Positions 1 through 64,000 of a stretch of DNA of 64,000 nt are shown piece by piece; position 1 is the stretch's first letter; each line of letters starts with the position of its first letter. The position numbers and the translations under genes were made by a program. Below the pieces are notes generated by a model. That model made no database searches. It worked only from the letters and a program-made list of their open reading frames with translations, and was not told where the DNA came from. The DNA is from Aquaticitalea lipolytica. Lineage in GTDB: Bacteria > Bacteroidota > Bacteroidia > Flavobacteriales > Flavobacteriaceae. The stretch spans positions 496,001 to 560,000 of the forward strand of contig NZ_BMIC01000001.1 of the NCBI RefSeq assembly GCF_014641635.1, given 5' to 3'.

Positions 1-773
1 AATTTTATAAAAAAAATTTCTTTAGATAAATTTTGATTTACATCTTCTATACCACAGTTTTCTCCACTACCATCTAATCCAATATTAATTACCAGACTTT
101 TAGTTACAAATAAACCTAGCCCATTCTTTATAAATACTGAGTAGTACCATTTAATTGCCCAAGATTTTGGGTTGTTAATCATAGATGCAAAATCATAATT
201 AGCAAAGTTGAATCTATTCATTAAAAAATTATGGTTTTGAATTAAATCTTTATACTCGATGTCATGCTGAAAACAATCCCATTTTTCTTTCCAAGTTGCC
301 CATCCCCATGAACTCGTAGCAAGAGGACATAAAAATGTATCTGAAATATTGAAATCAATTGGAAATTGATATCCATTTATTGAATATACATTTGAAGCAT
401 TTTTATAGATCTCTAACCCTTCATTACAATAGGTTAAAAATTGAGGTGAAGTAATTAAATCGTCCTCTAAAACAATAATGCGTCCATATTTATTAATTAC
501 AGTTGTTATTCCATCTATAACATTTTTGGCTAAGCCTAAATTATCATCTCTTTGAATAACCACAACTTCTTTACACCATTGTTTAGATTTAACTAGCTGA
601 CTAATTTCATTTATTTTTTTTAAATCCTCTTCTGAAGCATCTTTTTTCGGTCCATCGCAATATATATAAAGCACACTTTTATCTGCAAGATTATTTAATG
701 CTAGCGCATTTAAAGTTTGCTCGGTATGCCAAGGACGATTATAAACAAAAAGAACTATTGGTGCTAGGTTCAT
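1..773 (-). CDS. Glycosyltransferase (GT2/GNT-I-like), partial
   Basis: The gene is open at the window's left edge, so its C-terminus is missing. It starts at the ATG complementary to 771-773, directly after the stop codon of the upstream FkbM gene, which indicates tight translational coupling. The N-terminus reads APIVLFVYNRPWHTEQTL, the nucleotide-sugar-binding strand of GT-A folds. It is followed by YCDGPKK, NLGLAKNVIDGI, an acidic VLEDDL motif that would hold the metal and sugar nucleotide, and a SSWGWATWKEKW aromatic motif, all typical of the sugar transferases of bacterial surface-polysaccharide loci. It probably adds one sugar to the lipid-linked repeat unit on the inner face of the cytoplasmic membrane. 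Donor and acceptor cannot be told. Confidence 0.85.
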   Translation of the reverse strand, partial: MNLAPIVLFVYNRPWHTEQTLNALALNNLADKSVLYIYCDGPKKDASEEDLKKINEISQLVKSKQWCKEVVVIQRDDNLGLAKNVIDGITTVINKYGRIIVLEDDLITSPQFLTYCNEGLEIYKNASNVYSINGYQFPIDFNISDTFLCPLATSSWGWATWKEKWDCFQHDIEYKDLIQNHNFLMNRFNFANYDFASMINNPKSWAIKWYYSVFIKNGLGLFVTKSLVINIGLDGSGENCGIEDVNQNLSKEIFFIK

Positions 774-1520
774 TTACTTTTTATTGTCTTTAAAGAAAAG
801 TGTGTTAAATGTTTTAGCCACTAAAATATAGTCATTAATAATCAAAAATTTATACAAATCACTCTTAGAAGGCAAATCGGCAAGTGAATTTTTATTTAAA
901 TCTTCAACTAAAAGAAAAGAAGGTCTGTATTTTTTCCAATCATTAGATTCTACGACTTCTAAATCAAACCCTTCGACATCAATTGTCATAAAATCAATAT
1001 TTTGATTTTTACCTAAATGTTTATCAAGTACTTGCTTTAATGGATAAGTATTAACCTTCCTCTTTTCTATTATTCTATAGTTTTGCAATCCATCCTTTTT
1101 TAAGGCTTCAGTTTCAGAAAAAGTATTTAATGCAGGTTCGTTAAACATATAATACAATAATTCACTTTCTTTTTTAGAGATGCCTATTTCAAGATTTATA
1201 TCATTTGGTCTTTCTTTATTAAATGCAACCATACTTCCTGGCAAAGCATCTATATTAATACCTCGCCAATCTTTTTTATAAAAACTATATGTATTTGAAA
1301 ATCGTCTAGGATGGTGTGCACCAACATCTACATAAAACCCATTTTCTTTATTGCTAAAAAAACGATTTAAAATTAAATCTTCACCTTCTTGAGAGTATGA
1401 TAAATTAGAAAACGCTAAACTATTTTCATATTGATTAATAGCTTGCTGTCTAAAATAGTTTTTTACTTTTTTAGGTGTTAATACATTTAAAAGTTTCTTT
1501 AAAATCTTCATTAAAAACAA
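774..1520 (-). CDS. FkbM family methyltransferase
   Basis: SAM-dependent O-methyltransferase of the FkbM family, 248 residues. The SAM-binding motif is YVDVGAHHP at about 63-71, preceded by SYSQEGEDLILNRFF. The second family motif, FMTIDVEGFDLEVV, is at about 177-190. FkbM enzymes in polysaccharide loci usually methylate sugar hydroxyls. The gene lies 2 bases after the upstream methyltransferase and touches the downstream glycosyltransferase, so it is co-translated within the operon. An internal Met at residue 4 is an alternative start. The family call is firm; the substrate is unknown. Confidence 0.88.
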   Translation of the reverse strand: MFLMKILKKLLNVLTPKKVKNYFRQQAINQYENSLAFSNLSYSQEGEDLILNRFFSNKENGFYVDVGAHHPRRFSNTYSFYKKDWRGINIDALPGSMVAFNKERPNDINLEIGISKKESELLYYMFNEPALNTFSETEALKKDGLQNYRIIEKRKVNTYPLKQVLDKHLGKNQNIDFMTIDVEGFDLEVVESNDWKKYRPSFLLVEDLNKNSLADLPSKSDLYKFLIINDYILVAKTFNTLFFKDNKK

Positions 1521-1522
1521 CG

Positions 1523-2215
1523 TTAAAAACCTCCACCAATTGGTATTGTTGGCTGAATAGTTATTGGATTAAAATTAAACTCACGATGCATAAAAATACT
1601 TGTCGTCCAAGTATAATCGTTAATTGGACCTAAGCCATGAAAGTCTACTTCTATAAATCCTAGATCTCTAAATGTGTTAGCTATTTCTGGGTGTCGATCA
1701 CTATTATCTAAAATAATTAAACCTCCATTATTTAGCATTTTAGTAGCCTCTTTTGAGCAAGCCTCTCTTTTAACTCCATCAATCAATATTATATCAAATT
1801 TCACATTAAACTCTTTAGGTTTAAGTTCATAATCAGTGTCAGCAAAAACTAATGTTTGGTTTTTAATTTTAAACTGTTTAACTTTTTCATACCATTCTAT
1901 ATTGTGATCTATTGAATATAATTCTTTTACTCTTTGAGCAAAAAACAATGATGAATTACCTGAACCCCATTCTAACATGATTTTATTAGATAAGTCTAAC
2001 TGACGTAAATAATCAATTGAAGGGTAAGTGAACCATGGTATTGGATTATTATTTGCATTAATAGCCTCTTGCTTATTTTTGCTTAAAAGGTGTCCATAAT
2101 CAATTTCTAAAATAGTACTAGCTTTAGTATATATTAAGCCTTTAGGATTGTTCTTAATTATCTTAAATCCAATTTGTTTTAAAATGTTATTGATGCTTTT
2201 TTTAATGAAATTCAT
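1523..2215 (-). CDS. Class I SAM-dependent methyltransferase
   Basis: Protein of 230 residues with a Rossmann-type SAM site, LEWGSGNSSLFFA at about 81-93, followed by the acidic SIDHN strand end. Further on are FDIILIDG and a GGLIILDNSD strand, the layout of small-molecule methyltransferases. It overlaps the 3' end of the upstream wzt-like gene by 14 bases, so translation is probably coupled. Context suggests methylation of a capsule sugar or of a chain-terminating residue. In ABC-exported O-antigens terminal methylation can set chain length and be read by the Wzt C-domain, but that role is only an inference here. Confidence 0.8.
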   Translation of the reverse strand: MNFIKKSINNILKQIGFKIIKNNPKGLIYTKASTILEIDYGHLLSKNKQEAINANNNPIPWFTYPSIDYLRQLDLSNKIMLEWGSGNSSLFFAQRVKELYSIDHNIEWYEKVKQFKIKNQTLVFADTDYELKPKEFNVKFDIILIDGVKREACSKEATKMLNNGGLIILDNSDRHPEIANTFRDLGFIEVDFHGLGPINDYTWTTSIFMHREFNFNPITIQPTIPIGGGF

Positions 2216-3482
2216 GTTTAATTAAGATATGGCCTTGGTTATTTTGTATTATACGCCCTGTGTTAAAAAAGTCTCCGTTTTCTACTTCAAAAGATCCTGC
2301 ATTTATAACCCAATCAGAAATATTCTGATCTTCACTTGCAAACAATGTAAAGTGATACATACCAGCTTGAAAAGGAATTACAGGAACATAAATTTTAATT
2401 AATTTGGTTTCTTGAGGCGCAAAACTTATTTCTTGGTTTGTTAAATCGTTACTAAAGATAGTTATGCGTCTGGCATGATCATCATCAATTCCAACTGAAA
2501 CTCTAATAGAATGTAAGTTTACATCAGAATTATTTTTTAACTCCACAACCATTTTATAAGAAGAACCTGACTGAATTAATTGAACTTTTTCTTCATTTGC
2601 ATTTTCAAACCAATAGCTTTCAAATTTTAGTTTTCCATTTCCTTCTCTATCTGTTCTTGTAGACAATTCTTTTGATACTTCTTCATTTCTAAATTTTTTA
2701 AGATAATATGAAATCATATCTTCAGTATAACCAACAGCATCCACAGTACCATTATCTAAAAGCATTACTCGTGTACACAAACTTTTAACTGCAGCCATAT
2801 TATGACTTACAAACAACACTGTACGTCCATCGCCTTTAGAAATATCTTGCATTTTACCAATAGCCTTTTTTTGAAACTCAGCATCACCTACAGCCAAAAC
2901 CTCATCAACAATTAAAATATCTGGCTCTAAATGTGCTGCTACTGCAAAAGCTAAACGTACTCGCATTCCAGAAGAATAGCGTTTAACAGGTGTATCTATA
3001 TAACGCTCACAACCAGAAAACTCAACTATTTCATCTATTTTAGAACTAATCTCAGATTTGGTCATTCCTAAAATAGCTCCGTTTAAATATATATTTTCTT
3101 TACCTGTTAACTCTGGATGAAACCCTGTGCCAACTTCTAACAATGACGCTATACGTCCTTTAGTTTTTATTTCGCCAGTGGTAGGACTTGTTACTCTTGA
3201 GAGTATTTTTAGTAATGTAGATTTTCCAGCTCCATTTTTACCAATAATACCTAAAACCTCTCCTCTTTTTACTTCAAAATTAATGTCTTTTAACGCCCAA
3301 ACATACTCTGACTCACCTTTAGTACTTCTATCATTTGTGTCTCCAATTTTTAAAAAAGGGTCTTCTTTACCTCTTACTTTACTCCACCATCTTTTAAGAT
3401 CATTACCTAGTGTTCCTGTACCGATTAAGCCTAAACGATATTGTTTTGAAATATTTGTTGCTTTAAGAATTATATCGTCCAT
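2202..3482 (-). CDS. wzt: Polysaccharide ABC exporter ATP-binding protein (Wzt-like)
   Basis: ATPase subunit of a polysaccharide/O-antigen ABC exporter, 426 residues. Walker A is GIIGKNGAGKST at about 78-89, the ABC signature is RYSSGMRVRLAF at about 168-179, and Walker B is ILIVDEVLAVGD at about 189-200. About 150 residues beyond the nucleotide-binding domain form a beta-rich C-terminal region like the Wzt_C carbohydrate-binding domain, which in known systems recognises the finished chain. It is one base from the permease gene, with which it would assemble at the inner membrane. Membership of the family is clear; the exported polymer is unknown. Confidence 0.92.
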   Translation of the reverse strand: MDDIILKATNISKQYRLGLIGTGTLGNDLKRWWSKVRGKEDPFLKIGDTNDRSTKGESEYVWALKDINFEVKRGEVLGIIGKNGAGKSTLLKILSRVTSPTTGEIKTKGRIASLLEVGTGFHPELTGKENIYLNGAILGMTKSEISSKIDEIVEFSGCERYIDTPVKRYSSGMRVRLAFAVAAHLEPDILIVDEVLAVGDAEFQKKAIGKMQDISKGDGRTVLFVSHNMAAVKSLCTRVMLLDNGTVDAVGYTEDMISYYLKKFRNEEVSKELSTRTDREGNGKLKFESYWFENANEEKVQLIQSGSSYKMVVELKNNSDVNLHSIRVSVGIDDDHARRITIFSNDLTNQEISFAPQETKLIKIYVPVIPFQAGMYHFTLFASEDQNISDWVINAGSFEVENGDFFNTGRIIQNNQGHILIKHEFH

Positions 3483-3483
3483 A

Positions 3484-4359
3484 TTAAACAGTATCTATAA
3501 AACTTTTTTCTGTTCTATTGAACACAATTAAACCAAGAATAAATACAATAACACTTATTACTGTAACATAAATCATATCGCTAATTTGCACATTACCTGT
3601 ATTAAGCATCATGTTTCTAAAGGCTTCAACAATAACAGCTATTGGGTTGTATTCTACTAACCAAGCATATTCAGGTAGTTTTTCTTTAAAATAGCTTATT
3701 GGATACATCACTGCCGAACCATACATAAGTAATTGTACACCAAATGTGACTAAAAAGGTTAAATCTCTATACTTTGTGGTCATTGATGAGATTATCATTC
3801 CGAGTCCCAAACCTAAAATTCCCATTAAAACAATAAGAAAAGGTAAAAAAACAATGGTTTTTTGAGGTGATACTTGTGAAGCTTCAAGTGTAAAAAAAAC
3901 ATAGTAAATATAAAATGCTATAAATACCAATAATTGTATAACTAACTTTAACAGGTTAGAAAATACAAGCGACATTGGCATTATAACACGAGGAAAATAT
4001 ACTTTACCAAAAATATTTTCATTCCTTTTAAATGTATTGGAAGTCCCTGTTAAACACTCTTTAAAATAATTCCATGAGGTTATTCCTGCTAAATTGAATA
4101 AAAAAGCTGGCACACCATTTCCTGTTGGTATATTAGCTAAATTATTAAATATTAAAGTAAATATTACCGAAGTGAATAGTGGCTGAATTATATACCATAA
4201 AGGACCTAAAATGGTTTGCTTGTAAACAGTAACAATATCTCTTTTTACAAATAGAAATAGCAAATCTCTATATCGCCAAATTTCATTAAAATTAAGATCT
4301 ATTAATTTTTTTTTTGAAGATATAGTATATAACCACTGATTTTCCTTTGTGGGACTCAA
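3484..4359 (-). CDS. wzm: Polysaccharide ABC exporter permease (Wzm-like)
   Basis: Integral membrane protein of 291 residues in the ABC-2 transporter family. The N-terminal cytoplasmic stretch IWRYRDLLFLFVKRDIVTVYKQTILGPLWYIIQP is diagnostic of Wzm/KpsM/TagG-like permeases (residues given only in part here). About six hydrophobic helices follow, including VIFTLIFNNL, LVIQLLVFIAFYIYYVFF and a C-terminal VTVISVIVFILGLIVF. It would form a dimeric channel with the adjacent Wzt-like ATPase and move a lipid-linked polysaccharide across the inner membrane. A 69-base gap without visible signals separates it from the upstream epimerase gene. Confidence 0.92.
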   Translation of the reverse strand: MSPTKENQWLYTISSKKKLIDLNFNEIWRYRDLLFLFVKRDIVTVYKQTILGPLWYIIQPLFTSVIFTLIFNNLANIPTGNGVPAFLFNLAGITSWNYFKECLTGTSNTFKRNENIFGKVYFPRVIMPMSLVFSNLLKLVIQLLVFIAFYIYYVFFTLEASQVSPQKTIVFLPFLIVLMGILGLGLGMIISSMTTKYRDLTFLVTFGVQLLMYGSAVMYPISYFKEKLPEYAWLVEYNPIAVIVEAFRNMMLNTGNVQISDMIYVTVISVIVFILGLIVFNRTEKSFIDTV

Positions 4360-4428
4360 AGTTTCATAATTTTAAATTGATAAGGCTAATATAATAAATA
4401 AGAAACTTTATTTATTGAAGATTAGGTA

Positions 4429-5415
4429 TTAAGTATGCTTTACAAAATAATCCCAAGTGATTTTTAACCCTTCACGAACTGTGAATTGCGGTTTATAGCT
4501 CAACAATTTTTCTGCTTTAGAAATATCAGCCAATGAATCTCTCACATCGCCTTGACGTTCAGGACCATATTCTGCTTCTAAATTAGAGTTTGCTGCATTT
4601 TTTAATGAGTCCCATAAATAATTTACACTAATACGCTCACCACAGGCTACATTAAAAACTTGATTACTAGCAGTTTTTGGTGCAAAAAAACCTCTAATAT
4701 TTGCTTGTACTGCATTATCAACAAAAGTAAAATCGCGTGTTTGCTCACCATCACCATTTATTTTTGGTGCATTATTATCTTTTAGAGCTTGCATAAATAA
4801 TGGAATTACAGCAGCGTAAGCTCCATTTGGGCTTTGTTTTGGTCCAAATACATTAAAGTAACGTAAGCCTATAACGTCTGTATTATAGGTTTTTCCAAAT
4901 ACATCTGCATACAACTCATTTACATATTTAGTTACTGCATATGGAGATAATGGTTTACCTATATTATCTTCAACTTTAGGAAGTGCTTTGCTATCGCCAT
5001 AAGTAGAACTTGAAGCGGCATAAATCATACGCTTAACTGAAGTGCTTTCTTTTAAGGCAATCATCATGTTTAAAAACCCAGAAATATTAACATCATTAGT
5101 TGTTGCTGGATCATTTATAGACCTTGGCACAGAACCTAAAGCAGCTTGATGCGTAACATAGTCTATATCTATCATTGCATCTTTACAGGTTTGTAAATCA
5201 CGAATATCTCCTTCTATAAGTTCAAAAGATGGATTGGCTTTAAACTCTGCTAAATTTTCTCTGTATCCATTAGAAAAATTGTCCAGTACTCTTACTAGTT
5301 TGGCATTATTCTTTAATAAATATTCAACTATATTAGAGCCAATAAAGCCTCCTCCTCCAGTTACTAGAAATTTTAATTTTGATAAATCTGTATTATGATA
5401 ATTGTTTGTGTACAT
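4429..5415 (-). CDS. NAD-dependent UDP-HexNAc epimerase (TviC/WbpP-like SDR)
   Basis: Extended short-chain dehydrogenase of 328 residues. The N-terminal NAD site is VTGGGGFIGSNIVEYLL at about 18-34, the catalytic pair is in SPYAVTKYVNELYAD, and SSSTYGDSKALPK supplies the usual Ser/Thr. It matches the family of UDP-GlcNAc 4-epimerases WbpP and TviC. It overlaps the nucleotide-sugar dehydrogenase gene by one base. That pairing is the known TviB/TviC (WbpO/WbpP) arrangement that makes UDP-GalNAcA from UDP-GlcNAc. The family is secure; the exact sugar is inferred from the neighbour. Confidence 0.88.
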   Translation of the reverse strand: MYTNNYHNTDLSKLKFLVTGGGGFIGSNIVEYLLKNNAKLVRVLDNFSNGYRENLAEFKANPSFELIEGDIRDLQTCKDAMIDIDYVTHQAALGSVPRSINDPATTNDVNISGFLNMMIALKESTSVKRMIYAASSSTYGDSKALPKVEDNIGKPLSPYAVTKYVNELYADVFGKTYNTDVIGLRYFNVFGPKQSPNGAYAAVIPLFMQALKDNNAPKINGDGEQTRDFTFVDNAVQANIRGFFAPKTASNQVFNVACGERISVNYLWDSLKNAANSNLEAEYGPERQGDVRDSLADISKAEKLLSYKPQFTVREGLKITWDYFVKHT

Positions 5416-6707
5416 TATAATCTTGCGTCAGATTGATTACTTGGAAGTAATGATTTTACATCAAAAACAACTCCTATATCAGACTTTAATTTAGTTATAT
5501 CTAATTCTAAAAACTCATTGTGAGATACTGCTAATACAATGGCATTGTAATCTTTTTTTAATTCTTCTGAGGTAGTAATTAAATCTAAACCATACTCATG
5601 TTTAACTTCTTCAGCAGAAGCCCAAGGATCAAAAACATCTACATTTACGTCATAAGTTTTAAATTCTTTAATAATATCTATAACTCTTGAGTTTCTTATA
5701 TCTGGACAGTTTTCTTTAAATGTAATTCCTAAAACTAAAGCGTTTGAGTTTTTTATAGTTGCCCCTTTTTTAATCATCATTTTAACCGTTTCTTGAGCAA
5801 CATATCCACCCATACTATCGTTCATTTTTCGACCAGCTAAAATAATTTCAGGATTATACCCTGTTTCAATTGCTTTTTGAGCTAAATAGTAAGGATCTAC
5901 ACCAATACAGTGACCTCCAACTAAACCTGGTGAAAAGTTAATAAAATTCCATTTTGTTCCAGCGGCTTCTAAAACGGCTTTTGTATCTATATCTAGCAAA
6001 CGGAAAATTTTAGACAACTCGTTAACAAAAGCTATATTAATGTCTCTTTGTGAGTTTTCAATGACCTTTGCTGCTTCTGCCACTTTTATTGAAGGTGCTT
6101 TATGAGTTCCTGCTGTAATTATAGATTTGTATAATTGATCTACTTGTTCGGCAATTTCTGGTGTTGAACCAGAAGTAACTTTTAATATTTTGGTAACTGT
6201 ATGTTTTTTATCTCCTGGATTTATTCGTTCTGGTGAATATCCAGCAAAAAAGTCTTTATTAAATTTTAAATTTGAAACCTCTTCTAAAATAGGCACACAA
6301 ACATCTTCAGTAACACCAGGATACACTGTAGATTCGTAGATAACAATATCTCCTTTTTTTAATACTTTACCAACCGTTTCACTTGCTTTTACTAAAGGTG
6401 TAAAAACTGGTTTATTTAAAGCATCAGTTGGAGTAGGCACTGTAATGATATAAATGTTAGAAGACTCTAAATCTTTAGGATTGTTAGACACTAGCAAACC
6501 TTTTTTAGAATCATGGCTTGATGTTAAAACAGATTTTAAATCTGAATTATCTACTTCTAATGTTCTATCTATTCCTTGTTTAAGTTCATCAATACGTTTT
6601 TGATTGATATCGAAACCTGTTACGTGATATTTTTTTGAAAATTCAACTGCTAACGGAAGTCCAACATAGCCAAGTCCAATAACAGTAATTTTGTTTGTAA
6701 AACTCAT
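5415..6707 (-). CDS. Nucleotide sugar dehydrogenase (TviB/WbpO-like)
   Basis: UDP-HexNAc 6-dehydrogenase of the UDP-glucose/GDP-mannose dehydrogenase superfamily, 430 residues. The N-terminal NAD site is VIGLGYVGLPLAVEF at 9-23. The hinge helix carries AEAAKVIENSQRDINIAF, and the catalytic Cys lies in GLVGGHCIGVDPYYL at about residue 267. The C-terminal domain has NSRVIDIIKEF and VFDPWA. It would oxidise C6 of a UDP-N-acetylhexosamine to the uronic acid, giving the polymer a negative charge. It is 3 bases from the sugar transferase gene and overlaps the epimerase gene, consistent with one pathway. Confidence 0.9.
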   Translation of the reverse strand: MSFTNKITVIGLGYVGLPLAVEFSKKYHVTGFDINQKRIDELKQGIDRTLEVDNSDLKSVLTSSHDSKKGLLVSNNPKDLESSNIYIITVPTPTDALNKPVFTPLVKASETVGKVLKKGDIVIYESTVYPGVTEDVCVPILEEVSNLKFNKDFFAGYSPERINPGDKKHTVTKILKVTSGSTPEIAEQVDQLYKSIITAGTHKAPSIKVAEAAKVIENSQRDINIAFVNELSKIFRLLDIDTKAVLEAAGTKWNFINFSPGLVGGHCIGVDPYYLAQKAIETGYNPEIILAGRKMNDSMGGYVAQETVKMMIKKGATIKNSNALVLGITFKENCPDIRNSRVIDIIKEFKTYDVNVDVFDPWASAEEVKHEYGLDLITTSEELKKDYNAIVLAVSHNEFLELDITKLKSDIGVVFDVKSLLPSNQSDARL

Positions 6708-6710
6708 TAT

Positions 6711-7298
6711 TTAATTTGTAATTGATTGAATTATATACTTCAAATCTAAATAAAAACTCCAATTTTTAATGTACATTTTATTTATTTCTACCTTATCTTT
6801 CCAAATAATCGTTCTATTGTAATTTTCAGGGTCAACTTGTTGAGACAAAAGCACTTCTTCGTTTTTATACTTAATAGTTGCTGGACCAGTTACACCTGGC
6901 TTTATTTCTAAAATTATTCTGTCTTCACCTTCTAAAACATCAGCGAAACCTTCAATATCTGGTCGCGGACCAACAAAGCTCATATCTCCCTTTATCACAT
7001 TAAATAATTGTGGGAGTTCATCAAGTTTATATCGTCTTAAAAATTTACCAAATGAAGTAGCACTTTTATCTAAAGAACCCAATCTGTGTGGTTCATTTTT
7101 TAATGTTCGTATTTTAAAAATATTGAACAATTTTCCATATTGACCAACTCTGTATTGAGAAAAAATTCCATACTCTTTAGTGTCAACTGAAGCAATAATA
7201 ACAAATATAAACAGAGGGATAATTATAATAGGAATAAGTAATATTGCTAAAATTAAATCGAATATTCGCTTAACTTTTTTATCTGTTTCTGTAATCAA
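6711..7298 (-). CDS. Initiating sugar-1-phosphate transferase
   Basis: Short bacterial sugar transferase of 195 residues, of the PglC/WbaP catalytic-core type without the extra N-terminal membrane domain of WbaP or WcaJ. One hydrophobic re-entrant segment lies near the N-terminus (LILAILLIPIIIIPLFIFVIIA). It is followed by LFNIFKIRTL, LRRYKLDELPQLFNVIKGDM and SFVGPRPD, the core motifs that place a sugar-1-phosphate on undecaprenyl phosphate. This is normally the first committed step of repeat-unit assembly. The gene is 7 bases after the wzc-like gene. Confidence 0.9.
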   Translation of the reverse strand: MITETDKKVKRIFDLILAILLIPIIIIPLFIFVIIASVDTKEYGIFSQYRVGQYGKLFNIFKIRTLKNEPHRLGSLDKSATSFGKFLRRYKLDELPQLFNVIKGDMSFVGPRPDIEGFADVLEGEDRIILEIKPGVTGPATIKYKNEEVLLSQQVDPENYNRTIIWKDKVEINKMYIKNWSFYLDLKYIIQSITN

Positions 7299-7305
7299 AA
7301 AGCAT

Positions 7306-9756
7306 CTATTTTTTATTCAACTTAAAAAATGATTTCATTTTATTTAATAACGACTGTTTTGAGTCGTCTTCATGATATCCATAGCCATAACCGTAGCCGT
7401 AGCCGTAACCATAACCATAACTTTGATTCTTTTTATGTGAATAGTAATTAAATAAGAAACTAATGTTTTTTACTTCTCCTCTTTTGTACTTATCATTAAT
7501 TAAGGAAAGCATTTCTTTTTTTGTGTAATTCTGTCTAACCATATATACTGTGGCATCTGCATATTCTACTAATTCAACAGCATCTGTTACCAAACCTAAT
7601 GGAGGTGAATCTAGAACTATTATATCATAAGTCTTTTTTAACTCATTTATAAAAACATCCATACGATCGCTCATTAACAATTCTGATGGATTTGGAGGAA
7701 TTGGTCCAGATGTGATTACATCTAGATTTTTAACCTGAGTTGTTTGTGTTATCTCATTAAGTGTTTTGTCTCCAATTAAATAATTGACCACTCCAATTTC
7801 ATTATTTACAAAGAAGTCGTCGAATATTTTTGGTTTTCTTAAATCTAAACCTACTAATACAGTTTTCTTATCTGTTAAAGCAAAAACTGAAGCAATATTT
7901 ATTGAGCAAAATGTTTTTCCTTCTCCACTGATAGATGAAGTAACTAAAACGGTTTTAGTACCTTCAATATTTTGACTTTTATACATAAACTGTAAGCTCG
8001 ATCGAACAACCCTAAACGCTTCAGATATAGCAGATTTAGGATTATTTATTACTGCTAGATTACCTGTGTTTTTATATTTACCTATAATACCCAATACAGG
8101 AATTTTAGATAATTTCTCAATATCAGCTACAGTATGAATATTATTATCTAAAAATGTAATTAGTACTATAAAAGCTAGCGGAATTAATATTCCAACAAAT
8201 ATGGCAATGATATAATTCATCTTTGTGTCAGGACCAATTAAGCCTCCACCAATATCTTTAGCTTCGTCAATAACATTTATATCTGAAACATTAGCTGCTT
8301 TTACAACTGCTGCCTCACCTCTTTTAGCTTGAAAAATATTATATGCTTGATCACTTAAGTTAAACTTTCTCTGAATTTTGAGAAATTTTTGTTGATCTTG
8401 AGGTAATTCACTCAACTTATACTCTAAATTAGCAATTGTATTATTTACAGTGTTTAGTTGTATTCTTAAAGTTCTAACTGTAGAATTGATAGTTTCTAAA
8501 AGCACATTCTTCTCTGCATTAATTCGCCTATCGATATCTTTAAATAAATCTGAACTTTCCTTTGTGGTATATTGAAGTTTTTGCCTTTCGGTTGATAAAT
8601 CTATTATCTTTCTAACACTTGCAACAATATTAGTTTCATTAATACCTGCAGTTGTTGGCGCAGCAATATTGGTGTAATCGGTTTTAGTCAATAAATATTT
8701 CTCTAGAGAGTTTAAATATTCTATTGTAGTATTAATTTCACGCTTTTTAAAATCATACTCTTTTAACTCATCTGAAATCTTACTTCCTTCTGCATCAATA
8801 TTAAAAAGCTTATTTTCTTTTCTAAAAGTGTTCATTTCGTCTTCAACATCTTTTAGCTTTCCTGAAACAGCTGCTAAACTACTATCAATAAACTTAATTG
8901 TTTTAGTAGCATAAAGGTTTTTTCTTTCCAGTTCAGTCTTACTTAAAATCTCTGTTGTAGCATTTAAAAAATCTACAATTTTTGATTTATTAGACCCAGT
9001 TAAAGACAATGTTAAAACAGACGATCCTTTAGAATAAGGTTCAACGGCAATTAAATTTTTATATTGGTTAACTACACCATCAAAATTTAAAAATTGGATA
9101 TAAAATTCAGCACCTTTAACTGGTTTTAATAATTCTCTCCTGTTAATTGTACCATTTAAAAAAGGGAGATTTATTCGCTCTCCAAACCTAAACTTCTTAG
9201 TAAATTCACCTGATGGAATGTTGATAGCTATTTTTTCTTTAGTACTATAGATTTGAGCTTGAGATATATTAGATTCATAAGCAGTAAAAATCTCGAATTC
9301 ATTATCGTTTAAAAATCTAATCCCAATTGGCTGCCCTAATAATTGCCCTTGAGATTTATCTATATCGATTATAAAAGGAGCATTTTTATAAATATCATTT
9401 TTTCTGTATTTACCTTGCTCTAAATATTGAATATAGTATTGAAGCGAATCTAGTACTTTCTCATTATGACTTCTTGTCTTTAAAGTTGTCATAACAGTTT
9501 GAACTTTATTAGTTACTCCTCCCCAATTAAACGAAATACTAGTATTTGATGTAAAAAAAGGATTTTGCTCATTCTCAACAGAAATTAATGAGTTTAGCTT
9601 GTAAATATTCTCTTTCCTTACGTTTTTGTAGTAAGCAATACTTAAACCAATTGCTATGGTTAAAACAAATACTTTCCAATAACTTATTACTTTGAATATA
9701 AATGCTTTTATATCAAAACTAGATTGTAATTCATTAAAATCTATTTCTTCATTCAT
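7306..9756 (-). CDS. wzc: Polysaccharide co-polymerase/tyrosine autokinase (Wzc-like)
   Basis: Inner-membrane protein of 816 residues with a Wzz-type periplasmic domain fused to a BY-kinase. A first membrane helix lies at about 24-45 and a second at about 511-533. The long region between them is predicted coiled coil (DVEDEMNTFRKENKLFN, ERQKLQYTTKESSDLF). The cytoplasmic kinase has Walker A SSISGEGKTFCS near 607-618, Walker A' VLVGLDLRKPKI and Walker B IIVLDSPPLG. The tail, near 779-797, is an alternating Tyr-Gly run of eight tyrosines, the autophosphorylation cluster. It pairs with the upstream Wza-like lipoprotein to control chain assembly and export. Confidence 0.93.
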   Translation of the reverse strand: MNEEIDFNELQSSFDIKAFIFKVISYWKVFVLTIAIGLSIAYYKNVRKENIYKLNSLISVENEQNPFFTSNTSISFNWGGVTNKVQTVMTTLKTRSHNEKVLDSLQYYIQYLEQGKYRKNDIYKNAPFIIDIDKSQGQLLGQPIGIRFLNDNEFEIFTAYESNISQAQIYSTKEKIAINIPSGEFTKKFRFGERINLPFLNGTINRRELLKPVKGAEFYIQFLNFDGVVNQYKNLIAVEPYSKGSSVLTLSLTGSNKSKIVDFLNATTEILSKTELERKNLYATKTIKFIDSSLAAVSGKLKDVEDEMNTFRKENKLFNIDAEGSKISDELKEYDFKKREINTTIEYLNSLEKYLLTKTDYTNIAAPTTAGINETNIVASVRKIIDLSTERQKLQYTTKESSDLFKDIDRRINAEKNVLLETINSTVRTLRIQLNTVNNTIANLEYKLSELPQDQQKFLKIQRKFNLSDQAYNIFQAKRGEAAVVKAANVSDINVIDEAKDIGGGLIGPDTKMNYIIAIFVGILIPLAFIVLITFLDNNIHTVADIEKLSKIPVLGIIGKYKNTGNLAVINNPKSAISEAFRVVRSSLQFMYKSQNIEGTKTVLVTSSISGEGKTFCSINIASVFALTDKKTVLVGLDLRKPKIFDDFFVNNEIGVVNYLIGDKTLNEITQTTQVKNLDVITSGPIPPNPSELLMSDRMDVFINELKKTYDIIVLDSPPLGLVTDAVELVEYADATVYMVRQNYTKKEMLSLINDKYKRGEVKNISFLFNYYSHKKNQSYGYGYGYGYGYGYGYHEDDSKQSLLNKMKSFFKLNKK

Positions 9757-9768
9757 GGTTTAAAAGCA

Positions 9769-10566
9769 TTATAAATTTCTTGCTAAAAATATTGATGTCG
9801 TAATTAATGACAAAACAGAAACAATAGTAGCCAAAGTCTGAGTACCAGTTGCTCCAGTTCCCCAAGATTTTTGTTTTAATGGCTTTACATATATTATATC
9901 ATTCGGCTGAATGTAATAATATGGTGATTTCATTACATTAATATCTGTTAAATCTAAATGATGAATAATCTGACCTTGTGGATATTGCCTTATAATTAAT
10001 ACATCTTTTTTATCACCTGTAACTGGAATCTCTCCTGCATTTGCTATAGCTTCAAAAATATTTGCGCGTTCTTGAAACATAATTATTGTACCTGGCTTAC
10101 CAACTTCTCCATTTGCAGTAAATCTTAACCCTGATAATTTTACTGTAACAAAAATATTAGCAGCTTCTTTAAATTGCTCTTCAAGCAATTTTTTTTCAAT
10201 AGCCTGCTCTATTTCAGCTGTAGTAAAGCCTAAAACATTTATATTTCCTAAAGTTGGCACTCTAATATTACCATGCATATCAACAGTAAAACCATCAAAA
10301 TATGATTTTGCTTCTGCACCTGCATTTAAACTTCCTCCATCTCCAATAGGATTTAAAATACTTACATTATTTTGATCTAATGCTTTTACTCGAATACTTA
10401 AAATATCATTAATCTGAACGCGATATGGCTTTTGTTGCTCAACCATAATTTGCAAAGAATCTGTTGCTGCGTTTTTGTTTTGTAGATACAACGTATCTTT
10501 ATGTGGTATACACGAAGTTAATAATACGCTAAATACTAATCCAATAACCAATAAAACTCTATTCAT
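9769..10566 (-). CDS. wza: Polysaccharide export outer-membrane lipoprotein (Wza-like)
   Basis: Lipoprotein of 265 residues. An upstream in-frame ATG would extend it, but the ATG at 10564-10566 gives a proper signal peptide, MNRVLLVIGLVFSVLLTSC, whose lipobox LTSC sets the start. The body has a Poly_export region (YRVQINDILSIRVKAL, DMHGNIRVPTLGNINVLG) and one SLBB-like domain (VNGEV-type FTANGEVGKPGTI). A hydrophobic C-terminal helix, TLATIVSVLSLITTSIF, follows. It would form the outer-membrane exit pore. It is the first gene of the capsule operon, with a promoter about 25 bases upstream. Confidence 0.9.
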   Translation of the reverse strand: MNRVLLVIGLVFSVLLTSCIPHKDTLYLQNKNAATDSLQIMVEQQKPYRVQINDILSIRVKALDQNNVSILNPIGDGGSLNAGAEAKSYFDGFTVDMHGNIRVPTLGNINVLGFTTAEIEQAIEKKLLEEQFKEAANIFVTVKLSGLRFTANGEVGKPGTIIMFQERANIFEAIANAGEIPVTGDKKDVLIIRQYPQGQIIHHLDLTDINVMKSPYYYIQPNDIIYVKPLKQKSWGTGATGTQTLATIVSVLSLITTSIFLARNL

Positions 10567-10588
10567 ATTGCAAAAACTTGTTGTATCA

Positions 10589-10617
10589 CAAATATAGCTT
10601 ATCACTATGAATATCAA
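10589..10617 (-). promoter_or_regulatory. Promoter of the capsule operon
   Basis: On the minus strand a TATATTTG box (complement of 10589-10596) fits the Bacteroidetes -7 consensus TAnnTTTG. A TTG (-33 element, complement of 10615-10617) lies 18 bases upstream. Transcription would begin near 10582, leaving a leader of about 16 bases before the lipoprotein ATG. It sits in the 104-base gap between the operon and the divergent uup-like gene. Confidence 0.7.
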
Positions 10618-10670
10618 AACTAATATGCTTTTTTTTGGTTTAATGTACGTTATTTGCAAAAAATATTGCT

Positions 10671-12536
10671 TTGAATTATTTAACAGTAGAACAAATATCA
10701 AAATCGTATGGTGAGCTAGAATTGTTTAGCGACCTATCATTTAGTATACATAAAGATCAGAAAATTGCATTTATTGCTAAAAATGGAAGTGGTAAAACTT
10801 CTATTTTAAATATTTTATCTGGAGATGATTCACCTGATGATGGACAAGTTATTATTAGAAATGGTTTAAGGCTATCTTTCTTATCTCAATCACCAGTTTT
10901 TGATGATAATTTAACTATTGAAGAAACTATATTCAATTCAGATTTACCAATACTTAAAATAATTGCAGATTACGAACATGCCTTATTACATCCTGAAGAT
11001 GAAGATGCTTATCAAAAAGCATTTGAAAAAATGGATGCTCAAAATGCTTGGGAATTTGAGTTACAAGTAAAACAAATTTTGTTTCAACTAAAGTTAGATC
11101 AACTTGATCAAAAAATAAAAACACTTTCTGGTGGACAAAAAAAGCGTCTATCGTTAGCAAAAGCGCTTATAAATAATCCTGATTTGTTAATCTTGGATGA
11201 GCCTACCAATCATTTAGATTTAGAAATGATTGAATGGTTAGAGCAATATTTTGCAAAAGCACAAATTACCTTGTTTATGGTAACACACGACAGGTATTTT
11301 TTAGAGCGAGTATGTAATGAAATTATCGAATTAGACCACGGAAAATTATACACATATAAAGGAAATTACTCTTACTATTTAGAGCAAAAAGAAGCTCGTA
11401 TAAATAATGAAAATGTCGAAGTTGGCAAAGCCAAACAGCTTTTCAAAAAAGAACTAGATTGGATGCGTCGTCAGCCTAAAGCTCGTACTACAAAATCTAA
11501 ATCGCGTATTGACGATTTTCACGATATTAAAGCTAAAGCTAGTCAACGCCGTAAAGATCACACTGTTCAGTTAGAACTCAATATGGAACGTTTGGGAAGT
11601 AAAATTGTAGAGTTTCATAATGTATCCAAATCCTTCAAAGACAAAACAATCCTTAAAGGTTTTGAGTACGTCTTTAAAAAAGGAGAGCGTATTGGTATTA
11701 TAGGAAAAAACGGAACAGGGAAATCTACTTTCTTAAATATGCTAACACATACCATTGCGCCTGATGCTGGAAAAATAGTAATTGGCGACACTGTAAAGTT
11801 TGGCTATTACACTCAAAACGGAATTGAAGTTAAAGTTGGACAAAAAGTAATTGAGGTTATTAAAGAATTTGGTGAGTACATACCACTAACTAAAGGTCGT
11901 CAAATTAGTGCTGGGCAACTTTTAGAGCGTTTTATGTTTGATAGAAAAAAGCAATATGATTATGTTGAAAAATTAAGTGGTGGCGAACAAAAACGATTGT
12001 ATTTATGTACAGTATTAATTCAGAATCCTAACTTTTTAATTCTCGATGAGCCAACCAACGATTTAGACATTGTAACCTTAAATGTATTAGAAGAGTTTTT
12101 ATTAGATTTTCCTGGATGCTTACTTGTTGTTTCTCATGATAGGTATTTTATGGATAAAATTGTTGATCATTTATTTGTGTTTAAAGGCGAAGGTGAAGTT
12201 GAAGATTTTCCTGGTAATTATTCAGATTATCGTGAGTATGAAGCCTCTGCTCCTGCTATTATTGAAGAATCGGTTTCTAATGCTGAAAACGCTTCTAATC
12301 AAAAACAAAATGATGCCAACAAACTATCGTATAATGAGCAAAAAGAATACAAATCTTTAGAGAGTAAAATCAGATCTTTAGAACTAGATAAAAAAGCTTT
12401 AGAAGCAAAGTTTAATGATACTTCTTTAACACAAGAACAAATAAACAAACTATCACAAGAATTACAGGTAATTATAAATACTATAGAAGAAAAAGAGGCA
12501 CGCTGGTTTGAGCTATCCGAAAAATTTGAATCATAA
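10671..12536 (+). CDS. uup: ABC-F family ATPase (Uup-like)
   Basis: Soluble tandem ATPase of 621 residues that acts on ribosomes or nucleic-acid structures rather than in transport. Domain 1 has Walker A AKNGSGKTS, signature LSGGQKKRLSLA and Walker B LLILDEPTNHLD. Domain 2 has GKNGTGKST, LSGGEQKRLYL and LILDEPTNDLD. The inter-domain linker contains ELDWMRRQPKARTTKSKSRI, typical of Uup. The last about 70 residues form a predicted coiled-coil domain that distinguishes Uup from EttA. Translation starts with TTG, as no in-frame ATG precedes the conserved N-terminus. A methyltransferase gene follows after 2 bases. Confidence 0.9.
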   Translation: MNYLTVEQISKSYGELELFSDLSFSIHKDQKIAFIAKNGSGKTSILNILSGDDSPDDGQVIIRNGLRLSFLSQSPVFDDNLTIEETIFNSDLPILKIIADYEHALLHPEDEDAYQKAFEKMDAQNAWEFELQVKQILFQLKLDQLDQKIKTLSGGQKKRLSLAKALINNPDLLILDEPTNHLDLEMIEWLEQYFAKAQITLFMVTHDRYFLERVCNEIIELDHGKLYTYKGNYSYYLEQKEARINNENVEVGKAKQLFKKELDWMRRQPKARTTKSKSRIDDFHDIKAKASQRRKDHTVQLELNMERLGSKIVEFHNVSKSFKDKTILKGFEYVFKKGERIGIIGKNGTGKSTFLNMLTHTIAPDAGKIVIGDTVKFGYYTQNGIEVKVGQKVIEVIKEFGEYIPLTKGRQISAGQLLERFMFDRKKQYDYVEKLSGGEQKRLYLCTVLIQNPNFLILDEPTNDLDIVTLNVLEEFLLDFPGCLLVVSHDRYFMDKIVDHLFVFKGEGEVEDFPGNYSDYREYEASAPAIIEESVSNAENASNQKQNDANKLSYNEQKEYKSLESKIRSLELDKKALEAKFNDTSLTQEQINKLSQELQVIINTIEEKEARWFELSEKFES

Positions 12537-12538
12537 TT

Positions 12539-13309
12539 ATGTTTAAGGTTTTAGCATACATAAAATTCTTACTAAAATCTACCAATCAACATGGTGTTCA
12601 TTCTCCTTTTGTTTACAATCTGGTTACAAAATGTTTTTACGACAATACCAATTATGAAGATTATACTAAATTAAAATCATACAAAAACTCATTATTAAAT
12701 AACAAAAGTAAACTCGAAATCACAGATTTTGGAGCTGGCTCAAAAATTTTTAAAAGCAATTCACGAGCAGTTAATAGAATAGCAAAACATTCTGGTTCAA
12801 CCATAAAAAGAGCTAAATTACTCTACAGATTAACTACTTATTTCAAGCCTAATTCTGTTTTAGAGCTAGGTACATCTTTAGGCATTGCAACTCAAGCTAT
12901 GGCTTTAGGAAACTCTAAATCTAATATTACAAGTATTGAGGGTTGCAAAAATATTTCAGAATTTGCATCACAACAATTATCAAATTTTAAAATTAATAAT
13001 GTGCAATTAAAAACAGGAGCATTTAATGATGTAATTCCTACTTTAAATCAGCCAGAATGGGATTTAATTTTTTTTGATGGTCATCATAATAAAAAAGCCA
13101 CAATCAACTACTTTAATATGTTAGTTGATACAGCCCAAAACGATTCGGTATTTATATTCGATGACATACATTGGTCTAAAGAAATGACACATGCTTGGGA
13201 AGAAATTAAGCAACATCATAAAGTTACAGTAACTATAGATACCTTTTTTTGGGGATTTGTTTTTTTTAGAAAAGAACAAGTTAAAGAACATTTTACAATC
13301 AGATTGTAA
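12539..13309 (+). CDS. Class I SAM-dependent methyltransferase
   Basis: Protein of 256 residues. A conserved N-terminal motif STNQHGVHSPFVYNLVTKC is followed by an O-methyltransferase-like Rossmann domain with SVLELGTSLGIATQAMAL (SAM site), ITSIEG, WDLIFFDGHH and DSVFIFDDIHW. It begins 2 bases after the ABC-F gene, so the two are probably one transcript. The substrate is unknown; small-molecule methyltransferases of this fold act on catechols, sugars or lipids. Confidence 0.8.
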   Translation: MFKVLAYIKFLLKSTNQHGVHSPFVYNLVTKCFYDNTNYEDYTKLKSYKNSLLNNKSKLEITDFGAGSKIFKSNSRAVNRIAKHSGSTIKRAKLLYRLTTYFKPNSVLELGTSLGIATQAMALGNSKSNITSIEGCKNISEFASQQLSNFKINNVQLKTGAFNDVIPTLNQPEWDLIFFDGHHNKKATINYFNMLVDTAQNDSVFIFDDIHWSKEMTHAWEEIKQHHKVTVTIDTFFWGFVFFRKEQVKEHFTIRL

Positions 13310-13317
13310 CAACTTGC

Positions 13318-13325
13318 TAACTTTG
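13318..13325 (+). promoter_or_regulatory. Possible -7 element upstream of LolD-like gene
   Basis: TAACTTTG fits the Bacteroidetes -7 consensus TAnnTTTG, 61 bases before the ATG of the ABC ATPase gene. No TTG at the usual -33 distance was found, so support is modest. Confidence 0.35.
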
Positions 13326-13386
13326 GCGTCATATTATTCGTAAATCCTGTATCTTGCAGGAGCTTTTATTTTCAAAAAAGAAGAAC

Positions 13387-14070
13387 ATGAGTAACGTTAT
13401 CCATATTAGAAACATTATTAGAAATTTTCAATTAGGCTCAGAAACCGTTTATGTTTTAAAAGGCATTGATTTAGACATCGAACGTGGAGATTATGTAGCT
13501 ATTATGGGACCATCAGGTTCAGGAAAATCTACTTTAATGAATCTATTGGGTTGTTTAGATACACCAACAGCAGGAACTTATATTTTAAACGATCAAGACG
13601 TAAGTCAGTTAAGTGATGACCAATTAGCAGAAATTAGAAACAAAGAAATTGGTTTTGTATTTCAAACGTTTAACTTATTACCTCGTACAACTGCATTAGA
13701 TAATGTTGCATTACCTATGATTTATGCTGGAGCTTCAAAAAAAGAACGCGTAGCACGTGCTGAAGAAGTATTAACAGATGTTGGATTAGCAGACAGAATG
13801 GATCACAGACCTAACGAATTATCTGGAGGACAACGTCAACGTGTTGCTGTAGGTAGAGCTTTAGTTAACAAACCATCTATTATACTTGCTGATGAGCCAA
13901 CAGGAAATCTAGATTCAAAAACCTCATTAGAGATTCTTCAATTATTTGATGATATCCACGTAGCTGGTAACACAGTTATTGTAGTTACTCACGAAGAAGA
14001 TGTTGCAGCTCGAGCAAAGCGTGTTATTCGTTTACGTGATGGCTTAATAGAAAGTGATGTAAGAAATTAA
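13387..14070 (+). CDS. ABC transporter ATP-binding protein (LolD/MacB-like)
   Basis: ATPase subunit of 227 residues. An in-frame TTG at 13354 would add 11 residues, but the ATG at 13387 begins right before the conserved region ([14 protein letters not shown]). Walker A is [10 protein letters not shown], the Q-loop is [19 protein letters not shown], the signature is [15 protein letters not shown] and Walker B is [12 protein letters not shown]. This is the family that drives MacB-type efflux and LolCDE lipoprotein release. No permease gene is adjacent, so its partner must be encoded elsewhere and the transported substrate is not known. Confidence 0.88.
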
Positions 14071-14073
14071 GAG

Positions 14074-14199
14074 ATGACTACCATTTTAATTTTATTAGGA
14101 TTTTATATACTAATAAGAGTTATAGGTAATAATTGGAATCGAAAAAGAGCACTAAAAAATCAAGACTCCATCTTCAGAAAACGAAAATTTAGAAAATAA
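14074..14199 (+). CDS. Small membrane protein
   Basis: A 41-residue reading frame starts with ATG 3 bases after the ABC ATPase stop codon. It encodes one hydrophobic helix (ILILLGFYILIRVIG) and a strongly basic tail (WNRKRALKN, FRKRKFRK). It is probably co-transcribed with the ATPase gene. The family is not recognised. Its position and helix-plus-basic-tail layout favour a real small inner-membrane protein, but this is not certain. Confidence 0.5.
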   Translation: MTTILILLGFYILIRVIGNNWNRKRALKNQDSIFRKRKFRK

Positions 14200-14238
14200 A
14201 AATATCACTTTTCAGCTTTTATATTTTACCTTTGAGAT

Positions 14239-14814
14239 ATGAAAATCTACACCAAAACAGGTGACAAAGGCACCACAGCATTATTTGGAGGCACACGAGT
14301 TCCTAAACACCATATTCGCATAGAAAGCTATGGAACTGTTGATGAACTTAACTCACACATTGGATTAATTCGCGATCAAAACATTAATCAGCATTATAAA
14401 AATATATTAATGCAAGTTCAGGACAGATTGTTTACAGTAGGAGCAATTTTGGCAACCGATCCAGAAAAAGCAGTTTTAAAAAGTGGCAAAGACCGATTAA
14501 ATATTCCAAAAATTTCTGAAGCAGACATCACACTTTTAGAACAAGAAATGGATGATATGAACGAAGCTCTTCCTCCTATGACACACTTTGTATTACCAGG
14601 AGGACATCAAACTGTGTCATTCTGTCATATTGCACGTTGTGTTTGCCGTAGAGCAGAACGTTTGGCCTCAGCACTTAATGATTTAGAACCTTTCCAACCT
14701 GAAACATTAAAGTATCTTAACCGACTTTCTGACTATCTATTTGTGTTGGCACGGAAGTTGTCTAATGACTTACAAGCCGAAGAAATTAAATGGATACCTA
14801 AAAAAGAATCCTAA
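14239..14814 (+). CDS. pduO: Cob(I)yrinic acid a,c-diamide adenosyltransferase, PduO type
   Basis: ATP:cob(I)alamin adenosyltransferase of 191 residues that forms the Co-C5' bond of adenosylcobalamin. The N-terminal ATP-binding motif is IYTKTGDKGTTALFGG, followed by ESYGTVDELNSHIG. Downstream are CRRAERL and YLNRLSDYLFVLARK, all hallmarks of the PduO/MMAB family. The coenzyme serves methylmalonyl-CoA mutase, whose chaperone MeaB is encoded at 24478-25563; the mutase itself is not in this window. A TACCTTTG box lies only 4 bases before the ATG. Confidence 0.92.
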   Translation: MKIYTKTGDKGTTALFGGTRVPKHHIRIESYGTVDELNSHIGLIRDQNINQHYKNILMQVQDRLFTVGAILATDPEKAVLKSGKDRLNIPKISEADITLLEQEMDDMNEALPPMTHFVLPGGHQTVSFCHIARCVCRRAERLASALNDLEPFQPETLKYLNRLSDYLFVLARKLSNDLQAEEIKWIPKKES

Positions 14815-14917
14815 TAAAAACTTGGCATTTACCATTTTTTTGCTTTATTGTTGTAAGCCAAGAAAATACGTAAAAATTGTACGCTCTTTTTATTAATGAA
14901 AATAATTCATTTTTTTC

Positions 14918-14947
14918 TTGACTTTTTGAACTAAAAATTTATTTTTG
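14918..14947 (+). promoter_or_regulatory. Promoter of the DUF2795 gene
   Basis: TTG at 14918-14920, a 19-base spacer and TATTTTTG at 14940-14947 match the Bacteroidetes consensus (TTG-N19-TAnnTTTG) exactly. The start point would be near 14954, about 17 bases before the ATG. Confidence 0.7.
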
Positions 14948-14970
14948 CAGAAATTTAAAACGAATAACAA

Positions 14971-15192
14971 ATGTATTGGACTCTAGAATTAGCATCTTAT
15001 TTAAGTGATGCGCCTTGGCCAGCAACTAAAGACGAATTAATTGATTACGCTATCCGAACAGGAGCACCTTTAGAAGTTGTTGAAAACTTACAAGCTATTG
15101 AAGACGAAGGTGATTCTTACGATTCAATTGAAGAAATTTGGTCAGATTATCCAACAGACGAAGATTACCTCTGGAATGAGGACGAATATTAA
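14971..15192 (+). CDS. DUF2795 domain-containing protein
   Basis: Small acidic protein of 73 residues. The pattern LASYLSDAPWPATKDELIDYAIRTGAP, with residues EVVENLQAIED following, fits DUF2795, a short helical family of unknown function. The tail is rich in Asp, Glu and Tyr (PTDEDYLWNEDEY). It has its own promoter and a strong terminator, so it is a single-gene unit in front of secA. No function is proposed. Confidence 0.85.
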   Translation: MYWTLELASYLSDAPWPATKDELIDYAIRTGAPLEVVENLQAIEDEGDSYDSIEEIWSDYPTDEDYLWNEDEY

Positions 15193-15212
15193 ATAAATCA
15201 AAAAAAATAGTT

Positions 15213-15239
15213 AAAAAAGTCTCATATAGAGACTTTTTT
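15213..15239 (+). terminator. Intrinsic terminator after the DUF2795 gene
   Basis: An 11-bp perfect stem (AAAAAAGTCTC with GAGACTTTTTT) around an ATATA loop ends in a T-run, 20 bases after the stop codon. Confidence 0.85.
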
Positions 15240-15274
15240 TGTGCGCTATTTTTTAAAAAACATAACACAAACCG

Positions 15275-15282
15275 TATCTTTG
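15275..15282 (+). promoter_or_regulatory. secA: -7 element of the secA promoter
   Basis: TATCTTTG fits TAnnTTTG. The -33 TTG is not well preserved. The predicted start is near 15289, giving a leader of about 77 bases before the secA ATG. Confidence 0.5.
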
Positions 15283-15365
15283 TTAGCCTTAAAAAGCGAA
15301 ACAAACACGTTCACTAAAATAAAGTTGACTGTAAAGCAACTTAAAAACTTAAACATATAAACCCA

Positions 15366-18300
15366 ATGAGTTTATTAAATTCAGTATTAAAGGTATTTGT
15401 TGGCGACAAATCTAAACAAGACGTAAAAGCCATCACTCCTATTGTTAACCAAATAAAAACTTTCGAAAGCGCTTTAGAAGCTTTATCTCATGACGAATTA
15501 AGAGCAAAAACTGCTTTTTTTAAATCTAAAATTGCAGAAGCAAGGCAGCCTTTTAACGATAAAATAGAGAAACTTCAAAAAGAAGCCGATGAAACTGAAG
15601 ACATCGACCAAAGAGAAGATATTTATCAAGAAATAGACAGAATAAAAGATGATATTTATAAAGCAACTGAAGATACTCTTAACGATATACTTCCTGAAGC
15701 CTTTGCAGTAGTTAAAGAAACCGCAAAGCGTTTTGTAAATAACACTTCAATTCCTGTAACAGCTAGTACTTTTGATAGAGAAATATCTGGAGCTAAAAGT
15801 TATGTAACTCTAGATGGCGATAAAGCCGTTTGGGCAAACTCTTGGGATGCTGCTGGTAAAGCCATCACTTGGGACATGATACATTACGATGTTCAGCTTA
15901 TTGGTGGTGTTGCACTTCATCAAGGTAAAATTGCCGAAATGCAAACAGGTGAAGGTAAAACCCTTGTAGCATCTTTACCAATGTACCTAAACGCTCTTGC
16001 TGGAAAAGGTGTTCACTTAGTAACTGTTAACGATTACCTTGCAAAACGTGATAGCGCTTGGATGGCTCCAATTTTTGAGTTTCATGGGTTGAGTGTAGAT
16101 TGTATTGATTACCACAAACCAAATTCTGACGCTCGTAAAAAAGCATATAATGCCGATATTACTTATGGTACCAATAACGAATTTGGTTTTGATTACCTAC
16201 GTGATAATATGGCACATTCGCCTGACGATTTAGTACAACGTCCACATCACTACGCTATTGTGGATGAGGTCGATTCTGTATTAGTCGATGATGCTCGTAC
16301 ACCATTAATTATTTCTGGTCCAGTACCTCAAGGAGACAGACACGAGTTTACAGAGCTAAAACCAAAAGTAGATTCTATTGTCGAAGTACAACGTAAATAT
16401 TTAACTGGTGTTTTAGCTGAAGCTAAAAAATTAATTGCTGAAGGTGATACTAAAGAAGGTGGCTTTAAATTATTACGAGCTTACAGAGGTATACCAAAAA
16501 ACAAAGCTTTAATTAAGTTTTTAAGTGAAGAAGGAATAAAACAACTACTTCAAAAAACTGAAAACTTTTACATGCAAGACAACAATCGTGAAATGCCTAA
16601 GGTAGATGAAGAGTTGTACTATGTAATTGATGAAAAAAATAATCAGGTAGAATTATCTGATAAAGGTGTTGAGTATCTTTCAGGAAAAGAAGATCCAAAC
16701 TTCTTTGTGATGCCAGAAATTGGTACTGAAATTGCAAAAATAGAAGCTCAAAATCTTTCTAAAGAAGCTGAAGCTGATGCTAAAGAAGATTTATTTAGAG
16801 ATTTTGGTGTAAAATCTGAACGTATTCATACACTAAACCAATTGCTTAAGGCTTATGCATTGTTCGAAAAAGACATTCAATATGTTGTTATAGATAACAA
16901 AGTAATGATTGTTGATGAGCAAACTGGTCGTATTATGGATGGTCGTCGTTATAGCGACGGATTACACCAAGCGATTGAGGCTAAAGAAAACGTAAAAATT
17001 GAAGCTGTTACGCAAACCTTTGCAACAGTAACACTTCAAAATTATTTTAGAATGTATCGCAAACTGTCTGGTATGACAGGTACTGCTGTTACTGAAGCTG
17101 GTGAGTTCTGGGAAATATACAAACTAGATGTTGTTGAAATCCCAACCAATAGACCAATTGCTCGTGATGATAGAGAAGATTTAGTTTACAAAACGAAGCG
17201 TGAAAAATACAATGCTGTAATTGATGAAGTAACAAAACTATCGCAAGAAGGCAGACCAGTACTTATTGGTACAACTTCGGTTGAAATTAGTGAGTTACTA
17301 GGAAAAATGTTAACCATTCGTAAAATTCCTCATAACGTATTAAATGCGAAGCTTCATAAAAAAGAAGCAGACATTGTTGCTGAAGCTGGACAACCAGGAC
17401 AAGTAACTATTGCAACCAATATGGCTGGACGTGGTACAGACATTAAATTATCTGAAGCTGTAAAAGCTGCTGGTGGTTTAGCAATTGTAGGTACAGAGCG
17501 TCACGATTCGCGTCGTGTTGACAGACAGTTACGTGGTCGTGCTGGTCGTCAAGGAGATCCAGGAAGCTCACAATTTTATGTGTCTTTAGAAGATAACCTT
17601 ATGCGTTTATTTGGTAGTGAGCGTATTGCCAAAATGATGGACAGAATGGGATTAGCTGAAGGTGAAGTTATTCAGCATTCAATGATATCAAAATCTATTG
17701 AGCGCGCTCAGAAAAAAGTTGAAGAAAATAACTTTGGTGTTCGTAAGCGATTATTAGAGTATGATGATGTGATGAACGCGCAACGTGAAGTTGTTTACAA
17801 ACGTCGTCGTCATGCCTTACATGGTGAGCGTTTACGTGTCGATTTAGCAAATATGATTTATGACACGTCTGAAAACATTGCACTTACCAACAAAGCAGCT
17901 AATGACTTTAAAAACTTTGAGTTTGAGTTAATTCGTTATTTCGCGATGAGTTCACCAATAACTGAAGCTGAATTCAATAAGTTATCAGAGCAAGATATTG
18001 CAGGAAAAATATATAAAGCTGCCTTTACACATTACAAAGAAAAAATGCAACGTAATGCAGATTTAGCGTTCCCTGTAATTAAAAATGTGTACGAAAATCA
18101 GCGTGATAAATTTAAGCGTATTGTTGTGCCTTTTACAGATGGTGTAAAAAACTTACAGGTTGTTACAGATTTAGAAAAAGCTTACAATACTAAAGGAAAA
18201 CAGCTTATTGCAGATTTTGAAAAGAACATTACACTAGCCATTGTTGATGATGCTTGGAAAACGCATTTACGCAAAATGGACGAGTTAAAACAATCGGTTC

Positions 18301-18725
18301 AATTAGCTGTACACGAGCAAAAAGACCCATTATTAATTTATAAGTTTGAAGCTTTTGAATTATTTAAGGTAATGATAGACCAAGTAAATAAAGATGTGAT
18401 TTCGTTTTTATTTAAAGGTGAGTTACCAAACGAAACAACAAATGCTATACAAGAAGCACGTCAGCCACGAAAAGACGATTCATTAAAAACACAAAAAGAC
18501 GAGATTCCTAATATGGATGAGCGTGCAGCACAAAACAGAGCTGCAGGTAACACACAACGTCAGGAAGTGGTAGAAACTATTGTACGCGACCAACCAAAAA
18601 TTGGACGTAACGACAGAGTGACTATAAAACATGTTATGAGTGGCGAAAACAAAACCGTTAAGTACAAACAAGCTGAGCCTTTAATTGCAAAAGGCGAATG
18701 GGTGTTAACTGAACATAATAACTAA
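15366..18725 (+). CDS. secA: Preprotein translocase ATPase SecA
   Basis: Motor ATPase of 1119 residues for Sec-dependent export. Walker A is MQTGEGKTLVAS near 190, the DEAD-type Walker B is YAIVDEVDSVLVDDARTPL near 296, and the second ATPase domain has GRGTDIKL and RQLRGRAGRQGDPGSSQF near 720. The scaffold and helical wing regions follow (KMDELKQSVQL near 980). It is longer than the about 900 residues of proteobacterial SecA because of insertions in nucleotide-binding domain 1. The C-terminus ends KIGRNDRVTIKHVMSGENKTVKYKQAEPL-type sequence and lacks the Cys-rich zinc motif that binds SecB. Confidence 0.97.
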   Translation: MSLLNSVLKVFVGDKSKQDVKAITPIVNQIKTFESALEALSHDELRAKTAFFKSKIAEARQPFNDKIEKLQKEADETEDIDQREDIYQEIDRIKDDIYKATEDTLNDILPEAFAVVKETAKRFVNNTSIPVTASTFDREISGAKSYVTLDGDKAVWANSWDAAGKAITWDMIHYDVQLIGGVALHQGKIAEMQTGEGKTLVASLPMYLNALAGKGVHLVTVNDYLAKRDSAWMAPIFEFHGLSVDCIDYHKPNSDARKKAYNADITYGTNNEFGFDYLRDNMAHSPDDLVQRPHHYAIVDEVDSVLVDDARTPLIISGPVPQGDRHEFTELKPKVDSIVEVQRKYLTGVLAEAKKLIAEGDTKEGGFKLLRAYRGIPKNKALIKFLSEEGIKQLLQKTENFYMQDNNREMPKVDEELYYVIDEKNNQVELSDKGVEYLSGKEDPNFFVMPEIGTEIAKIEAQNLSKEAEADAKEDLFRDFGVKSERIHTLNQLLKAYALFEKDIQYVVIDNKVMIVDEQTGRIMDGRRYSDGLHQAIEAKENVKIEAVTQTFATVTLQNYFRMYRKLSGMTGTAVTEAGEFWEIYKLDVVEIPTNRPIARDDREDLVYKTKREKYNAVIDEVTKLSQEGRPVLIGTTSVEISELLGKMLTIRKIPHNVLNAKLHKKEADIVAEAGQPGQVTIATNMAGRGTDIKLSEAVKAAGGLAIVGTERHDSRRVDRQLRGRAGRQGDPGSSQFYVSLEDNLMRLFGSERIAKMMDRMGLAEGEVIQHSMISKSIERAQKKVEENNFGVRKRLLEYDDVMNAQREVVYKRRRHALHGERLRVDLANMIYDTSENIALTNKAANDFKNFEFELIRYFAMSSPITEAEFNKLSEQDIAGKIYKAAFTHYKEKMQRNADLAFPVIKNVYENQRDKFKRIVVPFTDGVKNLQVVTDLEKAYNTKGKQLIADFEKNITLAIVDDAWKTHLRKMDELKQSVQLAVHEQKDPLLIYKFEAFELFKVMIDQVNKDVISFLFKGELPNETTNAIQEARQPRKDDSLKTQKDEIPNMDERAAQNRAAGNTQRQEVVETIVRDQPKIGRNDRVTIKHVMSGENKTVKYKQAEPLIAKGEWVLTEHNN

Positions 18726-18784
18726 ATTATTGTCACTTCGAGTGAAAAAAATATTTGTCATTCTGCACTTGATGCGGAATCTAA

Positions 18785-18815
18785 AAAATCCTGATAAAAC
18801 TATCAGGATTTTTTT
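18785..18815 (+). terminator. Intrinsic terminator after secA
   Basis: AAAATCCTGATA (18785-18796), loop AAAC, TATCAGGATTTT (18801-18812) and more T form a 12-bp stem with a T-run. The same hairpin recurs at 19509-19540 inside the duplicated module. Confidence 0.8.
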
Positions 18816-18924
18816 GTGACCTAAGCTTAAAATTACGTAGAACTACGTATAGTTTTTTAAATTTTAAAAACCTAACTTCGTTTAACTATCGATATAAATA
18901 ATTGAAACAATCCATATCGTAACA
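18785..18924 (+). repeat. Interspersed module, copy A1
   Basis: First of five related modules in the window. In order it holds the terminator hairpin, the near-palindrome TACGTAG-AA-CTACGTA (18834-18849), CTAACTTCGTTTAAC (decamer TTCGTTTAAC at 18877-18886) and a dyad CGATAT (18890-18895) / ATATCG (18914-18919). An orphan gene unit follows at once. Copy A2 at 19509 matches over about 136 bases with one substitution and one T insertion. The dyad next to a conserved core looks like a short integron attC. Confidence 0.85.
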
Positions 18925-18992
18925 TTGTGTAACATTTGAAAAACTCTCATTTGGAAGAAAAACATAAATTCACTCAACCAATAATTAATTCG

Positions 18993-19427
18993 ATGAAAAC
19001 TCTTCTAAAGGGAGAAATTACATTTTCTGAAAGTTATAAAAAATGGATAGTGAAAGCTAATGTGAAATGGAATAAAAGATATATAAGAATAAATCTAGAT
19101 TCAAGAAAAACGGATTTGGTAACAGATTTTTCTATTTGTTCACTAACTAAAGCAAAGTTCTTTACTTTTCTAAGTAGATCTGACTCATACAATTTTTCTG
19201 GAAAGAAAAGTGAATACTCAGAATTATTACTTGAAAGTGTTGAAACGCAATATTTAATGGATAGTAAAAATCCAATAATTAAATTGGAAGGTAAGTCTCT
19301 GATTTTTGAAGGCGGAATAAGAAAAAAAGATATCTCAAGTTTATCTAATGTGTTCAAATTATTTGAAATACTGATGGATGAAATAGAGTGGAAACAAAAA
19401 GAAAACGTTACACAACACCATGTATAA
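18993..19427 (+). CDS. Orphan cassette protein, unknown function
   Basis: Protein of 144 residues, not recognised. It is mixed charged and aromatic with no signal peptide or membrane segment, so it is probably cytoplasmic. It contains ESYKKWIVKANVKWNKRYIR and a C-terminal helix LSNVFKLFEILMDEIEW. The ATG at 18993 was preferred over an in-frame TTG at 18936, which would add 19 residues, because that TTG lies in a motif (ATTTGA) shared by the leaders of all cassettes here. The last residues (VTQHHV) and the stop codon are encoded by the left arm of the attC-like site, a common feature of cassette genes. Confidence 0.6.
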   Translation: MKTLLKGEITFSESYKKWIVKANVKWNKRYIRINLDSRKTDLVTDFSICSLTKAKFFTFLSRSDSYNFSGKKSEYSELLLESVETQYLMDSKNPIIKLEGKSLIFEGGIRKKDISSLSNVFKLFEILMDEIEWKQKENVTQHHV

Positions 19428-19459
19428 TTAATTGCTAGCGCAAAATTATACACTAAGCC
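19407..19459 (+). repeat. attC-like hairpin after orphan gene 1
   Basis: The 3' core GTTACACAAC (19407-19416) is followed by a hairpin at 19421-19452. TGTATAATT pairs with AATTATACA and TTGC with GCAA, with an unpaired AA (19430-19431) on one strand and a TAGC loop. A 13-bp stem with extrahelical bases is typical of integron attC sites. The matching right core GTTRRRY is not intact here. Confidence 0.6.
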
Positions 19460-19508
19460 ACGTCACTTCGAGTGGTTCGAAAAGTGAATGTATCGAGAGC
19501 ATAATCTA

Positions 19509-19540
19509 AAAATCCTGATAAAACTATCAGGATTTTTTTT
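19509..19540 (+). terminator. Intrinsic terminator (duplicated copy)
   Basis: AATCCTGATA (19511-19520), loop AAAC, TATCAGGATT (19525-19534) and a T-run. It is a copy of the secA terminator carried inside module A2 and would end transcription of the first orphan gene. Confidence 0.75.
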
Positions 19541-19649
19541 GTGACCTAAGCTTAAAATTACGTAGAACTACGTATAGTTTTTTAAATTTTAAAAACCTAA
19601 CTTCGTTTAACTATCGATATAGATAATTGAAACAATCCATATCGTCGCA
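19509..19649 (+). repeat. Interspersed module, copy A2
   Basis: Near-identical duplicate of the module at 18785. It contains terminator, TACGTAG/CTACGTA (19559-19574), TTCGTTTAAC (19602-19611) and the CGATAT (19615-19620) / ATATCG (19639-19644) dyad. The 60 bases before it also share TCACTTCGAGTG and AATCTAAAA with the secA 3' flank, so the duplicated unit probably began just after secA. Confidence 0.85.
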
Positions 19650-19671
19650 TTAGGCACAATTTGACGAAACA

Positions 19672-20268
19672 ATGAAATTAACGATTTTCATATTACTTTT
19701 TTCTACAATTTCTGGATTTAGTCAAGAAATAAAATTCAATCTATTTTTGAAAGATTCTTGTTCAAATAAAGTAGAAAGTAGCTTTAACTATTATCTTGAA
19801 AAAAATGGAACAGAATATCATATAACGGATTTTGAAAATGGTACAATTATTCTTCCGACTAAAGGAGAGTATGAACTTATCGCAACCGAAATCGGAGAAA
19901 CACACAAAATTGCAATTGACAAACTAATAAATTCGGACACTCTAATCAAACCGAGAATTGATGAGTATATTAAAATGACCAACGTCTCATTTACGAAAAA
20001 CACAAGTAAAGAAGGGCTTAAAAAACTTGGTATAATCCCTAATAACAAGTTTATGAATTGTGATAAGGTTTGTGACGGAACTGAAACGGATTACTACTCT
20101 AATGGAAATATTCGACTGAAAGCAGAGTTTGAAAATGGACTTGCAATTGGAGAATTAAAAAGGTATTACCAAAGTGGAAAAATAAAAGAAATTTCTATCT
20201 ATGACAAGGATGGAATTTTAATAAAAAAAACTCTATTTAATGAAAATGGAGAAATAAAAAAAGAATAA
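19672..20268 (+). CDS. Orphan cassette protein with signal peptide and MORN_2-like repeats
   Basis: Exported protein of 198 residues. The signal peptide is MKLTIFILLFSTISGFSQ with a Bacteroidetes-style cleavage before Q-E. The N-terminal half is a beta-rich domain (FNYYLEKNGTEYHITDF). The C-terminal half has the YYSNGNIRLKAEFENG, LKRYYQSGKIKEIS and LFNENGEI pattern of MORN variant/YwqK-family repeats, as in the protein at 38382-39089. It is carried by cassette 2 and lies 13 bases after the 5' core. Its role is unknown. Confidence 0.65.
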   Translation: MKLTIFILLFSTISGFSQEIKFNLFLKDSCSNKVESSFNYYLEKNGTEYHITDFENGTIILPTKGEYELIATEIGETHKIAIDKLINSDTLIKPRIDEYIKMTNVSFTKNTSKEGLKKLGIIPNNKFMNCDKVCDGTETDYYSNGNIRLKAEFENGLAIGELKRYYQSGKIKEISIYDKDGILIKKTLFNENGEIKKE

Positions 20269-20272
20269 AAAC

Positions 20273-20411
20273 TGTGCCTAACAAAGTATATAAAAAATTG
20301 CTTTTTTAGGCATAACCGATGTTAGTTGCTCGTTTGCTAGCTTCTGATTTTCCTTCGGAAAATCCTCGCTCACAAACACGCAACAAACCATATACATAAA
20401 CGTTAAACGAA
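20273..20411 (+). repeat. attC-like site after orphan gene 2
   Basis: The left core TGTGCCTAAC (20273-20282) contains GCCTAAC, an exact RYYYAAC. The right core GTTAAAC at 20402-20408 is an exact GTTRRRY. Between them GTATAT (20286-20291) pairs with ATATAC (20390-20395) and TTGC (20298-20301) with GCAA (20380-20383). The loop holds a secondary hairpin GATTTTCC/GGAAAATC (20346-20364). Length (about 139 bases), order and partial mismatches fit a long integron attC. Confidence 0.65.
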
Positions 20412-20423
20412 ATCTCAAAAAAA

Positions 20424-21116
20424 CTACTCAATTTTCAATAGTACATTTGGGTTTGGGCAATTGTTTAAATAAAACTCCACATCGTGTTTGTTACTCACAC
20501 CAGGATAATCGCCTTTATAATCTTGCATATCTTTTATAACCTGAAAATGTAAATGCGGAGGATAATCGCCATTTACAGTTGCATCGCCTAAAGTAGCTAT
20601 CTTTTCGCCTTGCTTAAAAACTTGCCCTTCTTTTAAATTTGCAATTGAGGCAACACTTAAATGTCCATAAAGCGTATAAAAGCTAATGCCTTTTATCTCA
20701 TGCTTTAATATTATTGTTGGTCCATAATCGCCATAATTGGTATTGTTTTTAAAACTATGTACTGTTGCATCTAAAGGTGTAAAAATTGGAGCATTGGCTG
20801 CTAACCACAAATCTAAACCTATATGAATATTGCGTTCGGTTTCGGCATTTGCTTGGTTAAAATAATTGCTACGTTGGTAAATGTTTCGGGTTTCGTTATA
20901 ACCACCATAAGCTACCAGAGCGTTATTACTTTTAATGTGGTTATTTATATACACCTCTAAATCATCAGAAGAACTTACATTAACCTTTTTTAGTTCTGTA
21001 TTAGTCACAGACAAATCTAAAGGAATGTACTTATGTAAAGGAATTGCAGCATCTAAAACCGAAAGTGGTTTGCTACTTATTTGATTAAGAAAACTTGAGA
21101 AGTTGCTAGAGGCCAT
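20424..21116 (-). CDS. M23 family metallopeptidase
   Basis: Peptidase of 230 residues with the zinc-binding M23 fold. The first ligand motif is HIGLDLW, the second is HLHFQV near the C-terminus, and YTLYGHLS lies between them as in LytM-type endopeptidases. There is no signal peptide (MASSNFSSFLNQISSKPL), which is odd for a peptidoglycan hydrolase and suggests a cytoplasmic role or non-classical export. Its 3' end abuts the right border of cassette insertion A, 12 bases away. Confidence 0.85.
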   Translation of the reverse strand: MASSNFSSFLNQISSKPLSVLDAAIPLHKYIPLDLSVTNTELKKVNVSSSDDLEVYINNHIKSNNALVAYGGYNETRNIYQRSNYFNQANAETERNIHIGLDLWLAANAPIFTPLDATVHSFKNNTNYGDYGPTIILKHEIKGISFYTLYGHLSVASIANLKEGQVFKQGEKIATLGDATVNGDYPPHLHFQVIKDMQDYKGDYPGVSNKHDVEFYLNNCPNPNVLLKIE

Positions 21117-21146
21117 GAGAAATTCATTTCCTCAAAAATAAGGAAA

Positions 21147-22592
21147 CTATTGCATTGTTACTTCGCTAAATTTTGCATTAATAACAATGGTTTTACCACT
21201 CATTAAATCTCCTGTAGAAAATGTTGTGGTTGTATTGGTTTTGCTTTTTGGGTGCTTTAATTTAGATCGGCTGCCTTTATATTGCAAATTATGAGCTATT
21301 GCTGGCAGTACAATTAAAGCTTCACTGTTTTCTAATATTATATTAAGATTATTAAACGTGTCTAGTATTTTGTTGATATTAAGTTCGCCAAAACTACCAT
21401 CGATAACTGCATTACCTTTTAGGTTATTAATATTAATGTTTGACGAATTAGAGTTAAGCACCATTCGGTTTACATTTTCAATTAGTGCTTTATCTACATA
21501 ATTAAGTTTTAACTCACCTAAATTCCAATTTGTAATTAACACTGGAGAATAAGAAACATTGATGGAAGTTTGGCTTCCATCAATGCTATTTGCTGTTAGT
21601 GCAGAGTGCGATATATTACCACGTAAATTAGTAATAACTGAAGCAAACTTAAGCTCGCCATGTCTCACATTCATTTTTAACTTTGCCTTTTTAGGCATCT
21701 TAATTTTTATTGTCTTTTTTACTTTGGTATTGACTTTGTTTTCAATAGTTCTGGCAATTTGAACTTTACGATTTTCTAAAGCTTCTTGTCTGTCTTTCAT
21801 TGCTTCCTGTCTGCTCTCCATTGCTTTACTTCGCTCTTCCATAGCTTTTGTGCGAGCTTCCATTTGCTTGCCAAATTTTTCTCCCCAAGCTGCCATTTTC
21901 TCTTCGTATTCTTTGCCAAATTTCTCTCCAAATTTCTCTCCCCATTTTTCCATGTCTTTAGAGTAGGCCTCAAAATTGGTTTCACCAAATTTAATTCCCC
22001 AAGCTTTCATTTTATCTCTAAACTCTTTACCATATTTGGTTTCATATTCTTTACTCCATTTATCTAGATATTTCTCGCCATCTTTTTTGTAGGCATCATA
22101 ATCAAAATTAATAGAGCTTATACCACTAGGTAATTCTGGTAGTTCAGGCATTTTTGGCATTTCTGAAAAATGTTCAAAATTGGGCATTTCAGGAAGCTCA
22201 GGAAATTCTGGCATCTCAGCCAATTCAAACTCTAAAGCTCTTAAGGCTGCAAAAGACTCATCATCAAAACCAGAAAAACCTGTCCACGTATTAAATGATC
22301 CTTTAGACTCAATTGTTACTTCTGCGCCAGAACCACTTACTGTAATGTTCCAGTTTTTTAATTCTTCCTGCAACTCTTCTTTCGATAATTTTTCACCTTC
22401 AATATAGGCTTCAATTTCAATTTCATCCTTGCTCCAAGTATCAACCTCAATATTTGTATGACTTGTATTTAAATTTATTGTCACATCGCTATTGGCTTTT
22501 ACCGATTTGGATAATTTTTGTTGTTTTTGCTGTGCTGATATACTAAAAGTAGTTACCAACATAAGCAATACTATTATTTTATTTGTTTTCAT
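21147..22592 (-). CDS. Secreted adhesin-like protein of a sigma-factor operon
   Basis: Exported protein of 481 residues with signal peptide MKTNKIIVLLMLVTTFSISAQ. The N-terminal domain (about 25-100) is beta-rich. A Pro/Met/Glu stretch (about 125-155: MPEFPELPEMPN, MPELPELP) follows. Then comes a highly charged repeat region (about 165-275) with recurring W-G-x-K-F-G units and E-A-M-E-x-R heptads, probably coiled coil. The C-terminal about 190 residues resemble DUF4097-type beta-helices. It follows an ECF sigma factor and its anti-sigma partner, so it is probably the regulated envelope product. Function unknown. Confidence 0.7.
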   Translation of the reverse strand: MKTNKIIVLLMLVTTFSISAQQKQQKLSKSVKANSDVTINLNTSHTNIEVDTWSKDEIEIEAYIEGEKLSKEELQEELKNWNITVSGSGAEVTIESKGSFNTWTGFSGFDDESFAALRALEFELAEMPEFPELPEMPNFEHFSEMPKMPELPELPSGISSINFDYDAYKKDGEKYLDKWSKEYETKYGKEFRDKMKAWGIKFGETNFEAYSKDMEKWGEKFGEKFGKEYEEKMAAWGEKFGKQMEARTKAMEERSKAMESRQEAMKDRQEALENRKVQIARTIENKVNTKVKKTIKIKMPKKAKLKMNVRHGELKFASVITNLRGNISHSALTANSIDGSQTSINVSYSPVLITNWNLGELKLNYVDKALIENVNRMVLNSNSSNININNLKGNAVIDGSFGELNINKILDTFNNLNIILENSEALIVLPAIAHNLQYKGSRSKLKHPKSKTNTTTTFSTGDLMSGKTIVINAKFSEVTMQ

Positions 22593-22603
22593 TTTTATTT
22601 CTT

Positions 22604-23167
22604 TTAGGTAGTACTCTGATGATTATCAGATGTATTTAATTCATTAAGTTGTTCTTTAAGACGATATAATAAATTAAGACGCAGCTTTAAGTTGTCAATT
22701 AGTGCACTAACTGTTAGCTCATTTGGTCCAGATTCGGTTAACTCAATAGATAACCTTTTGTACTCATTATTGAGTTCTTCAAGCCTTACAATATAACTAT
22801 CAAACAATTCTTTATTTTCAGATGTTAACTTTACAGAGGCTAACTCTAAATTGATATTAGCAACATAATAGTCTTCAACTTTTTTTAGATCTGGAGAAAC
22901 ATCTCCTAAAGATTTTAAAGTTACCACTTGCTCATCTGGTGTTATGTTTTCTATAGGCTTTTCAAAAAAGCGATAAGCACCAAAACTTAATCCAAAAAGA
23001 ATAACCACACTTGCTGCTATGCTCCAAACACTGAAACGTTTATTGATTGATTGCGCTGGCAATTCTTTTTCTAACTTCTTTAAAAATCTAGCTTCATGAC
23101 CTTCTGGCATTTTTCCAGTTTTTAATTCTCGGTCATCATTAAACATTTTTTTAAGATCTTGTGCCAT
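22604..23167 (-). CDS. Membrane anti-sigma factor-like protein
   Basis: Protein of 187 residues with a cytoplasmic N-terminal segment (about 1-45), one membrane helix SIAASVVILFGLSFGAYRFF and a helical periplasmic C-terminus. The layout fits an anti-sigma factor that holds the ECF sigma factor encoded upstream. The genes overlap by 17 bases, indicating coupled translation. No zinc-binding HxxxCxxC motif is visible, so assignment rests on topology and context. Confidence 0.65.
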   Translation of the reverse strand: MAQDLKKMFNDDRELKTGKMPEGHEARFLKKLEKELPAQSINKRFSVWSIAASVVILFGLSFGAYRFFEKPIENITPDEQVVTLKSLGDVSPDLKKVEDYYVANINLELASVKLTSENKELFDSYIVRLEELNNEYKRLSIELTESGPNELTVSALIDNLKLRLNLLYRLKEQLNELNTSDNHQSTT

Positions 23168-23699
23168 GATGTAATGGTATTAATAGTTCTTGTAATTTTG
23201 TTTTTCCTCTTGATAAATGTGTTCTTGAAGCAACTTCGGTAATATTTAATATTTGGGATATTTCTTGGTGATCATACCCTTCAATTAAATATAACATAAC
23301 CACATATTTATATTTATCTGGCAGTTTTTCTATTGCTTCCTTAACCTCATCTAGCGTTATTAAATCGTCCACTAACCAATCGTCATTAGTTGCATCAACA
23401 ACTTTAAGGTGCACCTCATCTAAATCTAGCAATTGCTCTTTTTTAGATTTAAGTACGTCGATACTTTTATTAATAACGATGCGTTTTAACCAAGCGCCAA
23501 AAGTTACTTCGCCACTGTATTGATGTAGTTTACTAAAGGCTTTTATAAAGGCTTCTTGTACGATATCTTCAGCTTCCATTGAATTCTTTACAAACCTATT
23601 AGCAACCATAAACATACCATCACAATACTGATTGTACAGTTGCAACTGTGCTTTTCTGTTGTGCTGCTTGCATTTTTCAATGATATCGGTTTGAAACAT
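23151..23699 (-). CDS. ECF RNA polymerase sigma factor
   Basis: Sigma-70 family protein of 182 residues with only regions 2 and 4. Region 2 contains CDGMFMVANRFVKNSMEAEDIVQEAF and FGAWLKRIVINKSID. Region 4 contains LPDKYKYVVMLYLIEGYDHQEISQIL and a helix-turn-helix, EVASRTHLSRGKTKLQELL. It heads a three-gene operon with the anti-sigma-like and adhesin-like genes and probably controls its own promoter in the gap 23700-23885. Confidence 0.92.
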   Translation of the reverse strand: MFQTDIIEKCKQHNRKAQLQLYNQYCDGMFMVANRFVKNSMEAEDIVQEAFIKAFSKLHQYSGEVTFGAWLKRIVINKSIDVLKSKKEQLLDLDEVHLKVVDATNDDWLVDDLITLDEVKEAIEKLPDKYKYVVMLYLIEGYDHQEISQILNITEVASRTHLSRGKTKLQELLIPLHHGTRS

Positions 23700-23885
23700 G
23701 CTTTAGTAATACTTTTGGTTATTAGTTGAGTTCATTATAAAGACGACACAAAAAATGAGTTGTTGCAAAAAATTAATTTTTTTTTGAAAATTAGTATCAT
23801 TTTTTAACAAATCTACGTTAAGAGCTTTATACATCAATGTTTTTAAATTATCTTTATACCTATTAATTAACCTATTAGTTTATTT

Positions 23886-24458
23886 ATGAATACGTTTTTA
23901 AAACGCCTGTTAATTATCCTTGCTATTGTTACAGTTGGATTGTTTTTATACTCATACTTTGTTGAAAATTTATTTGCTAAACGTTTAAGTCCAAAAGATA
24001 CTGTTCGGTTTGAACTAAATGATACTGAGCTAGAAGTTACGTACAACAGACCTTCAAAAAAAGGAAGAGAAGTTTTTGGTGCTTTAGTACCATTTAATGA
24101 AGTATGGCGAACTGGAGCTAATGAGGCAACAACCTTTTCTACCAATAAAGATTTAATGATACAAGGTATTTATGTACCTAAAGGTGACTATACATTATGG
24201 ACAATACCAAGTGATAGCACATGGAATTTTATTTTAAACTCCAAACAATATCCTTGGGGAGTTGATGACCAAATGAAACCTATGCGTGATCCTCAATTTG
24301 ATCTTTTAGAAATTGATGTGCCTGTTCATCATTTAAGTGATATTGTAGAGCAGTTTACAATAGCTTTTGATAATACAACAGATAGGCTGAAGCTAACAAT
24401 GGCTTGGGATACTACAAAAATTGAAGTACCTTTAGATATTGTGAAAGAACAAGAATAA
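23886..24458 (+). CDS. DUF2911 domain-containing protein
   Basis: Protein of 190 residues with an N-terminal membrane anchor (LLIILAIVTVGLFLYSYFV). A beta-rich DUF2911 domain follows: VTYNRPSKKGREVFG, WRTGANEATTF, YVPKGDYTLWTIPS and YPWGVDDQ. Such proteins are common in Bacteroidota and face the periplasm; their function is unknown. The gene is transcribed divergently from the sigma-factor operon and is followed after 19 bases by meaB. Confidence 0.88.
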   Translation: MNTFLKRLLIILAIVTVGLFLYSYFVENLFAKRLSPKDTVRFELNDTELEVTYNRPSKKGREVFGALVPFNEVWRTGANEATTFSTNKDLMIQGIYVPKGDYTLWTIPSDSTWNFILNSKQYPWGVDDQMKPMRDPQFDLLEIDVPVHHLSDIVEQFTIAFDNTTDRLKLTMAWDTTKIEVPLDIVKEQE

Positions 24459-24477
24459 TAGGTAAAACCTCTGTGTT

Positions 24478-25563
24478 TTGAGTAAAAAACCCAAACAACA
24501 TCCAACAGCATTACACGAAAAAGAAGGTGTTTCAGATTCAGAAATAACTAACACATCTGCTATTAATAGCATAAAAAGCAAACGTCAATCACAACCAACA
24601 ACAGACGATTTGGTTAATGCTATTCTAAAAGGTGATATTACAGCATTAAGCAGAGCTATTACACTAGTTGAAAGTACAAATCCGCAACATTTACAAAAAG
24701 CAAATGCAATTATAAAACAGTGTTTGCCACACGCTAATAAGTCTGTACGTATTGGTATTACTGGTGTTCCTGGAGTTGGAAAGAGTACTTTTATTGAAGC
24801 TTTTGGAACACATTTAACCCATTTAGGCAAAAAAGTAGCTGTATTGGCTGTTGACCCAAGTAGCTCGTTAACTAAAGGTTCTATTTTAGGTGATAAAACC
24901 AGAATGGAAGATTTAGTTAAAGATAAAAATGCATTTATCAGACCTTCAGCTTCTGGCACTTCACTTGGTGGTGTTGCCAGAAAAACTCGAGAGTCTATTA
25001 TTTTATGTGAAGCTGCTGGTTTTGATACTATTATTATAGAAACTGTTGGTGTTGGACAAAGTGAAACTGCTGTTCATAGTATGGTAGATTTCTTTTTATT
25101 GCTTCAACTCGCAGGCGCTGGTGACGAATTACAAGGCATAAAACGTGGTATAATAGAAATGGCTGATGCTATTGCTATAAATAAAGCTGATGGTGATAAT
25201 CTTAAAAAAGCTAAGCTAGCCAAAGTAGAGTTTAACAGAGCGTTGCATATGTATCCTGCTAAAGATTCTGGTTGGCAACCAAAAGTAATGCTATGTAGTG
25301 CTTTAAATGAGGATGGTATTTCTGAAATATGGGAACTTATTGAAACTTATATAAGCGAAGCTAAAAACAATACCTTTTTTGAACAAAAAAGAAATGAGCA
25401 AAATAAGTTTTGGCTACTTCAAACTATAGACGACAGACTAAAATCTGATTTTTATAATGCTTCAGAAATAAAAAAAGAGTTGAGTAATCAATTGGCTTTA
25501 ATAGAAAGTGGTAAAACAACACCATTTGCAGCTGCTGAGTATTTATTAAAATTAAATGACTAA
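24478..25563 (+). CDS. meaB: Methylmalonyl-CoA mutase-associated GTPase MeaB
   Basis: G3E P-loop GTPase of 361 residues that protects and reloads adenosylcobalamin-dependent methylmalonyl-CoA mutase. The P-loop is GVPGVGKSTFIEAFG, followed by AVDPSSSLTKGSILGDKTRM, the IIETVGVGQSE switch and the NKADGD guanine motif. Translation begins with TTG, since no ATG occurs before the conserved N-terminal region (PTALHEKEGVSDSEITN). The mutase genes are not in the window, but the cobalamin adenosyltransferase at 14239 belongs to the same pathway. Confidence 0.93.
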   Translation: MSKKPKQHPTALHEKEGVSDSEITNTSAINSIKSKRQSQPTTDDLVNAILKGDITALSRAITLVESTNPQHLQKANAIIKQCLPHANKSVRIGITGVPGVGKSTFIEAFGTHLTHLGKKVAVLAVDPSSSLTKGSILGDKTRMEDLVKDKNAFIRPSASGTSLGGVARKTRESIILCEAAGFDTIIIETVGVGQSETAVHSMVDFFLLLQLAGAGDELQGIKRGIIEMADAIAINKADGDNLKKAKLAKVEFNRALHMYPAKDSGWQPKVMLCSALNEDGISEIWELIETYISEAKNNTFFEQKRNEQNKFWLLQTIDDRLKSDFYNASEIKKELSNQLALIESGKTTPFAAAEYLLKLND

Positions 25564-25870
25564 AAAAAAAGTTATATATATAATCCTTGCCATAAGTAGT
25601 TTATTCTTAATTGCATCTATTTATACAAATTATAAGATGTACATTCATTACTCCAACGCTAGTGGAAAAACTCAAGCTTTGTTTGGTATTAATGAGCTAT
25701 TACAATATGGATATAAAAAATTATTTGGAGTTTTTCCATTAATAGGATTAATCCTCTCATTATACATTTCAAGAAATAAAGACATTAGGTTTATGTCTTT
25801 ATTTGCAGCTCTAGTCTCATTAATTACAGTAATATTTTCAGTATTTAGTATATGGCGAGTTTTTATTTGA
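25556..25870 (+). CDS. Small integral membrane protein
   Basis: Protein of 104 residues with about three hydrophobic helices (VIYIILAISSLFLIASIY, LFGVFPLIGLILSLYIS, LFAALVSLITVIFSVFSIW). It overlaps the end of meaB by 8 bases and converges on the epimerase gene, also with an 8-base overlap. The family is not recognised. Probably a real inner-membrane protein co-expressed with meaB. Confidence 0.6.
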   Translation: MTKKKVIYIILAISSLFLIASIYTNYKMYIHYSNASGKTQALFGINELLQYGYKKLFGVFPLIGLILSLYISRNKDIRFMSLFAALVSLITVIFSVFSIWRVFI

Positions 25871-26804
25871 AATTCTCCTTAAACCAAGCTACTTGATACT
25901 TAACAGCATCTAATAAAGTAGTCTGCGGATTGTAGTTTAGTAATTTTCTTGCTTTGTCTATATTAGCTTTAGTACGTAATTGGTCTCCTGCACGTTTAGC
26001 AATAACATTAATTTTAATTTTTTTTCCCAACACTTGCTCAACAGCTTCAATACCTTCTTGGGTTGTATGTTCAACCTCAGTTCCAAGATTTATAATTTCG
26101 CCATCAACTTTAGCTTCGTTACCAATTACACTAACAACACCATCAACTATATCTCCAACATAGGTAAAGCTACGTAAGTGTGTATCACTACCTTCAAATA
26201 AAGGAAACGCCTCATCTTTTAATCCTAAATCTATTAGTTTTGTGTACATTTTTTCTGGACGCTCTCTTGGTCCAATTACAGAATACAATCGTAAAGAACA
26301 AGATTTAAACTTCTCTTCTCTACTCTTTTGTAGTACTAATTGCTCTGCTGCTAATTTAGTAACGCCATAATGCGATGCTGGCTTTGGTGCAATAGATTCA
26401 GGGAAAGTAGCTTCTAATCCATAAATTGAAGACGTACCAATATTTACAAATAACTTTAAATTATTACACTTTAAAGCATAATCAATAAGATGTTTTGTAG
26501 CAATTATATTATTAGTAAAATAGTCTTCAAAAGTAGATGTTGATGAAATACCTGGTTGTGCCGCAAAATGAAAAATATAATCTACATCTGTTGGTAAAAC
26601 TGTACTAAGATTATCTTCTCTTAAATCTTGTTTTATAATAGATATTCCTTTAGAAGTTAATGCTTTTGCGTTTAAATTTTTAAGTGTGAGACTATAGTAA
26701 TCAGAAAAATTATCGACACCAATAACTTCGTGTCCTAAACTATGTAAACGTTCTGCTGTATGTGAGCCAATAAAACCAACTGCTCCTGTTACTAATATTT
26801 TCAT
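25863..26804 (-). CDS. NAD-dependent epimerase/dehydratase
   Basis: Extended SDR of 313 residues. The NAD site is VTGAVGFIGSHTAERL at about 5-20, the active-site pair is in SHYGVTKLAAEQLV, and GTSSIYG supplies the Ser/Thr. The motif YVGDIVDGV and the NFSDYYSL loop resemble UDP-glucuronate 4-epimerases and UDP-glucose epimerases of polysaccharide pathways. It stands alone, divergent from the glycosylation operon at 26929. Substrate not determined. Confidence 0.85.
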   Translation of the reverse strand: MKILVTGAVGFIGSHTAERLHSLGHEVIGVDNFSDYYSLTLKNLNAKALTSKGISIIKQDLREDNLSTVLPTDVDYIFHFAAQPGISSTSTFEDYFTNNIIATKHLIDYALKCNNLKLFVNIGTSSIYGLEATFPESIAPKPASHYGVTKLAAEQLVLQKSREEKFKSCSLRLYSVIGPRERPEKMYTKLIDLGLKDEAFPLFEGSDTHLRSFTYVGDIVDGVVSVIGNEAKVDGEIINLGTEVEHTTQEGIEAVEQVLGKKIKINVIAKRAGDQLRTKANIDKARKLLNYNPQTTLLDAVKYQVAWFKENFK

Positions 26805-26900
26805 TAAAAATCTTTTTAGGCTTCAGTATTAAAAGTATGCAATTTACTATCTTTTTTATAGAATATCGTATCATTTTTTATCCTATAAATTAAAAAAGAA

Positions 26901-26908
26901 TATTTTTG
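26901..26908 (+). promoter_or_regulatory. -7 element upstream of the GT2 operon
   Basis: TATTTTTG fits TAnnTTTG, 20 bases before the ATG at 26929, in a 124-base divergent gap. A canonical TTG at -33 is absent. Confidence 0.45.
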
Positions 26909-26928
26909 TACTACCTAAGCCAATTCAA

Positions 26929-27645
26929 ATGAATTATAAGTTCACCATAGTTGTACCAGTTTATAATGAAGAAGATAATCTGGAACGTGTTGAAAAAGAA
27001 CTACTCCAATATACCACAATTGCATCTGTTAGTACAAAGGTTTTGTTTGTTAATGATGGGTCTAAAGATAAAAGTTTAGAGCTCATTGAAGCTATTTGCA
27101 AACGCAATCATGCTTTTGAATTTATTTCGTTTGAAAGTAACAGAGGTCTGAGTGCTGCTATAAAAGCTGGTTTTGATTATACAACTACAGAGTTGGTTGG
27201 CTATATAGATTCTGATTTACAAACAGCTCCAGAAGATTTTAATCTGTTATTACAACATATAAGTGATTACGATTTAGTTACTGGTGTTAGAGCTAACAGA
27301 AAAGATAGTTTTGTAAAAAACATGTCTTCAAAAATAGCAAATGGTATTCGTAGAGCTTTTACTCACGATGGTATGGATGATACTGGTTGTCCTTTAAAAG
27401 TGATTAAAACAGATTATGCAAAGCGAATTCCAATGTTTAAAGGTTTGCATCGCTTTTTACCTGCTATGGTAATGCTTCAAAATGGTAAAGTAATTCAAAT
27501 TCCTGTGCAACATTTTCCTCGAATTGCTGGTACTGCTAAATTTGGCCTTTGGAATAGATTACTTGGTCCTCTTATGGATTGTTTTGCATACTTATGGATG
27601 AAGAAAAAATATATTAACTACACAGTAAATAAAAAAAGTGAATGA
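26929..27645 (+). CDS. Polyprenyl-phosphate glycosyltransferase (GT2, DPM1-like)
   Basis: GT-A glycosyltransferase of 238 residues that would transfer a sugar from a nucleotide donor to undecaprenyl phosphate. Motifs in order are FTIVVPVYNEEDNLE, VLFVNDGSKDKSLE, SNRGLSAAIKAGFDY and GYIDSDLQTAPED, the last holding the metal-binding acidic residues. No C-terminal membrane pair is present, as in DPM1-type rather than ArnC-type enzymes. It overlaps the next gene by 4 bases (ATGA). Confidence 0.88.
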   Translation: MNYKFTIVVPVYNEEDNLERVEKELLQYTTIASVSTKVLFVNDGSKDKSLELIEAICKRNHAFEFISFESNRGLSAAIKAGFDYTTTELVGYIDSDLQTAPEDFNLLLQHISDYDLVTGVRANRKDSFVKNMSSKIANGIRRAFTHDGMDDTGCPLKVIKTDYAKRIPMFKGLHRFLPAMVMLQNGKVIQIPVQHFPRIAGTAKFGLWNRLLGPLMDCFAYLWMKKKYINYTVNKKSE

Positions 27646-28280
27646 GCGATTGGTTAATTTATAGTATTGGATTTGTTGCTCAGATTTTGTTTTCGTCGAG
27701 ACTCATTATTCAATGGATAGTTTCAGAAAAACAAAAAAGAGTTATCACTCCAACTACTTTTTGGACCTTGAGCTTAGTTGCTTCATTTTTACTATTTATT
27801 TATGGGTATTTAAGACAAGATTTTGCCATTATGTTAGGGCAAAGTTTAACTTACTTTATTTATATACGTAACCTACAATTGCAAGGTGAATGGAAACGAT
27901 TTCCAAAAGTTGTACAATGGACATTGTTGTTAATACCAACACTAATAATCATCTACTATTTTAACAATAATAAGATTGATGTTGATTTGTTATTTAAAAA
28001 CGAAAACATTCCTTTTTGGTTATTAATTTTAGGTATTGTATCGCAACTCATTTTTACTTTTCGCTTTGTTTATCAGTGGCTATATTCTGAGTTTAAAAAA
28101 GTTTCTGCATTACCATTTGGTTTTTGGTTATTAAGTTTGGTTGGCTCACTTTCTATACTAGTTTATGCTATTTTTAGAAGAGATCCTGTTTTATTTGTTG
28201 GTCATGGTCTTGGCACAATTATTTACACCAGAAATCTATTTTTAATAAAAAGAACAAATGCTGAAATCACTTCAAAATAA
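27642..28280 (+). CDS. Tandem LAB_N-domain membrane protein
   Basis: Membrane protein of 212 residues built from two copies of the small LAB_N (lipid-A-disaccharide synthase N-terminal-like) domain. Copy one has GFVAQILFSSRLIIQWIVSE and FIYIRNLQL. Copy two has GIVSQLIFTFRFVYQWLYSE and IIYTRNLFL. Such proteins accompany polyprenyl-phosphate sugar transferases and ArnT-like enzymes and may help lipid-linked sugar cross the membrane, though that role is inferred. It overlaps both neighbours, so the three genes form one tight operon. Confidence 0.85.
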   Translation: MSDWLIYSIGFVAQILFSSRLIIQWIVSEKQKRVITPTTFWTLSLVASFLLFIYGYLRQDFAIMLGQSLTYFIYIRNLQLQGEWKRFPKVVQWTLLLIPTLIIIYYFNNNKIDVDLLFKNENIPFWLLILGIVSQLIFTFRFVYQWLYSEFKKVSALPFGFWLLSLVGSLSILVYAIFRRDPVLFVGHGLGTIIYTRNLFLIKRTNAEITSK

Positions 28281-29877
28281 ACCCATACTATTTATTTCGC
28301 TTGTTGTGATTGTTATGTTAATCTTTAGCATTGACACCTTGCCAGTAAGCATTATGGAAGCTCGTAATTTTATTACTGCAAGAGAAATGATTACTGATGG
28401 TAATTGGTTATTAACAACAATGAATGGTGAAGCCAGATATGAAAAACCTCCTTTACCTACTTGGTTTTCTGCTGTTTTTGGATTGATTTTCGGAATTAAA
28501 TCTGTTGTAGCATTTAGATTTCCTACCCTCATTTTAATTACAATAATAGGTGTGTTTACTTTTTTACTTTCAAAAAAACTGGTTAACAACACTTCTCATA
28601 GCCTAATAAATGGATTAATAGTAATTACATCTTTTTATGTTATAGGAATTACCCTTGAAGCACCTTGGGATATTTACACACATGGTTTTATGCTAGTTGC
28701 TATTTATTATTTATTTCAACTTTTTGGTAGTGAAAAAAATAATGTTAAACATATTCTATTAGCTAGTTTTTTTATGGGTTGCTCTATACTTAGCAAAGGT
28801 CCTATTTCTATTTACGCATTACTATTACCATTTTTATTCGCTTATGGGTTTTCATACAAATACAAAAATGTAAAATCGAAATTATTGCCATTTCTTATTG
28901 TGTTTGTTTCAGCAATTATAATTGGTGGCTGGTGGTTTTTGTTTGTGAGGTTAACCGATCCTGAAACGTTTATTTCAATTGCCGAAAGAGAAACAAGTAA
29001 TTGGCATAGCTATAATGTAAAACCGTTTTATTACTATTGGAGTTTCTTTACCCAAAGTGGCATTTGGACAATTCCTGCATTTATTAGCTTGCTTTATCCT
29101 TATTTAAAAACAAGAGTTAGCAACCTAAAAGCATATAAATTTAGTTTATTCTGGACGCTTTTTGCTGTGATTTTATTATCCGTTATTCCTGAAAAAAAAT
29201 CGAGATACTTAATGCCAGTTTTAATTCCTTTGGCAATAAATACTGGTTTTTATATTGAATACTTAATAAGGAGATTCAAAGACATAAAAGACAAAAAAGA
29301 AACGATTCCTGTTTATTTTAATTTCGGACTTATTGCTTTAATAGGAATTGCAATTCCTGTTATTGTTTATTTACAATTAGAAGGTGAGTTTTCAAATATA
29401 TTACTGTTTATAGTTGCAACAATTGTAGTATTATCTATCAGCTTGTTGTTGATTTATCAATTAAAAAAGAAAAATATAGAACATAGTTTTTTGCTTACAG
29501 TTGTGTTTTTTGTTTCGGTTTTCATGTTGGTTCTTCCTCTTTTAAAACCTATTATAGGTACTGCTAACAAACCTATTTCAAATTTAAAACAAGATAATTT
29601 TAAAGTTTACGGATTTAATTATGTGTCACCTGAAACCATTTGGCAATATGGAGACAAAATTCCACCTATAAAATTAGAAGATGGAACTTTCAATTTTCCT
29701 AAAGAACATCAATTTGGAATGCTTGTAAATGGAATTAGCCCTGAAGATTGGGAAGTTTTACTATCTAAATATAATGTTCAAGAAGTTGATGAGTTTGATC
29801 TTAATGCTGTGCCTTCAGATTCAAAAAAATATAATGGTCGATTAAATAACTATTATTATATACTCACTAAGAACTAA
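28258..29877 (+). CDS. ArnT/PMT-like glycosyltransferase (GT-C, family 39)
   Basis: Integral membrane glycosyltransferase of 539 residues with about a dozen helices. The first periplasmic loop contains MEARNFITAREMITDGNWLL and YEKPPLPTWFSA, the acidic active-site and lipid-binding motifs of ArnT/PMT enzymes. KKSRYLMPVLIPLAI lies further on. It would take a sugar from the polyprenyl-phosphate carrier made by the GT2 protein and add it to lipid A or another acceptor on the periplasmic side. It overlaps the convergent PAP2 gene by 11 bases. Confidence 0.85.
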   Translation: MLKSLQNKPILFISLVVIVMLIFSIDTLPVSIMEARNFITAREMITDGNWLLTTMNGEARYEKPPLPTWFSAVFGLIFGIKSVVAFRFPTLILITIIGVFTFLLSKKLVNNTSHSLINGLIVITSFYVIGITLEAPWDIYTHGFMLVAIYYLFQLFGSEKNNVKHILLASFFMGCSILSKGPISIYALLLPFLFAYGFSYKYKNVKSKLLPFLIVFVSAIIIGGWWFLFVRLTDPETFISIAERETSNWHSYNVKPFYYYWSFFTQSGIWTIPAFISLLYPYLKTRVSNLKAYKFSLFWTLFAVILLSVIPEKKSRYLMPVLIPLAINTGFYIEYLIRRFKDIKDKKETIPVYFNFGLIALIGIAIPVIVYLQLEGEFSNILLFIVATIVVLSISLLLIYQLKKKNIEHSFLLTVVFFVSVFMLVLPLLKPIIGTANKPISNLKQDNFKVYGFNYVSPETIWQYGDKIPPIKLEDGTFNFPKEHQFGMLVNGISPEDWEVLLSKYNVQEVDEFDLNAVPSDSKKYNGRLNNYYYILTKN

Positions 29878-30442
29878 TAAGTGTTCTTATTAAATATTTA
29901 TTGAGTTTATAAAAAGCTACTGCTGATATAGCTCCAAAAGTCATTCCGCATAAGATATCTAAAGGATAATGAACACCTAGATAAACTCTACTGTAAGCCA
30001 TAGCTAATGCCCAAACAACAAGAATATATGGTGCAAATTTAAAACGGTCTTTAAGCATTAATCCCGTAAAAACTGCAACAGCCATTGAGTTAGAAGCATG
30101 CCCAGAAAAGAAACCAAACTGACCACCACAGCCTTCTCTCACAACTCGCATTCCTCTTTCTAGAAGTTCAGCAGTATGACAAGGTCTTAATCTGTGAAAA
30201 CCGCTTTTAAATAAATTGGTAATTTGGTCAGTAAACAATACCATTAACGCAACTACCAAAACGGTAATAATAAAAGGATTTTTACCAACTTTTTTATACA
30301 TCAAATACAATAAAAGTGCATAAAACGGAATCCAGTTTAGCTTAAATGTATAAGCAAGCCAAAAGCCATCCCAAGTTGGAGTACCTAAACTGTTTAAATA
30401 AAAGAAAAGATCTGTATCGTATTGAATTAATTGGTCAATCAT
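29867..30442 (-). CDS. PAP2 superfamily phosphatase
   Basis: Membrane phosphatase of 191 residues with the three-part PAP2 signature: KSGFHRLRPCH, FSGHASNSMA with the catalytic His, and SRVYLGVHYPLDIL. Five or six helices are visible. Members dephosphorylate undecaprenyl diphosphate or lipid A, which would fit the neighbouring glycosylation operon. It shares one base with the upstream 75-residue gene. Confidence 0.9.
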   Translation of the reverse strand: MIDQLIQYDTDLFFYLNSLGTPTWDGFWLAYTFKLNWIPFYALLLYLMYKKVGKNPFIITVLVVALMVLFTDQITNLFKSGFHRLRPCHTAELLERGMRVVREGCGGQFGFFSGHASNSMAVAVFTGLMLKDRFKFAPYILVVWALAMAYSRVYLGVHYPLDILCGMTFGAISAVAFYKLNKYLIRTLISS

Positions 30443-30669
30443 TATTCGTTATATCTTGCTATTTCTCTATCGTAAAAATCAGTTGCTTGTTGTATTAAGT
30501 TTTCAACTTCAGATTCTAATTCTTTTTCATCATGATCATCAAACTCTTCAAGCCATTCTACATCATCATTTTCTAAATTAAGAATAAATCGTGGAAAATC
30601 TGTATGTATTATATAAATAGCATCAGGAAAATCTGTATTATCTCCAAGAATAAATTTTGGTAATTCCAT
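30442..30669 (-). CDS. Small acidic conserved protein
   Basis: Protein of 75 residues, strongly acidic (WLEEFDDHDEKELESEVENL), with FPDAIYIIHTDFPRFILNL near the start. No signal peptide. It lies between the MATE (6 bases upstream) and PAP2 (1-base overlap) genes, so it is part of that transcript. I do not recognise a named family. Confidence 0.65.
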   Translation of the reverse strand: MELPKFILGDNTDFPDAIYIIHTDFPRFILNLENDDVEWLEEFDDHDEKELESEVENLIQQATDFYDREIARYNE

Positions 30670-30675
30670 ATAATT

Positions 30676-32058
30676 TTAGAGTGTTTCTTTTTGTAAAATT
30701 AACTTTTTTGTCAAATAATTAAATCGAATATACAATAATATTGCAGCACTTGTTAAACCTGCTAATAACCCAAGCCATATACCAAGACTACCTAAAGCTT
30801 CTTCTTTACCGTAAAAATAGCTTACTGGAAACCCTATTAACCAATAAGAAATAAAAGTAATAACAGTTGGTATTTTAACGTCTTGAATACCTCTTAATGC
30901 TCCTAATGTAACTACTTGTAAACTATCGCTTATTTGAAATACTGCAGCTGCTATTAATAATGTTGATGCAATTGTAACAACCTCAGCTGTATCTATAGCA
31001 TTAATTGGATCGTCTAGATTAACATATATTTTTGGTAAAACACTATGCAACGCCAAAAATACTATTGCAAAAATTACAGCAAAAATAATTCCTAGTAAGA
31101 ATATAGATTTTGCAATACGCCTCAATTCAGTAAAATTTTGTAACCCTTTTTGATTACCAACTCTTATCATTGCTGCAACACTTAATCCTGTTGCAACCAT
31201 AAATGTCATTGATGATAAGTTTAATGCTATTTGATTAGCAGCTTGAGGGTTTTTACCTAATGTACCACTTAGCCATATTGCAGATGTAAAAATGGCTACT
31301 TCAAAAAACATTTGCATTGCACTTGGAAACCCTAAATTGATAATTTTTTTAAGCATTGTAGAATTAAGCACAAAAAACTTAATATTCGTTACATAGGCTT
31401 TAGATTTATCTCTGCCTTTAAGTAACCACCATAAAAACGCAAGCATAGCAAATCTGGATACTAAAGTTCCAATTGCTGCTCCAACTATACCCATTTGCGG
31501 AAAACCAAACTTTCCAAAAATGAGAACGTAGTTTAGAATCACATTAATTATGTTAGCTAAAATGGTAGCATACATTGGATATTTAGTTAACGAAAGTCCG
31601 TCGCTAAATTGTTTAAATCCTTGAAATATTATTAAAGGCACTAATGACAAACCTACTAAATCTAAATACGGAATAGCTAGTATTACAACTTCTTCAGGTT
31701 GGTCCATAGCATACATTAATGGTTTAGCAAGTAATAATCCAGCAAACAATAATAAGCTTAAAACAGTGCATAAAAACAAACCATGCTTAAATGATGATTT
31801 TCCTTTTTCAAAATCCTTCTCAGAATCTGCTTCTGCTACTAGAGGTGTAATAGCTGTAGAAAAACCAATACCAATAGACATAGCAATAAAAATAAAACTA
31901 TTACCTAGAGACACAGCAGCTAACTCGGCCGAACCTAATTGACCAACCATAATATTATCAACCAAACTTACAAAAGTATGTCCAAGCATGCCTAGCATAA
32001 CTGGTGTTGCTAATTTTAAGTTGTACTTAAATTCTCTAGTATATTCTGAAAAATTCAC
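30676..32058 (-). CDS. MATE family efflux transporter
   Basis: Multidrug/toxin extrusion protein of 460 residues with twelve helices. The N-lobe has LATPVMLGMLGHTFVSLVDN and GSAELAAVSLGNSFIF, and the C-lobe has MLKKIINLGFPSAMQMFFE and AANQIALNLSSMTFM. It resembles the NorM/DinF-type Na+ or H+ antiporters. Substrates cannot be told. A TACCTTTG -7 element (complement of 32077-32084) lies 18 bases before the ATG. Confidence 0.92.
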   Translation of the reverse strand: MNFSEYTREFKYNLKLATPVMLGMLGHTFVSLVDNIMVGQLGSAELAAVSLGNSFIFIAMSIGIGFSTAITPLVAEADSEKDFEKGKSSFKHGLFLCTVLSLLLFAGLLLAKPLMYAMDQPEEVVILAIPYLDLVGLSLVPLIIFQGFKQFSDGLSLTKYPMYATILANIINVILNYVLIFGKFGFPQMGIVGAAIGTLVSRFAMLAFLWWLLKGRDKSKAYVTNIKFFVLNSTMLKKIINLGFPSAMQMFFEVAIFTSAIWLSGTLGKNPQAANQIALNLSSMTFMVATGLSVAAMIRVGNQKGLQNFTELRRIAKSIFLLGIIFAVIFAIVFLALHSVLPKIYVNLDDPINAIDTAEVVTIASTLLIAAAVFQISDSLQVVTLGALRGIQDVKIPTVITFISYWLIGFPVSYFYGKEEALGSLGIWLGLLAGLTSAAILLYIRFNYLTKKLILQKETL

Positions 32059-32076
32059 TCTGTGTTTTTAGAAGGG

Positions 32077-32084
32077 CAAAGGTA
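32077..32084 (-). promoter_or_regulatory. -7 element of the MATE operon promoter
   Basis: TACCTTTG on the minus strand fits TAnnTTTG, 18 bases upstream of the start codon. No clear -33 TTG. Confidence 0.45.
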
Positions 32085-32445
32085 GTTTTTTGGAGTTTTT
32101 TAAAACTATATTAATGTTAGTTTTTTTTAATTACTATTCAATATGCTTAAAACAGCAAAAAAATAAAAATTGTTAATAAGTAAGAATAATATTATTTTAC
32201 TAAAACTCTACAAATCAATATTTTTGAAAATAGAACAGTATTGTTTTGTTTTAAAAATACTACAAAATCAATTTAGTACTGTTAGAAACTTTTGGCTATT
32301 ATTTTAGAGGGATTAAAAATTTTTGTCGCAATAAAGTTTCAAGCAAAAAGGGGAAGTCTTTTCCCCTTTTGTTTTTTAAATTAACATATCTTTAAAGTTA
32401 TTAAGGTAATGTGTTTTGTAAATTGCTGAAACAATTACCATTACT
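32085..32445. other. Long intergenic region, possible small RNA
   Basis: A 361-base AT-rich gap between divergent genes. On the plus strand a TATTTTTG box (32219-32226) is followed about 120 bases later by a strong hairpin with a T-run (32346-32377), before the PD40 gene begins at 32446. This could be a short untranslated RNA of about 145 bases, or a leader with an attenuator. No known RNA family was recognised. Confidence 0.35.
32346..32377 (+). terminator. Intrinsic terminator in a gene-free gap
   Basis: AAAAGGGGAA (32346-32355) pairs perfectly with TTCCCCTTTT (32361-32370) around a GTCTT loop, followed by GTTTTTT. No annotated plus-strand gene ends just upstream. Confidence 0.7.
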
Positions 32446-33381
32446 ATGAAGCTTATTTTTACTTTCTTACTATTAACATTTAGCACTTATTTATTTCCTC
32501 AATCGGAAATAAGCAAAGTCGAGCCCTTTTTAGCATCAATTATATCACAATTTCCTAATGTTAGAGATATTGCAATTAGTAATGACAAAAACGAGGTTGT
32601 TTTTTCTGCACAGAGTTATATGGGAGATCTCTCGGCATTAATAAGTGTAAAAAAGACCAATAATACATGGAGCACGCCAGAAATCGTATCGTTCTCTGGT
32701 CAGTTTTTTGATTTGGAACCTTATTTTTCTAGTGATGGATTAACACTTTATTTTGTTTCAAACAGACCTTTAGATAGCTCTTTAAGCACCATTAAAGATT
32801 TCGATATTTGGTATGTTAAAAGAGATAATTTGAATAGTAAATGGTCTTCACCTATAAACATGGGATCGCCTATAAACACAGTAATGGATGAGTTTTATCC
32901 AGTAATTACTGACTCTGGAAATTTGTATTTTACATTAGATAACCAAGCCTTGAAACAAAAAGACAATATTTATGTTAGTGAGTTTATTAATGGTAAATAT
33001 ACAGAGCCTAAACAATTAAGCTCGTCTATAAACTCTGATGGTTATGAGTTTAATGCTTTTGTGGCTCGTGATGAATCGTACATAATATATACGTGTTATA
33101 ATAGAGAAGGTGGATTTGGAAGTGGTGATTTATATATAAGTTACAAATCTGACAATGGCGATTGGACGCCTTCTAAAAACATGGGAGATAAAATTAATTC
33201 TGACAAGATGGATTATTGTCCATTTGTAGATGAAACATCTAACACTTTATACTTTACAAGTAAACGTAATTCTGTATTGACAACTTCTGAAAAGCAACTA
33301 ACTACTGTAGACTTATTAGCCAAATTTAACACCTATGAAAATGGGTTGAGTAGGCTATATAAAGTATTATTAAATGACTAA
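32446..33381 (+). CDS. PD40 (WD40-like beta-propeller) exported protein
   Basis: Protein of 311 residues with signal peptide MKLIFTFLLLTFSTYLFPQS. At least four TolB-like PD40 repeats follow, each of the form 'F-S-x-D-G-x-x-L-Y-F-x-S-x-R' (LEPYFSSDGLTLYFVSNR, FYPVITDSGNLYFTLDN, YDLYIS-type GSGDLYISYKSDNG, DYCPFVDETSNTLYFTSKR). It forms a small periplasmic or surface propeller. Function unknown; partner proteins are usual for such propellers. Confidence 0.8.
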   Translation: MKLIFTFLLLTFSTYLFPQSEISKVEPFLASIISQFPNVRDIAISNDKNEVVFSAQSYMGDLSALISVKKTNNTWSTPEIVSFSGQFFDLEPYFSSDGLTLYFVSNRPLDSSLSTIKDFDIWYVKRDNLNSKWSSPINMGSPINTVMDEFYPVITDSGNLYFTLDNQALKQKDNIYVSEFINGKYTEPKQLSSSINSDGYEFNAFVARDESYIIYTCYNREGGFGSGDLYISYKSDNGDWTPSKNMGDKINSDKMDYCPFVDETSNTLYFTSKRNSVLTTSEKQLTTVDLLAKFNTYENGLSRLYKVLLND

Positions 33382-33387
33382 AGCTTT

Positions 33388-34494
33388 TTAAAAAAGATGT
33401 CTTTTTGACCATTCAATAAATTTATATAATGTAGGTGTTGGATCGGTTAAAACAGATTTTGTTTCAGTATTATTTAATATAAAATTAAGGTTAAAAATAA
33501 AACTAGGATGCTTTTTTATATATTTTAAAACACCTTTAAAGCGCATATAATCAATATGTTTATATGCTTTAGTTTCGATATTGTTATTTTTTGCTAATTC
33601 ACATACTAATAAAGGAAAATTCACACCTGCAAATTTAGATGCTTCTACACTTCCCCAAAAACGCGCATTAATTTCTAACACATAATATGTTTTGGTTTTA
33701 TTATCAAAACGTAAATCTATATGTGCAACACCAGACCAATTTAAAGTTTTCATTAAATGCTCAACAATTCTAAAAACATCATCATTTTCAACAAACGTTA
33801 CTCCTAGGTGTGGAGCGTAAGGAGAATGTCCTGGCAAATATCCTTTTTGAATTGTATGAGTAAGTATTTCTCCATTTAAACAAAGCACGCTACAATCTAT
33901 GTCATAACCATTAATATACTCCTGAATAAAATAACCTTCTTCGCTAGGATTCTCAGAAATATAAGATTGTAAATTAACTTTACTATTAAATTTTATAATG
34001 CCATCTCCACCCTTTTGTTTTAGAGGTTTTAAAAGCACAGGAAAATTAACAACATCATTATTATTTACTAATGAGTCTAAATCTTTAATAAAAAGTGAAT
34101 TAGGATAAGGTATATTATTCTCAACAGAAAAATCACCTAGCTTTCGTTTATTAATTGCTATATCAAAAGAAGTCCAATTAGGTAAGGAAATCAATTTAGC
34201 TTTGCTTGAAATGAGTTTTATATTTTTGATAAAAAAACCAATTTCTGCTTCGGCAATAGGAACAACAATATCAATGTTGTTGTCTTCAATTTCTTTATTA
34301 ATAATATTTATCCAAGAAGTATCATCAGCTTTTGGATAAAACTTGTAATAATCTGTATATCTTGAAAATTTTGTTGCAGTTCTTTTTTTATTAGATAAAA
34401 CAAATAAACGTATATCAGATTGTTCTGCTAAACAATTAATAACAGATAATGCCCAAGTACTATTACCATCAGGAATTAATACATTCATTGTCAT
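33388..34494 (-). CDS. ATP-grasp domain protein (CarB-like)
   Basis: Carboxylate-amine/thiol ligase-like protein of 368 residues. A Rossmann-like N-terminal region (NVLIPDGNSTWALSVINCL) precedes an ATP-grasp fold with FPVLLKPLKQKGGDGI, GYFIQEYINGYDIDCSV and the metal-binding HIDLRFDNKTKTYYVLEINAR. Similar proteins occur in capsule and peptide-ligating pathways. The product is unknown. ATG at 34494 or the third codon could be the start. Confidence 0.8.
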   Translation of the reverse strand: MTMNVLIPDGNSTWALSVINCLAEQSDIRLFVLSNKKRTATKFSRYTDYYKFYPKADDTSWINIINKEIEDNNIDIVVPIAEAEIGFFIKNIKLISSKAKLISLPNWTSFDIAINKRKLGDFSVENNIPYPNSLFIKDLDSLVNNNDVVNFPVLLKPLKQKGGDGIIKFNSKVNLQSYISENPSEEGYFIQEYINGYDIDCSVLCLNGEILTHTIQKGYLPGHSPYAPHLGVTFVENDDVFRIVEHLMKTLNWSGVAHIDLRFDNKTKTYYVLEINARFWGSVEASKFAGVNFPLLVCELAKNNNIETKAYKHIDYMRFKGVLKYIKKHPSFIFNLNFILNNTETKSVLTDPTPTLYKFIEWSKRHLF

Positions 34495-34533
34495 TGAGTG
34501 ATAATGTTATTCGCTTTTGTGTATATACCAATT

Positions 34534-35475
34534 CTATAAAGACTGGGCTTTTTCTTTAGCCGCATTAAACTCAACAATCAAATCGTCAACTATTTGTGCT
34601 GCTGGTTTTATATCATGAATAAGTCCTGCAATCTGACCTATTTCTAATTCTCCATCTTCTAAATCGCCTTCAAACATGCCTCGCTTAGCTCTTGCTCTTC
34701 CTAGTAATGCTTTTAATTCATCAACAGTTGGGCCTTTTTTATAAAGCTCTTGCAACTCATTATAAAATTTATTTTTAAGCATTCTTACAGGTGCTAATTC
34801 TTTTAGTGTTAAATGTGTATCACCTTCTTTTGCATCTACAACCATTTTCTTAAATAATTGATGTGAAGAGGCTTCTTCACAAGCCACAAATCGGCTTCCA
34901 ACCTGAACACCATCTGCTCCAAGAATCATAACAGCTAACATTGCACTTCCTGTTGCAATACCTCCAGCAGCAATTAAAGGAATTTGCAATTGCTCCTTTA
35001 CCATTGGTATTAAGGTTAACGTAGTAGTTTCCTCTCTTCCATTATGTCCTCCAGCTTCAAATCCTTCAGCTACAACTGCATCTACTCCTGCTTCTTGTGC
35101 CTTTAGTGCAAACTTTACGCTACTAACAACGTGCACAACAGTAATACCTCTTTCTTTTAACCATACAGTCCATGTTTTAGGGTTTCCTGCAGATGTAAAA
35201 ACAATTTTAACACCTTCTTCAACAATTATATCCATAATCTCTTCAATATTAGGATATAGCATTGGCACATTCACACCAAAAGGTTTATCGGTCGCTTTTT
35301 TACATTTTTGAATATGCTCTCGTAGCACTTCGGGATACATTGAGCCTGCTCCTATTAATCCTAAAGCTCCAGCGTTGCTTGCAGCTGACGCTAATCTCCA
35401 ACCACTTGCCCAAATCATTCCTGCTTGAATTATTGGGTATTTAATATTGAAGAGGGTCGTAATTTTATTAGACAT
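34534..35475 (-). CDS. Nitronate monooxygenase/FabK-like flavoprotein
   Basis: FMN-binding TIM-barrel protein of 313 residues. Motifs are NIKYPIIQAGMIWASGWRLA, GFEAGGHNGREETTT, PLIAAGGIATGSAMLAVMILGADGVQVGSRF. These occur in both nitronate monooxygenases and the enoyl-ACP reductase FabK, which cannot be separated by eye. It begins directly before the stop codon of the subtilase gene, so they probably share a transcript. Confidence 0.82.
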   Translation of the reverse strand: MSNKITTLFNIKYPIIQAGMIWASGWRLASAASNAGALGLIGAGSMYPEVLREHIQKCKKATDKPFGVNVPMLYPNIEEIMDIIVEEGVKIVFTSAGNPKTWTVWLKERGITVVHVVSSVKFALKAQEAGVDAVVAEGFEAGGHNGREETTTLTLIPMVKEQLQIPLIAAGGIATGSAMLAVMILGADGVQVGSRFVACEEASSHQLFKKMVVDAKEGDTHLTLKELAPVRMLKNKFYNELQELYKKGPTVDELKALLGRARAKRGMFEGDLEDGELEIGQIAGLIHDIKPAAQIVDDLIVEFNAAKEKAQSL

Positions 35476-37083
35476 TTACGATTTAATTAGTTTAAGGGTT
35501 TTTGAATTTTTGTTAGAACTGATTGACAACATATATAATCCAGAAGAAAAAGAACTAACATCTACTGAACTATTAAGTTCGGATAGTTTTTGTTGTAAAA
35601 CAACTTTTCCAAGTACATTGTAAATAGTAACTTCTGTATTTTCTGAAACAGAAGACAACTGTACATAAAGAATATCGTTTACTGGGTTTGGATAAATTTT
35701 AGACTGTACCGTTTCAAATTCTATAACTGATAATGCTAAATTTAAAGCCATTTGCATATCTGGAATTCCGTAGCCCAAGAAATAATCTGGTGTTGAGTAT
35801 TGAGACGCTGACTGCCTTATAAATTGCTTTATTTGATTTGGAGACATTGATGGTAATGCTTGCATTAAACATGCGATAGCTCCAGCCATAATAGGTGAGC
35901 TAAACGAAGTACCATTACTTGTTGTTATATTATCGCTTTGGTTTATAACATAAGGTCCTGCAGCTTGCGCAACAACATCTGGCTTTAAAGTGGGTTGCGA
36001 TGCATCACCGCGTGAGCTAAACGACGCATAGTTACCGCTTGCATCTACACCTCCAATAGAAAAAACTCCTGCTGCATCTGCTGGAGCTCCAACTATTTGC
36101 CAAGAGCCTGCACCAGAATTTCCTGCAGAATTAACAACCAAAATTCCTTTTTCTGCTGCAATATTTGCTCCTTTTGTAATAAAAGCTGTTAAACCATTCA
36201 TATCACTTGGTGTATAGCTGTAATTAGGATTATCGTAAGTAGTATAACCTAATGACGAGTTAATAATATTTACACCTAGACTATCTGCTCGTTCAGCAGC
36301 TTCAACCCAATAACTCTCCTCTACAGGGTTTTCAGTAGCTGCATCTTCGGTTCTAAATAAATAATAAGACGCATCTGGAGCAGTACCAACAAACTGATCT
36401 TGCACAAAACCTGCCATATCACTTAACACTAAAGTTCCGTGACTATTTCCTGTGTAAGCATAAACATTAGATGTACGATTAACAAAGTCATAACCATTCA
36501 ATAAATCATTATTATCTCTTAATCGCTGAAAAGCAGACATAGTATTTACATTAGGAAATCCTGCATCTAACACAGCTATTGTAATACCATCACCTGTATA
36601 ATCAGAAACATGTAAGTTATCTAGATTAATCATATCTATTTGCACTTGAGAATTTCCGTATACAAAATTGATGAGTGCTTCTTCGGTATCAAATTTACTT
36701 TGTTGTACTGAAGGTCTTCCTGTGTTTAGACTTTTATCAGCAAAATCTATATAATCTACAAAACTTAAAACTGTTAATGCATTAATGTCGGCTTCACTTC
36801 CTCTTACATGTACAGCATTAAACCATTTTGACTTAGCCAAAACAGTTATTCCTATTTGAGCCTTTAATTGTGTTATATAACTTTCAGTAACTGGTACATC
36901 ACGAGCATCAATAACAACACCTTGAGCATTTTTTCTATCTATAGCTTTCTGTGTAAGTATGGTTATTGGATTAGAAATTGATGCTGCAACATTTTCTTTA
37001 TCTGTAAGATAAATCCATGCATCTTGTTGCGAATACATTAAGCTTTGAAAAAGCAAGCTTAATAATAGTATTTTCTTTTTCAT
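35476..37083 (-). CDS. T9SS-secreted S8 subtilisin-like protease
   Basis: Secreted serine protease of 535 residues. A signal peptide (MKKKILLLSLLFQSLMYSQ) and an inhibitor-like propeptide precede the S8 domain, with catalytic Asp in ITIAVLDAGFP, His in YTGNSHGTLVLSDM and Ser in SNGTSFSSPIMAGA. The last about 75 residues are a type-A T9SS sorting domain (YPNPVNDILYV, GLYMLSI, KTLKLIKS). It would cross the outer membrane by the type IX system and be attached or released at the surface. Confidence 0.93.
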   Translation of the reverse strand: MKKKILLLSLLFQSLMYSQQDAWIYLTDKENVAASISNPITILTQKAIDRKNAQGVVIDARDVPVTESYITQLKAQIGITVLAKSKWFNAVHVRGSEADINALTVLSFVDYIDFADKSLNTGRPSVQQSKFDTEEALINFVYGNSQVQIDMINLDNLHVSDYTGDGITIAVLDAGFPNVNTMSAFQRLRDNNDLLNGYDFVNRTSNVYAYTGNSHGTLVLSDMAGFVQDQFVGTAPDASYYLFRTEDAATENPVEESYWVEAAERADSLGVNIINSSLGYTTYDNPNYSYTPSDMNGLTAFITKGANIAAEKGILVVNSAGNSGAGSWQIVGAPADAAGVFSIGGVDASGNYASFSSRGDASQPTLKPDVVAQAAGPYVINQSDNITTSNGTSFSSPIMAGAIACLMQALPSMSPNQIKQFIRQSASQYSTPDYFLGYGIPDMQMALNLALSVIEFETVQSKIYPNPVNDILYVQLSSVSENTEVTIYNVLGKVVLQQKLSELNSSVDVSSFSSGLYMLSISSNKNSKTLKLIKS

Positions 37084-37115
37084 TGTCTACAATTTGGGAA
37101 AATTATAGATGCAAT

Positions 37116-38303
37116 TTATGAAATAACTCCCGAACCAACTAATTCGTCGTTTAAATACCAAGCGACAAACTGTCCTTCGGTTATTGCTGATTGCGCATTT
37201 TCAAATTCTACATACAAACCACTATCAACTTTATGAAGTATTGCATTCTGAAGTGGCTGACGATATCTAATACGTGCTTTAACCCTCATAGTCTCATCAA
37301 CTTTTAAAGCTAAATCTTCACGTATCCAATGTAGTTCGTCTTCAGTTACAAACAGTGCTTTTTTTAACAAACCTGGATGCTCTTTACCTTGACCTGTATA
37401 TATAATATTATCAGTAACATCAGTATCAATAACAAAAAGAGGCTCTGCAGTACCACCAACAGCCAATCCTTTACGCTGTCCTTTTGTGAAATAATGTGCG
37501 CCTTGATGCTTACCTACTATTGTTCCATCTGTAACTGAATACTCAATCTTACGAGTTAGATATTGAAGTTTTTCTCTTGTTGAATTAAATATGGGTTCAG
37601 TTTGATTATAATAGTTTTTATCTTCAGGAATTTCTACAATAACTCCTTCTTTTGGTTTTAGTTGCTGTTGAAGAAACTCAGGTAAACGCACTTTGCCTAT
37701 AAAGCACAATCCTTGAGAATCTTTTTTATCTGCAGTTACCAAATCTAATTTAGTTGCTATTTCTCTTACCTCTGGCTTTGTAAGTTCGCCTATTGGAAAT
37801 AATGACTTAGATAATTGCTCTTGCGATAATTGGCAAAGAAAATAAGATTGGTCTTTATTATTATCGACTCCAGAAAGTAACTGATATACTTCTTTTCCTT
37901 CTTTTTGAATTGTTCCTTTTCTGCAATAGTGTCCTGTTGCTACAAAATCGGCTCCTAAATCGAGAGCAATTTTCATAAAAACATCAAACTTTATTTCTCT
38001 ATTACAAAGCACATCAGGATTTGGTGTTCTCCCTTTTTGGTATTCGTTGAACATATAATCAACTATACGCTCTTTATATTGTTCACTTAAATCGACAGTT
38101 TGAAAAGGAATACCTAGCTTATCTGCTACTAACATTGCATCATTACTATCGTCTAACCAAGGGCATTCATTAGAAATAGTAACAGAATCGTCATGCCAGT
38201 TTTTCATAAACAAGCCAATAACTTCATAGCCTTGCTCCTTTAACAGATAAGCAGCAACGCTTGAATCTACACCTCCAGAAAGTCCTACTATTACTCTTTT
38301 CAT
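37116..38303 (-). CDS. mnmA: tRNA-specific 2-thiouridylase MnmA
   Basis: Enzyme of 395 residues that thiolates U34 of tRNA Lys, Glu and Gln. The PP-loop is [15 protein letters not shown] at about 7-21. The first catalytic Cys is in [11 protein letters not shown], the second is in [10 protein letters not shown], and [12 protein letters not shown] is also conserved. The length is a little above the usual 360-380. It is preceded by a minus-strand terminator and has a TAATTTTG -7 box (complement of 38308-38315) close to the ATG. Confidence 0.96.
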
Positions 38304-38321
38304 AATGCAAAATTAAGAAAT

Positions 38322-38348
38322 AAAAAAAAGCAACCTATTAAAGTTGCT
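38322..38348 (-). terminator. Intrinsic terminator after the MORN protein gene
   Basis: On the minus strand AGCAAC and GTTGCT (38343-38348 and 38329-38334) form a 6-bp stem followed by a run of eight T. It separates the MORN gene from mnmA. Confidence 0.6.
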
Positions 38349-38381
38349 ATTATAAATTGTTATACTAATTATAGGTTTTAG

Positions 38382-39089
38382 CTATTGTTTAATTGGGTTT
38401 TTACTGTAAGTAGTATAATCCTTTTCTTCTTTAAATTTACCATCTTCATAGTATTTCCAGATACCATGCTTTTGGTCGTTTTTATAATTCCCTTCTGCAA
38501 GTATTTCTCCTTTATCATTATAGTATTTAGAAAGCCCATGCAAAAGTCCATTTTTATATGTAAACTCTTTTACAACTATACCTTCTGGTGAGTACCAAGT
38601 AGAAATACTATCTATTTTACCATCAACATAAATTGATTTCTCTGCAATTTTACCATCTTCATAATACACAAATTTCTCTCCTTCTAAAAGTCCTTTATTA
38701 TTATAAAACTCTGTAGACAAAATACCTTTTGATTTATTATGGTAATAAACCCACTTTCCAATGAAGAGTTTATCTCTCATCATTCCTTCACTAATAAGTT
38801 TGCCTGTTGAAGCATAAAATTTTACTATAATAGTATCATCATTTGGATTGAATTCTCGTGTAGCACTGAGCTTACTCTTCTTTTCAACAAGCTTATAAAA
38901 CTTAAAAATTCCTACTTCTTTTCCATGGTCAAAAGTACCTTCATAACGCGGTTGGTCAGTACCTTCAAAGTTCTTTTTCCATAGGCCATGACGCTCTCCG
39001 TTTGCATCAAATTGATTAATACTCTGCGCATTAACATTTGTTAAAACTAATGTTAAAATTATAACGAAATATATTTTTTGTTTAATCAT
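38382..39089 (-). CDS. Exported MORN-variant repeat protein (YwqK-like)
   Basis: Protein of 235 residues with signal peptide MIKQKIYFVIILTLVLTNVNAQ. About seven MORN_2-type repeats follow, such as NGERHGLWKKNFEG, NGLLHGLSKYYNDKGEILAEG and YKNDQKHGIWKYYEDGKFKEE. These repeats also occur in proteins annotated as YwqK antitoxins, but no toxin gene is adjacent and the protein is exported. Function unknown. Confidence 0.82.
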   Translation of the reverse strand: MIKQKIYFVIILTLVLTNVNAQSINQFDANGERHGLWKKNFEGTDQPRYEGTFDHGKEVGIFKFYKLVEKKSKLSATREFNPNDDTIIVKFYASTGKLISEGMMRDKLFIGKWVYYHNKSKGILSTEFYNNKGLLEGEKFVYYEDGKIAEKSIYVDGKIDSISTWYSPEGIVVKEFTYKNGLLHGLSKYYNDKGEILAEGNYKNDQKHGIWKYYEDGKFKEEKDYTTYSKNPIKQ

Positions 39090-39144
39090 TTTGTAAATTT
39101 GTTAGACAAAATATTTATTTTAACTCTATTTAAAACTCAAAAAA

Positions 39145-40125
39145 ATGAAAATTATTTCAAAAATCTCAAAAATCACACCAATACTAGCACTAGTGGTATT
39201 GATGTTATCATGCAGTGATGATGATGTTAACACTCAACAAGAGTTCAACATTGTTGAAACTGCATTAGCAAGCCCAAATTTAAGCAATCTTGTCGCTGCT
39301 TTACAAGCTGCTGATGGAAATTTAGTAAATGTTTTAAGTGGTGAAGGTCCATTTACAGTTCTTGCACCAACAAACGAAGCATTTGCAACTTTTTTATCAG
39401 ATAATGGTTTTGCAAGTTTAAGCGAAGTACCTACTGATGTACTTTCTCAAATTTTATTAAATCATGTAATCTCTGGAAATGTAACTTCAACAGATTTAAT
39501 TTCTGCTGGATCTGGATATGCAAATACAAGTGCAACAGGTCCAGGAAACAATAATTTAAGCTTATATTTTAATACTACAAATGGCGTGAGATTTAATGGT
39601 GTATCATCTGTAACAAATGCTGATATTATGGCCACTAATGGTACTATTCATATAGCAGATGCTGTGATAGGTTTACCAACTGTTGTTGATTTTGCTTTAG
39701 CTAATCCAGCATTATCTAATTTAGTTGCCGCATTACAATCAGCAGATTCTCAATCGACATCACCAAATTTAATAGGAACTCTATCAGGAAACGGTCCTTT
39801 TACAGTTTTTGCACCAACTGATACTGCATTTGGAAATTTATTACTGGAATTAGACCCAAGTGGAAATACTACTTTAGGCGATATACCTCCTTCTACTGTT
39901 GAAGCAGTATTAACATATCATGTAGTAGGCGCTAATGTAACTTCGTCACAATTAAGTAGTGGAACAGTTTCTACTCTTGGTGGAAATGTTACTGTTAATG
40001 CAACAAATTTTACAATTACTGACCCAAATGATAGAGTTAGTGGCATTATTACATCATTAGTAGATATACAAGCTATAAATGGTGTAGTGCATGCAATTGA
40101 CAAAGTGATTTTACCTCCACAATAG
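39145..40125 (+). CDS. Fasciclin-domain lipoprotein
   Basis: Lipoprotein of 326 residues with lipobox LMLSC (signal TPILALVVLMLSC). Two FAS1 domains follow (about 35-180 and 185-325). Each has the H1 motif (GEGPFTVLAPTNEAFATF; GNGPFTVFAPTDTAFGNL), a YH-type motif (LLNHVISGNV; LTYHVVGANV) and the ending NGxxHxIDKVI. FAS1 proteins act in adhesion at the cell surface. A bidirectional terminator follows. Confidence 0.93.
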   Translation: MKIISKISKITPILALVVLMLSCSDDDVNTQQEFNIVETALASPNLSNLVAALQAADGNLVNVLSGEGPFTVLAPTNEAFATFLSDNGFASLSEVPTDVLSQILLNHVISGNVTSTDLISAGSGYANTSATGPGNNNLSLYFNTTNGVRFNGVSSVTNADIMATNGTIHIADAVIGLPTVVDFALANPALSNLVAALQSADSQSTSPNLIGTLSGNGPFTVFAPTDTAFGNLLLELDPSGNTTLGDIPPSTVEAVLTYHVVGANVTSSQLSSGTVSTLGGNVTVNATNFTITDPNDRVSGIITSLVDIQAINGVVHAIDKVILPPQ

Positions 40126-40174
40126 TGGAATATTGATAGTTTTTTACCTTTATTGATTAATTTAGTTAGCAAAG

Positions 40175-40203
40175 AAAAGCCTCTGAAAATTCAGAGGCTT
40201 TTT
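40175..40203. terminator. Bidirectional terminator
   Basis: AAAAGCCTCTGA (40175-40186), loop AAAT, TCAGAGGCTTTT (40191-40202). A 12-bp stem with A- and T-runs serves both the fasciclin gene (+) and yidC (-). Confidence 0.85.
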
Positions 40204-40222
40204 GATTTATTATATTATATAA

Positions 40223-42136
40223 TTATTTTTTCCTTTTTTGTTGCGCTTGTTTTTGTTGTTCTGCCTGCTCCATCATTTCTGCCATTTTCTTCTGAAAACG
40301 ATTTTGCTTTTTAGGTTTCGCTTTATTTACTTGTATTTGCGCATGAATTTTATCTTCATCTAGTATGTAGTTTTTAATCACTAACATAATACCAATACTA
40401 ATAAGGTTTGAGATAAAGTAATACAAACTCAATCCTGATGCGTACTGATTAAAGAAAACCAACATTAATATTGGTGAGAAGTAAATCATAACCTTCATTA
40501 TTTTACTCATATCTGGCATTCCTTCTTGAGTTGGTTGTGATGCCATTTGATCTCCTGTTGTCATTTTCATATAGAAGAAAATAGCAACTGCTGCCAATAT
40601 TGGAAATAAACTTACGTGGTCTCCATAAAATGGTATGTTAAATGGTAGATTTGCAACTACATCATAAGATGATAAATCGTCTGCCCAAAGAAACTTTTTC
40701 TGACGTAAAGCAAACGCTGTTGGGAAAAACATAAACAAAGCGTAGAATACAGGAATTTGCATTAAACCAGGCAAACACCCACTCAATGGGCTTGCTCCTG
40801 CTTTATTTTGCAGTGCCATTGTTTCTTGTTGAGCTTTTAATTTGTTGTCTTTATATTTTGCACGTATAGCATCTAACTCAGGCTTTAAAACTCTCATTTT
40901 AGCTTGAGATAAAAACTGCTTATATTGTACAAATGATAATACAATTTTAATTAAAATGGTCATGACAATAATGGCAATACCATAAGACATATATGAGCTT
41001 AAGAAGCTAAATAATGGAATAAATAATGCTTTGTTTATCCAACCAAAAATTCCCCAACCAAAAGGAATACTTTCCTCTAAATCTTCATTGTATTGCTTAA
41101 GTATTTTGCTATCTGTTGGTCCAAAATACAGTTTTAATGACTCATTAATTTCTCCTGCTTGTGTTTGTAATGCAAATTTAGATTGAAACTGTTTGGTATA
41201 AACAGTATCGATATCTTCATTTTGTACTAAATCTTTAGAAATAAGTCTAGCACTTTTTATTGGTTTATCTGCAACTAATATTGTACTGAAAAAATGCTGT
41301 CTGTATGACAACCAATTAACATCAGTTTCTGTTTCTTCATCTTCACCAGCTTGAGCTAATTTGTCAATCTTATTTTTATTGTCATGCTGATAGGTTAAAC
41401 GCGTATAACGGTTTTCGTAACTTATACTTTGATCATGACGTTTAGTTTTAAGCTTCCAATCTAAATTTACATCTTGTGATGTATTAATTACATTATTCAA
41501 TCCTTGAGAACGGATTGTGAAATTCATCATATAATTATTTGGAAGAATCTCATAACGATACTCTAAAAACTCACTTTCAGATACTTTTAGTTTCATAGAA
41601 ACTACTGTATTTTCACCATTTTTAGTAACCGTTGGTTGAAAGTATAAATCTTGAGTATTTAAGTTTCTGTTATCTGTTGTTGCAAACGACAGATTAAATG
41701 CTGTGTTTTTATTATTGATTAAGTAAATAGGAACAGAATCATAATCTACAAACTCGTTTAATTTAACTTCAGAAAGATAACCTCCTTTATTACTAAATTT
41801 TAGAGTCAAAACTCCATTTTCGACAGTTGTTACATTATCTGTAGCTGAAGGTAATGTAGACGCATAAGCAAAGGCTCCTAATTTATTTTTTAAACTTAAA
41901 AGCTTTAATGAGTCTGCTGCCGAAGTGTTTGAATAATCACTAGCTGTTGTTTCAAAAGTGTCTTTTTTCTTTTTAGCTTCGTTAGCTTTCTCTTTAGCTT
42001 CTACTTGCTCTTGTTTTGCTTTTTCAGCTGCTAATTCTTCAGGAGTTGGCTGATTTTGCCAAAGCATAAATAATAATATCCCAAAGATTAATATAAATCC
42101 GATGGTGGAGTTAAGATCAAATTTTTTTTCTTCCAT
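40223..42136 (-). CDS. yidC: Membrane protein insertase YidC
   Basis: Insertase of 637 residues. The first helix is TIGFILIFGILLFMLWQN, followed by a large periplasmic beta domain (about 100-350) as in Gram-negative YidC. The conserved core of five helices includes YGIAIIVMTILIKIVLSFVQYKQF, with the hydrophilic-groove Lys/Arg, and GCLPGLMQIPVFYALFMFFP. The tail is basic and Gln-rich. It follows pyrG in the same direction, the usual order in Flavobacteria. Confidence 0.96.
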   Translation of the reverse strand: MEEKKFDLNSTIGFILIFGILLFMLWQNQPTPEELAAEKAKQEQVEAKEKANEAKKKKDTFETTASDYSNTSAADSLKLLSLKNKLGAFAYASTLPSATDNVTTVENGVLTLKFSNKGGYLSEVKLNEFVDYDSVPIYLINNKNTAFNLSFATTDNRNLNTQDLYFQPTVTKNGENTVVSMKLKVSESEFLEYRYEILPNNYMMNFTIRSQGLNNVINTSQDVNLDWKLKTKRHDQSISYENRYTRLTYQHDNKNKIDKLAQAGEDEETETDVNWLSYRQHFFSTILVADKPIKSARLISKDLVQNEDIDTVYTKQFQSKFALQTQAGEINESLKLYFGPTDSKILKQYNEDLEESIPFGWGIFGWINKALFIPLFSFLSSYMSYGIAIIVMTILIKIVLSFVQYKQFLSQAKMRVLKPELDAIRAKYKDNKLKAQQETMALQNKAGASPLSGCLPGLMQIPVFYALFMFFPTAFALRQKKFLWADDLSSYDVVANLPFNIPFYGDHVSLFPILAAVAIFFYMKMTTGDQMASQPTQEGMPDMSKIMKVMIYFSPILMLVFFNQYASGLSLYYFISNLISIGIMLVIKNYILDEDKIHAQIQVNKAKPKKQNRFQKKMAEMMEQAEQQKQAQQKRKK

Positions 42137-42238
42137 GTATTCTGTTCGTTCAGTTTAATAAGGTTCTTTAAATCGCACACCAAAAACTTCTGGTGATTGT
42201 AAAAGAATGTGAATAGTGTATCAAAAAACTATCCAATA

Positions 42239-43888
<1,650 letters not shown>

Positions 43889-43899
43889 TTAAACGCAGG

Positions 43900-43907
43900 C
43901 AAATTTA
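43900..43907 (-). promoter_or_regulatory. -7 element of the pyrG promoter
   Basis: TAAATTTG on the minus strand fits TAnnTTTG, 20 bases upstream of the pyrG ATG. The -33 element is not clear. Confidence 0.4.
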
Positions 43908-44129
43908 CAAAATTTAAATAGTTATTATGGTATCATTTTTTAGTTAATTAATCATGAAATAGCAATTATGATAAAAGCAAAACAAAACTTCACTTAGCAA
44001 AATGTTTTTTACAAACTCATTCAGAGTGATGCTTTACTCATTAAAAGGGTTAGTTAACTAATTGTTCATTTTAAATTATATAATTGATGTATAGGTTTGA
44101 TGTATATAAACAATCTAAAATCAATTATT

Positions 44130-44801
44130 ATGAACTCTCAATTTAACTTAAACATTAAAACACCTTGCTCAGAAAACTTCAATAAATTTTCGCCAACTCC
44201 AGGAGGCGGATTTTGTGGCTCTTGTAAAAAAGAAGTTATTGACTTTACAAAAATGAATGCTCAAGAAACTATCACGTATTTTAAAAATCATAGTACTCAA
44301 AATACTTGCGGAAGATTTAAAAATACTCAACTAAAAACTTATACACAGAAGAGAAAAAAGCTAAGCTTTTTGAGTAGTGTTGGCATTGCATGCTTATCAG
44401 TACTTTCAATATTTACTGCACAAGCTCAAGATACTAAAAAACAGAAAGTGTCATTAGACAGCAATACTAAAGAGGTTAACGTTTCTGAGTTTCAAAAAAG
44501 CTTTATTGTAAAAGGAAATGTCTCAGACGAATCTATACCATTACCAGGTGTTAATATTCTTTTAGAAGGCACAACAACAGGTACAACAACCGATTTTGAT
44601 GGCAATTTTCAATTTCCTATAAAACTTAAAAAAGGAGATGTTTTAGTCTTCAGCTATATTGGAATGGAATCGCAAAAAGTAACAATTATGAATGAAAACT
44701 CTGCTAGTAACATTGAGTTAAAAATTGACATGAAAATGGACTCATGCTTTATTATGGGTAAAGTTGCTGTAAAAGAAGTTTATAAATCTAAAAGAAATTA
44801 A
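44130..44801 (+). CDS. Carboxypeptidase-regulatory-like protein with N-terminal Cys motif
   Basis: Protein of 223 residues. An upstream ATG would add 11 residues, but the ATG at 44130 starts the conserved region. The N-terminal domain carries TPCSENF, GGGFCGSCKKEVIDFTKM and NTCGRFKN, a Cys-rich motif that could bind metal. A helix FLSSVGIACLSVLSIFTAQA follows. The rest is a CarboxypepD_reg-like/SusC-N-terminal beta domain (FIVKGNVSDESIPLPGVNIL, GTTTDFDGNFQFPI, FSYIGMESQKVTI). The Cys domain before the membrane helix suggests a signal-responsive or anti-sigma-like role, which is inference. Confidence 0.75.
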   Translation: MNSQFNLNIKTPCSENFNKFSPTPGGGFCGSCKKEVIDFTKMNAQETITYFKNHSTQNTCGRFKNTQLKTYTQKRKKLSFLSSVGIACLSVLSIFTAQAQDTKKQKVSLDSNTKEVNVSEFQKSFIVKGNVSDESIPLPGVNILLEGTTTGTTTDFDGNFQFPIKLKKGDVLVFSYIGMESQKVTIMNENSASNIELKIDMKMDSCFIMGKVAVKEVYKSKRN

Positions 44802-44816
44802 TAAAAATAGCTTCTT

Positions 44817-45821
44817 ATGAAAAATGTATTCGCTTACTTTTTTATTTTCTTTATTAGTATAGGTTATGCGCAAGTATCAGATTTTAATACTGTTAACTTT
44901 ACTAGAGCTGATAATATTGCCAAATTAAATGAAGGCTATAGCTTAGAAAATCTTCCTCTACTTGCGCATAATCTTACTTACAACTTACCAACAGATGTAG
45001 AAAAATTCAGAGCAATTTACACTTGGGTTTGTAACAATATAAAAAGTGACATAAGACAAGATGATATAGTTACAAACAAAAGAAAGAAGCTTAAAAACGA
45101 TAGCATTGCTTACATAAAATGGAATAATGAATACAAAAAAATTGCTTTTAAAAAACTATTAAAACATAAGAAAACCATGTGTACAGGTTATGCTTATTTA
45201 ATAAAAGAGTTATGTTTTTTAGCCAACATTGAATGTAAAATTATAGATGGTTATGGAAGAACCGTAAACTCAAATGTAGACGCATTAGATATGGCAAATC
45301 ATTCTTGGAATGCAGTAAAACTGAATAACAAATGGTATTTGTGTGATGCAACATGGTCTAGTGGATATTCCTCTAATAGAATTTTTATTAAAGATTATAA
45401 TGATGGCTACTTTTTAACAGACCCTGTTTTATTTGCAAAAAATCATTATCCACTAGACAAAAAATGGTTGCTTTATAATACAACAACCGAAATGGATTTT
45501 GTTACCTCTCCTTTGGTTTATGGCGAAACTTTTGAGCACAAAATAATTCCTATAAGCCCACAACAAATGAGTGTGAAAACAAAAATAAATTCTGAAATTG
45601 ATTTTAGTTTTAAAACACTTAAAGAAACAGATAACAATACTATTTCGCTAGTTTACTATCTAGGAACTAAAGAATATGCTTTCAGTATTTATGATGTTAA
45701 AAATGAAAATGGTTTCGTTGAATTTAAAAACAAATTCACAAAAAAGGGTTCGTACGATGTACATCTAAAAATAGGAAATGATGTAGTTGCAACTTATACT
45801 ATAATGATAACAAAGAGTTAA
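44817..45821 (+). CDS. Secreted transglutaminase-like protein
   Basis: Exported protein of 334 residues with signal peptide MKNVFAYFFIFFISIGYAQ. The papain-like transglutaminase core has FRAIYTWVCNNIKSD, the catalytic Cys in KKTMCTGYAYLIKELC, His in DMANHSWNAVKLNNKW and Asp in YLCDATWSSGY. The C-terminal region is beta-rich. It may act as a peptidase or cross-linking enzyme in the periplasm. It follows the previous gene by 15 bases, so they are probably co-transcribed. Confidence 0.85.
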   Translation: MKNVFAYFFIFFISIGYAQVSDFNTVNFTRADNIAKLNEGYSLENLPLLAHNLTYNLPTDVEKFRAIYTWVCNNIKSDIRQDDIVTNKRKKLKNDSIAYIKWNNEYKKIAFKKLLKHKKTMCTGYAYLIKELCFLANIECKIIDGYGRTVNSNVDALDMANHSWNAVKLNNKWYLCDATWSSGYSSNRIFIKDYNDGYFLTDPVLFAKNHYPLDKKWLLYNTTTEMDFVTSPLVYGETFEHKIIPISPQQMSVKTKINSEIDFSFKTLKETDNNTISLVYYLGTKEYAFSIYDVKNENGFVEFKNKFTKKGSYDVHLKIGNDVVATYTIMITKS

Positions 45822-45907
45822 GCTATAATTAATTTATGTTTTATTAACTACTATTAAATTACCTCAGAGTGAATCAAAACTAAAAAATCAATCTTCAACT
45901 TTTAAGT

Positions 45908-45915
45908 TATCTTTG
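45908..45915 (+). promoter_or_regulatory. -7 element upstream of the helicase gene
   Basis: TATCTTTG fits TAnnTTTG, 16 bases before the ATG at 45932. Confidence 0.4.
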
Positions 45916-45931
45916 CATCAAATTAGTACAG

Positions 45932-47167
45932 ATGTCATTTAAAGATTTACAACTTAACAAGCCTATTTTAAAAGCCATTGAAGATGCTGGCTATATAGAT
46001 CCAACTTTAGTTCAAGAAAAAACCATCCCTTTGGTTTTAGGCAAAAAAGATGTGATTACCTCAGCGCAAACAGGTACAGGTAAAACAGCTGCTTTTGCAT
46101 TACCAATCTTACAATTATTATTTGATAAACAAGATGCTCCTAAAAAAGGAAAAAAAATAAGAGCTTTAGTAATTAGTCCAACGCGTGAGTTGGCTGTTCA
46201 AATTGGTGAAAATTTTAAAACTTATGGCAAAAACACAAACTTACGAAGTACAGTTGTTTTTGGTGGTACGAGCATAGAGCCTCAAATAGATGTATTAAAA
46301 AAAGGTGTCGACATTTTAGTCGCTACTCCTGGTCGTTTGCTCGATTTACATAAACAAGATTATATTAACCTCGATCATATTGAAATATTAGTACTCGACG
46401 AAGCCGATTTAATGTTAGACATGGGCTTTATTGATGATGTTAAAAAAGTAGAGCGTTTATGTCCTGAAACTAAGCAAACCTTGTTGTTTTCGGCAACTAT
46501 GCCTTTTAAAGTTGAACAACTAGCTAATAGTATTTTAAAGTCCCCAGAGCGTATTGAAGTAACGCCAACCTCATCTGCTGCCAAAGATGTAAGTCAGATA
46601 TTATATTACGTACCAAAACGCAATAAAATTGAGTTGTGCTTACACTTACTTCGTAATACTATTAAAGGTAGTATCTTAATTTTTAGACGTACTAAATTTG
46701 GCGTTGATAAGCTTGAACAAACCCTTATAAAAAACGGTTATAAAGTAGAAACTCTTCATGGAGACAAAGCTCAAAGTGATAGGCAAACAGCTTTAAACAA
46801 ATTCAAAAATGGCTATGTAAATATATTGATTGCAACAGATGTTGCTGCTCGTGGTATAGATATTAACGAGTTAGATGCTGTTGTAAATTTTGATATGCCT
46901 AATGTACCAGAAACTTACGTACATAGAATAGGTAGAACAGGGCGTGCAGGAAATGTAGGAACTGCACATTCGTTTTGCTCTGCTGACGAAAAAGCATACA
47001 TAAAAACCATACAGCAACTTATAAATGTTCAAATTCCTGTTGAAGACGAACATCCTTATCCATTAGATCCAAAAGCAAAGCCTATTGTGCACAAAAAACA
47101 AGGCAGCAAACATAAAAAAGGCCGTAAAGGTGAAGGTTCTAAAAAGAATAAAAAACGTTGGTATTAA
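45932..47167 (+). CDS. DEAD-box RNA helicase (RhlE-like)
   Basis: ATP-dependent RNA helicase of 411 residues. It has motif I TSAQTGTGKTAA, motif Ia PTRELAVQI, motif II VLDEADLML, motif III FSATMP and motif VI HRIGRTGRAG. The C-terminal tail is Lys-rich and basic (HKKQGSKHKKGRKGEG), likely binding RNA. RhlE-type members act in ribosome assembly and RNA decay. The gene converges on the second sigma-factor pair. Confidence 0.93.
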   Translation: MSFKDLQLNKPILKAIEDAGYIDPTLVQEKTIPLVLGKKDVITSAQTGTGKTAAFALPILQLLFDKQDAPKKGKKIRALVISPTRELAVQIGENFKTYGKNTNLRSTVVFGGTSIEPQIDVLKKGVDILVATPGRLLDLHKQDYINLDHIEILVLDEADLMLDMGFIDDVKKVERLCPETKQTLLFSATMPFKVEQLANSILKSPERIEVTPTSSAAKDVSQILYYVPKRNKIELCLHLLRNTIKGSILIFRRTKFGVDKLEQTLIKNGYKVETLHGDKAQSDRQTALNKFKNGYVNILIATDVAARGIDINELDAVVNFDMPNVPETYVHRIGRTGRAGNVGTAHSFCSADEKAYIKTIQQLINVQIPVEDEHPYPLDPKAKPIVHKKQGSKHKKGRKGEGSKKNKKRWY

Positions 47168-47171
47168 ACAA

Positions 47172-47585
47172 TTAAAACTCCATACGCTTATTAAAATAAT
47201 GCTTCAATAATGGTACTTGTATAAATAGCATTACAGCACACATTAATATAGCATAAAATGAAGTTTGCGAAAATCTAAATCCAGATACAGCATTTGTTAC
47301 TCTATTGTTAGAAAATATACTATAATCAATAGTATCAAACCAATTTTTGCTTTCTGGCTGAGTTCCAAAAACTGAAAAAGCAACCAATACTAAAGCACAA
47401 CCAAAAAGAAGAACCCAAAACTTATTAGAAATAAGTGGCTTATAAACTGTTGTACTCGGTTTTGCAATAGCTTCAACCTGTGACATTACATGAGCTGTAA
47501 AGTTAAAAGAAGGCGTTTCTAAAGTCGCATCTTTCATAGCTTTATCAACTAATTTTTCGATATGTTTATCTACGTTCTCGCTCAT
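47172..47585 (-). CDS. Membrane anti-sigma-like protein
   Basis: Protein of about 137 residues. The ATG at 47585 (MSENVDKHIEKLVDKAM) is preferred; one 3 codons earlier is possible. A cytoplasmic helical N-terminus is followed by two membrane helices (FWVLLFGCALVLVAFSVFG and FYAILMCAVMLFIQVPLL). It overlaps the ECF sigma gene and is probably its membrane-bound partner or regulator. This is inferred from context and topology. Confidence 0.6.
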   Translation of the reverse strand: MSENVDKHIEKLVDKAMKDATLETPSFNFTAHVMSQVEAIAKPSTTVYKPLISNKFWVLLFGCALVLVAFSVFGTQPESKNWFDTIDYSIFSNNRVTNAVSGFRFSQTSFYAILMCAVMLFIQVPLLKHYFNKRMEF

Positions 47586-48153
47586 AATGTTCAATAATTT
47601 CTGGTTCTAAATTCGCTTTTAAAATTGAGGTTAATTTTTTCCTGCTTCTAAAAAGCTTTACTTTTACATTGTTTGCAGTTAAGCCAACAACTTTTGCAAT
47701 CTCGTCTAACGATTGCTCTTCAAAGTAGTATAAAGTTAGTAAAAAACTATCGTCTGGCGGCAATAATTCTAAACATGCTTTTATGGCTTGCTGTCGTTCT
47801 TCTTCAACCATATTCTCAAGAGCATTATCAATAGTTTTCACTTGATGCTCTGTGTACTCGTCAATAGCAACTTTAAGTTGTTCTTTTTTGTTTTTTTTCA
47901 ATCTGTCTAAACAACTATTATAAGTCACTTTGTAAATCCATGTCGAAAATTTTGAATCGCCTTTAAACTTGCTCAACGATTTAAACACTTTTATAAAAGT
48001 ATCTTGCGCAACCTCTTCAGCCTCTTCTCTATTCTTCAACATTTTTAACGACAATGTAAACACTAAATCTTTGTAACGATCTACCAACACACTAAATGCG
48101 TTAGAGTCGCCAGCAATGATTTGATTGATGATTTTTTCGTCGTTGGTGGTCAT
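47566..48153 (-). CDS. ECF RNA polymerase sigma factor
   Basis: Sigma-70 family protein of 195 residues. Region 2 has YKDLVFTLSLKMLKNREEAEEVAQDTF and FSTWIYKVTYNSCLDRLKK. Region 4 has LPPDDSFLLTLYYFEEQSLDEIA and a DNA-binding helix, VVGLTANNVKVKLFRSRKKL. It is divergent from the DUF6249-like gene, which may be its target. Confidence 0.92.
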   Translation of the reverse strand: MTTNDEKIINQIIAGDSNAFSVLVDRYKDLVFTLSLKMLKNREEAEEVAQDTFIKVFKSLSKFKGDSKFSTWIYKVTYNSCLDRLKKNKKEQLKVAIDEYTEHQVKTIDNALENMVEEERQQAIKACLELLPPDDSFLLTLYYFEEQSLDEIAKVVGLTANNVKVKLFRSRKKLTSILKANLEPEIIEHYERERR

Positions 48154-48298
48154 TTGTATATAAAGACGACAACACGTTGCTTAAGGTTACACATTTTTAA
48201 TAAAAATATTTTTTTTTAATTTATGTGTAACCAAATTTTAAAACCTGTCGTCATAAGCTATGAACACATTAAAATTAATCAATTTAAAACGAACAATT

Positions 48299-48646
48299 AT
48301 GGGATCAGAATTAATTATTATACCAGTAATATTTGGTGCAATTTTCGGAGTATTTTATTTATACTTCTCTACCAGAAACAAAGAGCGTTTGGCACTAATA
48401 GAAAAAGGTGCTGATGCTAGTATTTTTATGAAAGGCAAGCAGCAAGCTGCGCCAATTTGGAAAGTACTTATTTTAAACCTAGCTTTATTATTAATGGGTA
48501 TTGGTATTGGTATTTTTATCGCTTCAATTTTACATTATAACTTAGGAGTTGATGACGATGTTGCCTATCCAGGAACTATTTTCTTAATGGCTGGCATTGG
48601 TTTATTTGCTGGCTTTACAATGACTAAAAATTTAGATAAAGAATAA
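48299..48646 (+). CDS. DUF6249-like membrane protein
   Basis: Protein of 115 residues. ATG at 48299 (MGSELIIIPVIFGAIFGVFYLYF) is preferred over one at 48260 because it starts the first helix. Three membrane segments and a conserved ARNKERLALIEKGAD-type cytoplasmic loop (TRNKERLALIEKGADASIF) are seen, as in the small Bacteroidetes proteins DUF6249. It is divergent from the sigma-factor pair. Function unknown. A terminator follows. Confidence 0.75.
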   Translation: MGSELIIIPVIFGAIFGVFYLYFSTRNKERLALIEKGADASIFMKGKQQAAPIWKVLILNLALLLMGIGIGIFIASILHYNLGVDDDVAYPGTIFLMAGIGLFAGFTMTKNLDKE

Positions 48647-48667
48647 TCTTTACTAATCAACCTTAAT

Positions 48668-48703
48668 AAAACTGCCATCCTAACCGATGGCAGTTTTTTT
48701 TTG
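48668..48703 (+). terminator. Intrinsic terminator
   Basis: AAAACTGCCATC (48668-48679) pairs perfectly with GATGGCAGTTTT (48686-48697), loop CTAACC, then a T-run. Confidence 0.85.
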
Positions 48704-48760
48704 ATTTATTTTAGACTTAAGAATTGTATATTTATCACTTCAAATTAAAAAAATCTTCAA

Positions 48761-50548
48761 ATGAAAAAAATTTTAATGCTTGTATGCATTGCTATAACAG
48801 TATCAGCTTGTAAAAAAGATCCAAAAACAAATTCAGAAACAGAGATGACAGTTTCGCCTACAGATTTTCAAACCGTATTAGATGCTTATCATGAAGAGAG
48901 TTTGCAGCTATATCCTTTAAATGCAACTTCTGCTGGAGATAATAGATATAACGACCTTTTTCCTAATGTGCTTTCAGAAGAATTTAAAGCTAAGGAAAAA
49001 GAGTTTTACACTGCTTTTAAGGAAAAGATTAGCTTTTTTAAGGATGCTGATTTAACAGAGAGTGAGCAATTGAGTAAGGCTATTTTAATTTGGGAATGCG
49101 ATATGAATTTATCGCGATTAACCTTTAGAGAAGATTACACACCTATAAATCAAATGTGGACAGTACAACTCAGCATGGGACAATATGCAAGTGGTGAAGG
49201 TGCACAACCTTTTAAAACTGTACAAGATTATAAAAACTGGCTAAAGCGTGTTGATGGCTATTTAGTTTGGATGGCTTATGCTAAAGAACGTATGACTGAA
49301 GGTATTGCTGCAGGACACGTATTACCAAAATCGTTAATTGAAAAAGTATTGCCACAGCTAAAATCGTTAACAACAACAAATTTAGACGAGAACTTATTTT
49401 ACTCGCCTGCAAAAAAATTCCCAGATAGTTTTTCGCCAGAAGATAAAAAAGAACTTACTGATGCTTATAAAGTTATGGTATTAAACAAAATTGTACCAGC
49501 TTACCATCAGTTACACGATTTTATGAATACTACTTACCTTGAAGCTGGTCGTACAACTAGTGGTATTGCTAGCATACCAAATGGTGAAGCTTATTATAAC
49601 CATCAAATAAAATTATATACAACTACAAATATGACTGCTGATGAAATTCATCAATTAGGATTAAGTGAAGTTGCTCGTATTTTATCTGAAATGGAAAAAG
49701 TAAAAACGCAAGTTGGTTTTAAAGGTGATTTAATTTCGTTTTTCGACCATGTAAGAAACAACAAAGCTTTAATGCCATTTACAAAACCACAACAGGTTAT
49801 TGATAATTTTAATAAAATTCATGCAACCATGAAACCTCAAGTAGATCGTTTATTCGATTTGCAACCAAAAACAGCTTTTGAAGTTCGTCGTACCGAAGCT
49901 TTTAGAGAAAATTCAGCAAGTGCAGAGTACAATCCAGGTTCTTTAGATGGTACACGTCCAGGTATATTTTATACACCAATACCAGATGCTACAAAGTATA
50001 ATGTGTTTTCTGACGAGTCGTTGTTTTTACACGAAGCCATTCCTGGACACCATTTTCAAATTTCATTACAACAAGAAAACCAAGATTTGCCAGCCTTTAG
50101 AAAAACGCTTTGGTATAGTGCTTATGGCGAAGGTTGGGCTTTATACTCTGAGTCGTTAGGAAAAGAGTTAGGCTTATACACAGACCCTTATCAGTATTTT
50201 GGAATGCTAAGCGCAGAAATGCACAGAGCTATACGCTTGGTAGTCGACACAGGAATACACTCAAAAGGGTGGACACGCGAGCAAGCTATTAAATACTCAT
50301 TACAAAATGAAGCAGAAAGCGAAGAAGGTATTATTTCAGAAATTGAGCGTTATATGGCTAATCCTGGACAAGCTTTATCATACAAAATAGGGCAACTTAA
50401 AATACGTCAGTTACGTGCAAAAGCAGAATCGGAATTAGGTGATAAATTTGATATTGCTCAATTTCATAACCAAGTATTAGAATCTGGTTGTTTACCATTA
50501 GCACTTTTAGAAACTAAAATTGATAAGTGGATAGCTTCAAAAAAATAA
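48761..50548 (+). CDS. DUF885 lipoprotein, putative metallopeptidase
   Basis: Lipoprotein of 595 residues with lipobox TVSAC. The DUF885 domain has the zinc motif LFLHEAIPGHHFQISLQ, a variant HExxPGHH, and GEGWALYSESLGKELGLY with a possible third ligand. RPGIFYTPIPD and WTREQAIKYSL are also typical. Family members are poorly characterised probable peptidases of the cell envelope. It heads a run with the YIP1 and DoxX genes. Confidence 0.9.
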   Translation: MKKILMLVCIAITVSACKKDPKTNSETEMTVSPTDFQTVLDAYHEESLQLYPLNATSAGDNRYNDLFPNVLSEEFKAKEKEFYTAFKEKISFFKDADLTESEQLSKAILIWECDMNLSRLTFREDYTPINQMWTVQLSMGQYASGEGAQPFKTVQDYKNWLKRVDGYLVWMAYAKERMTEGIAAGHVLPKSLIEKVLPQLKSLTTTNLDENLFYSPAKKFPDSFSPEDKKELTDAYKVMVLNKIVPAYHQLHDFMNTTYLEAGRTTSGIASIPNGEAYYNHQIKLYTTTNMTADEIHQLGLSEVARILSEMEKVKTQVGFKGDLISFFDHVRNNKALMPFTKPQQVIDNFNKIHATMKPQVDRLFDLQPKTAFEVRRTEAFRENSASAEYNPGSLDGTRPGIFYTPIPDATKYNVFSDESLFLHEAIPGHHFQISLQQENQDLPAFRKTLWYSAYGEGWALYSESLGKELGLYTDPYQYFGMLSAEMHRAIRLVVDTGIHSKGWTREQAIKYSLQNEAESEEGIISEIERYMANPGQALSYKIGQLKIRQLRAKAESELGDKFDIAQFHNQVLESGCLPLALLETKIDKWIASKK

Positions 50549-50551
50549 TGA

Positions 50552-51223
50552 ATGACAGACTTACAAGAAGATAATAAATTTGAAGAGTTTGAGCATCTTG
50601 AAGATTTTTCTGATTTAAATACTGAAAATCTAATTTTTGAAATTTGGGTAAAACCTAAAAAGGTTTTCGACTATATTTTAAAGTTCGATCCAACAAAGTA
50701 TGTAGCTATACTATTAGTCATTTCTGCATTTATAGCAACGTTAGAAAGGCTACTCACAAAAAACTTATCCTTAGATGCATACGGTTTTGGTTATTCGGTT
50801 GGAGGTTTAGCAATAGGCACATTACTTACTTGGCTAATGTATTATGTGTCTGCTTGGTTTTTTCGTTTGTTTGGAGCCACTTTTCTAGGAGGAAAAGCAA
50901 ACAATCAAGATTTCAGAACTGTAATTGCTTGGTCTAACATTCCACTAATAGCAGGTATTTTAACTACCTTGTGTATTGTATTATTATATGGTTGGGAAGC
51001 ACCAAGAGAATACTATACACCAGAAAGTGAAATTGAAGGTTATGTGTTTATTGCAGTTGGAATTGTAGATATTGTTTTATCATTATGGTCTATGATGATT
51101 ATGGTAATTGGTGTAATGCGAATACAACATTTTAGTATTGGCAGAGCATTAGCCAATGTATTTTTACCATTACTAATTATAGTCGCTATTGTTGCACTTT
51201 TTGTAATTGGGTTAACATTATAA
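50552..51223 (+). CDS. YIP1 family membrane protein
   Basis: Protein of 223 residues with an acidic cytoplasmic N-terminus (EDNKFEEFEHLEDFSDLN) and five helices typical of the Yip1 domain: YVAILLVISAFIATLE, GGLAIGTLLTWLMYYVSAWFF, VIAWSNIPLIAGILTTL and two more. It starts 4 bases after the DUF885 stop. Function unknown. Confidence 0.82.
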   Translation: MTDLQEDNKFEEFEHLEDFSDLNTENLIFEIWVKPKKVFDYILKFDPTKYVAILLVISAFIATLERLLTKNLSLDAYGFGYSVGGLAIGTLLTWLMYYVSAWFFRLFGATFLGGKANNQDFRTVIAWSNIPLIAGILTTLCIVLLYGWEAPREYYTPESEIEGYVFIAVGIVDIVLSLWSMMIMVIGVMRIQHFSIGRALANVFLPLLIIVAIVALFVIGLTL

Positions 51224-51230
51224 AATAATT

Positions 51231-51584
51231 ATGAACTCACCTTGGCACATTTATCTTATGGCAGCAATGTATATTTTTGCTGGCATTATGCATTTTGTAA
51301 AACCAAAAGCGTACTTGCGTATCATGCCTCGCTATTTGCCATACCATAAATTATTAGTACAATTAAGTGGAGTTGCCGAAATAGGTTTAGGAATAGGCTT
51401 GTGTTTTGCAGCTACTAAAGATGTTGCTATATATGGTATTATAGCAATGCTAACGGGTTTTTTATTAGTGCATTTTTATATGCTCTCTGGCGAAAAAGAA
51501 GGTGCTGGTATACCAAAATGGATACTTATTTTACGTATACCTTTGCAGTTTTTTTTAATGTATTGGGCTTACTATTACCTATAA
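51231..51584 (+). CDS. DoxX family membrane protein
   Basis: Small membrane protein of 117 residues with four helices and the DoxX pattern AAMYIFAGIMHFVKPKAYLRI, LVQLSGVAEIGLGIGL and a conserved C-terminal PLQFFLMYWAYYYL. Such proteins may form quinone- or thiol-linked redox complexes. It ends the DUF885 operon. Its stop codon lies at the very edge of repeat module B1, so insertion B began immediately after this gene. Confidence 0.85.
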   Translation: MNSPWHIYLMAAMYIFAGIMHFVKPKAYLRIMPRYLPYHKLLVQLSGVAEIGLGIGLCFAATKDVAIYGIIAMLTGFLLVHFYMLSGEKEGAGIPKWILILRIPLQFFLMYWAYYYL

Positions 51585-51656
51585 AATTACGTGTAACTAC
51601 GTATTGATTATTTGGTTTTTTAAACCTAACTTCGTTTAACTATCGATATCGTCGCA
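51582..51656 (+). repeat. Interspersed module, copy B1
   Basis: Third copy of the module. It has an imperfect TACGTGT-AA-CTACGTA palindrome (51588-51603), the decamer TTCGTTTAAC (51631-51640) and CGATATCG (51644-51651). Compared with copies A1, A2 and B3 the 22 bases between the CGATAT and ATATCG half-sites are missing. Confidence 0.8.
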
Positions 51657-51706
51657 TTGTGCAACACTTGAGAAAATCCTGAATTTCAATTAAAACTCAC
51701 ATTCCA

Positions 51707-52309
51707 TTGAATAAGAAAAAAGAACAATTTGAATTTGTTTATGTTGAAAATGACGGAACAGTGCGTGAATTGGATAATGAAGAAATTGAGTATTTACAAA
51801 CTGAATTTGAACCAACTGATGGAGCAAGACCATATATTAAGAGTAGTTATGAACAACTAACACCTGACAAGAAGATCTTAGGTTTTCTTAATAGAAATAA
51901 AGTTCCAGAAAACATTGAAATAACAGAAACAGATATTCGATATACGGAATTTGGGTTCCCAATAAATATATGTAGCTCGAACAGAATTATAGAATTACAC
52001 GTAGGAATATTTAGTGTATATATTCTTGGTGGTTGGGACGTTGTAGTAGAAGATTTTACTTTTACTCTTACGAATACTCAAAATGGACAAATAATTAATC
52101 CAAGAGATACACAATGGAGAATTCAATCTTATGAATTTGGAGAACTGGCGAAAAAAATAAAAATTCTCGATATTCCAGAAAGAGGTAATTATCGGATTGA
52201 TTTTAAGAACCTAGACAGTTTAAAGGTTTGGAAAGCAAGATTACCATTGATATACAGAGTTTTCAGCAAACCTATCGAGAAACAAAATATCCAAATAATC
52301 ATTTTATAA
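51707..52309 (+). CDS. Orphan cassette protein, unknown function
   Basis: Protein of 200 residues from a TTG start; no ATG fits the reading frame near the 5' end. It is soluble and acidic, without signal peptide. It begins NKKKEQFEFVYVENDG, and a beta-rich middle contains IIELHVGIFSVYILGGWDVVVEDF. The family is not recognised. It lies 50 bases after the 5' core of its cassette and is followed 21 bases later by the attC-like 3' core. Confidence 0.6.
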   Translation: MNKKKEQFEFVYVENDGTVRELDNEEIEYLQTEFEPTDGARPYIKSSYEQLTPDKKILGFLNRNKVPENIEITETDIRYTEFGFPINICSSNRIIELHVGIFSVYILGGWDVVVEDFTFTLTNTQNGQIINPRDTQWRIQSYEFGELAKKIKILDIPERGNYRIDFKNLDSLKVWKARLPLIYRVFSKPIEKQNIQIIIL

Positions 52310-52329
52310 ATATTTGAGTAAACAAAAAC

Positions 52330-52504
52330 GTTTTACAACACCATGTATAATTAATTGCTTGCTTCTCGCATACTTATTAAACCTCAAACCTCATTCCACA
52401 ACAAAACCAAAAAAAGGCATCAATAATTATAAAATTACGTATAACTACGTATTGATTATTTCGCATTTTAAAACTAACTTCGTTTAACAATCAATATCGT
52501 CGTA
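52330..52504 (+). repeat. attC-like site joined to module copy B2
   Basis: The core GTTTTACAAC (52330-52339) is followed by TATAATTAATTG (52346-52357), which pairs with CAATAATTATA (52421-52431) leaving one bulged base. The loop holds a decayed copy of the 3' end of the dipeptidase gene (52377-52420). Then come TACGTATAACTACGTA (52436-52451), TTCGTTTAAC (52479-52488) and a shortened AATATCG dyad remnant. The stretch is closely repeated at 53638-53833. Confidence 0.75.
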
Positions 52505-52522
52505 TTGTGTAGCATTTGAGAA

Positions 52523-53173
52523 ATGAAGAACATAGGAATAATATTAATAATCTTTTTTGCTTTGAGTTGTAATAACAAAACAAATAAAAAACCGACTGAA
52601 AAAGTGAAAATTGAATACCTCAGTTCAAATTATAAAAACGAGACAGAAGAAAAAATTGAGTTTAGTCGAATTGTAAAAGACAGTTCAAATCTGAATTTAA
52701 TAGAAGGAGAAATAAGTTTTGATGAAAATTACAACACACTTCAGAAAATAACTAATAAAAAAATAGTGTTGGAACCTGAAGTTGACTCAATAAAATCTGC
52801 TCTAAAAAATAAGGGTTACCGAGAGAGTTTTGACAATATTGGAAAAATCATTTTTGTACAGATGCAACCTAAAAATGAAAATGATTTTCAGGTTTTAGAT
52901 TTACTACATTCAATGGAAGAAAAGATTCATGAAGAATTGAATAGCAATGGATTAGGAGAATGGGCAGCAGGCGATTTAGGCCCAGGTGGCGCTAACATGC
53001 TTTTTAAAGTTACTGAATGGGAAAAGTCGGTACAGTTGATTATGGGAATTCTTAATCAAGAGAATCTGTTAGATAAAAGTTTAATAATGAAAAGATTGAA
53101 TACAGCAGAAGATGATTGGAACTATGAAATCATCTATCCAATTGATTATAATGGAGTATTTAATCAAATGTAA
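52523..53173 (+). CDS. Orphan cassette lipoprotein
   Basis: Protein of 216 residues with lipoprotein signal MKNIGIILIIFFALSC (lipobox ALSC). The mature part is charged, with an alpha/beta stretch IVLEPEVDSIKSALKNKGY and AAGDLGPGGANMLFKVTEWEKS. No family recognised. The ATG is 10 bases after the 5' core and the stop is 7 bases before the 3' core, leaving almost no non-coding sequence in the cassette, as is usual in integrons. Confidence 0.65.
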   Translation: MKNIGIILIIFFALSCNNKTNKKPTEKVKIEYLSSNYKNETEEKIEFSRIVKDSSNLNLIEGEISFDENYNTLQKITNKKIVLEPEVDSIKSALKNKGYRESFDNIGKIIFVQMQPKNENDFQVLDLLHSMEEKIHEELNSNGLGEWAAGDLGPGGANMLFKVTEWEKSVQLIMGILNQENLLDKSLIMKRLNTAEDDWNYEIIYPIDYNGVFNQM

Positions 53174-53190
53174 AAAAACGCTACACAACA

Positions 53191-53631
53191 ATGTATAATA
53201 TAAAAAAAACGACATTCTTACTATTTTCAGTATTATTAATCGGACTTACTACGAGTGCTCAGGAATTGACTTGCTCGGATTTTAAGAATGGAAATTTCTT
53301 TGTTCCAGCAGATAATCAAACTATTCTGGCATATAAAATAATCCGAAATGGAAATCAACAAACTGAAATAGTTGAAGACCCAGAAAATATTCTTGGAATG
53401 GATTTTAATAAAACTGCATACGAGATAATTGAATGGATTGATGATTGTACATACCGACTCAAGTATGACGAATCAAAAATGGAATTAAGCGAATATGAAA
53501 AATTCTTAAATGACAATAATGGGGTTTTGAATGAAATGGTAAAAATTGAAGGAAAATGTTTCTATTTTAAATCAACATTAAATGTGAATGGAGAAACACA
53601 ATCTATAACTGGAAAAATATGCAAAGAATAA
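53191..53631 (+). CDS. Orphan exported protein, start codon inside an attC-like core
   Basis: Protein of 146 residues with signal peptide YNIKKTTFLLFSVLLIGLTTSAQ. The mature domain has four Cys (ELTCSDFKNGNF, DDCTYRL, GKCFYF, KICKE), probably two disulfides. No family recognised. Its ATG is the ATG of the sequence ACAACAATGTATAAT, which elsewhere here is the non-coding left arm of the attC-like site. So this gene was joined directly to the end of the preceding cassette. Confidence 0.65.
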   Translation: MYNIKKTTFLLFSVLLIGLTTSAQELTCSDFKNGNFFVPADNQTILAYKIIRNGNQQTEIVEDPENILGMDFNKTAYEIIEWIDDCTYRLKYDESKMELSEYEKFLNDNNGVLNEMVKIEGKCFYFKSTLNVNGETQSITGKICKE

Positions 53632-53637
53632 AATACT

Positions 53638-53833
53638 ATGCACAACACCATGTATAATTAATTACTTGCTTCTGTCCTACTTATTATACCTCAAACCTCA
53701 TTCCACCACAAAACCAAAAAAAGGCATCAATAATTATAAAATTACGTAGAACTACGTATTGATTATTTCGCTTTTTAAAACTAACTTCGTTTAACTATCG
53801 ATATAGATAATTGAAACAATCCATATCGTCGCA
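53638..53833 (+). repeat. attC-like site joined to module copy B3
   Basis: Near-duplicate of 52330-52504. It has the core ATGCACAAC, arms TATAATTAATTA (53653-53664) and CAATAATTATA (53728-53738), the dipeptidase-tail remnant (53688-53727), TACGTAG/CTACGTA (53743-53758), TTCGTTTAAC (53786-53795) and a full CGATAT (53799-53804) / ATATCG (53823-53828) dyad. Confidence 0.8.
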
Positions 53834-53860
53834 TTGTAACCAATTTGAGAAAACCAACAA

Positions 53861-54430
53861 ATGATATTTTTAATTCAAGAACCTTTTCCTTTCCAAAAAA
53901 CACTACTGATTGCATTAATTGGTGCTATAATTGGACAAACTCTGATTTTATTAATCAGTTGGATAAAGAGAAAAATTGATTTATCGAGAAAAAAACAAAT
54001 GATTCTCAATGACCTAAATAATCAGAACAAAATTTTGGATGAATTAACGAGAAAACATTTGGAATTGAGACAGTTATTTGAAATGAGGCAAACCGACCAA
54101 TTTACAACGAGTATCTTCCAAGTTCTACAACTAGATATCTATCAAAGTGTTCCTAAAAATGAACTTTATTTAATTTTCAAAAAAAACTTATCAATACTCG
54201 TAGATATTTATAAATCAATCGAATTTCTAAAACAAAATGGACCATATTGGATTTATAAGGATTATTTAGAAAAATCCGAATTACATCTTGAAGAAAAAAA
54301 GAATGATGAAAACCATAATTTACATTGTGAGACTGAACTTGGTTTTATGGATATTGGAATAAAGAACATTGAAAATAATATCACTACTATAAAGGAAACA
54401 AAAGCAAAAATTAAAATACTAACGGATTAA
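53861..54430 (+). CDS. Orphan cassette membrane coiled-coil protein
   Basis: Protein of 189 residues. One N-terminal helix (TLLIALIGAIIGQTLILLISW) is followed by a basic KRKID stop-transfer stretch and a mostly helical cytoplasmic part with coiled-coil character (LNDLNNQNKILDELTRKHLELRQLF) and a C-terminal IKNIENNITTIKETKAKIKI. It resembles small membrane-anchored proteins of unknown role found in cassette arrays. It is 18 bases after the 5' core and 4 bases before the 3' core. Confidence 0.62.
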   Translation: MIFLIQEPFPFQKTLLIALIGAIIGQTLILLISWIKRKIDLSRKKQMILNDLNNQNKILDELTRKHLELRQLFEMRQTDQFTTSIFQVLQLDIYQSVPKNELYLIFKKNLSILVDIYKSIEFLKQNGPYWIYKDYLEKSELHLEEKKNDENHNLHCETELGFMDIGIKNIENNITTIKETKAKIKILTD

Positions 54431-54434
54431 AAAA

Positions 54435-54574
54435 CTGGTTACAACAAAGCATAAAATTAATGGCTGGTTCTAGTCTACTTGGAAAATTCCTGCGGAATTT
54501 TCCGCTGGCAAGTTTCTATTTACTAAATTAGTGCTTAAACGTGCCACTAATATTATACGTAACCGTTAAACGAA
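54435..54574 (+). repeat. attC-like site closing insertion B
   Basis: The core TGGTTACAAC (54435-54444) is followed by GCATAAAATTAATGGC (54448-54463). This pairs with GCCACTAATATTATAC (54543-54558) in 13 of 16 positions, and GTTAAACGAA closes the site at 54565-54574. The loop holds a perfect 10-bp hairpin GGAAAATTCC/GGAATTTTCC (54481-54503). The layout matches the site at 20273-20411. Confidence 0.65.
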
Positions 54575-54585
54575 CCCTCAAACTC

Positions 54586-55272
54586 TCACTCCACCACAAA
54601 ATCAAAATAAGTATCAGGAAAAGGTTCCCAACGTAAAGTAAAATGCCACCATTCTTTTGGGTAGTTTCTAAAATTATGCTTTAACATAACCGTTTGTAAT
54701 AATTGCCTATTGGCTTTTTGTGCTTCAGTAATATTGTCATAATCTACCCAAGATTGCTCACCAAAAAAATCGTAAGGGCTTCCCATATCTAAAGGCACTC
54801 CTGTTTTGCCATCTGTAAGCGTTAAATCTAGCGTACTCCCACGACTATGCCCAGAACGTGTGGCAATATATTCTTCTTTAAACAAATCTTTTTTAGCCAC
54901 ATCTGGATAAAATTGTTGCTTATTTATAGTGTCATTCAAATCGGTTGCCCAATGCATAAAATGGTTTACTGCACGTTGTGGTCGGTAACCATCATACACT
55001 TTTAAGCATATATTTTGCACTTCGAGTTCTTCTTTTACAAGCCTTAAAGCTTGCGCAGCTTGCTCTGTTAGTATTAACTCGTTTGAGGCATAACCATCAA
55101 TGGTATCTCCAACAAAATTATTACTTGTATAATAACGTAACTCTACATCTAAATCTGGTATTACAGATTTAACATACACAAACCCTTCAGGTAAAACTGG
55201 AACATCTTGCTTTGTAAAGGCAAAAGCAATACTTATAAAGGCAACAATAATTATGTTGTGTTTTAATCTCAT
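54586..55272 (-). CDS. ddpX: D-alanyl-D-alanine dipeptidase (VanX/DdpX-like)
   Basis: Zinc dipeptidase of peptidase family M15D, 228 residues, with signal peptide (NIIIVAFISIAFAFT). The substrate Arg is in YDGYRPQRAVNHF, the zinc ligands are in SGHSRGSTLDLTL and EWWHFTLRWE, with the catalytic Glu in the last. It would cleave D-Ala-D-Ala from cell-wall turnover in the periplasm. The single gene without a vanHA context suggests a recycling role rather than glycopeptide resistance. Fragments of its 3' end occur in repeats at 52377 and 53688. Confidence 0.9.
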   Translation of the reverse strand: MRLKHNIIIVAFISIAFAFTKQDVPVLPEGFVYVKSVIPDLDVELRYYTSNNFVGDTIDGYASNELILTEQAAQALRLVKEELEVQNICLKVYDGYRPQRAVNHFMHWATDLNDTINKQQFYPDVAKKDLFKEEYIATRSGHSRGSTLDLTLTDGKTGVPLDMGSPYDFFGEQSWVDYDNITEAQKANRQLLQTVMLKHNFRNYPKEWWHFTLRWEPFPDTYFDFVVE

Positions 55273-55300
55273 AAAGGCTAATTTAGAAAAAAATTAGGCT

Positions 55301-55957
55301 ATGAATTTGTTTTCTTCAGAAAAAAGAGTGCTTCAGCTCCCAAATGCAGAGCTTATTTATATTCCAAATTTTTATTCGGTTGAAAAAGCTAATGCGTATT
55401 TAAAGCTCCTTAAAGCTAAAACCAATTGGCAACACGATAGTATTACACTTTTTGGAAAAACACATTTACAACCACGTTTAACAGCTTTGTATGGTAATAA
55501 TAATGAGCCTTACACCTACTCTAACATTACCATGAAACCAATAGTGTTTACAAAACCTTTATTAGACATAAAGGCTGATGTTGAACAATTGGCTAGCCAT
55601 ACGTTTACTAGTGTATTACTTAATTTATATCGATTTGGTAGCGATAGCAATGGTTGGCATGCCGATAATGAAAAAGAATTAGGAATGCATCCTGTAATTG
55701 CTTCAGTAAGTTTTGGTGCCGAACGCTATTTTCATTTTAAACACCGAACGTTAAAAGATCAAAAACACAAACTATTACTAGAACATGGAAGCCTATTAAT
55801 CATGAAAGGCGAAATGCAAGCACATTGGTTACATCAAATACCAAAAACAAAACGCGAAATTGGAGAGCGGATTAATTTAACCTTTAGGTATATAAAACGG
55901 AAAAACCAAGGTCCCTCAACCTTGGTTCTCCTAATTTGCTTTTTATATATGTGGTAG
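55301..55957 (+). CDS. alkB: AlkB-like 2-oxoglutarate dioxygenase
   Basis: Fe(II)/2-oxoglutarate-dependent DNA/RNA alkylation-repair enzyme of 218 residues. The iron ligands are in NGWHADNEKEL (H-x-D) and HWLHQIPK (distal His), and 2-oxoglutarate is bound by RINLTFR. LLNLYRFGSDSNGWHAD is characteristic of the ALKBH2/3-like branch. The last about 18 residues run through a hairpin (55904-55927) and end in hydrophobic residues, so the C-terminus may be a late extension. It is divergent from the dipeptidase gene. Confidence 0.9.
   Translation: MNLFSSEKRVLQLPNAELIYIPNFYSVEKANAYLKLLKAKTNWQHDSITLFGKTHLQPRLTALYGNNNEPYTYSNITMKPIVFTKPLLDIKADVEQLASHTFTSVLLNLYRFGSDSNGWHADNEKELGMHPVIASVSFGAERYFHFKHRTLKDQKHKLLLEHGSLLIMKGEMQAHWLHQIPKTKREIGERINLTFRYIKRKNQGPSTLVLLICFLYMW
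55904..55927 (+). terminator. Hairpin within the 3' end of alkB
   Basis: AACCAAGGT (55904-55912) pairs with ACCTTGGTT (55919-55927) around CCCTCA. The following T-run is weak and 10 bases away, and the alkB stop codon lies beyond it, so function as a terminator is uncertain. Confidence 0.4.
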
Positions 55958-56355
55958 ATTTAGGGTCTCTAAGTCAACACATATGCAAATATTAATTAAT
56001 TAATCCATTGAACTAAAAACTAAATTTTAGTACACTTCAAATGTAAAATTAAAATTGATATTATCTGTCAAAATACATTATTAATCGATGAAATACATTA
56101 AATTTTAACATTTGTAGATGAAATTAACGATATTAACGATGAAATGCGTTTTAAAATTGTCTAAAAAAAATAATAAAACACATCATAAACGGAACAACTT
56201 TTGCGTTGTTACAACAAATTTGAATTAGAACAATTACTTTAGCATCACATAACAGTGCATAAAAAAATGAAACATTCATTATTAATTCTTAATAGAACAA
56301 CGGAATATTAATATGAATGTTCCATCTGACGTTTAAAAACAATTAGTATTAGCAG
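55958..56355. other. Long intergenic region with direct and inverted repeats
   Basis: A 398-base gap. GATGAAAT occurs three times (56087, 56117, 56138), 30 and 21 bases apart. A long dyad links GAAACATTCATTATTAAT (56269-56286) with ATATTAATATGAATGTTCC (56305-56323). No reading frame, tRNA or attC-like core was seen. It may hold the control region of the hydrolase gene at 56356. Confidence 0.4.
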
Positions 56356-57279
56356 ATGAAACAAATAGCAACACTCTTCTTTCTAGTAATCAGTTATTTA
56401 GGTTACAGTCAAGAAATAACATTTACGCAAACCGATTTACCAATTACAAAATTTATTGATGGTACGTTACTTACGCCAAACTCAGGTTCTAATACATTAG
56501 CTATTATTATTGCTGGTTCTGGACCAACAGATAGAGATGGCAACCAGAATTTTTTAAAAACCAGTAATCTTAAAAAGCTTGCAGTCAATCTTACAAATAA
56601 TGGTATAGCAACGTTTAGGTACGATAAGCGCATTGTAAAGCAAATTCGTAAAGGAAATGTCGACCCAAATATTATGTTCGATAATTTTGTTAGTGATGCA
56701 ATAGATGTGGTTAACTATTTTAAAAAGCAAAACACTTACAAGAAAATTTATATTATTGGTCATAGTCAAGGAAGCTTAATTGGTATGATGGCTGCAAAAG
56801 AGAATGTTGATGGCTTTGTATCGCTTGCTGGAGCAGGACAAACTATTGATAATGTAATTACAGAGCAAATACAAAAAACAGCTCCTATGTTTACTGATGA
56901 TACAAAACGCGTGTTTTCTGTACTTAAAGAAGGTAAAACTACTACAGATTATCCTGCTGCACTAGCTTCTGTTTTCGATATTAGTGTTCAGCGTTTTATT
57001 GCCAATTGGATGAGTTATAATCCGCAAGAAGAAATTAAAAAATTAGACATGCCAATACTTATTGTTAATGGCACTAAAGATTTGCAAGTAAGTGTTGAAG
57101 AAGCAAAACTGCTTAATGATTCAGCAAAAAATTCTGAATTAAAACTTATTGATAAAATGAATCATGTGCTTTTTATTATTGAAGGTGATGATCAGGAAAA
57201 TGCAAAATCGTATAACGATCATGCAGGAAAAGTATCAGAAGAACTCATAAATACTATTGTTGCATTTATTAAAAAATAA
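56356..57279 (+). CDS. Exported alpha/beta hydrolase
   Basis: Hydrolase of 307 residues with signal peptide MKQIATLFFLVISYLGYSQ. The oxyanion motif IIAGSGPTDRDGNQ resembles the serine aminopeptidase/esterase branch. The nucleophile is in IIGHSQGSLIGMMA, the acid is in LIVNGTKDLQVS and the His is in DKMNHVLF. It probably cleaves esters or peptides in the periplasm; substrate unknown. A strong terminator follows. Confidence 0.87.
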   Translation: MKQIATLFFLVISYLGYSQEITFTQTDLPITKFIDGTLLTPNSGSNTLAIIIAGSGPTDRDGNQNFLKTSNLKKLAVNLTNNGIATFRYDKRIVKQIRKGNVDPNIMFDNFVSDAIDVVNYFKKQNTYKKIYIIGHSQGSLIGMMAAKENVDGFVSLAGAGQTIDNVITEQIQKTAPMFTDDTKRVFSVLKEGKTTTDYPAALASVFDISVQRFIANWMSYNPQEEIKKLDMPILIVNGTKDLQVSVEEAKLLNDSAKNSELKLIDKMNHVLFIIEGDDQENAKSYNDHAGKVSEELINTIVAFIKK

Positions 57280-57301
57280 ATTCACCAAACATTATAAATC
57301 T

Positions 57302-57330
57302 AAAAAAGCACCTTAAAAAGGTGCTTTTTT
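57302..57330 (+). terminator. Intrinsic terminator
   Basis: AAAAAAGCACCTT (57302-57314) pairs perfectly with AAGGTGCTTTTTT (57318-57330), loop AAA. Confidence 0.88.
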
Positions 57331-57503
57331 ACTAACTAACCAACCAAATGTAATATTAACTTCTCTTAAGGTTAACTACTCCTTTTGTCTAATGAAGAGA
57401 GTAAAGTTTTACGAAAAGTATATTTCAAACTTCGTGCCAAAAACGAAAATACCTTTTTAATGTTTAGTTAATTTTGGTATTTTGCACAGATAAAATAACT
57501 AAA

Positions 57504-58769
57504 ATGGAAAACGCACCTATTTTTACTAACGACGGAATTGTATTCGGACTCTTAATGCTAGCTTTAGGCTTTGTATTCTACACCGAATCGAAAGAAACAG
57601 GATTCTGGTCTAAATTTTACAAATATATACCTGGACTCTTAATGTGTTATATGATTCCTGCGGTTTTTAATTCTCTAGGATTAATATCTGCAGATGTATC
57701 ACAAACCTATTATGTTGCCAGTCGTTATCTGCTTCCTGCTTCGTTGGTACTTTTAACCATTAGTATCGATTTAAAAGCAGTTTTTAATTTAGGATGGAAA
57801 GCATTAGTCATGTTTTTTACAGGTACTGTTGGTATTATTATAGGTGGACCAATTGCTATTTTAATTATCTCTACTTTTTCACCAGAAACCGTTGGAGGTG
57901 CTGGTTTTGATGCTGTTTGGAGAGGTCTTGCTACACTTGCTGGTAGTTGGATTGGTGGTGGTGCCAACCAAGCTGCGATGTTAGAAATATATGAATTTAA
58001 TCAGGAGTTATATGGTGGAATGGTATTAGTAGATATTGTTGTTGCCAATATTTGGATGGCTGTTTTACTTTTCGGAATTGGGAAGAAAGCTAAGATTGAC
58101 AAATGGCTAAAAGCTGACAATACTGCTATTGACGAACTAAAACACAGAGTACAAACATTTACAGATAAAATAACACGTAATCCATCATTAACAGACATAA
58201 TAGTTATACTCATGTTTGCTTTTGTTTCTGTTGGAATTGCACACTATGGCGCAGATGTTATTTCAAAATATTTAGTCGATAATTTTGAATCGGTAAGAAA
58301 TCCGAAAAGTGCATTATCATCATTTGGAAGTAGTTTCTTTTGGTTGATTTCTATTGCAACCTTAATGGGAATTTTATTATCATTTACAAAAGCAAAAAAT
58401 TATGAAGGCGCTGGAGCCAGTAAAATTGGAAGTGTTTTTATTTACATTTTAGTCGCTACCATTGGTATGAAAATGGATTTAGGTAAAATATTTGAAAATC
58501 CAGGGCTTATCCTTATTGGTATAGTTTGGATGGTTATTCATGCTGGATTATTAATTTTAGTCGCAAAACTAATAAAAGCACCATACTTTTTCTTGGCTGT
58601 AGGTAGTCAGGCAAATGTTGGCGGAGCAGCCTCTGCTCCTGTTGTTGCAGCAGCATTTCATCCATCACTAGCTACTGTTGGAGCATTACTAGCAGTGTTT
58701 GGTTATGTAGTGGGAACCTATGGTGCAATTTTATGTGCAGAGCTTATGAAAATAGCTTCTGCAGGTTAG
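57504..58769 (+). CDS. DUF819 family membrane protein
   Basis: Membrane protein of 421 residues with about eleven helices. The ATG at 57504 (MENAPIFTNDGIVFGLLML) is chosen over an upstream TTG at 57474. LAGSWIGGGANQAAM and the matching C-terminal VGSQANVGGAASAPVVAAAF suggest an inverted two-repeat transporter fold. DUF819 (YjcL-like) proteins are probably transporters. A TAATTTTG box lies at 57469-57476. Confidence 0.9.
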   Translation: MENAPIFTNDGIVFGLLMLALGFVFYTESKETGFWSKFYKYIPGLLMCYMIPAVFNSLGLISADVSQTYYVASRYLLPASLVLLTISIDLKAVFNLGWKALVMFFTGTVGIIIGGPIAILIISTFSPETVGGAGFDAVWRGLATLAGSWIGGGANQAAMLEIYEFNQELYGGMVLVDIVVANIWMAVLLFGIGKKAKIDKWLKADNTAIDELKHRVQTFTDKITRNPSLTDIIVILMFAFVSVGIAHYGADVISKYLVDNFESVRNPKSALSSFGSSFFWLISIATLMGILLSFTKAKNYEGAGASKIGSVFIYILVATIGMKMDLGKIFENPGLILIGIVWMVIHAGLLILVAKLIKAPYFFLAVGSQANVGGAASAPVVAAAFHPSLATVGALLAVFGYVVGTYGAILCAELMKIASAG

Positions 58770-58842
58770 TTTTTATTGAATAATTATAAGATATTTGCGA
58801 ACCAAAAAATTAACTAATCAGCTTCAAAAAAATTAAAAACCA

Positions 58843-59538
58843 ATGAAAAAATTAAGTCTTTTAGTCCTTTTACTTTTGATAATCTCTTGTGGTAAAGACA
58901 GTGATTCAAATTTTACTTTAAAAGGAAACGTTAAAGGGTTAAAAAAAGGAACAGTGTATCTTCAAAAGGTAAAAGACTCTGTTTTTGAAACTATAGATTC
59001 GTTGGTTGTAAATGGAAATCCAGAGTTTGAGCTACATACAAATATAGAATCTCCTGAGGTTCTGTTTTTAAAACTTCATATGAATGATAATGAAGAGCAT
59101 ATTATTACATTCTTTGCTGATAAGGGTGTTACTGAATTTAATTCAACCTTAAAAAACTTCGAGATGGATGCAAAGATTAAAGGTTCAAAACAACAAGAAA
59201 AATTAGAAGAATACCTTTTAATGATGTCACGCTACAACAATAAAAACTTAGACATTATTAAAGACAATCTTGATGCTCAAAAAGATAATGATACTGTTAA
59301 GCTTAACAAAAGTGTAAAGCAATATCAAGGCATTATAAAAAGTAAATACTTGTACACAATCAATTTTGCAATAAATAATAAGGATAGTGAAGTTGCACCT
59401 TATTTAGCGCTTTCTGAAATTTATGACGCAAATATTAAATATTTAGATACTATTAATAACCAATTAACTCCAAAAGTAAAAGCATCTAAATACGGAAAAC
59501 AATTGCAAGACTATATCAATAAAAGAAAAGCGCAATAG
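58843..59538 (+). CDS. DUF4369 lipoprotein
   Basis: Lipoprotein of 231 residues with lipobox IISC (MKKLSLLVLLLLIISC). The N-terminal beta domain (FTLKGNVKGLKKGTVYLQKV, DSLVVNGNPEFELHTNIESPEV) fits DUF4369, usually found before thioredoxin-like domains in Bacteroidota. Here the C-terminal part is helical and no CxxC thioredoxin motif is present. Function unknown. Confidence 0.85.
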   Translation: MKKLSLLVLLLLIISCGKDSDSNFTLKGNVKGLKKGTVYLQKVKDSVFETIDSLVVNGNPEFELHTNIESPEVLFLKLHMNDNEEHIITFFADKGVTEFNSTLKNFEMDAKIKGSKQQEKLEEYLLMMSRYNNKNLDIIKDNLDAQKDNDTVKLNKSVKQYQGIIKSKYLYTINFAINNKDSEVAPYLALSEIYDANIKYLDTINNQLTPKVKASKYGKQLQDYINKRKAQ

Positions 59539-59648
59539 TTCCTTTTTTTACTCCTTATATTCTGTTTTTAGACTAATTAGTTTTAAAAAACGTTAAATCT
59601 CATAGCTTTCAAAGACTATTTGATAATTTGTAACGTATATAAAACTGA

Positions 59649-61994
59649 ATGAAGCTAAACAAAAAACAACTTTATAAATGGCTTAAGCGAATAGGTTTTA
59701 GTATCCTAACGCTTATAGTACTTTTTACCTGCTTTTATGCAAGCATCTACTTTGGACTTTGGGGAAAAATTCCTTCTAACGAAAAAATAGTAGGTCTTAA
59801 GCAAAGTCAAGCAACACAAATTCTAGACGCAAATAACGATCTTATTGGAAAGCTTTACATCTACGATAGGCAATCGATAACTTTTTCAGATTTTCCGCAA
59901 CACTTATTAGATGCTTTAATTGCAACTGAAGATGTTCGTTTTTATGAGCATAATGGAGTAGACAACAAGAGTTTATTAAGAGTGTTTTTTAAAACCATTT
60001 TACTGTCTGACGAATCTTCAGGTGGAGGAAGCACTATTACTTTACAGCTAGCAAAAAATCTCTTTGGAAGAGAACATTCTGGAGCTATAGGAACCGTTGT
60101 AAATAAAATAAAAGAAAGCATTGTTGCTAAACGAATTGAGAGCCTTTACAGTAAAAAAGAGATTTTAACCTTATACTTAAACACTGTTCCCTTTCCTGAT
60201 AACACTTACGGAATTGAAAGTGCTTCAGAAAAATTTTTTAATGTACATACTAAAGATTTGAATGTATGGCAAGCAGCAACTCTTGTTGGCACATTAAAAG
60301 CAAATCATAGTTATAACCCGAGGTTATTTCCTGAAAAATCTAAAGCACGACGTAACTTAGTTATCGATCAAATGGTAAACTACAAGTACCTGTCTGATAC
60401 TGATGCAGCAATAAATAAAAGCAAAGACATTGTTTTAGATTATCAGTATTATGCTCCAAACCAAGGATTAGCTCCATATTTTAGAGCAGAAATAAAAAAG
60501 CAATTAGATGCTATTCTGAAACAGAAAAAATTCACAAAACCTGATGGTGAGCAATATAATATTTATCACGATGGACTTAAAATTTACACCACTTTAGATA
60601 ATACTATGCAACGCTATGCAGAAGAAGCTATGCGAGAACATATGAAAGAGTTACAACATCAATTTGAAGTAGCATACGGAAAAAGAGCACCTTGGTTAAA
60701 AAACAAACCTGCTTATCTGGAAGCCAAAAAGCGATTAAAAAAATATAGAGACTTAAAAGCAAAAGGGTTATCGGAAAAGGCTATTGAAGACGAGTTAAAA
60801 AAGACACATAAAACAGAACTTTTCTCTTGGGATGAAACCATAATAAAAACCATATCTACATTAGACAGTCTTGAATATTATTCAAAGTTTTTAAATGCAG
60901 GATTTTTGTCTTTAGACCCAAAAACTGGAGCTATAAAATCTTATGTTGGAGGCATAGATTACAGATTTTTTCAATATGACCATATATCGCAAAGCAAACG
61001 TCAAGTAGGTTCAACTTTTAAGCCTTTTGTATATACTGCTGCAATTGAAAACGGTATGTCGCCTTGCACGTATTTTCCTTTAAAAGCAGTTACCTATACT
61101 GATGAAAAAAACTGGACACCAACTAACTCATCTGATATTGAAGATGAAGAAAATCTTAATTATTCTTTAGAAAAATCGTTGAGCAATTCAGTAAATACTA
61201 TCGCTGTAAAAGTATTGGATGAAGTAGGTATAGACGAAGTGATTAAACAAGCTCATAATATGGGCATTAAAAGCGATATTGAAGCTGTGCCTTCTATTGC
61301 CTTAGGTTCTGCGAATTTAAGCATGATAGAGCTTGCTAGAGCCTATACAACATATGTTAATGATAGTAAACCAGTAACTCCAGTTTTTATTACAAGAATT
61401 GAAGACAAAAACGGTAATGTAATTGCTTCGTATGAAGATATAAACCCAAAAGCTGTAACCGAAAAAGCTTATAGTGACGATACAAGACAAGTTTTATTAG
61501 AATTCATGAAAGCTACTGTTAATGATGGAACAGCAAATAGGTTGCGAACCAAATACAATCTGCAAAATGCAATAGCTGGAAAAACAGGAACTACTCAAGA
61601 TAATAAAGATGGTTGGTTTGTTGGTATAACTCCAAAATTAGTAACCTTAACTTGGGTTGGCAACGATAATCAGCAAATAGGATTCAGCAATACAGGTATT
61701 GGACAAGGCGCAAACTCAGCACTTCCAATTTTTGCCAAATACCTTCAAAAACTAAACAGAGATTCAAAATACAATGCTATTACAAAAGCTCAATTTGAAT
61801 ATCCTACTGAAGAGGTTTTAATGTCTTTAGACTGCGAATTAACAAAAACTGATGGATTCTTTAAGCGTCTTTTTGGCAGCAAAAAAGATACCATACAATT
61901 TAAAGAAGAACCTAAAAAAGGAATATTCTCTTGGCTTAAAAAGAAAAAGAAAGACAAAGATGAAGATGAAAACCTTGAAGAAAACGACAATTAA
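59649..61994 (+). CDS. mrcA: Penicillin-binding protein 1A (bifunctional)
   Basis: Class A PBP of 781 residues. A membrane anchor (SILTLIVLFTCFYASIYFGLW) is followed by the GT51 glycosyltransferase domain with ATEDVRFYEHNGVD, GGGSTITLQLAKNLF and KILTLYLNTVPF-type (KEILTLYLNTVPFPD) motifs. The transpeptidase domain has SxxK in RQVGSTFKPFVY, SxN in SNSVNTIAVKVL and KTG in IAGKTGTTQDNKDGWF. It polymerises and cross-links peptidoglycan. The C-terminal tail is Lys/Glu/Asp-rich. A bidirectional terminator follows. Confidence 0.95.
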   Translation: MKLNKKQLYKWLKRIGFSILTLIVLFTCFYASIYFGLWGKIPSNEKIVGLKQSQATQILDANNDLIGKLYIYDRQSITFSDFPQHLLDALIATEDVRFYEHNGVDNKSLLRVFFKTILLSDESSGGGSTITLQLAKNLFGREHSGAIGTVVNKIKESIVAKRIESLYSKKEILTLYLNTVPFPDNTYGIESASEKFFNVHTKDLNVWQAATLVGTLKANHSYNPRLFPEKSKARRNLVIDQMVNYKYLSDTDAAINKSKDIVLDYQYYAPNQGLAPYFRAEIKKQLDAILKQKKFTKPDGEQYNIYHDGLKIYTTLDNTMQRYAEEAMREHMKELQHQFEVAYGKRAPWLKNKPAYLEAKKRLKKYRDLKAKGLSEKAIEDELKKTHKTELFSWDETIIKTISTLDSLEYYSKFLNAGFLSLDPKTGAIKSYVGGIDYRFFQYDHISQSKRQVGSTFKPFVYTAAIENGMSPCTYFPLKAVTYTDEKNWTPTNSSDIEDEENLNYSLEKSLSNSVNTIAVKVLDEVGIDEVIKQAHNMGIKSDIEAVPSIALGSANLSMIELARAYTTYVNDSKPVTPVFITRIEDKNGNVIASYEDINPKAVTEKAYSDDTRQVLLEFMKATVNDGTANRLRTKYNLQNAIAGKTGTTQDNKDGWFVGITPKLVTLTWVGNDNQQIGFSNTGIGQGANSALPIFAKYLQKLNRDSKYNAITKAQFEYPTEEVLMSLDCELTKTDGFFKRLFGSKKDTIQFKEEPKKGIFSWLKKKKKDKDEDENLEENDN

Positions 61995-62001
61995 TAAAAC
62001 A

Positions 62002-62030
62002 AAAAAGTCTCTCATTTTGAGAGACTTTTT
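62002..62030. terminator. Bidirectional terminator
   Basis: AAAAAGTCTCTCA (62002-62014) pairs with TGAGAGACTTTTT (62018-62030), loop TTT. It separates the PBP1A gene (+) from the tRNA gene (-). Confidence 0.88.
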
Positions 62031-62033
62031 AAG

Positions 62034-62107
62034 AGCCGATGGAGGGACTCGAACCCACGACCTGCTGATTACAAATCAGCTGCTCTAGCCAGCTGAGCTA
62101 CATCGGC
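62034..62107 (-). tRNA. tRNA-Thr (TGT)
   Basis: A 74-base cloverleaf on the minus strand. The acceptor stem is GCCGATG with CATCGGC, and the D-arm is GCTCAGCTGGCTAGAGC. The anticodon stem GCTGA/TCAGC has the loop TTTGTAA, giving anticodon TGT. The T-arm is GTGGGTTCGAGTCCCTC-like. CCA is not encoded. A reading frame on the other strand that crosses it is spurious. Confidence 0.95.
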
Positions 62108-62119
62108 TTTTGAAGACTG

Positions 62120-62149
62120 CAAATATAATAGTGAAAATTATATTTGCAA
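62120..62149 (-). promoter_or_regulatory. Promoter of tRNA-Thr
   Basis: On the minus strand TTG (62147-62149), a 19-base spacer and TATATTTG (62120-62127) match the Bacteroidetes consensus exactly, about 13 bases before the tRNA. The region is a perfect 11-bp inverted repeat, GCAAATATAAT (62119-62129) and ATTATATTTGC (62137-62147). Confidence 0.75.
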
Positions 62150-62168
62150 ATCTTTTGAAAAAAAATTA

Positions 62169-62435
62169 TTAGAGTTTGTTAATCTTTTCGATTAACGCTC
62201 TTCCTTTAACTTCTAACTCATTGTTAACCGCTTTAAGGTGAGCTTTTCTATTCTCAACAGTTTTATCGTTTACTTTAGCAATAAGTTCATCAAAAACTTC
62301 GATAGCCTCATCAATTAACGCTTCGCTCTTTTTTGTGTCTTTATCAGTGTTTGTATATTCCCAAACATAGATTGCTTCAATAATATCACCTATAACATAA
62401 TTAATGTCTTTCTTTAGGTTTCTAACATTTGCCAT
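62169..62435 (-). CDS. Small conserved helical protein
   Basis: Protein of 88 residues, predicted all-helical and charged (LKKDINYVIGDIIEAIYVW, EALIDEAIEVFDELIAKV). No signal peptide. It is of a type often seen in Flavobacteria next to manA or tRNA genes; I cannot name a family. It is separate from manA by 29 bases. Confidence 0.7.
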   Translation of the reverse strand: MANVRNLKKDINYVIGDIIEAIYVWEYTNTDKDTKKSEALIDEAIEVFDELIAKVNDKTVENRKAHLKAVNNELEVKGRALIEKINKL

Positions 62436-62464
62436 AATATCTTTTTATTTAATTGCGTGCAAAA

Positions 62465-63436
62465 TTAAACATAAACTTCTAATAGTGTAGCATTTTTAGA
62501 AGTTATTTCATAAGTTTTGATTGCTGCTGGAAGTAAAATTGTTTCTCCTTTAACAATCGTTTCGGAATGTGATTGTGTTGAAATCTCTGCTTCACCATCA
62601 ACACACATATAAATAATAAATGAATCGTTTGTGTTTTCCTTTTTTAGCTTTGAATCAACTTTTAAATAACTTGTTGTAAAATATGGACAACTTACCATTT
62701 GATTAGATTGGTTCATTTCCTTATCATAAACAACTCTAAAGTCGTCTTCCATATCAAAACCAATAGCATCAAGAGCTAAATCGTTGTGCAATTCGCGTTC
62801 GTTACCTTTATCATCAACTCTATCCCAATCATAAACTCTATATGTAATATCACTGGTTTGTTGTATTTCTGCCAATAACACACCTGCTCCAATGGCATGT
62901 ACACGACCTACTTCAATAAAATATGTATCGCCTTCTTTTACTTTATCAAAGTTTAGAATTTTGGTGAGTGTCTTATCTTCAAGATGTTTTAGATATAATT
63001 CTGGTGTTACCTTTTGATTAAAACCTACTATTAAATTAGAATCTTTATCAGCTTGCATTACATACCACATTTCAGTTTTTCCAAACGAATTATGTCGTTT
63101 TGCTGCTAATTCATCATTAGGATGTAATTGTATTGATAAATCTTCTTTAGCGTCTATAAACTTAATTAGCAACGGAAACTTGTTACCAAAGTGCTTATAA
63201 TTTTTTTCGCCAATTAAATCTGCTTTATAGGTACTTAGTAAATGCTTTAACGATTGACCTTCTAAATTACCATTACTTACAATTGAAGTATCACCTTCAA
63301 CATCACTTATTTCCCAACTCTCTCCAACATTTGGCAGATTAGAATCTTTGTTTAATATAGCTTTTAGTTTTTTTCCTCCCCAAATTTTGTCTTTTAAAAT
63401 GGGTTGAAATTTAATTGGATATAATATACTCTTCAT
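62465..63436 (-). CDS. manA: Type I phosphomannose isomerase
   Basis: Zinc enzyme of 323 residues that interconverts mannose 6-phosphate and fructose 6-phosphate, feeding GDP-mannose for surface polysaccharides. The N-terminus is LKDKIWGGKKL. Zinc ligands are in SIQLHPNDELA and KTEMWYVM, and VGRVHAIGAGVLLAEIQQTSD with TYRVYDWDR is typical. The short form common in Firmicutes and Bacteroidota lacks the extra domain of E. coli ManA. It overlaps the queD stop/start by one base. Confidence 0.92.
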   Translation of the reverse strand: MKSILYPIKFQPILKDKIWGGKKLKAILNKDSNLPNVGESWEISDVEGDTSIVSNGNLEGQSLKHLLSTYKADLIGEKNYKHFGNKFPLLIKFIDAKEDLSIQLHPNDELAAKRHNSFGKTEMWYVMQADKDSNLIVGFNQKVTPELYLKHLEDKTLTKILNFDKVKEGDTYFIEVGRVHAIGAGVLLAEIQQTSDITYRVYDWDRVDDKGNERELHNDLALDAIGFDMEDDFRVVYDKEMNQSNQMVSCPYFTTSYLKVDSKLKKENTNDSFIIYMCVDGEAEISTQSHSETIVKGETILLPAAIKTYEITSKNATLLEVYV

Positions 63437-63846
63437 TATCTACCTGAATAGGTTACAAAATTACGTGGTGTTTCGTAAAGCACAACTTCTAAGTCTAAAA
63501 TTGGGTCTAGTTTTGCTTTAATCTTATTGTAGGTTATAACAACTATATTTTCTGCTGTTGGGTTTAAGTCTTTAAATTCTGGAACTTCAACATTCAGGTT
63601 TTTATGATCAAAGGCGTCTTCAATTTCTTCCTTAATAATATCTTTAAGAATTTTCATATCCATAACATAACCCGTTTCTTTATTTATGCGACCAGTTACA
63701 CTAACAATAAGCTCGTAATTATGTCCATGAAAATTAGGGTTACTGCACTTGCCAAAAACAGCATTATTTTTCTCGTCTGACCAATCTTTTCTATACAAAC
63801 GATGTGCAGCATTAAAATGTGCTTTTCTACTTACTGTAACTATCAT
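63436..63846 (-). CDS. queD: 6-carboxytetrahydropterin synthase QueD
   Basis: PTPS-family enzyme of 136 residues. Zinc His ligands are in AHFNAAHRL and NFHGHNYEL, the catalytic Cys is in FGKCSN, and DHKNLN and YETPRNFV are also conserved. It makes 6-carboxy-tetrahydropterin for queuosine; a classical PTPS role is less likely in bacteria. It overlaps the idi-like gene (ATGA) and manA, so three genes share an operon. Confidence 0.9.
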   Translation of the reverse strand: MIVTVSRKAHFNAAHRLYRKDWSDEKNNAVFGKCSNPNFHGHNYELIVSVTGRINKETGYVMDMKILKDIIKEEIEDAFDHKNLNVEVPEFKDLNPTAENIVVITYNKIKAKLDPILDLEVVLYETPRNFVTYSGR

Positions 63847-64000
63847 TTTGTTATGTTTATATGTTGGTAAAATTTATCGAAAATAATCTTAAACCACTCT
63901 GTATATATTTCTGGATGTACTGAAATATCTTTTTTTACGTCTTCTAAAGGCATCCATTTCCAATCTTCAACTTCATCTGGATTGATATTAGGAGCATCGT
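63843..64000 (-). CDS. idi: Isopentenyl-diphosphate delta-isomerase, C-terminal fragment
   Basis: Only the last 52 codons are in the window. They read VEDWKWMPLEDVKKDISVHP and then YTEWFKIIFDKFYQH, the C-terminal end of type 1 (Nudix) IDI. The enzyme converts IPP to DMAPP for quinones and carotenoids. Its TGA overlaps the queD ATG by 4 bases. The gene is cut by the right edge of the window. Confidence 0.8.
   Translation of the reverse strand, partial: DAPNINPDEVEDWKWMPLEDVKKDISVHPEIYTEWFKIIFDKFYQHINITK

Follow-up and report, generated by a model that had tools for sequence, protein, structure and literature searches.

Insertion B of the Aquaticitalea lipolytica genome likely consists of gene cassettes that belong to an integron-like system found in Flavobacteriaceae-type bacteria and sit at a dispersed docking pad outside the integron. 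It lies in the analysed window of 64,000 nucleotides (contig NZ_BMIC01000001.1, positions 496,001 to 560,000), where the first-pass annotation had placed an array of four unrecognised genes at 51631-54574, between the DoxX and dipeptidase genes. This position and the four genes without known family were borne out, and the span proved exact, its ends coinciding with the left and the right arm of the docking hairpin. The modules said to be common to insertions A and B were recovered as well, the sequence AAAATTACGTANAACTACGTATNGNTTWTT being found five times in the window (two copies in A and three in B) against none expected from 100 shuffles. A single continuous array was not borne out: insertion B is built of three tandem pads, each followed by cargo, as given below.

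51583-51656, + strand: pad 1, shortened copy, directly 3' of the DoxX stop, with the crossover A(51656)|TT
51631-51639, + strand: left arm TTCGTTTAA, in pad 1
51657-52339, + strand: cassette 1, carrying gene B1, with the start TTGTGCAACA and the R''-like CGTTTTACAAC at 52329-52339
51707-52309, + strand: gene B1, TTG start, 200 aa, soluble
52340-52427, + strand: attC 5' half, then dipeptidase-3'-end-like sequence (repeat D4, 52390-52416)
52428-52504, + strand: pad 2, with TTG 20 nt before TAACTTCG as judged by eye
52505-53189, + strand: cassette 2, core to core, TTGTGTAGC ... GCTACACAAC
52523-53173, + strand: gene B2, 216 aa, lipoprotein signal
53191-53631, + strand: gene B3, 146 aa, exported
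53636-53734, + strand: R''-like CTATGCACAAC and attC 5' half, then a second dipeptidase-3'-end-like sequence (53697-53723)
53735-53833, + strand: pad 3, full length, with TTG 20 nt before TAACTTCG
53834-54565, + strand: cassette 4, gene B4 and the complete attC, with the start TTGTAACCAA
53861-54430, + strand: gene B4, 189 aa, membrane-anchored, with an N-terminal hydrophobic helix followed by charged helical sequence
54438-54572, + strand: complete attC, with a covariance-model match (R1, 103.9 bits, E 1.3e-23); the site is one of the 24 input sequences of the model
54566-54574, + strand: right arm TTAAACGAA of the original empty pad

Only the last of the attC sites in insertion B is complete, the two others being 5' halves, and the 27-mer repeat D4, which resembles the 3' end of the dipeptidase gene, is also carried by the two inner modules. 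Gene B3 starts within the remains of the cassette 2 attC and has thereby lost its cassette start. The only known RNA element found in the window is one tRNA. Insertion A is built in the same manner, and the view of insertion B as mobile cassette cargo akin to it is borne out.

18829-20411, + strand: insertion A, two pads with cargo: the first is followed by cassette A1 (from 18925) and a short attC, the second by cassette A2 (from 19650), an attC and the right arm
20275-20409, + strand: attC of insertion A, 106.8 bits
20403-20411, + strand: right arm TTAAACGAA of insertion A

Apart from this complete attC, insertion A holds one weak attC (21.7 bits, E 0.006). The array L069 of the same genome has about ten attC matches, with no integrase among the listed ORFs of at least 90 aa in the preceding 9 kb.

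As read from their sequences, the cassettes obey the integron rule, namely a TT start, a reverse-complement end, a hairpin attC with a co-varying stem and the N|TT crossover. The start pattern N|TTxxxxxxxx has the matching reverse complement at the cassette end in two of the three testable cassettes of insertion B, and in 4/5 when insertions A and B are taken together. Complementarity amounts to 9/10 in each of A1, A2, B2 and B4, a value reached by 25, 1, 12 and 29 of 5000 random windows of the same size, respectively; the B1 cassette fails the test, because its 7/10 lies within the chance range (1433 of 5000 random windows reach as much). B3, having no cassette start, falls outside this comparison. 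The base preceding the TT tracks the left site and not the cassette. The stem was assessed on 80 attCs, obtained from 248 candidate chains by filtering on GC content, a C ahead of the core and an A following R'', with pairing unused: all six outer pairs were present in 43 of them versus a permutation mean of 12.0 and a maximum of 21 (2000 permutations), and in the unfiltered set at least five of the six pairs were found in 68/248 chains versus a maximum of 35 (1000 permutations). For 24 attC sequences, comprising 21 sites preselected on the outer helix and three unselected ones, the pairing came to 98.8%. The covariance model R1 built for attC from 24 input sequences found matches in 173 of 199 family genomes and none on 60 control loci (962 kb), and on 20 named integrase loci it gave 26 matches in nine loci, all on the integrase strand and all beyond the integrase 3' end.

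The pad is a dispersed, conserved repeat with inverted arms, present in about 20 copies in the A. lipolytica genome and found in 40/249 family genomes. There were 30 module matches in the genome, of which 25 were displayed and five omitted since they matched other parts of the query; the pad core was contained in 21 of the 25, and in the other four the likeness is confined to the TACGTAG palindrome or to a stretch matching by chance. Five loci with conflicting orientation were left out of the genome locus comparison. In 23/29 pads, among them all 14 from other genomes, a TTG precedes the -7-like box TAACTTCG by exactly 20 nt, and the remaining six lack it; because of this fixed distance, the pads are predicted to carry a built-in promoter, the box being one base off TAnnTTTG. 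Since the pad is unlike attI and ordinary attC in sequence, its use by the same integrase is something we infer.

The integrase of this system, designated clade I, has about 390 aa; in relatives, an attI-like sequence and an array of co-oriented cassettes lie behind its gene. The attI motif [AG]TATAACN[AC]G|TT was found near the integrase stop in 26/40 loci of relatives, with TAnnTTT[AG] ahead of the core in 15 of these 26. In the tree, the integrase forms its own clade (100/100) apart from Xer and is grouped with IntI at 95/88. The spacing between the catalytic Arg and HxLRH is 90-92 aa in 17/18 clade I rows versus 133-134 in 6/7 measured IntI rows. The best NCBIfam profile was XerA NF040815 (cut-off 220), with 209-222 bits for clade I and 234-235 for clade II; among the 50 Foldseek matches listed for the integrase model, XerA had the best E-value and VchIntIA the best query TM-score (0.56). 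Clade I further differs in an additional N-terminal domain (about 75-95 aa), which received no name from the Foldseek matches listed; a conceivable likeness to the HARP fold had no support in Pfam. The IntI-specific insertion is absent from the clade I integrase, which counts against an integron reading, as this insertion is called essential for integron function in a passage of PMC8138268. Integrase and attC coincide only loosely, because attC sites are common where a strong clade I match is lacking (124/149 such genomes, hand count). The genome of A. lipolytica itself retains only a C-terminal integrase remnant, with about 33 bp between its end and a cassette start; the attI motif there reads CATATAACCAG|TT.

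It is unlikely that these are cassettes of a canonical IntI integron deposited at random secondary sites of the attG type, with the pad merely one such site. Insertion at attG sites in genomes is established (Loot et al. 2024, as related in part of PMC12901181), and in a genome of the same genus (G130) a cassette lies within a gene at AATATAAG|TT, the gene being uninterrupted in A. lipolytica, which has an attG-like look. However, eight Flavobacterial integrases examined scored 191-215 bits on TIGR02249, below its cut-off of 265, whereas five canonical IntI from other phyla reached 457-485 bits in 5/5 cases, and with these protein-level positive controls a canonical IntI in the family was rejected. 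A TIGR02249 search of 299 family genomes gave nothing above the cut-off or at E <= 1e-40, the controls also being silent at that threshold, so that absence from the genomes is unproven by this search. The pads, moreover, are a conserved repeated element, unlike random sites.

Comparison with other genomes supports the reading of insertion B as integron-like cassettes held at a pad. The comparative look at the interval between DoxX and ddpX that the first-pass annotation had called for revealed the same pad with different cargo in G130, so that cargo varies between two species of one genus at one pad. A second locus likewise has the same pad with different cargo in the two species, and at a third the pad is empty in G130 and filled in A. 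lipolytica, with exact edges, a single cassette between A|TT and G|TT being the whole difference between the filled and the empty site. Cassettes are thus gained or lost at a fixed crossover, and the pads are older than their cargo, on sequence comparison. The B2 cassette (52505-53188) shares 89% identity with one from another genus (G196), where it stands at an attI-like sequence in a non-pad locus, without B1, B3 and B4, and the homology stops at the cores; the surrounding 18 kb yielded no integrase gene, a point against the reading. It is on these observations that another explanation, by which a transposing or REP-like repeat would make up the pad and its cargo would have moved by homologous recombination between or with pads and without any cassette recombinase, becomes quite improbable: the pads are indeed dispersed and have inverted arms, and the three tandem pads of insertion B, in which flank sequence is copied too, call for a duplication step by ordinary recombination, but the exact one-cassette difference, the sharing of the B2 cassette with a non-pad locus up to its cores, and the base before TT set by the left site speak against it.

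The four cargo proteins were described as unrecognised, and profile searches of Pfam, NCBIfam and PHROGs agree, as no family was obtained at its cut-off for B1-B4. B1 can be split into two parts, about 1-77 and 78-199, each of which is found apart from the other in other genomes, and the single-sequence structure prediction of B2 was uninformative (pLDDT 41). The suggested defence role is unsupported: PADLOC gave nothing for B1-B3 and for B4 only PDC-M09B (E 0.0077) with no stretch passing, and a defence annotation was dropped on this outcome. That the four genes are simply a conserved accessory operon lying by chance between repeats is hardly credible, for although B1-B4 are co-directional and close together, B1 is matched in full or in part in eight other genomes of 289, B2 in one other of 299 and B4 in no other of the 299 searched (own included), with neither conserved order nor co-occurrence among these three genes, so that the fixed order across genera by which the cassette claim was to be judged did not appear for them and their scarcity largely refutes the operon.

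As regards known systems, integrons share with the present one a cassette start complementary to its own R'', the attC hairpin R''-L''-L'-R' with a co-varying stem, the crossover before TT, attI beside the integrase and arrays of co-directional orphan genes. The Flavobacterial integrase, however, lacks the IntI-specific insertion and has the extra N-terminal domain, and its array lies at the integrase 3' end, pointing away from it. The integron R' consensus is GTTRRRY, whereas only GTT is fixed in the Flavobacterial R'. Clusters of at least two attC sites lacking an integrase (CALIN) similarly have cassettes far from any integrase, e.g., L069, but insertion B has one complete attC with halves, in a conserved pad. 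The attG sites (Loot et al. 2024) also receive cassettes outside the integron but are non-conserved, unlike the pads with their conserved hairpin, promoter-like box and about 20 copies in the A. lipolytica genome. XerA, XerC and XerD have the same catalytic core as clade I, XerA being the best NCBIfam profile, but clade I is a separate 100/100 clade beside IntI.

In the proposed mechanism, the clade I integrase would cut one strand of the folded attC as IntI does and join it either to attI or, acting in trans, to a pad, the latter being a small attC-like hairpin of the form TTCGTTTAAC..GATAT..ATATC..A|TTAAACGAA whose TTG-N20-TAACTTCG box would drive transcription of the captured gene. In insertion B, the pad locus would have been duplicated in tandem, with each copy gaining different cargo. 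Insertion B is probably frozen now, because the integrase is left only as a C-terminal remnant.

Standard integron searches seek IntI with its specific insertion and Proteobacteria-like attC. For Bacteroidetes, the IntegronFinder 2.0 work describes integrases without cassettes as the earlier finding and reports a single complete integron, in Salinibacter ruber. No published description of the pad and clade I system was found in the open-access literature, although one may exist elsewhere. Should the system prove active, a large pool of mobile orphan genes would have been overlooked in abundant marine and soil bacteria, the integron would not need the IntI-specific insertion, and cassette capture would be possible at many promoter-bearing chromosomal sockets instead of a single attI. 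The chances appear about even that this amounts to a distributed integron, in which solitary sockets (a promoter and a small attC-like hairpin) stand genome-wide behind housekeeping genes and one integrase, from a new lineage that is sister to IntI and lacks its specific insertion, plugs in and swaps single cassettes in trans. In that case, the chromosomes of the family would carry many independent, individually expressed cassette positions, and not one array with a polar promoter.

Insertion B occupies, in the A. lipolytica draft genome (3.14 Mb, 36 contigs), the 2.9 kb between a DoxX gene and a dipeptidase gene, and holds four genes (B1 to B4), all in one direction:

51231-51584, DoxX gene, left neighbour of insertion B
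51631-54574, insertion B
54586-55272, minus strand, D-Ala-D-Ala dipeptidase gene (ddpX; PF01427)

The limits proposed for it in the first-pass annotation coincide exactly with the arms TTCGTTTAA and TTAAACGAA of the pad, a dispersed docking element with hairpin arms and the crossover A|TT. Its left module recurs as a repeat: 21 of the 25 matches listed have the core AACTTCGTTTAAC..GATAT.., and the empty-site arm TTAAACGAA follows none of these 21. Insertion B comprises three pads in tandem. In both inner modules a sequence resembling the dipeptidase 3' end (repeat D4) lies between the 5' half of attC, the hairpin site of a cassette, and the next pad; on the simplest reading, the pad locus would have been duplicated in tandem, each copy with different cargo. 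The B3 start falls within the remnant of the attC of cassette 2. In insertion A the terminator downstream of secA is copied between the two cassettes (window 18784-18815 and 19508-19539), a further sign of such duplication; the second gene of this insertion (window 19672-20268) contains MORN_2 repeats (PF07661 above cut-off).

The empty state of a pad was found in a genome of the same genus, G130 (locus L299), as CGTCGCA|TTAAACAAAACC, while the orthologous A. lipolytica site (L298) reads CGTCGCA|TTACACACAATT...gene...GTGTGTAACAACGTGTATAG...CAACAACG|TTAAACGAAATC, that is, exactly one extra cassette with exact edges. At a second locus (L296, L297) the two genomes share the pad and its right-hand edge CCG|TTAAACGAACC and carry different cassettes; between DoxX and ddpX, pad and right edge are again common to both, with cargo lacking blastn similarity. 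Among 30 more distant relatives, the two genes are adjacent without a pad in three (11, 16 and 18 bp apart), DoxX lies on the opposite side of the dipeptidase gene in four, and the remainder had no DoxX inside the 1.5 kb examined. By blastn at E <= 1e-4, with three candidates scored per genome, the empty pad had matches in 40 of 249 family genomes, and in some empty pads elsewhere the arms change together (TTTATC/GATAAA in L273, GCTTATC/GATAAGC in L277). A cassette was also observed within a G130 gene (L297, contig C4, ~1490-2310) at AATATAAG|TT, with exact edges, as an attG-like event; the same gene is intact in A. lipolytica (L296).

The -33 element of Flavobacterial promoters is TTG. Among 29 distinct pads, collected by a core pattern that excluded this triplet, TTG stands exactly 20 nt upstream of the TAACTTCG box in 23 (14/14 from other genomes, 8/13 from A. 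lipolytica, 1/2 from G130), and the only other offsets occupied were 14 (eight) and 12 (one). The TTG-N20-box spacing is the geometry of Flavobacterial promoters, and the pad may function as a promoter. The -7 box is given as TAnnTTTG in PMC9723704.

The cassette ends were examined unit by unit, wherever testable, by comparing the stretch that follows N|TT with the one that precedes attC. They agree at 9/10 positions in A1, A2 (the cassettes of insertion A), B2 and B4, and at 7/10 in B1, no better than chance; the same rule delimits an array of ~10 attC sites (L069) elsewhere in this genome. Insertions A and B have A immediately before TT, whereas most junctions of the array have G. This base therefore comes with the left site, and the cassette crossover is N|TT, like the G|TT crossover of the canonical integron integrase IntI. 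Among 80 attC sites chosen by filters blind to pairing, all six outer pairs form in 43 (permutations: mean 12.0, maximum 21). Scoring at most 16 sites per genome, the attC covariance model R1 gave matches in 173 of the 199 family genomes searched. The 60 control loci, which surround other recombinases (about nine of them canonical integron integrases) and total 962 kb, yielded no match at E <= 0.01.

On contig C5 of A. lipolytica an integrase remnant of 129 open codons ends ~33 bp before a cassette start. The ~3.3-kb cassette beside it (L073:4390-7725) is unusually large, with several genes on the strand opposite to the usual cassette direction. Relatives of the remnant occur in 115/199 family genomes at E <= 1e-20, and the fetched ones measure 384-403 aa (18 loci) and contain PF00589 and a SAM-like domain; their N-terminal ~95 aa had no Pfam match. 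Cassettes downstream of the integrase run in its direction; of 20 named integrase loci, nine had attC-model matches, 26 in total, all downstream on the integrase strand. The motif [AG]TATAACN[AC]G|TT lies near the integrase stop in 26/40 loci; the last codons are TTATCC.. (L153-L187), often opposite GGATAA just past the stop, and attI, the site beside the integrase, appears to overlap the gene end as an inverted repeat. In G130, G074, G103, G053 and others many integrase genes stand at contig starts with the 3' end facing the break, which would be expected where a repetitive array of cassettes lies downstream and interrupts the assembly.

In a tree of 37 rows these enzymes form clade I (100/100); canonical IntI and Xer each form a clade at 100/99. 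Sister to clade I is a second Flavobacterial clade (Maribacter, Aquimarina, S0862; 94/92), and both group with IntI, apart from Xer and the archaeal XerA-like rows (95/88); a constraint joining clade I to IntI alone was not rejected (AU p 0.111). Clade I has a catalytic spacing of 90-92 aa in 17/18 rows (one misread by the pattern); the corresponding values are 133-134 aa for six of the seven IntI rows measured and 114 aa for the remaining one, 97-100 aa for Xer and 89-90 aa for archaeal rows; TIGR02249 scores are 191-215 in eight Flavobacterial versus 457-485 in five canonical enzymes. Within the second clade (L188, L190, L191, L192; 100/100), attC sites follow at least L188 and L191, and the stop codon is followed by a short hairpin and a cassette-like start in L191 and L192. 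By hand count, attC is present in 49/50 genomes matching clade I strongly (E <= 1e-30) but also in 124 of the 149 that do not, which weakens any one-to-one integrase-attC claim; the latter group may reflect loss of the integrase, the second clade or exchange.

A search of 299 family genomes for B2 gave a single match elsewhere, in G196, a genome of another genus: the protein is 88% identical, and the cassette DNA 89% over window 52505-53188, from TT to the last AA of the cassette-end element R''. The G196 cassette is located at TATGTTTATCCATATATAACGAG|TTGTGTAGC, which fits the attI pattern of clade I, with no integrase gene found in the surrounding 18 kb. Across 289 genomes, a full-length match to B1 (65%) occurred once, and seven genomes carried just the first or the second half; attC begins 12-13 bp downstream of three of its nine other matches. 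That B1 (window 51707-52309; L287-L295) consists of two parts found apart elsewhere suggests domain shuffling among cassettes. B4 had no other match in 299 genomes. None of B1 to B4 reached the cut-off of a family in Pfam, NCBIfam or PHROGs, nor had a credible PADLOC match. By contrast, PADLOC assigns the first gene of the L069 array (L069:7902-8735; contig C1, ~447.9 kb) to PDC-S15 (FRG-type), a candidate defence protein, at E 7.4e-112, so that the system does carry defence cargo, though not demonstrably in B.

In the portions of the literature available to us, IntegronFinder 2.0 names In0 and Salinibacter ruber M1 as the only Bacteroidetes cases, the taxon-wise attC model set holds no Bacteroidetes model, and reviews include Bacteroidota among phyla with integrons. 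The tyrosine recombinase (YR) classification describes the integron-specific insertion, which clade I lacks, as not fully conserved within the subgroup, yet essential for function, and cassette insertion at attG sites outside integrons is already known. Sequence comparison shows the cassette structure, the exact edges and the cargo turnover; we infer that the clade I enzyme would be active, that it would use the pads and that these would act as promoters. Insertion B is real, mobile cargo of a new integron variant at a conserved dispersed docking site.
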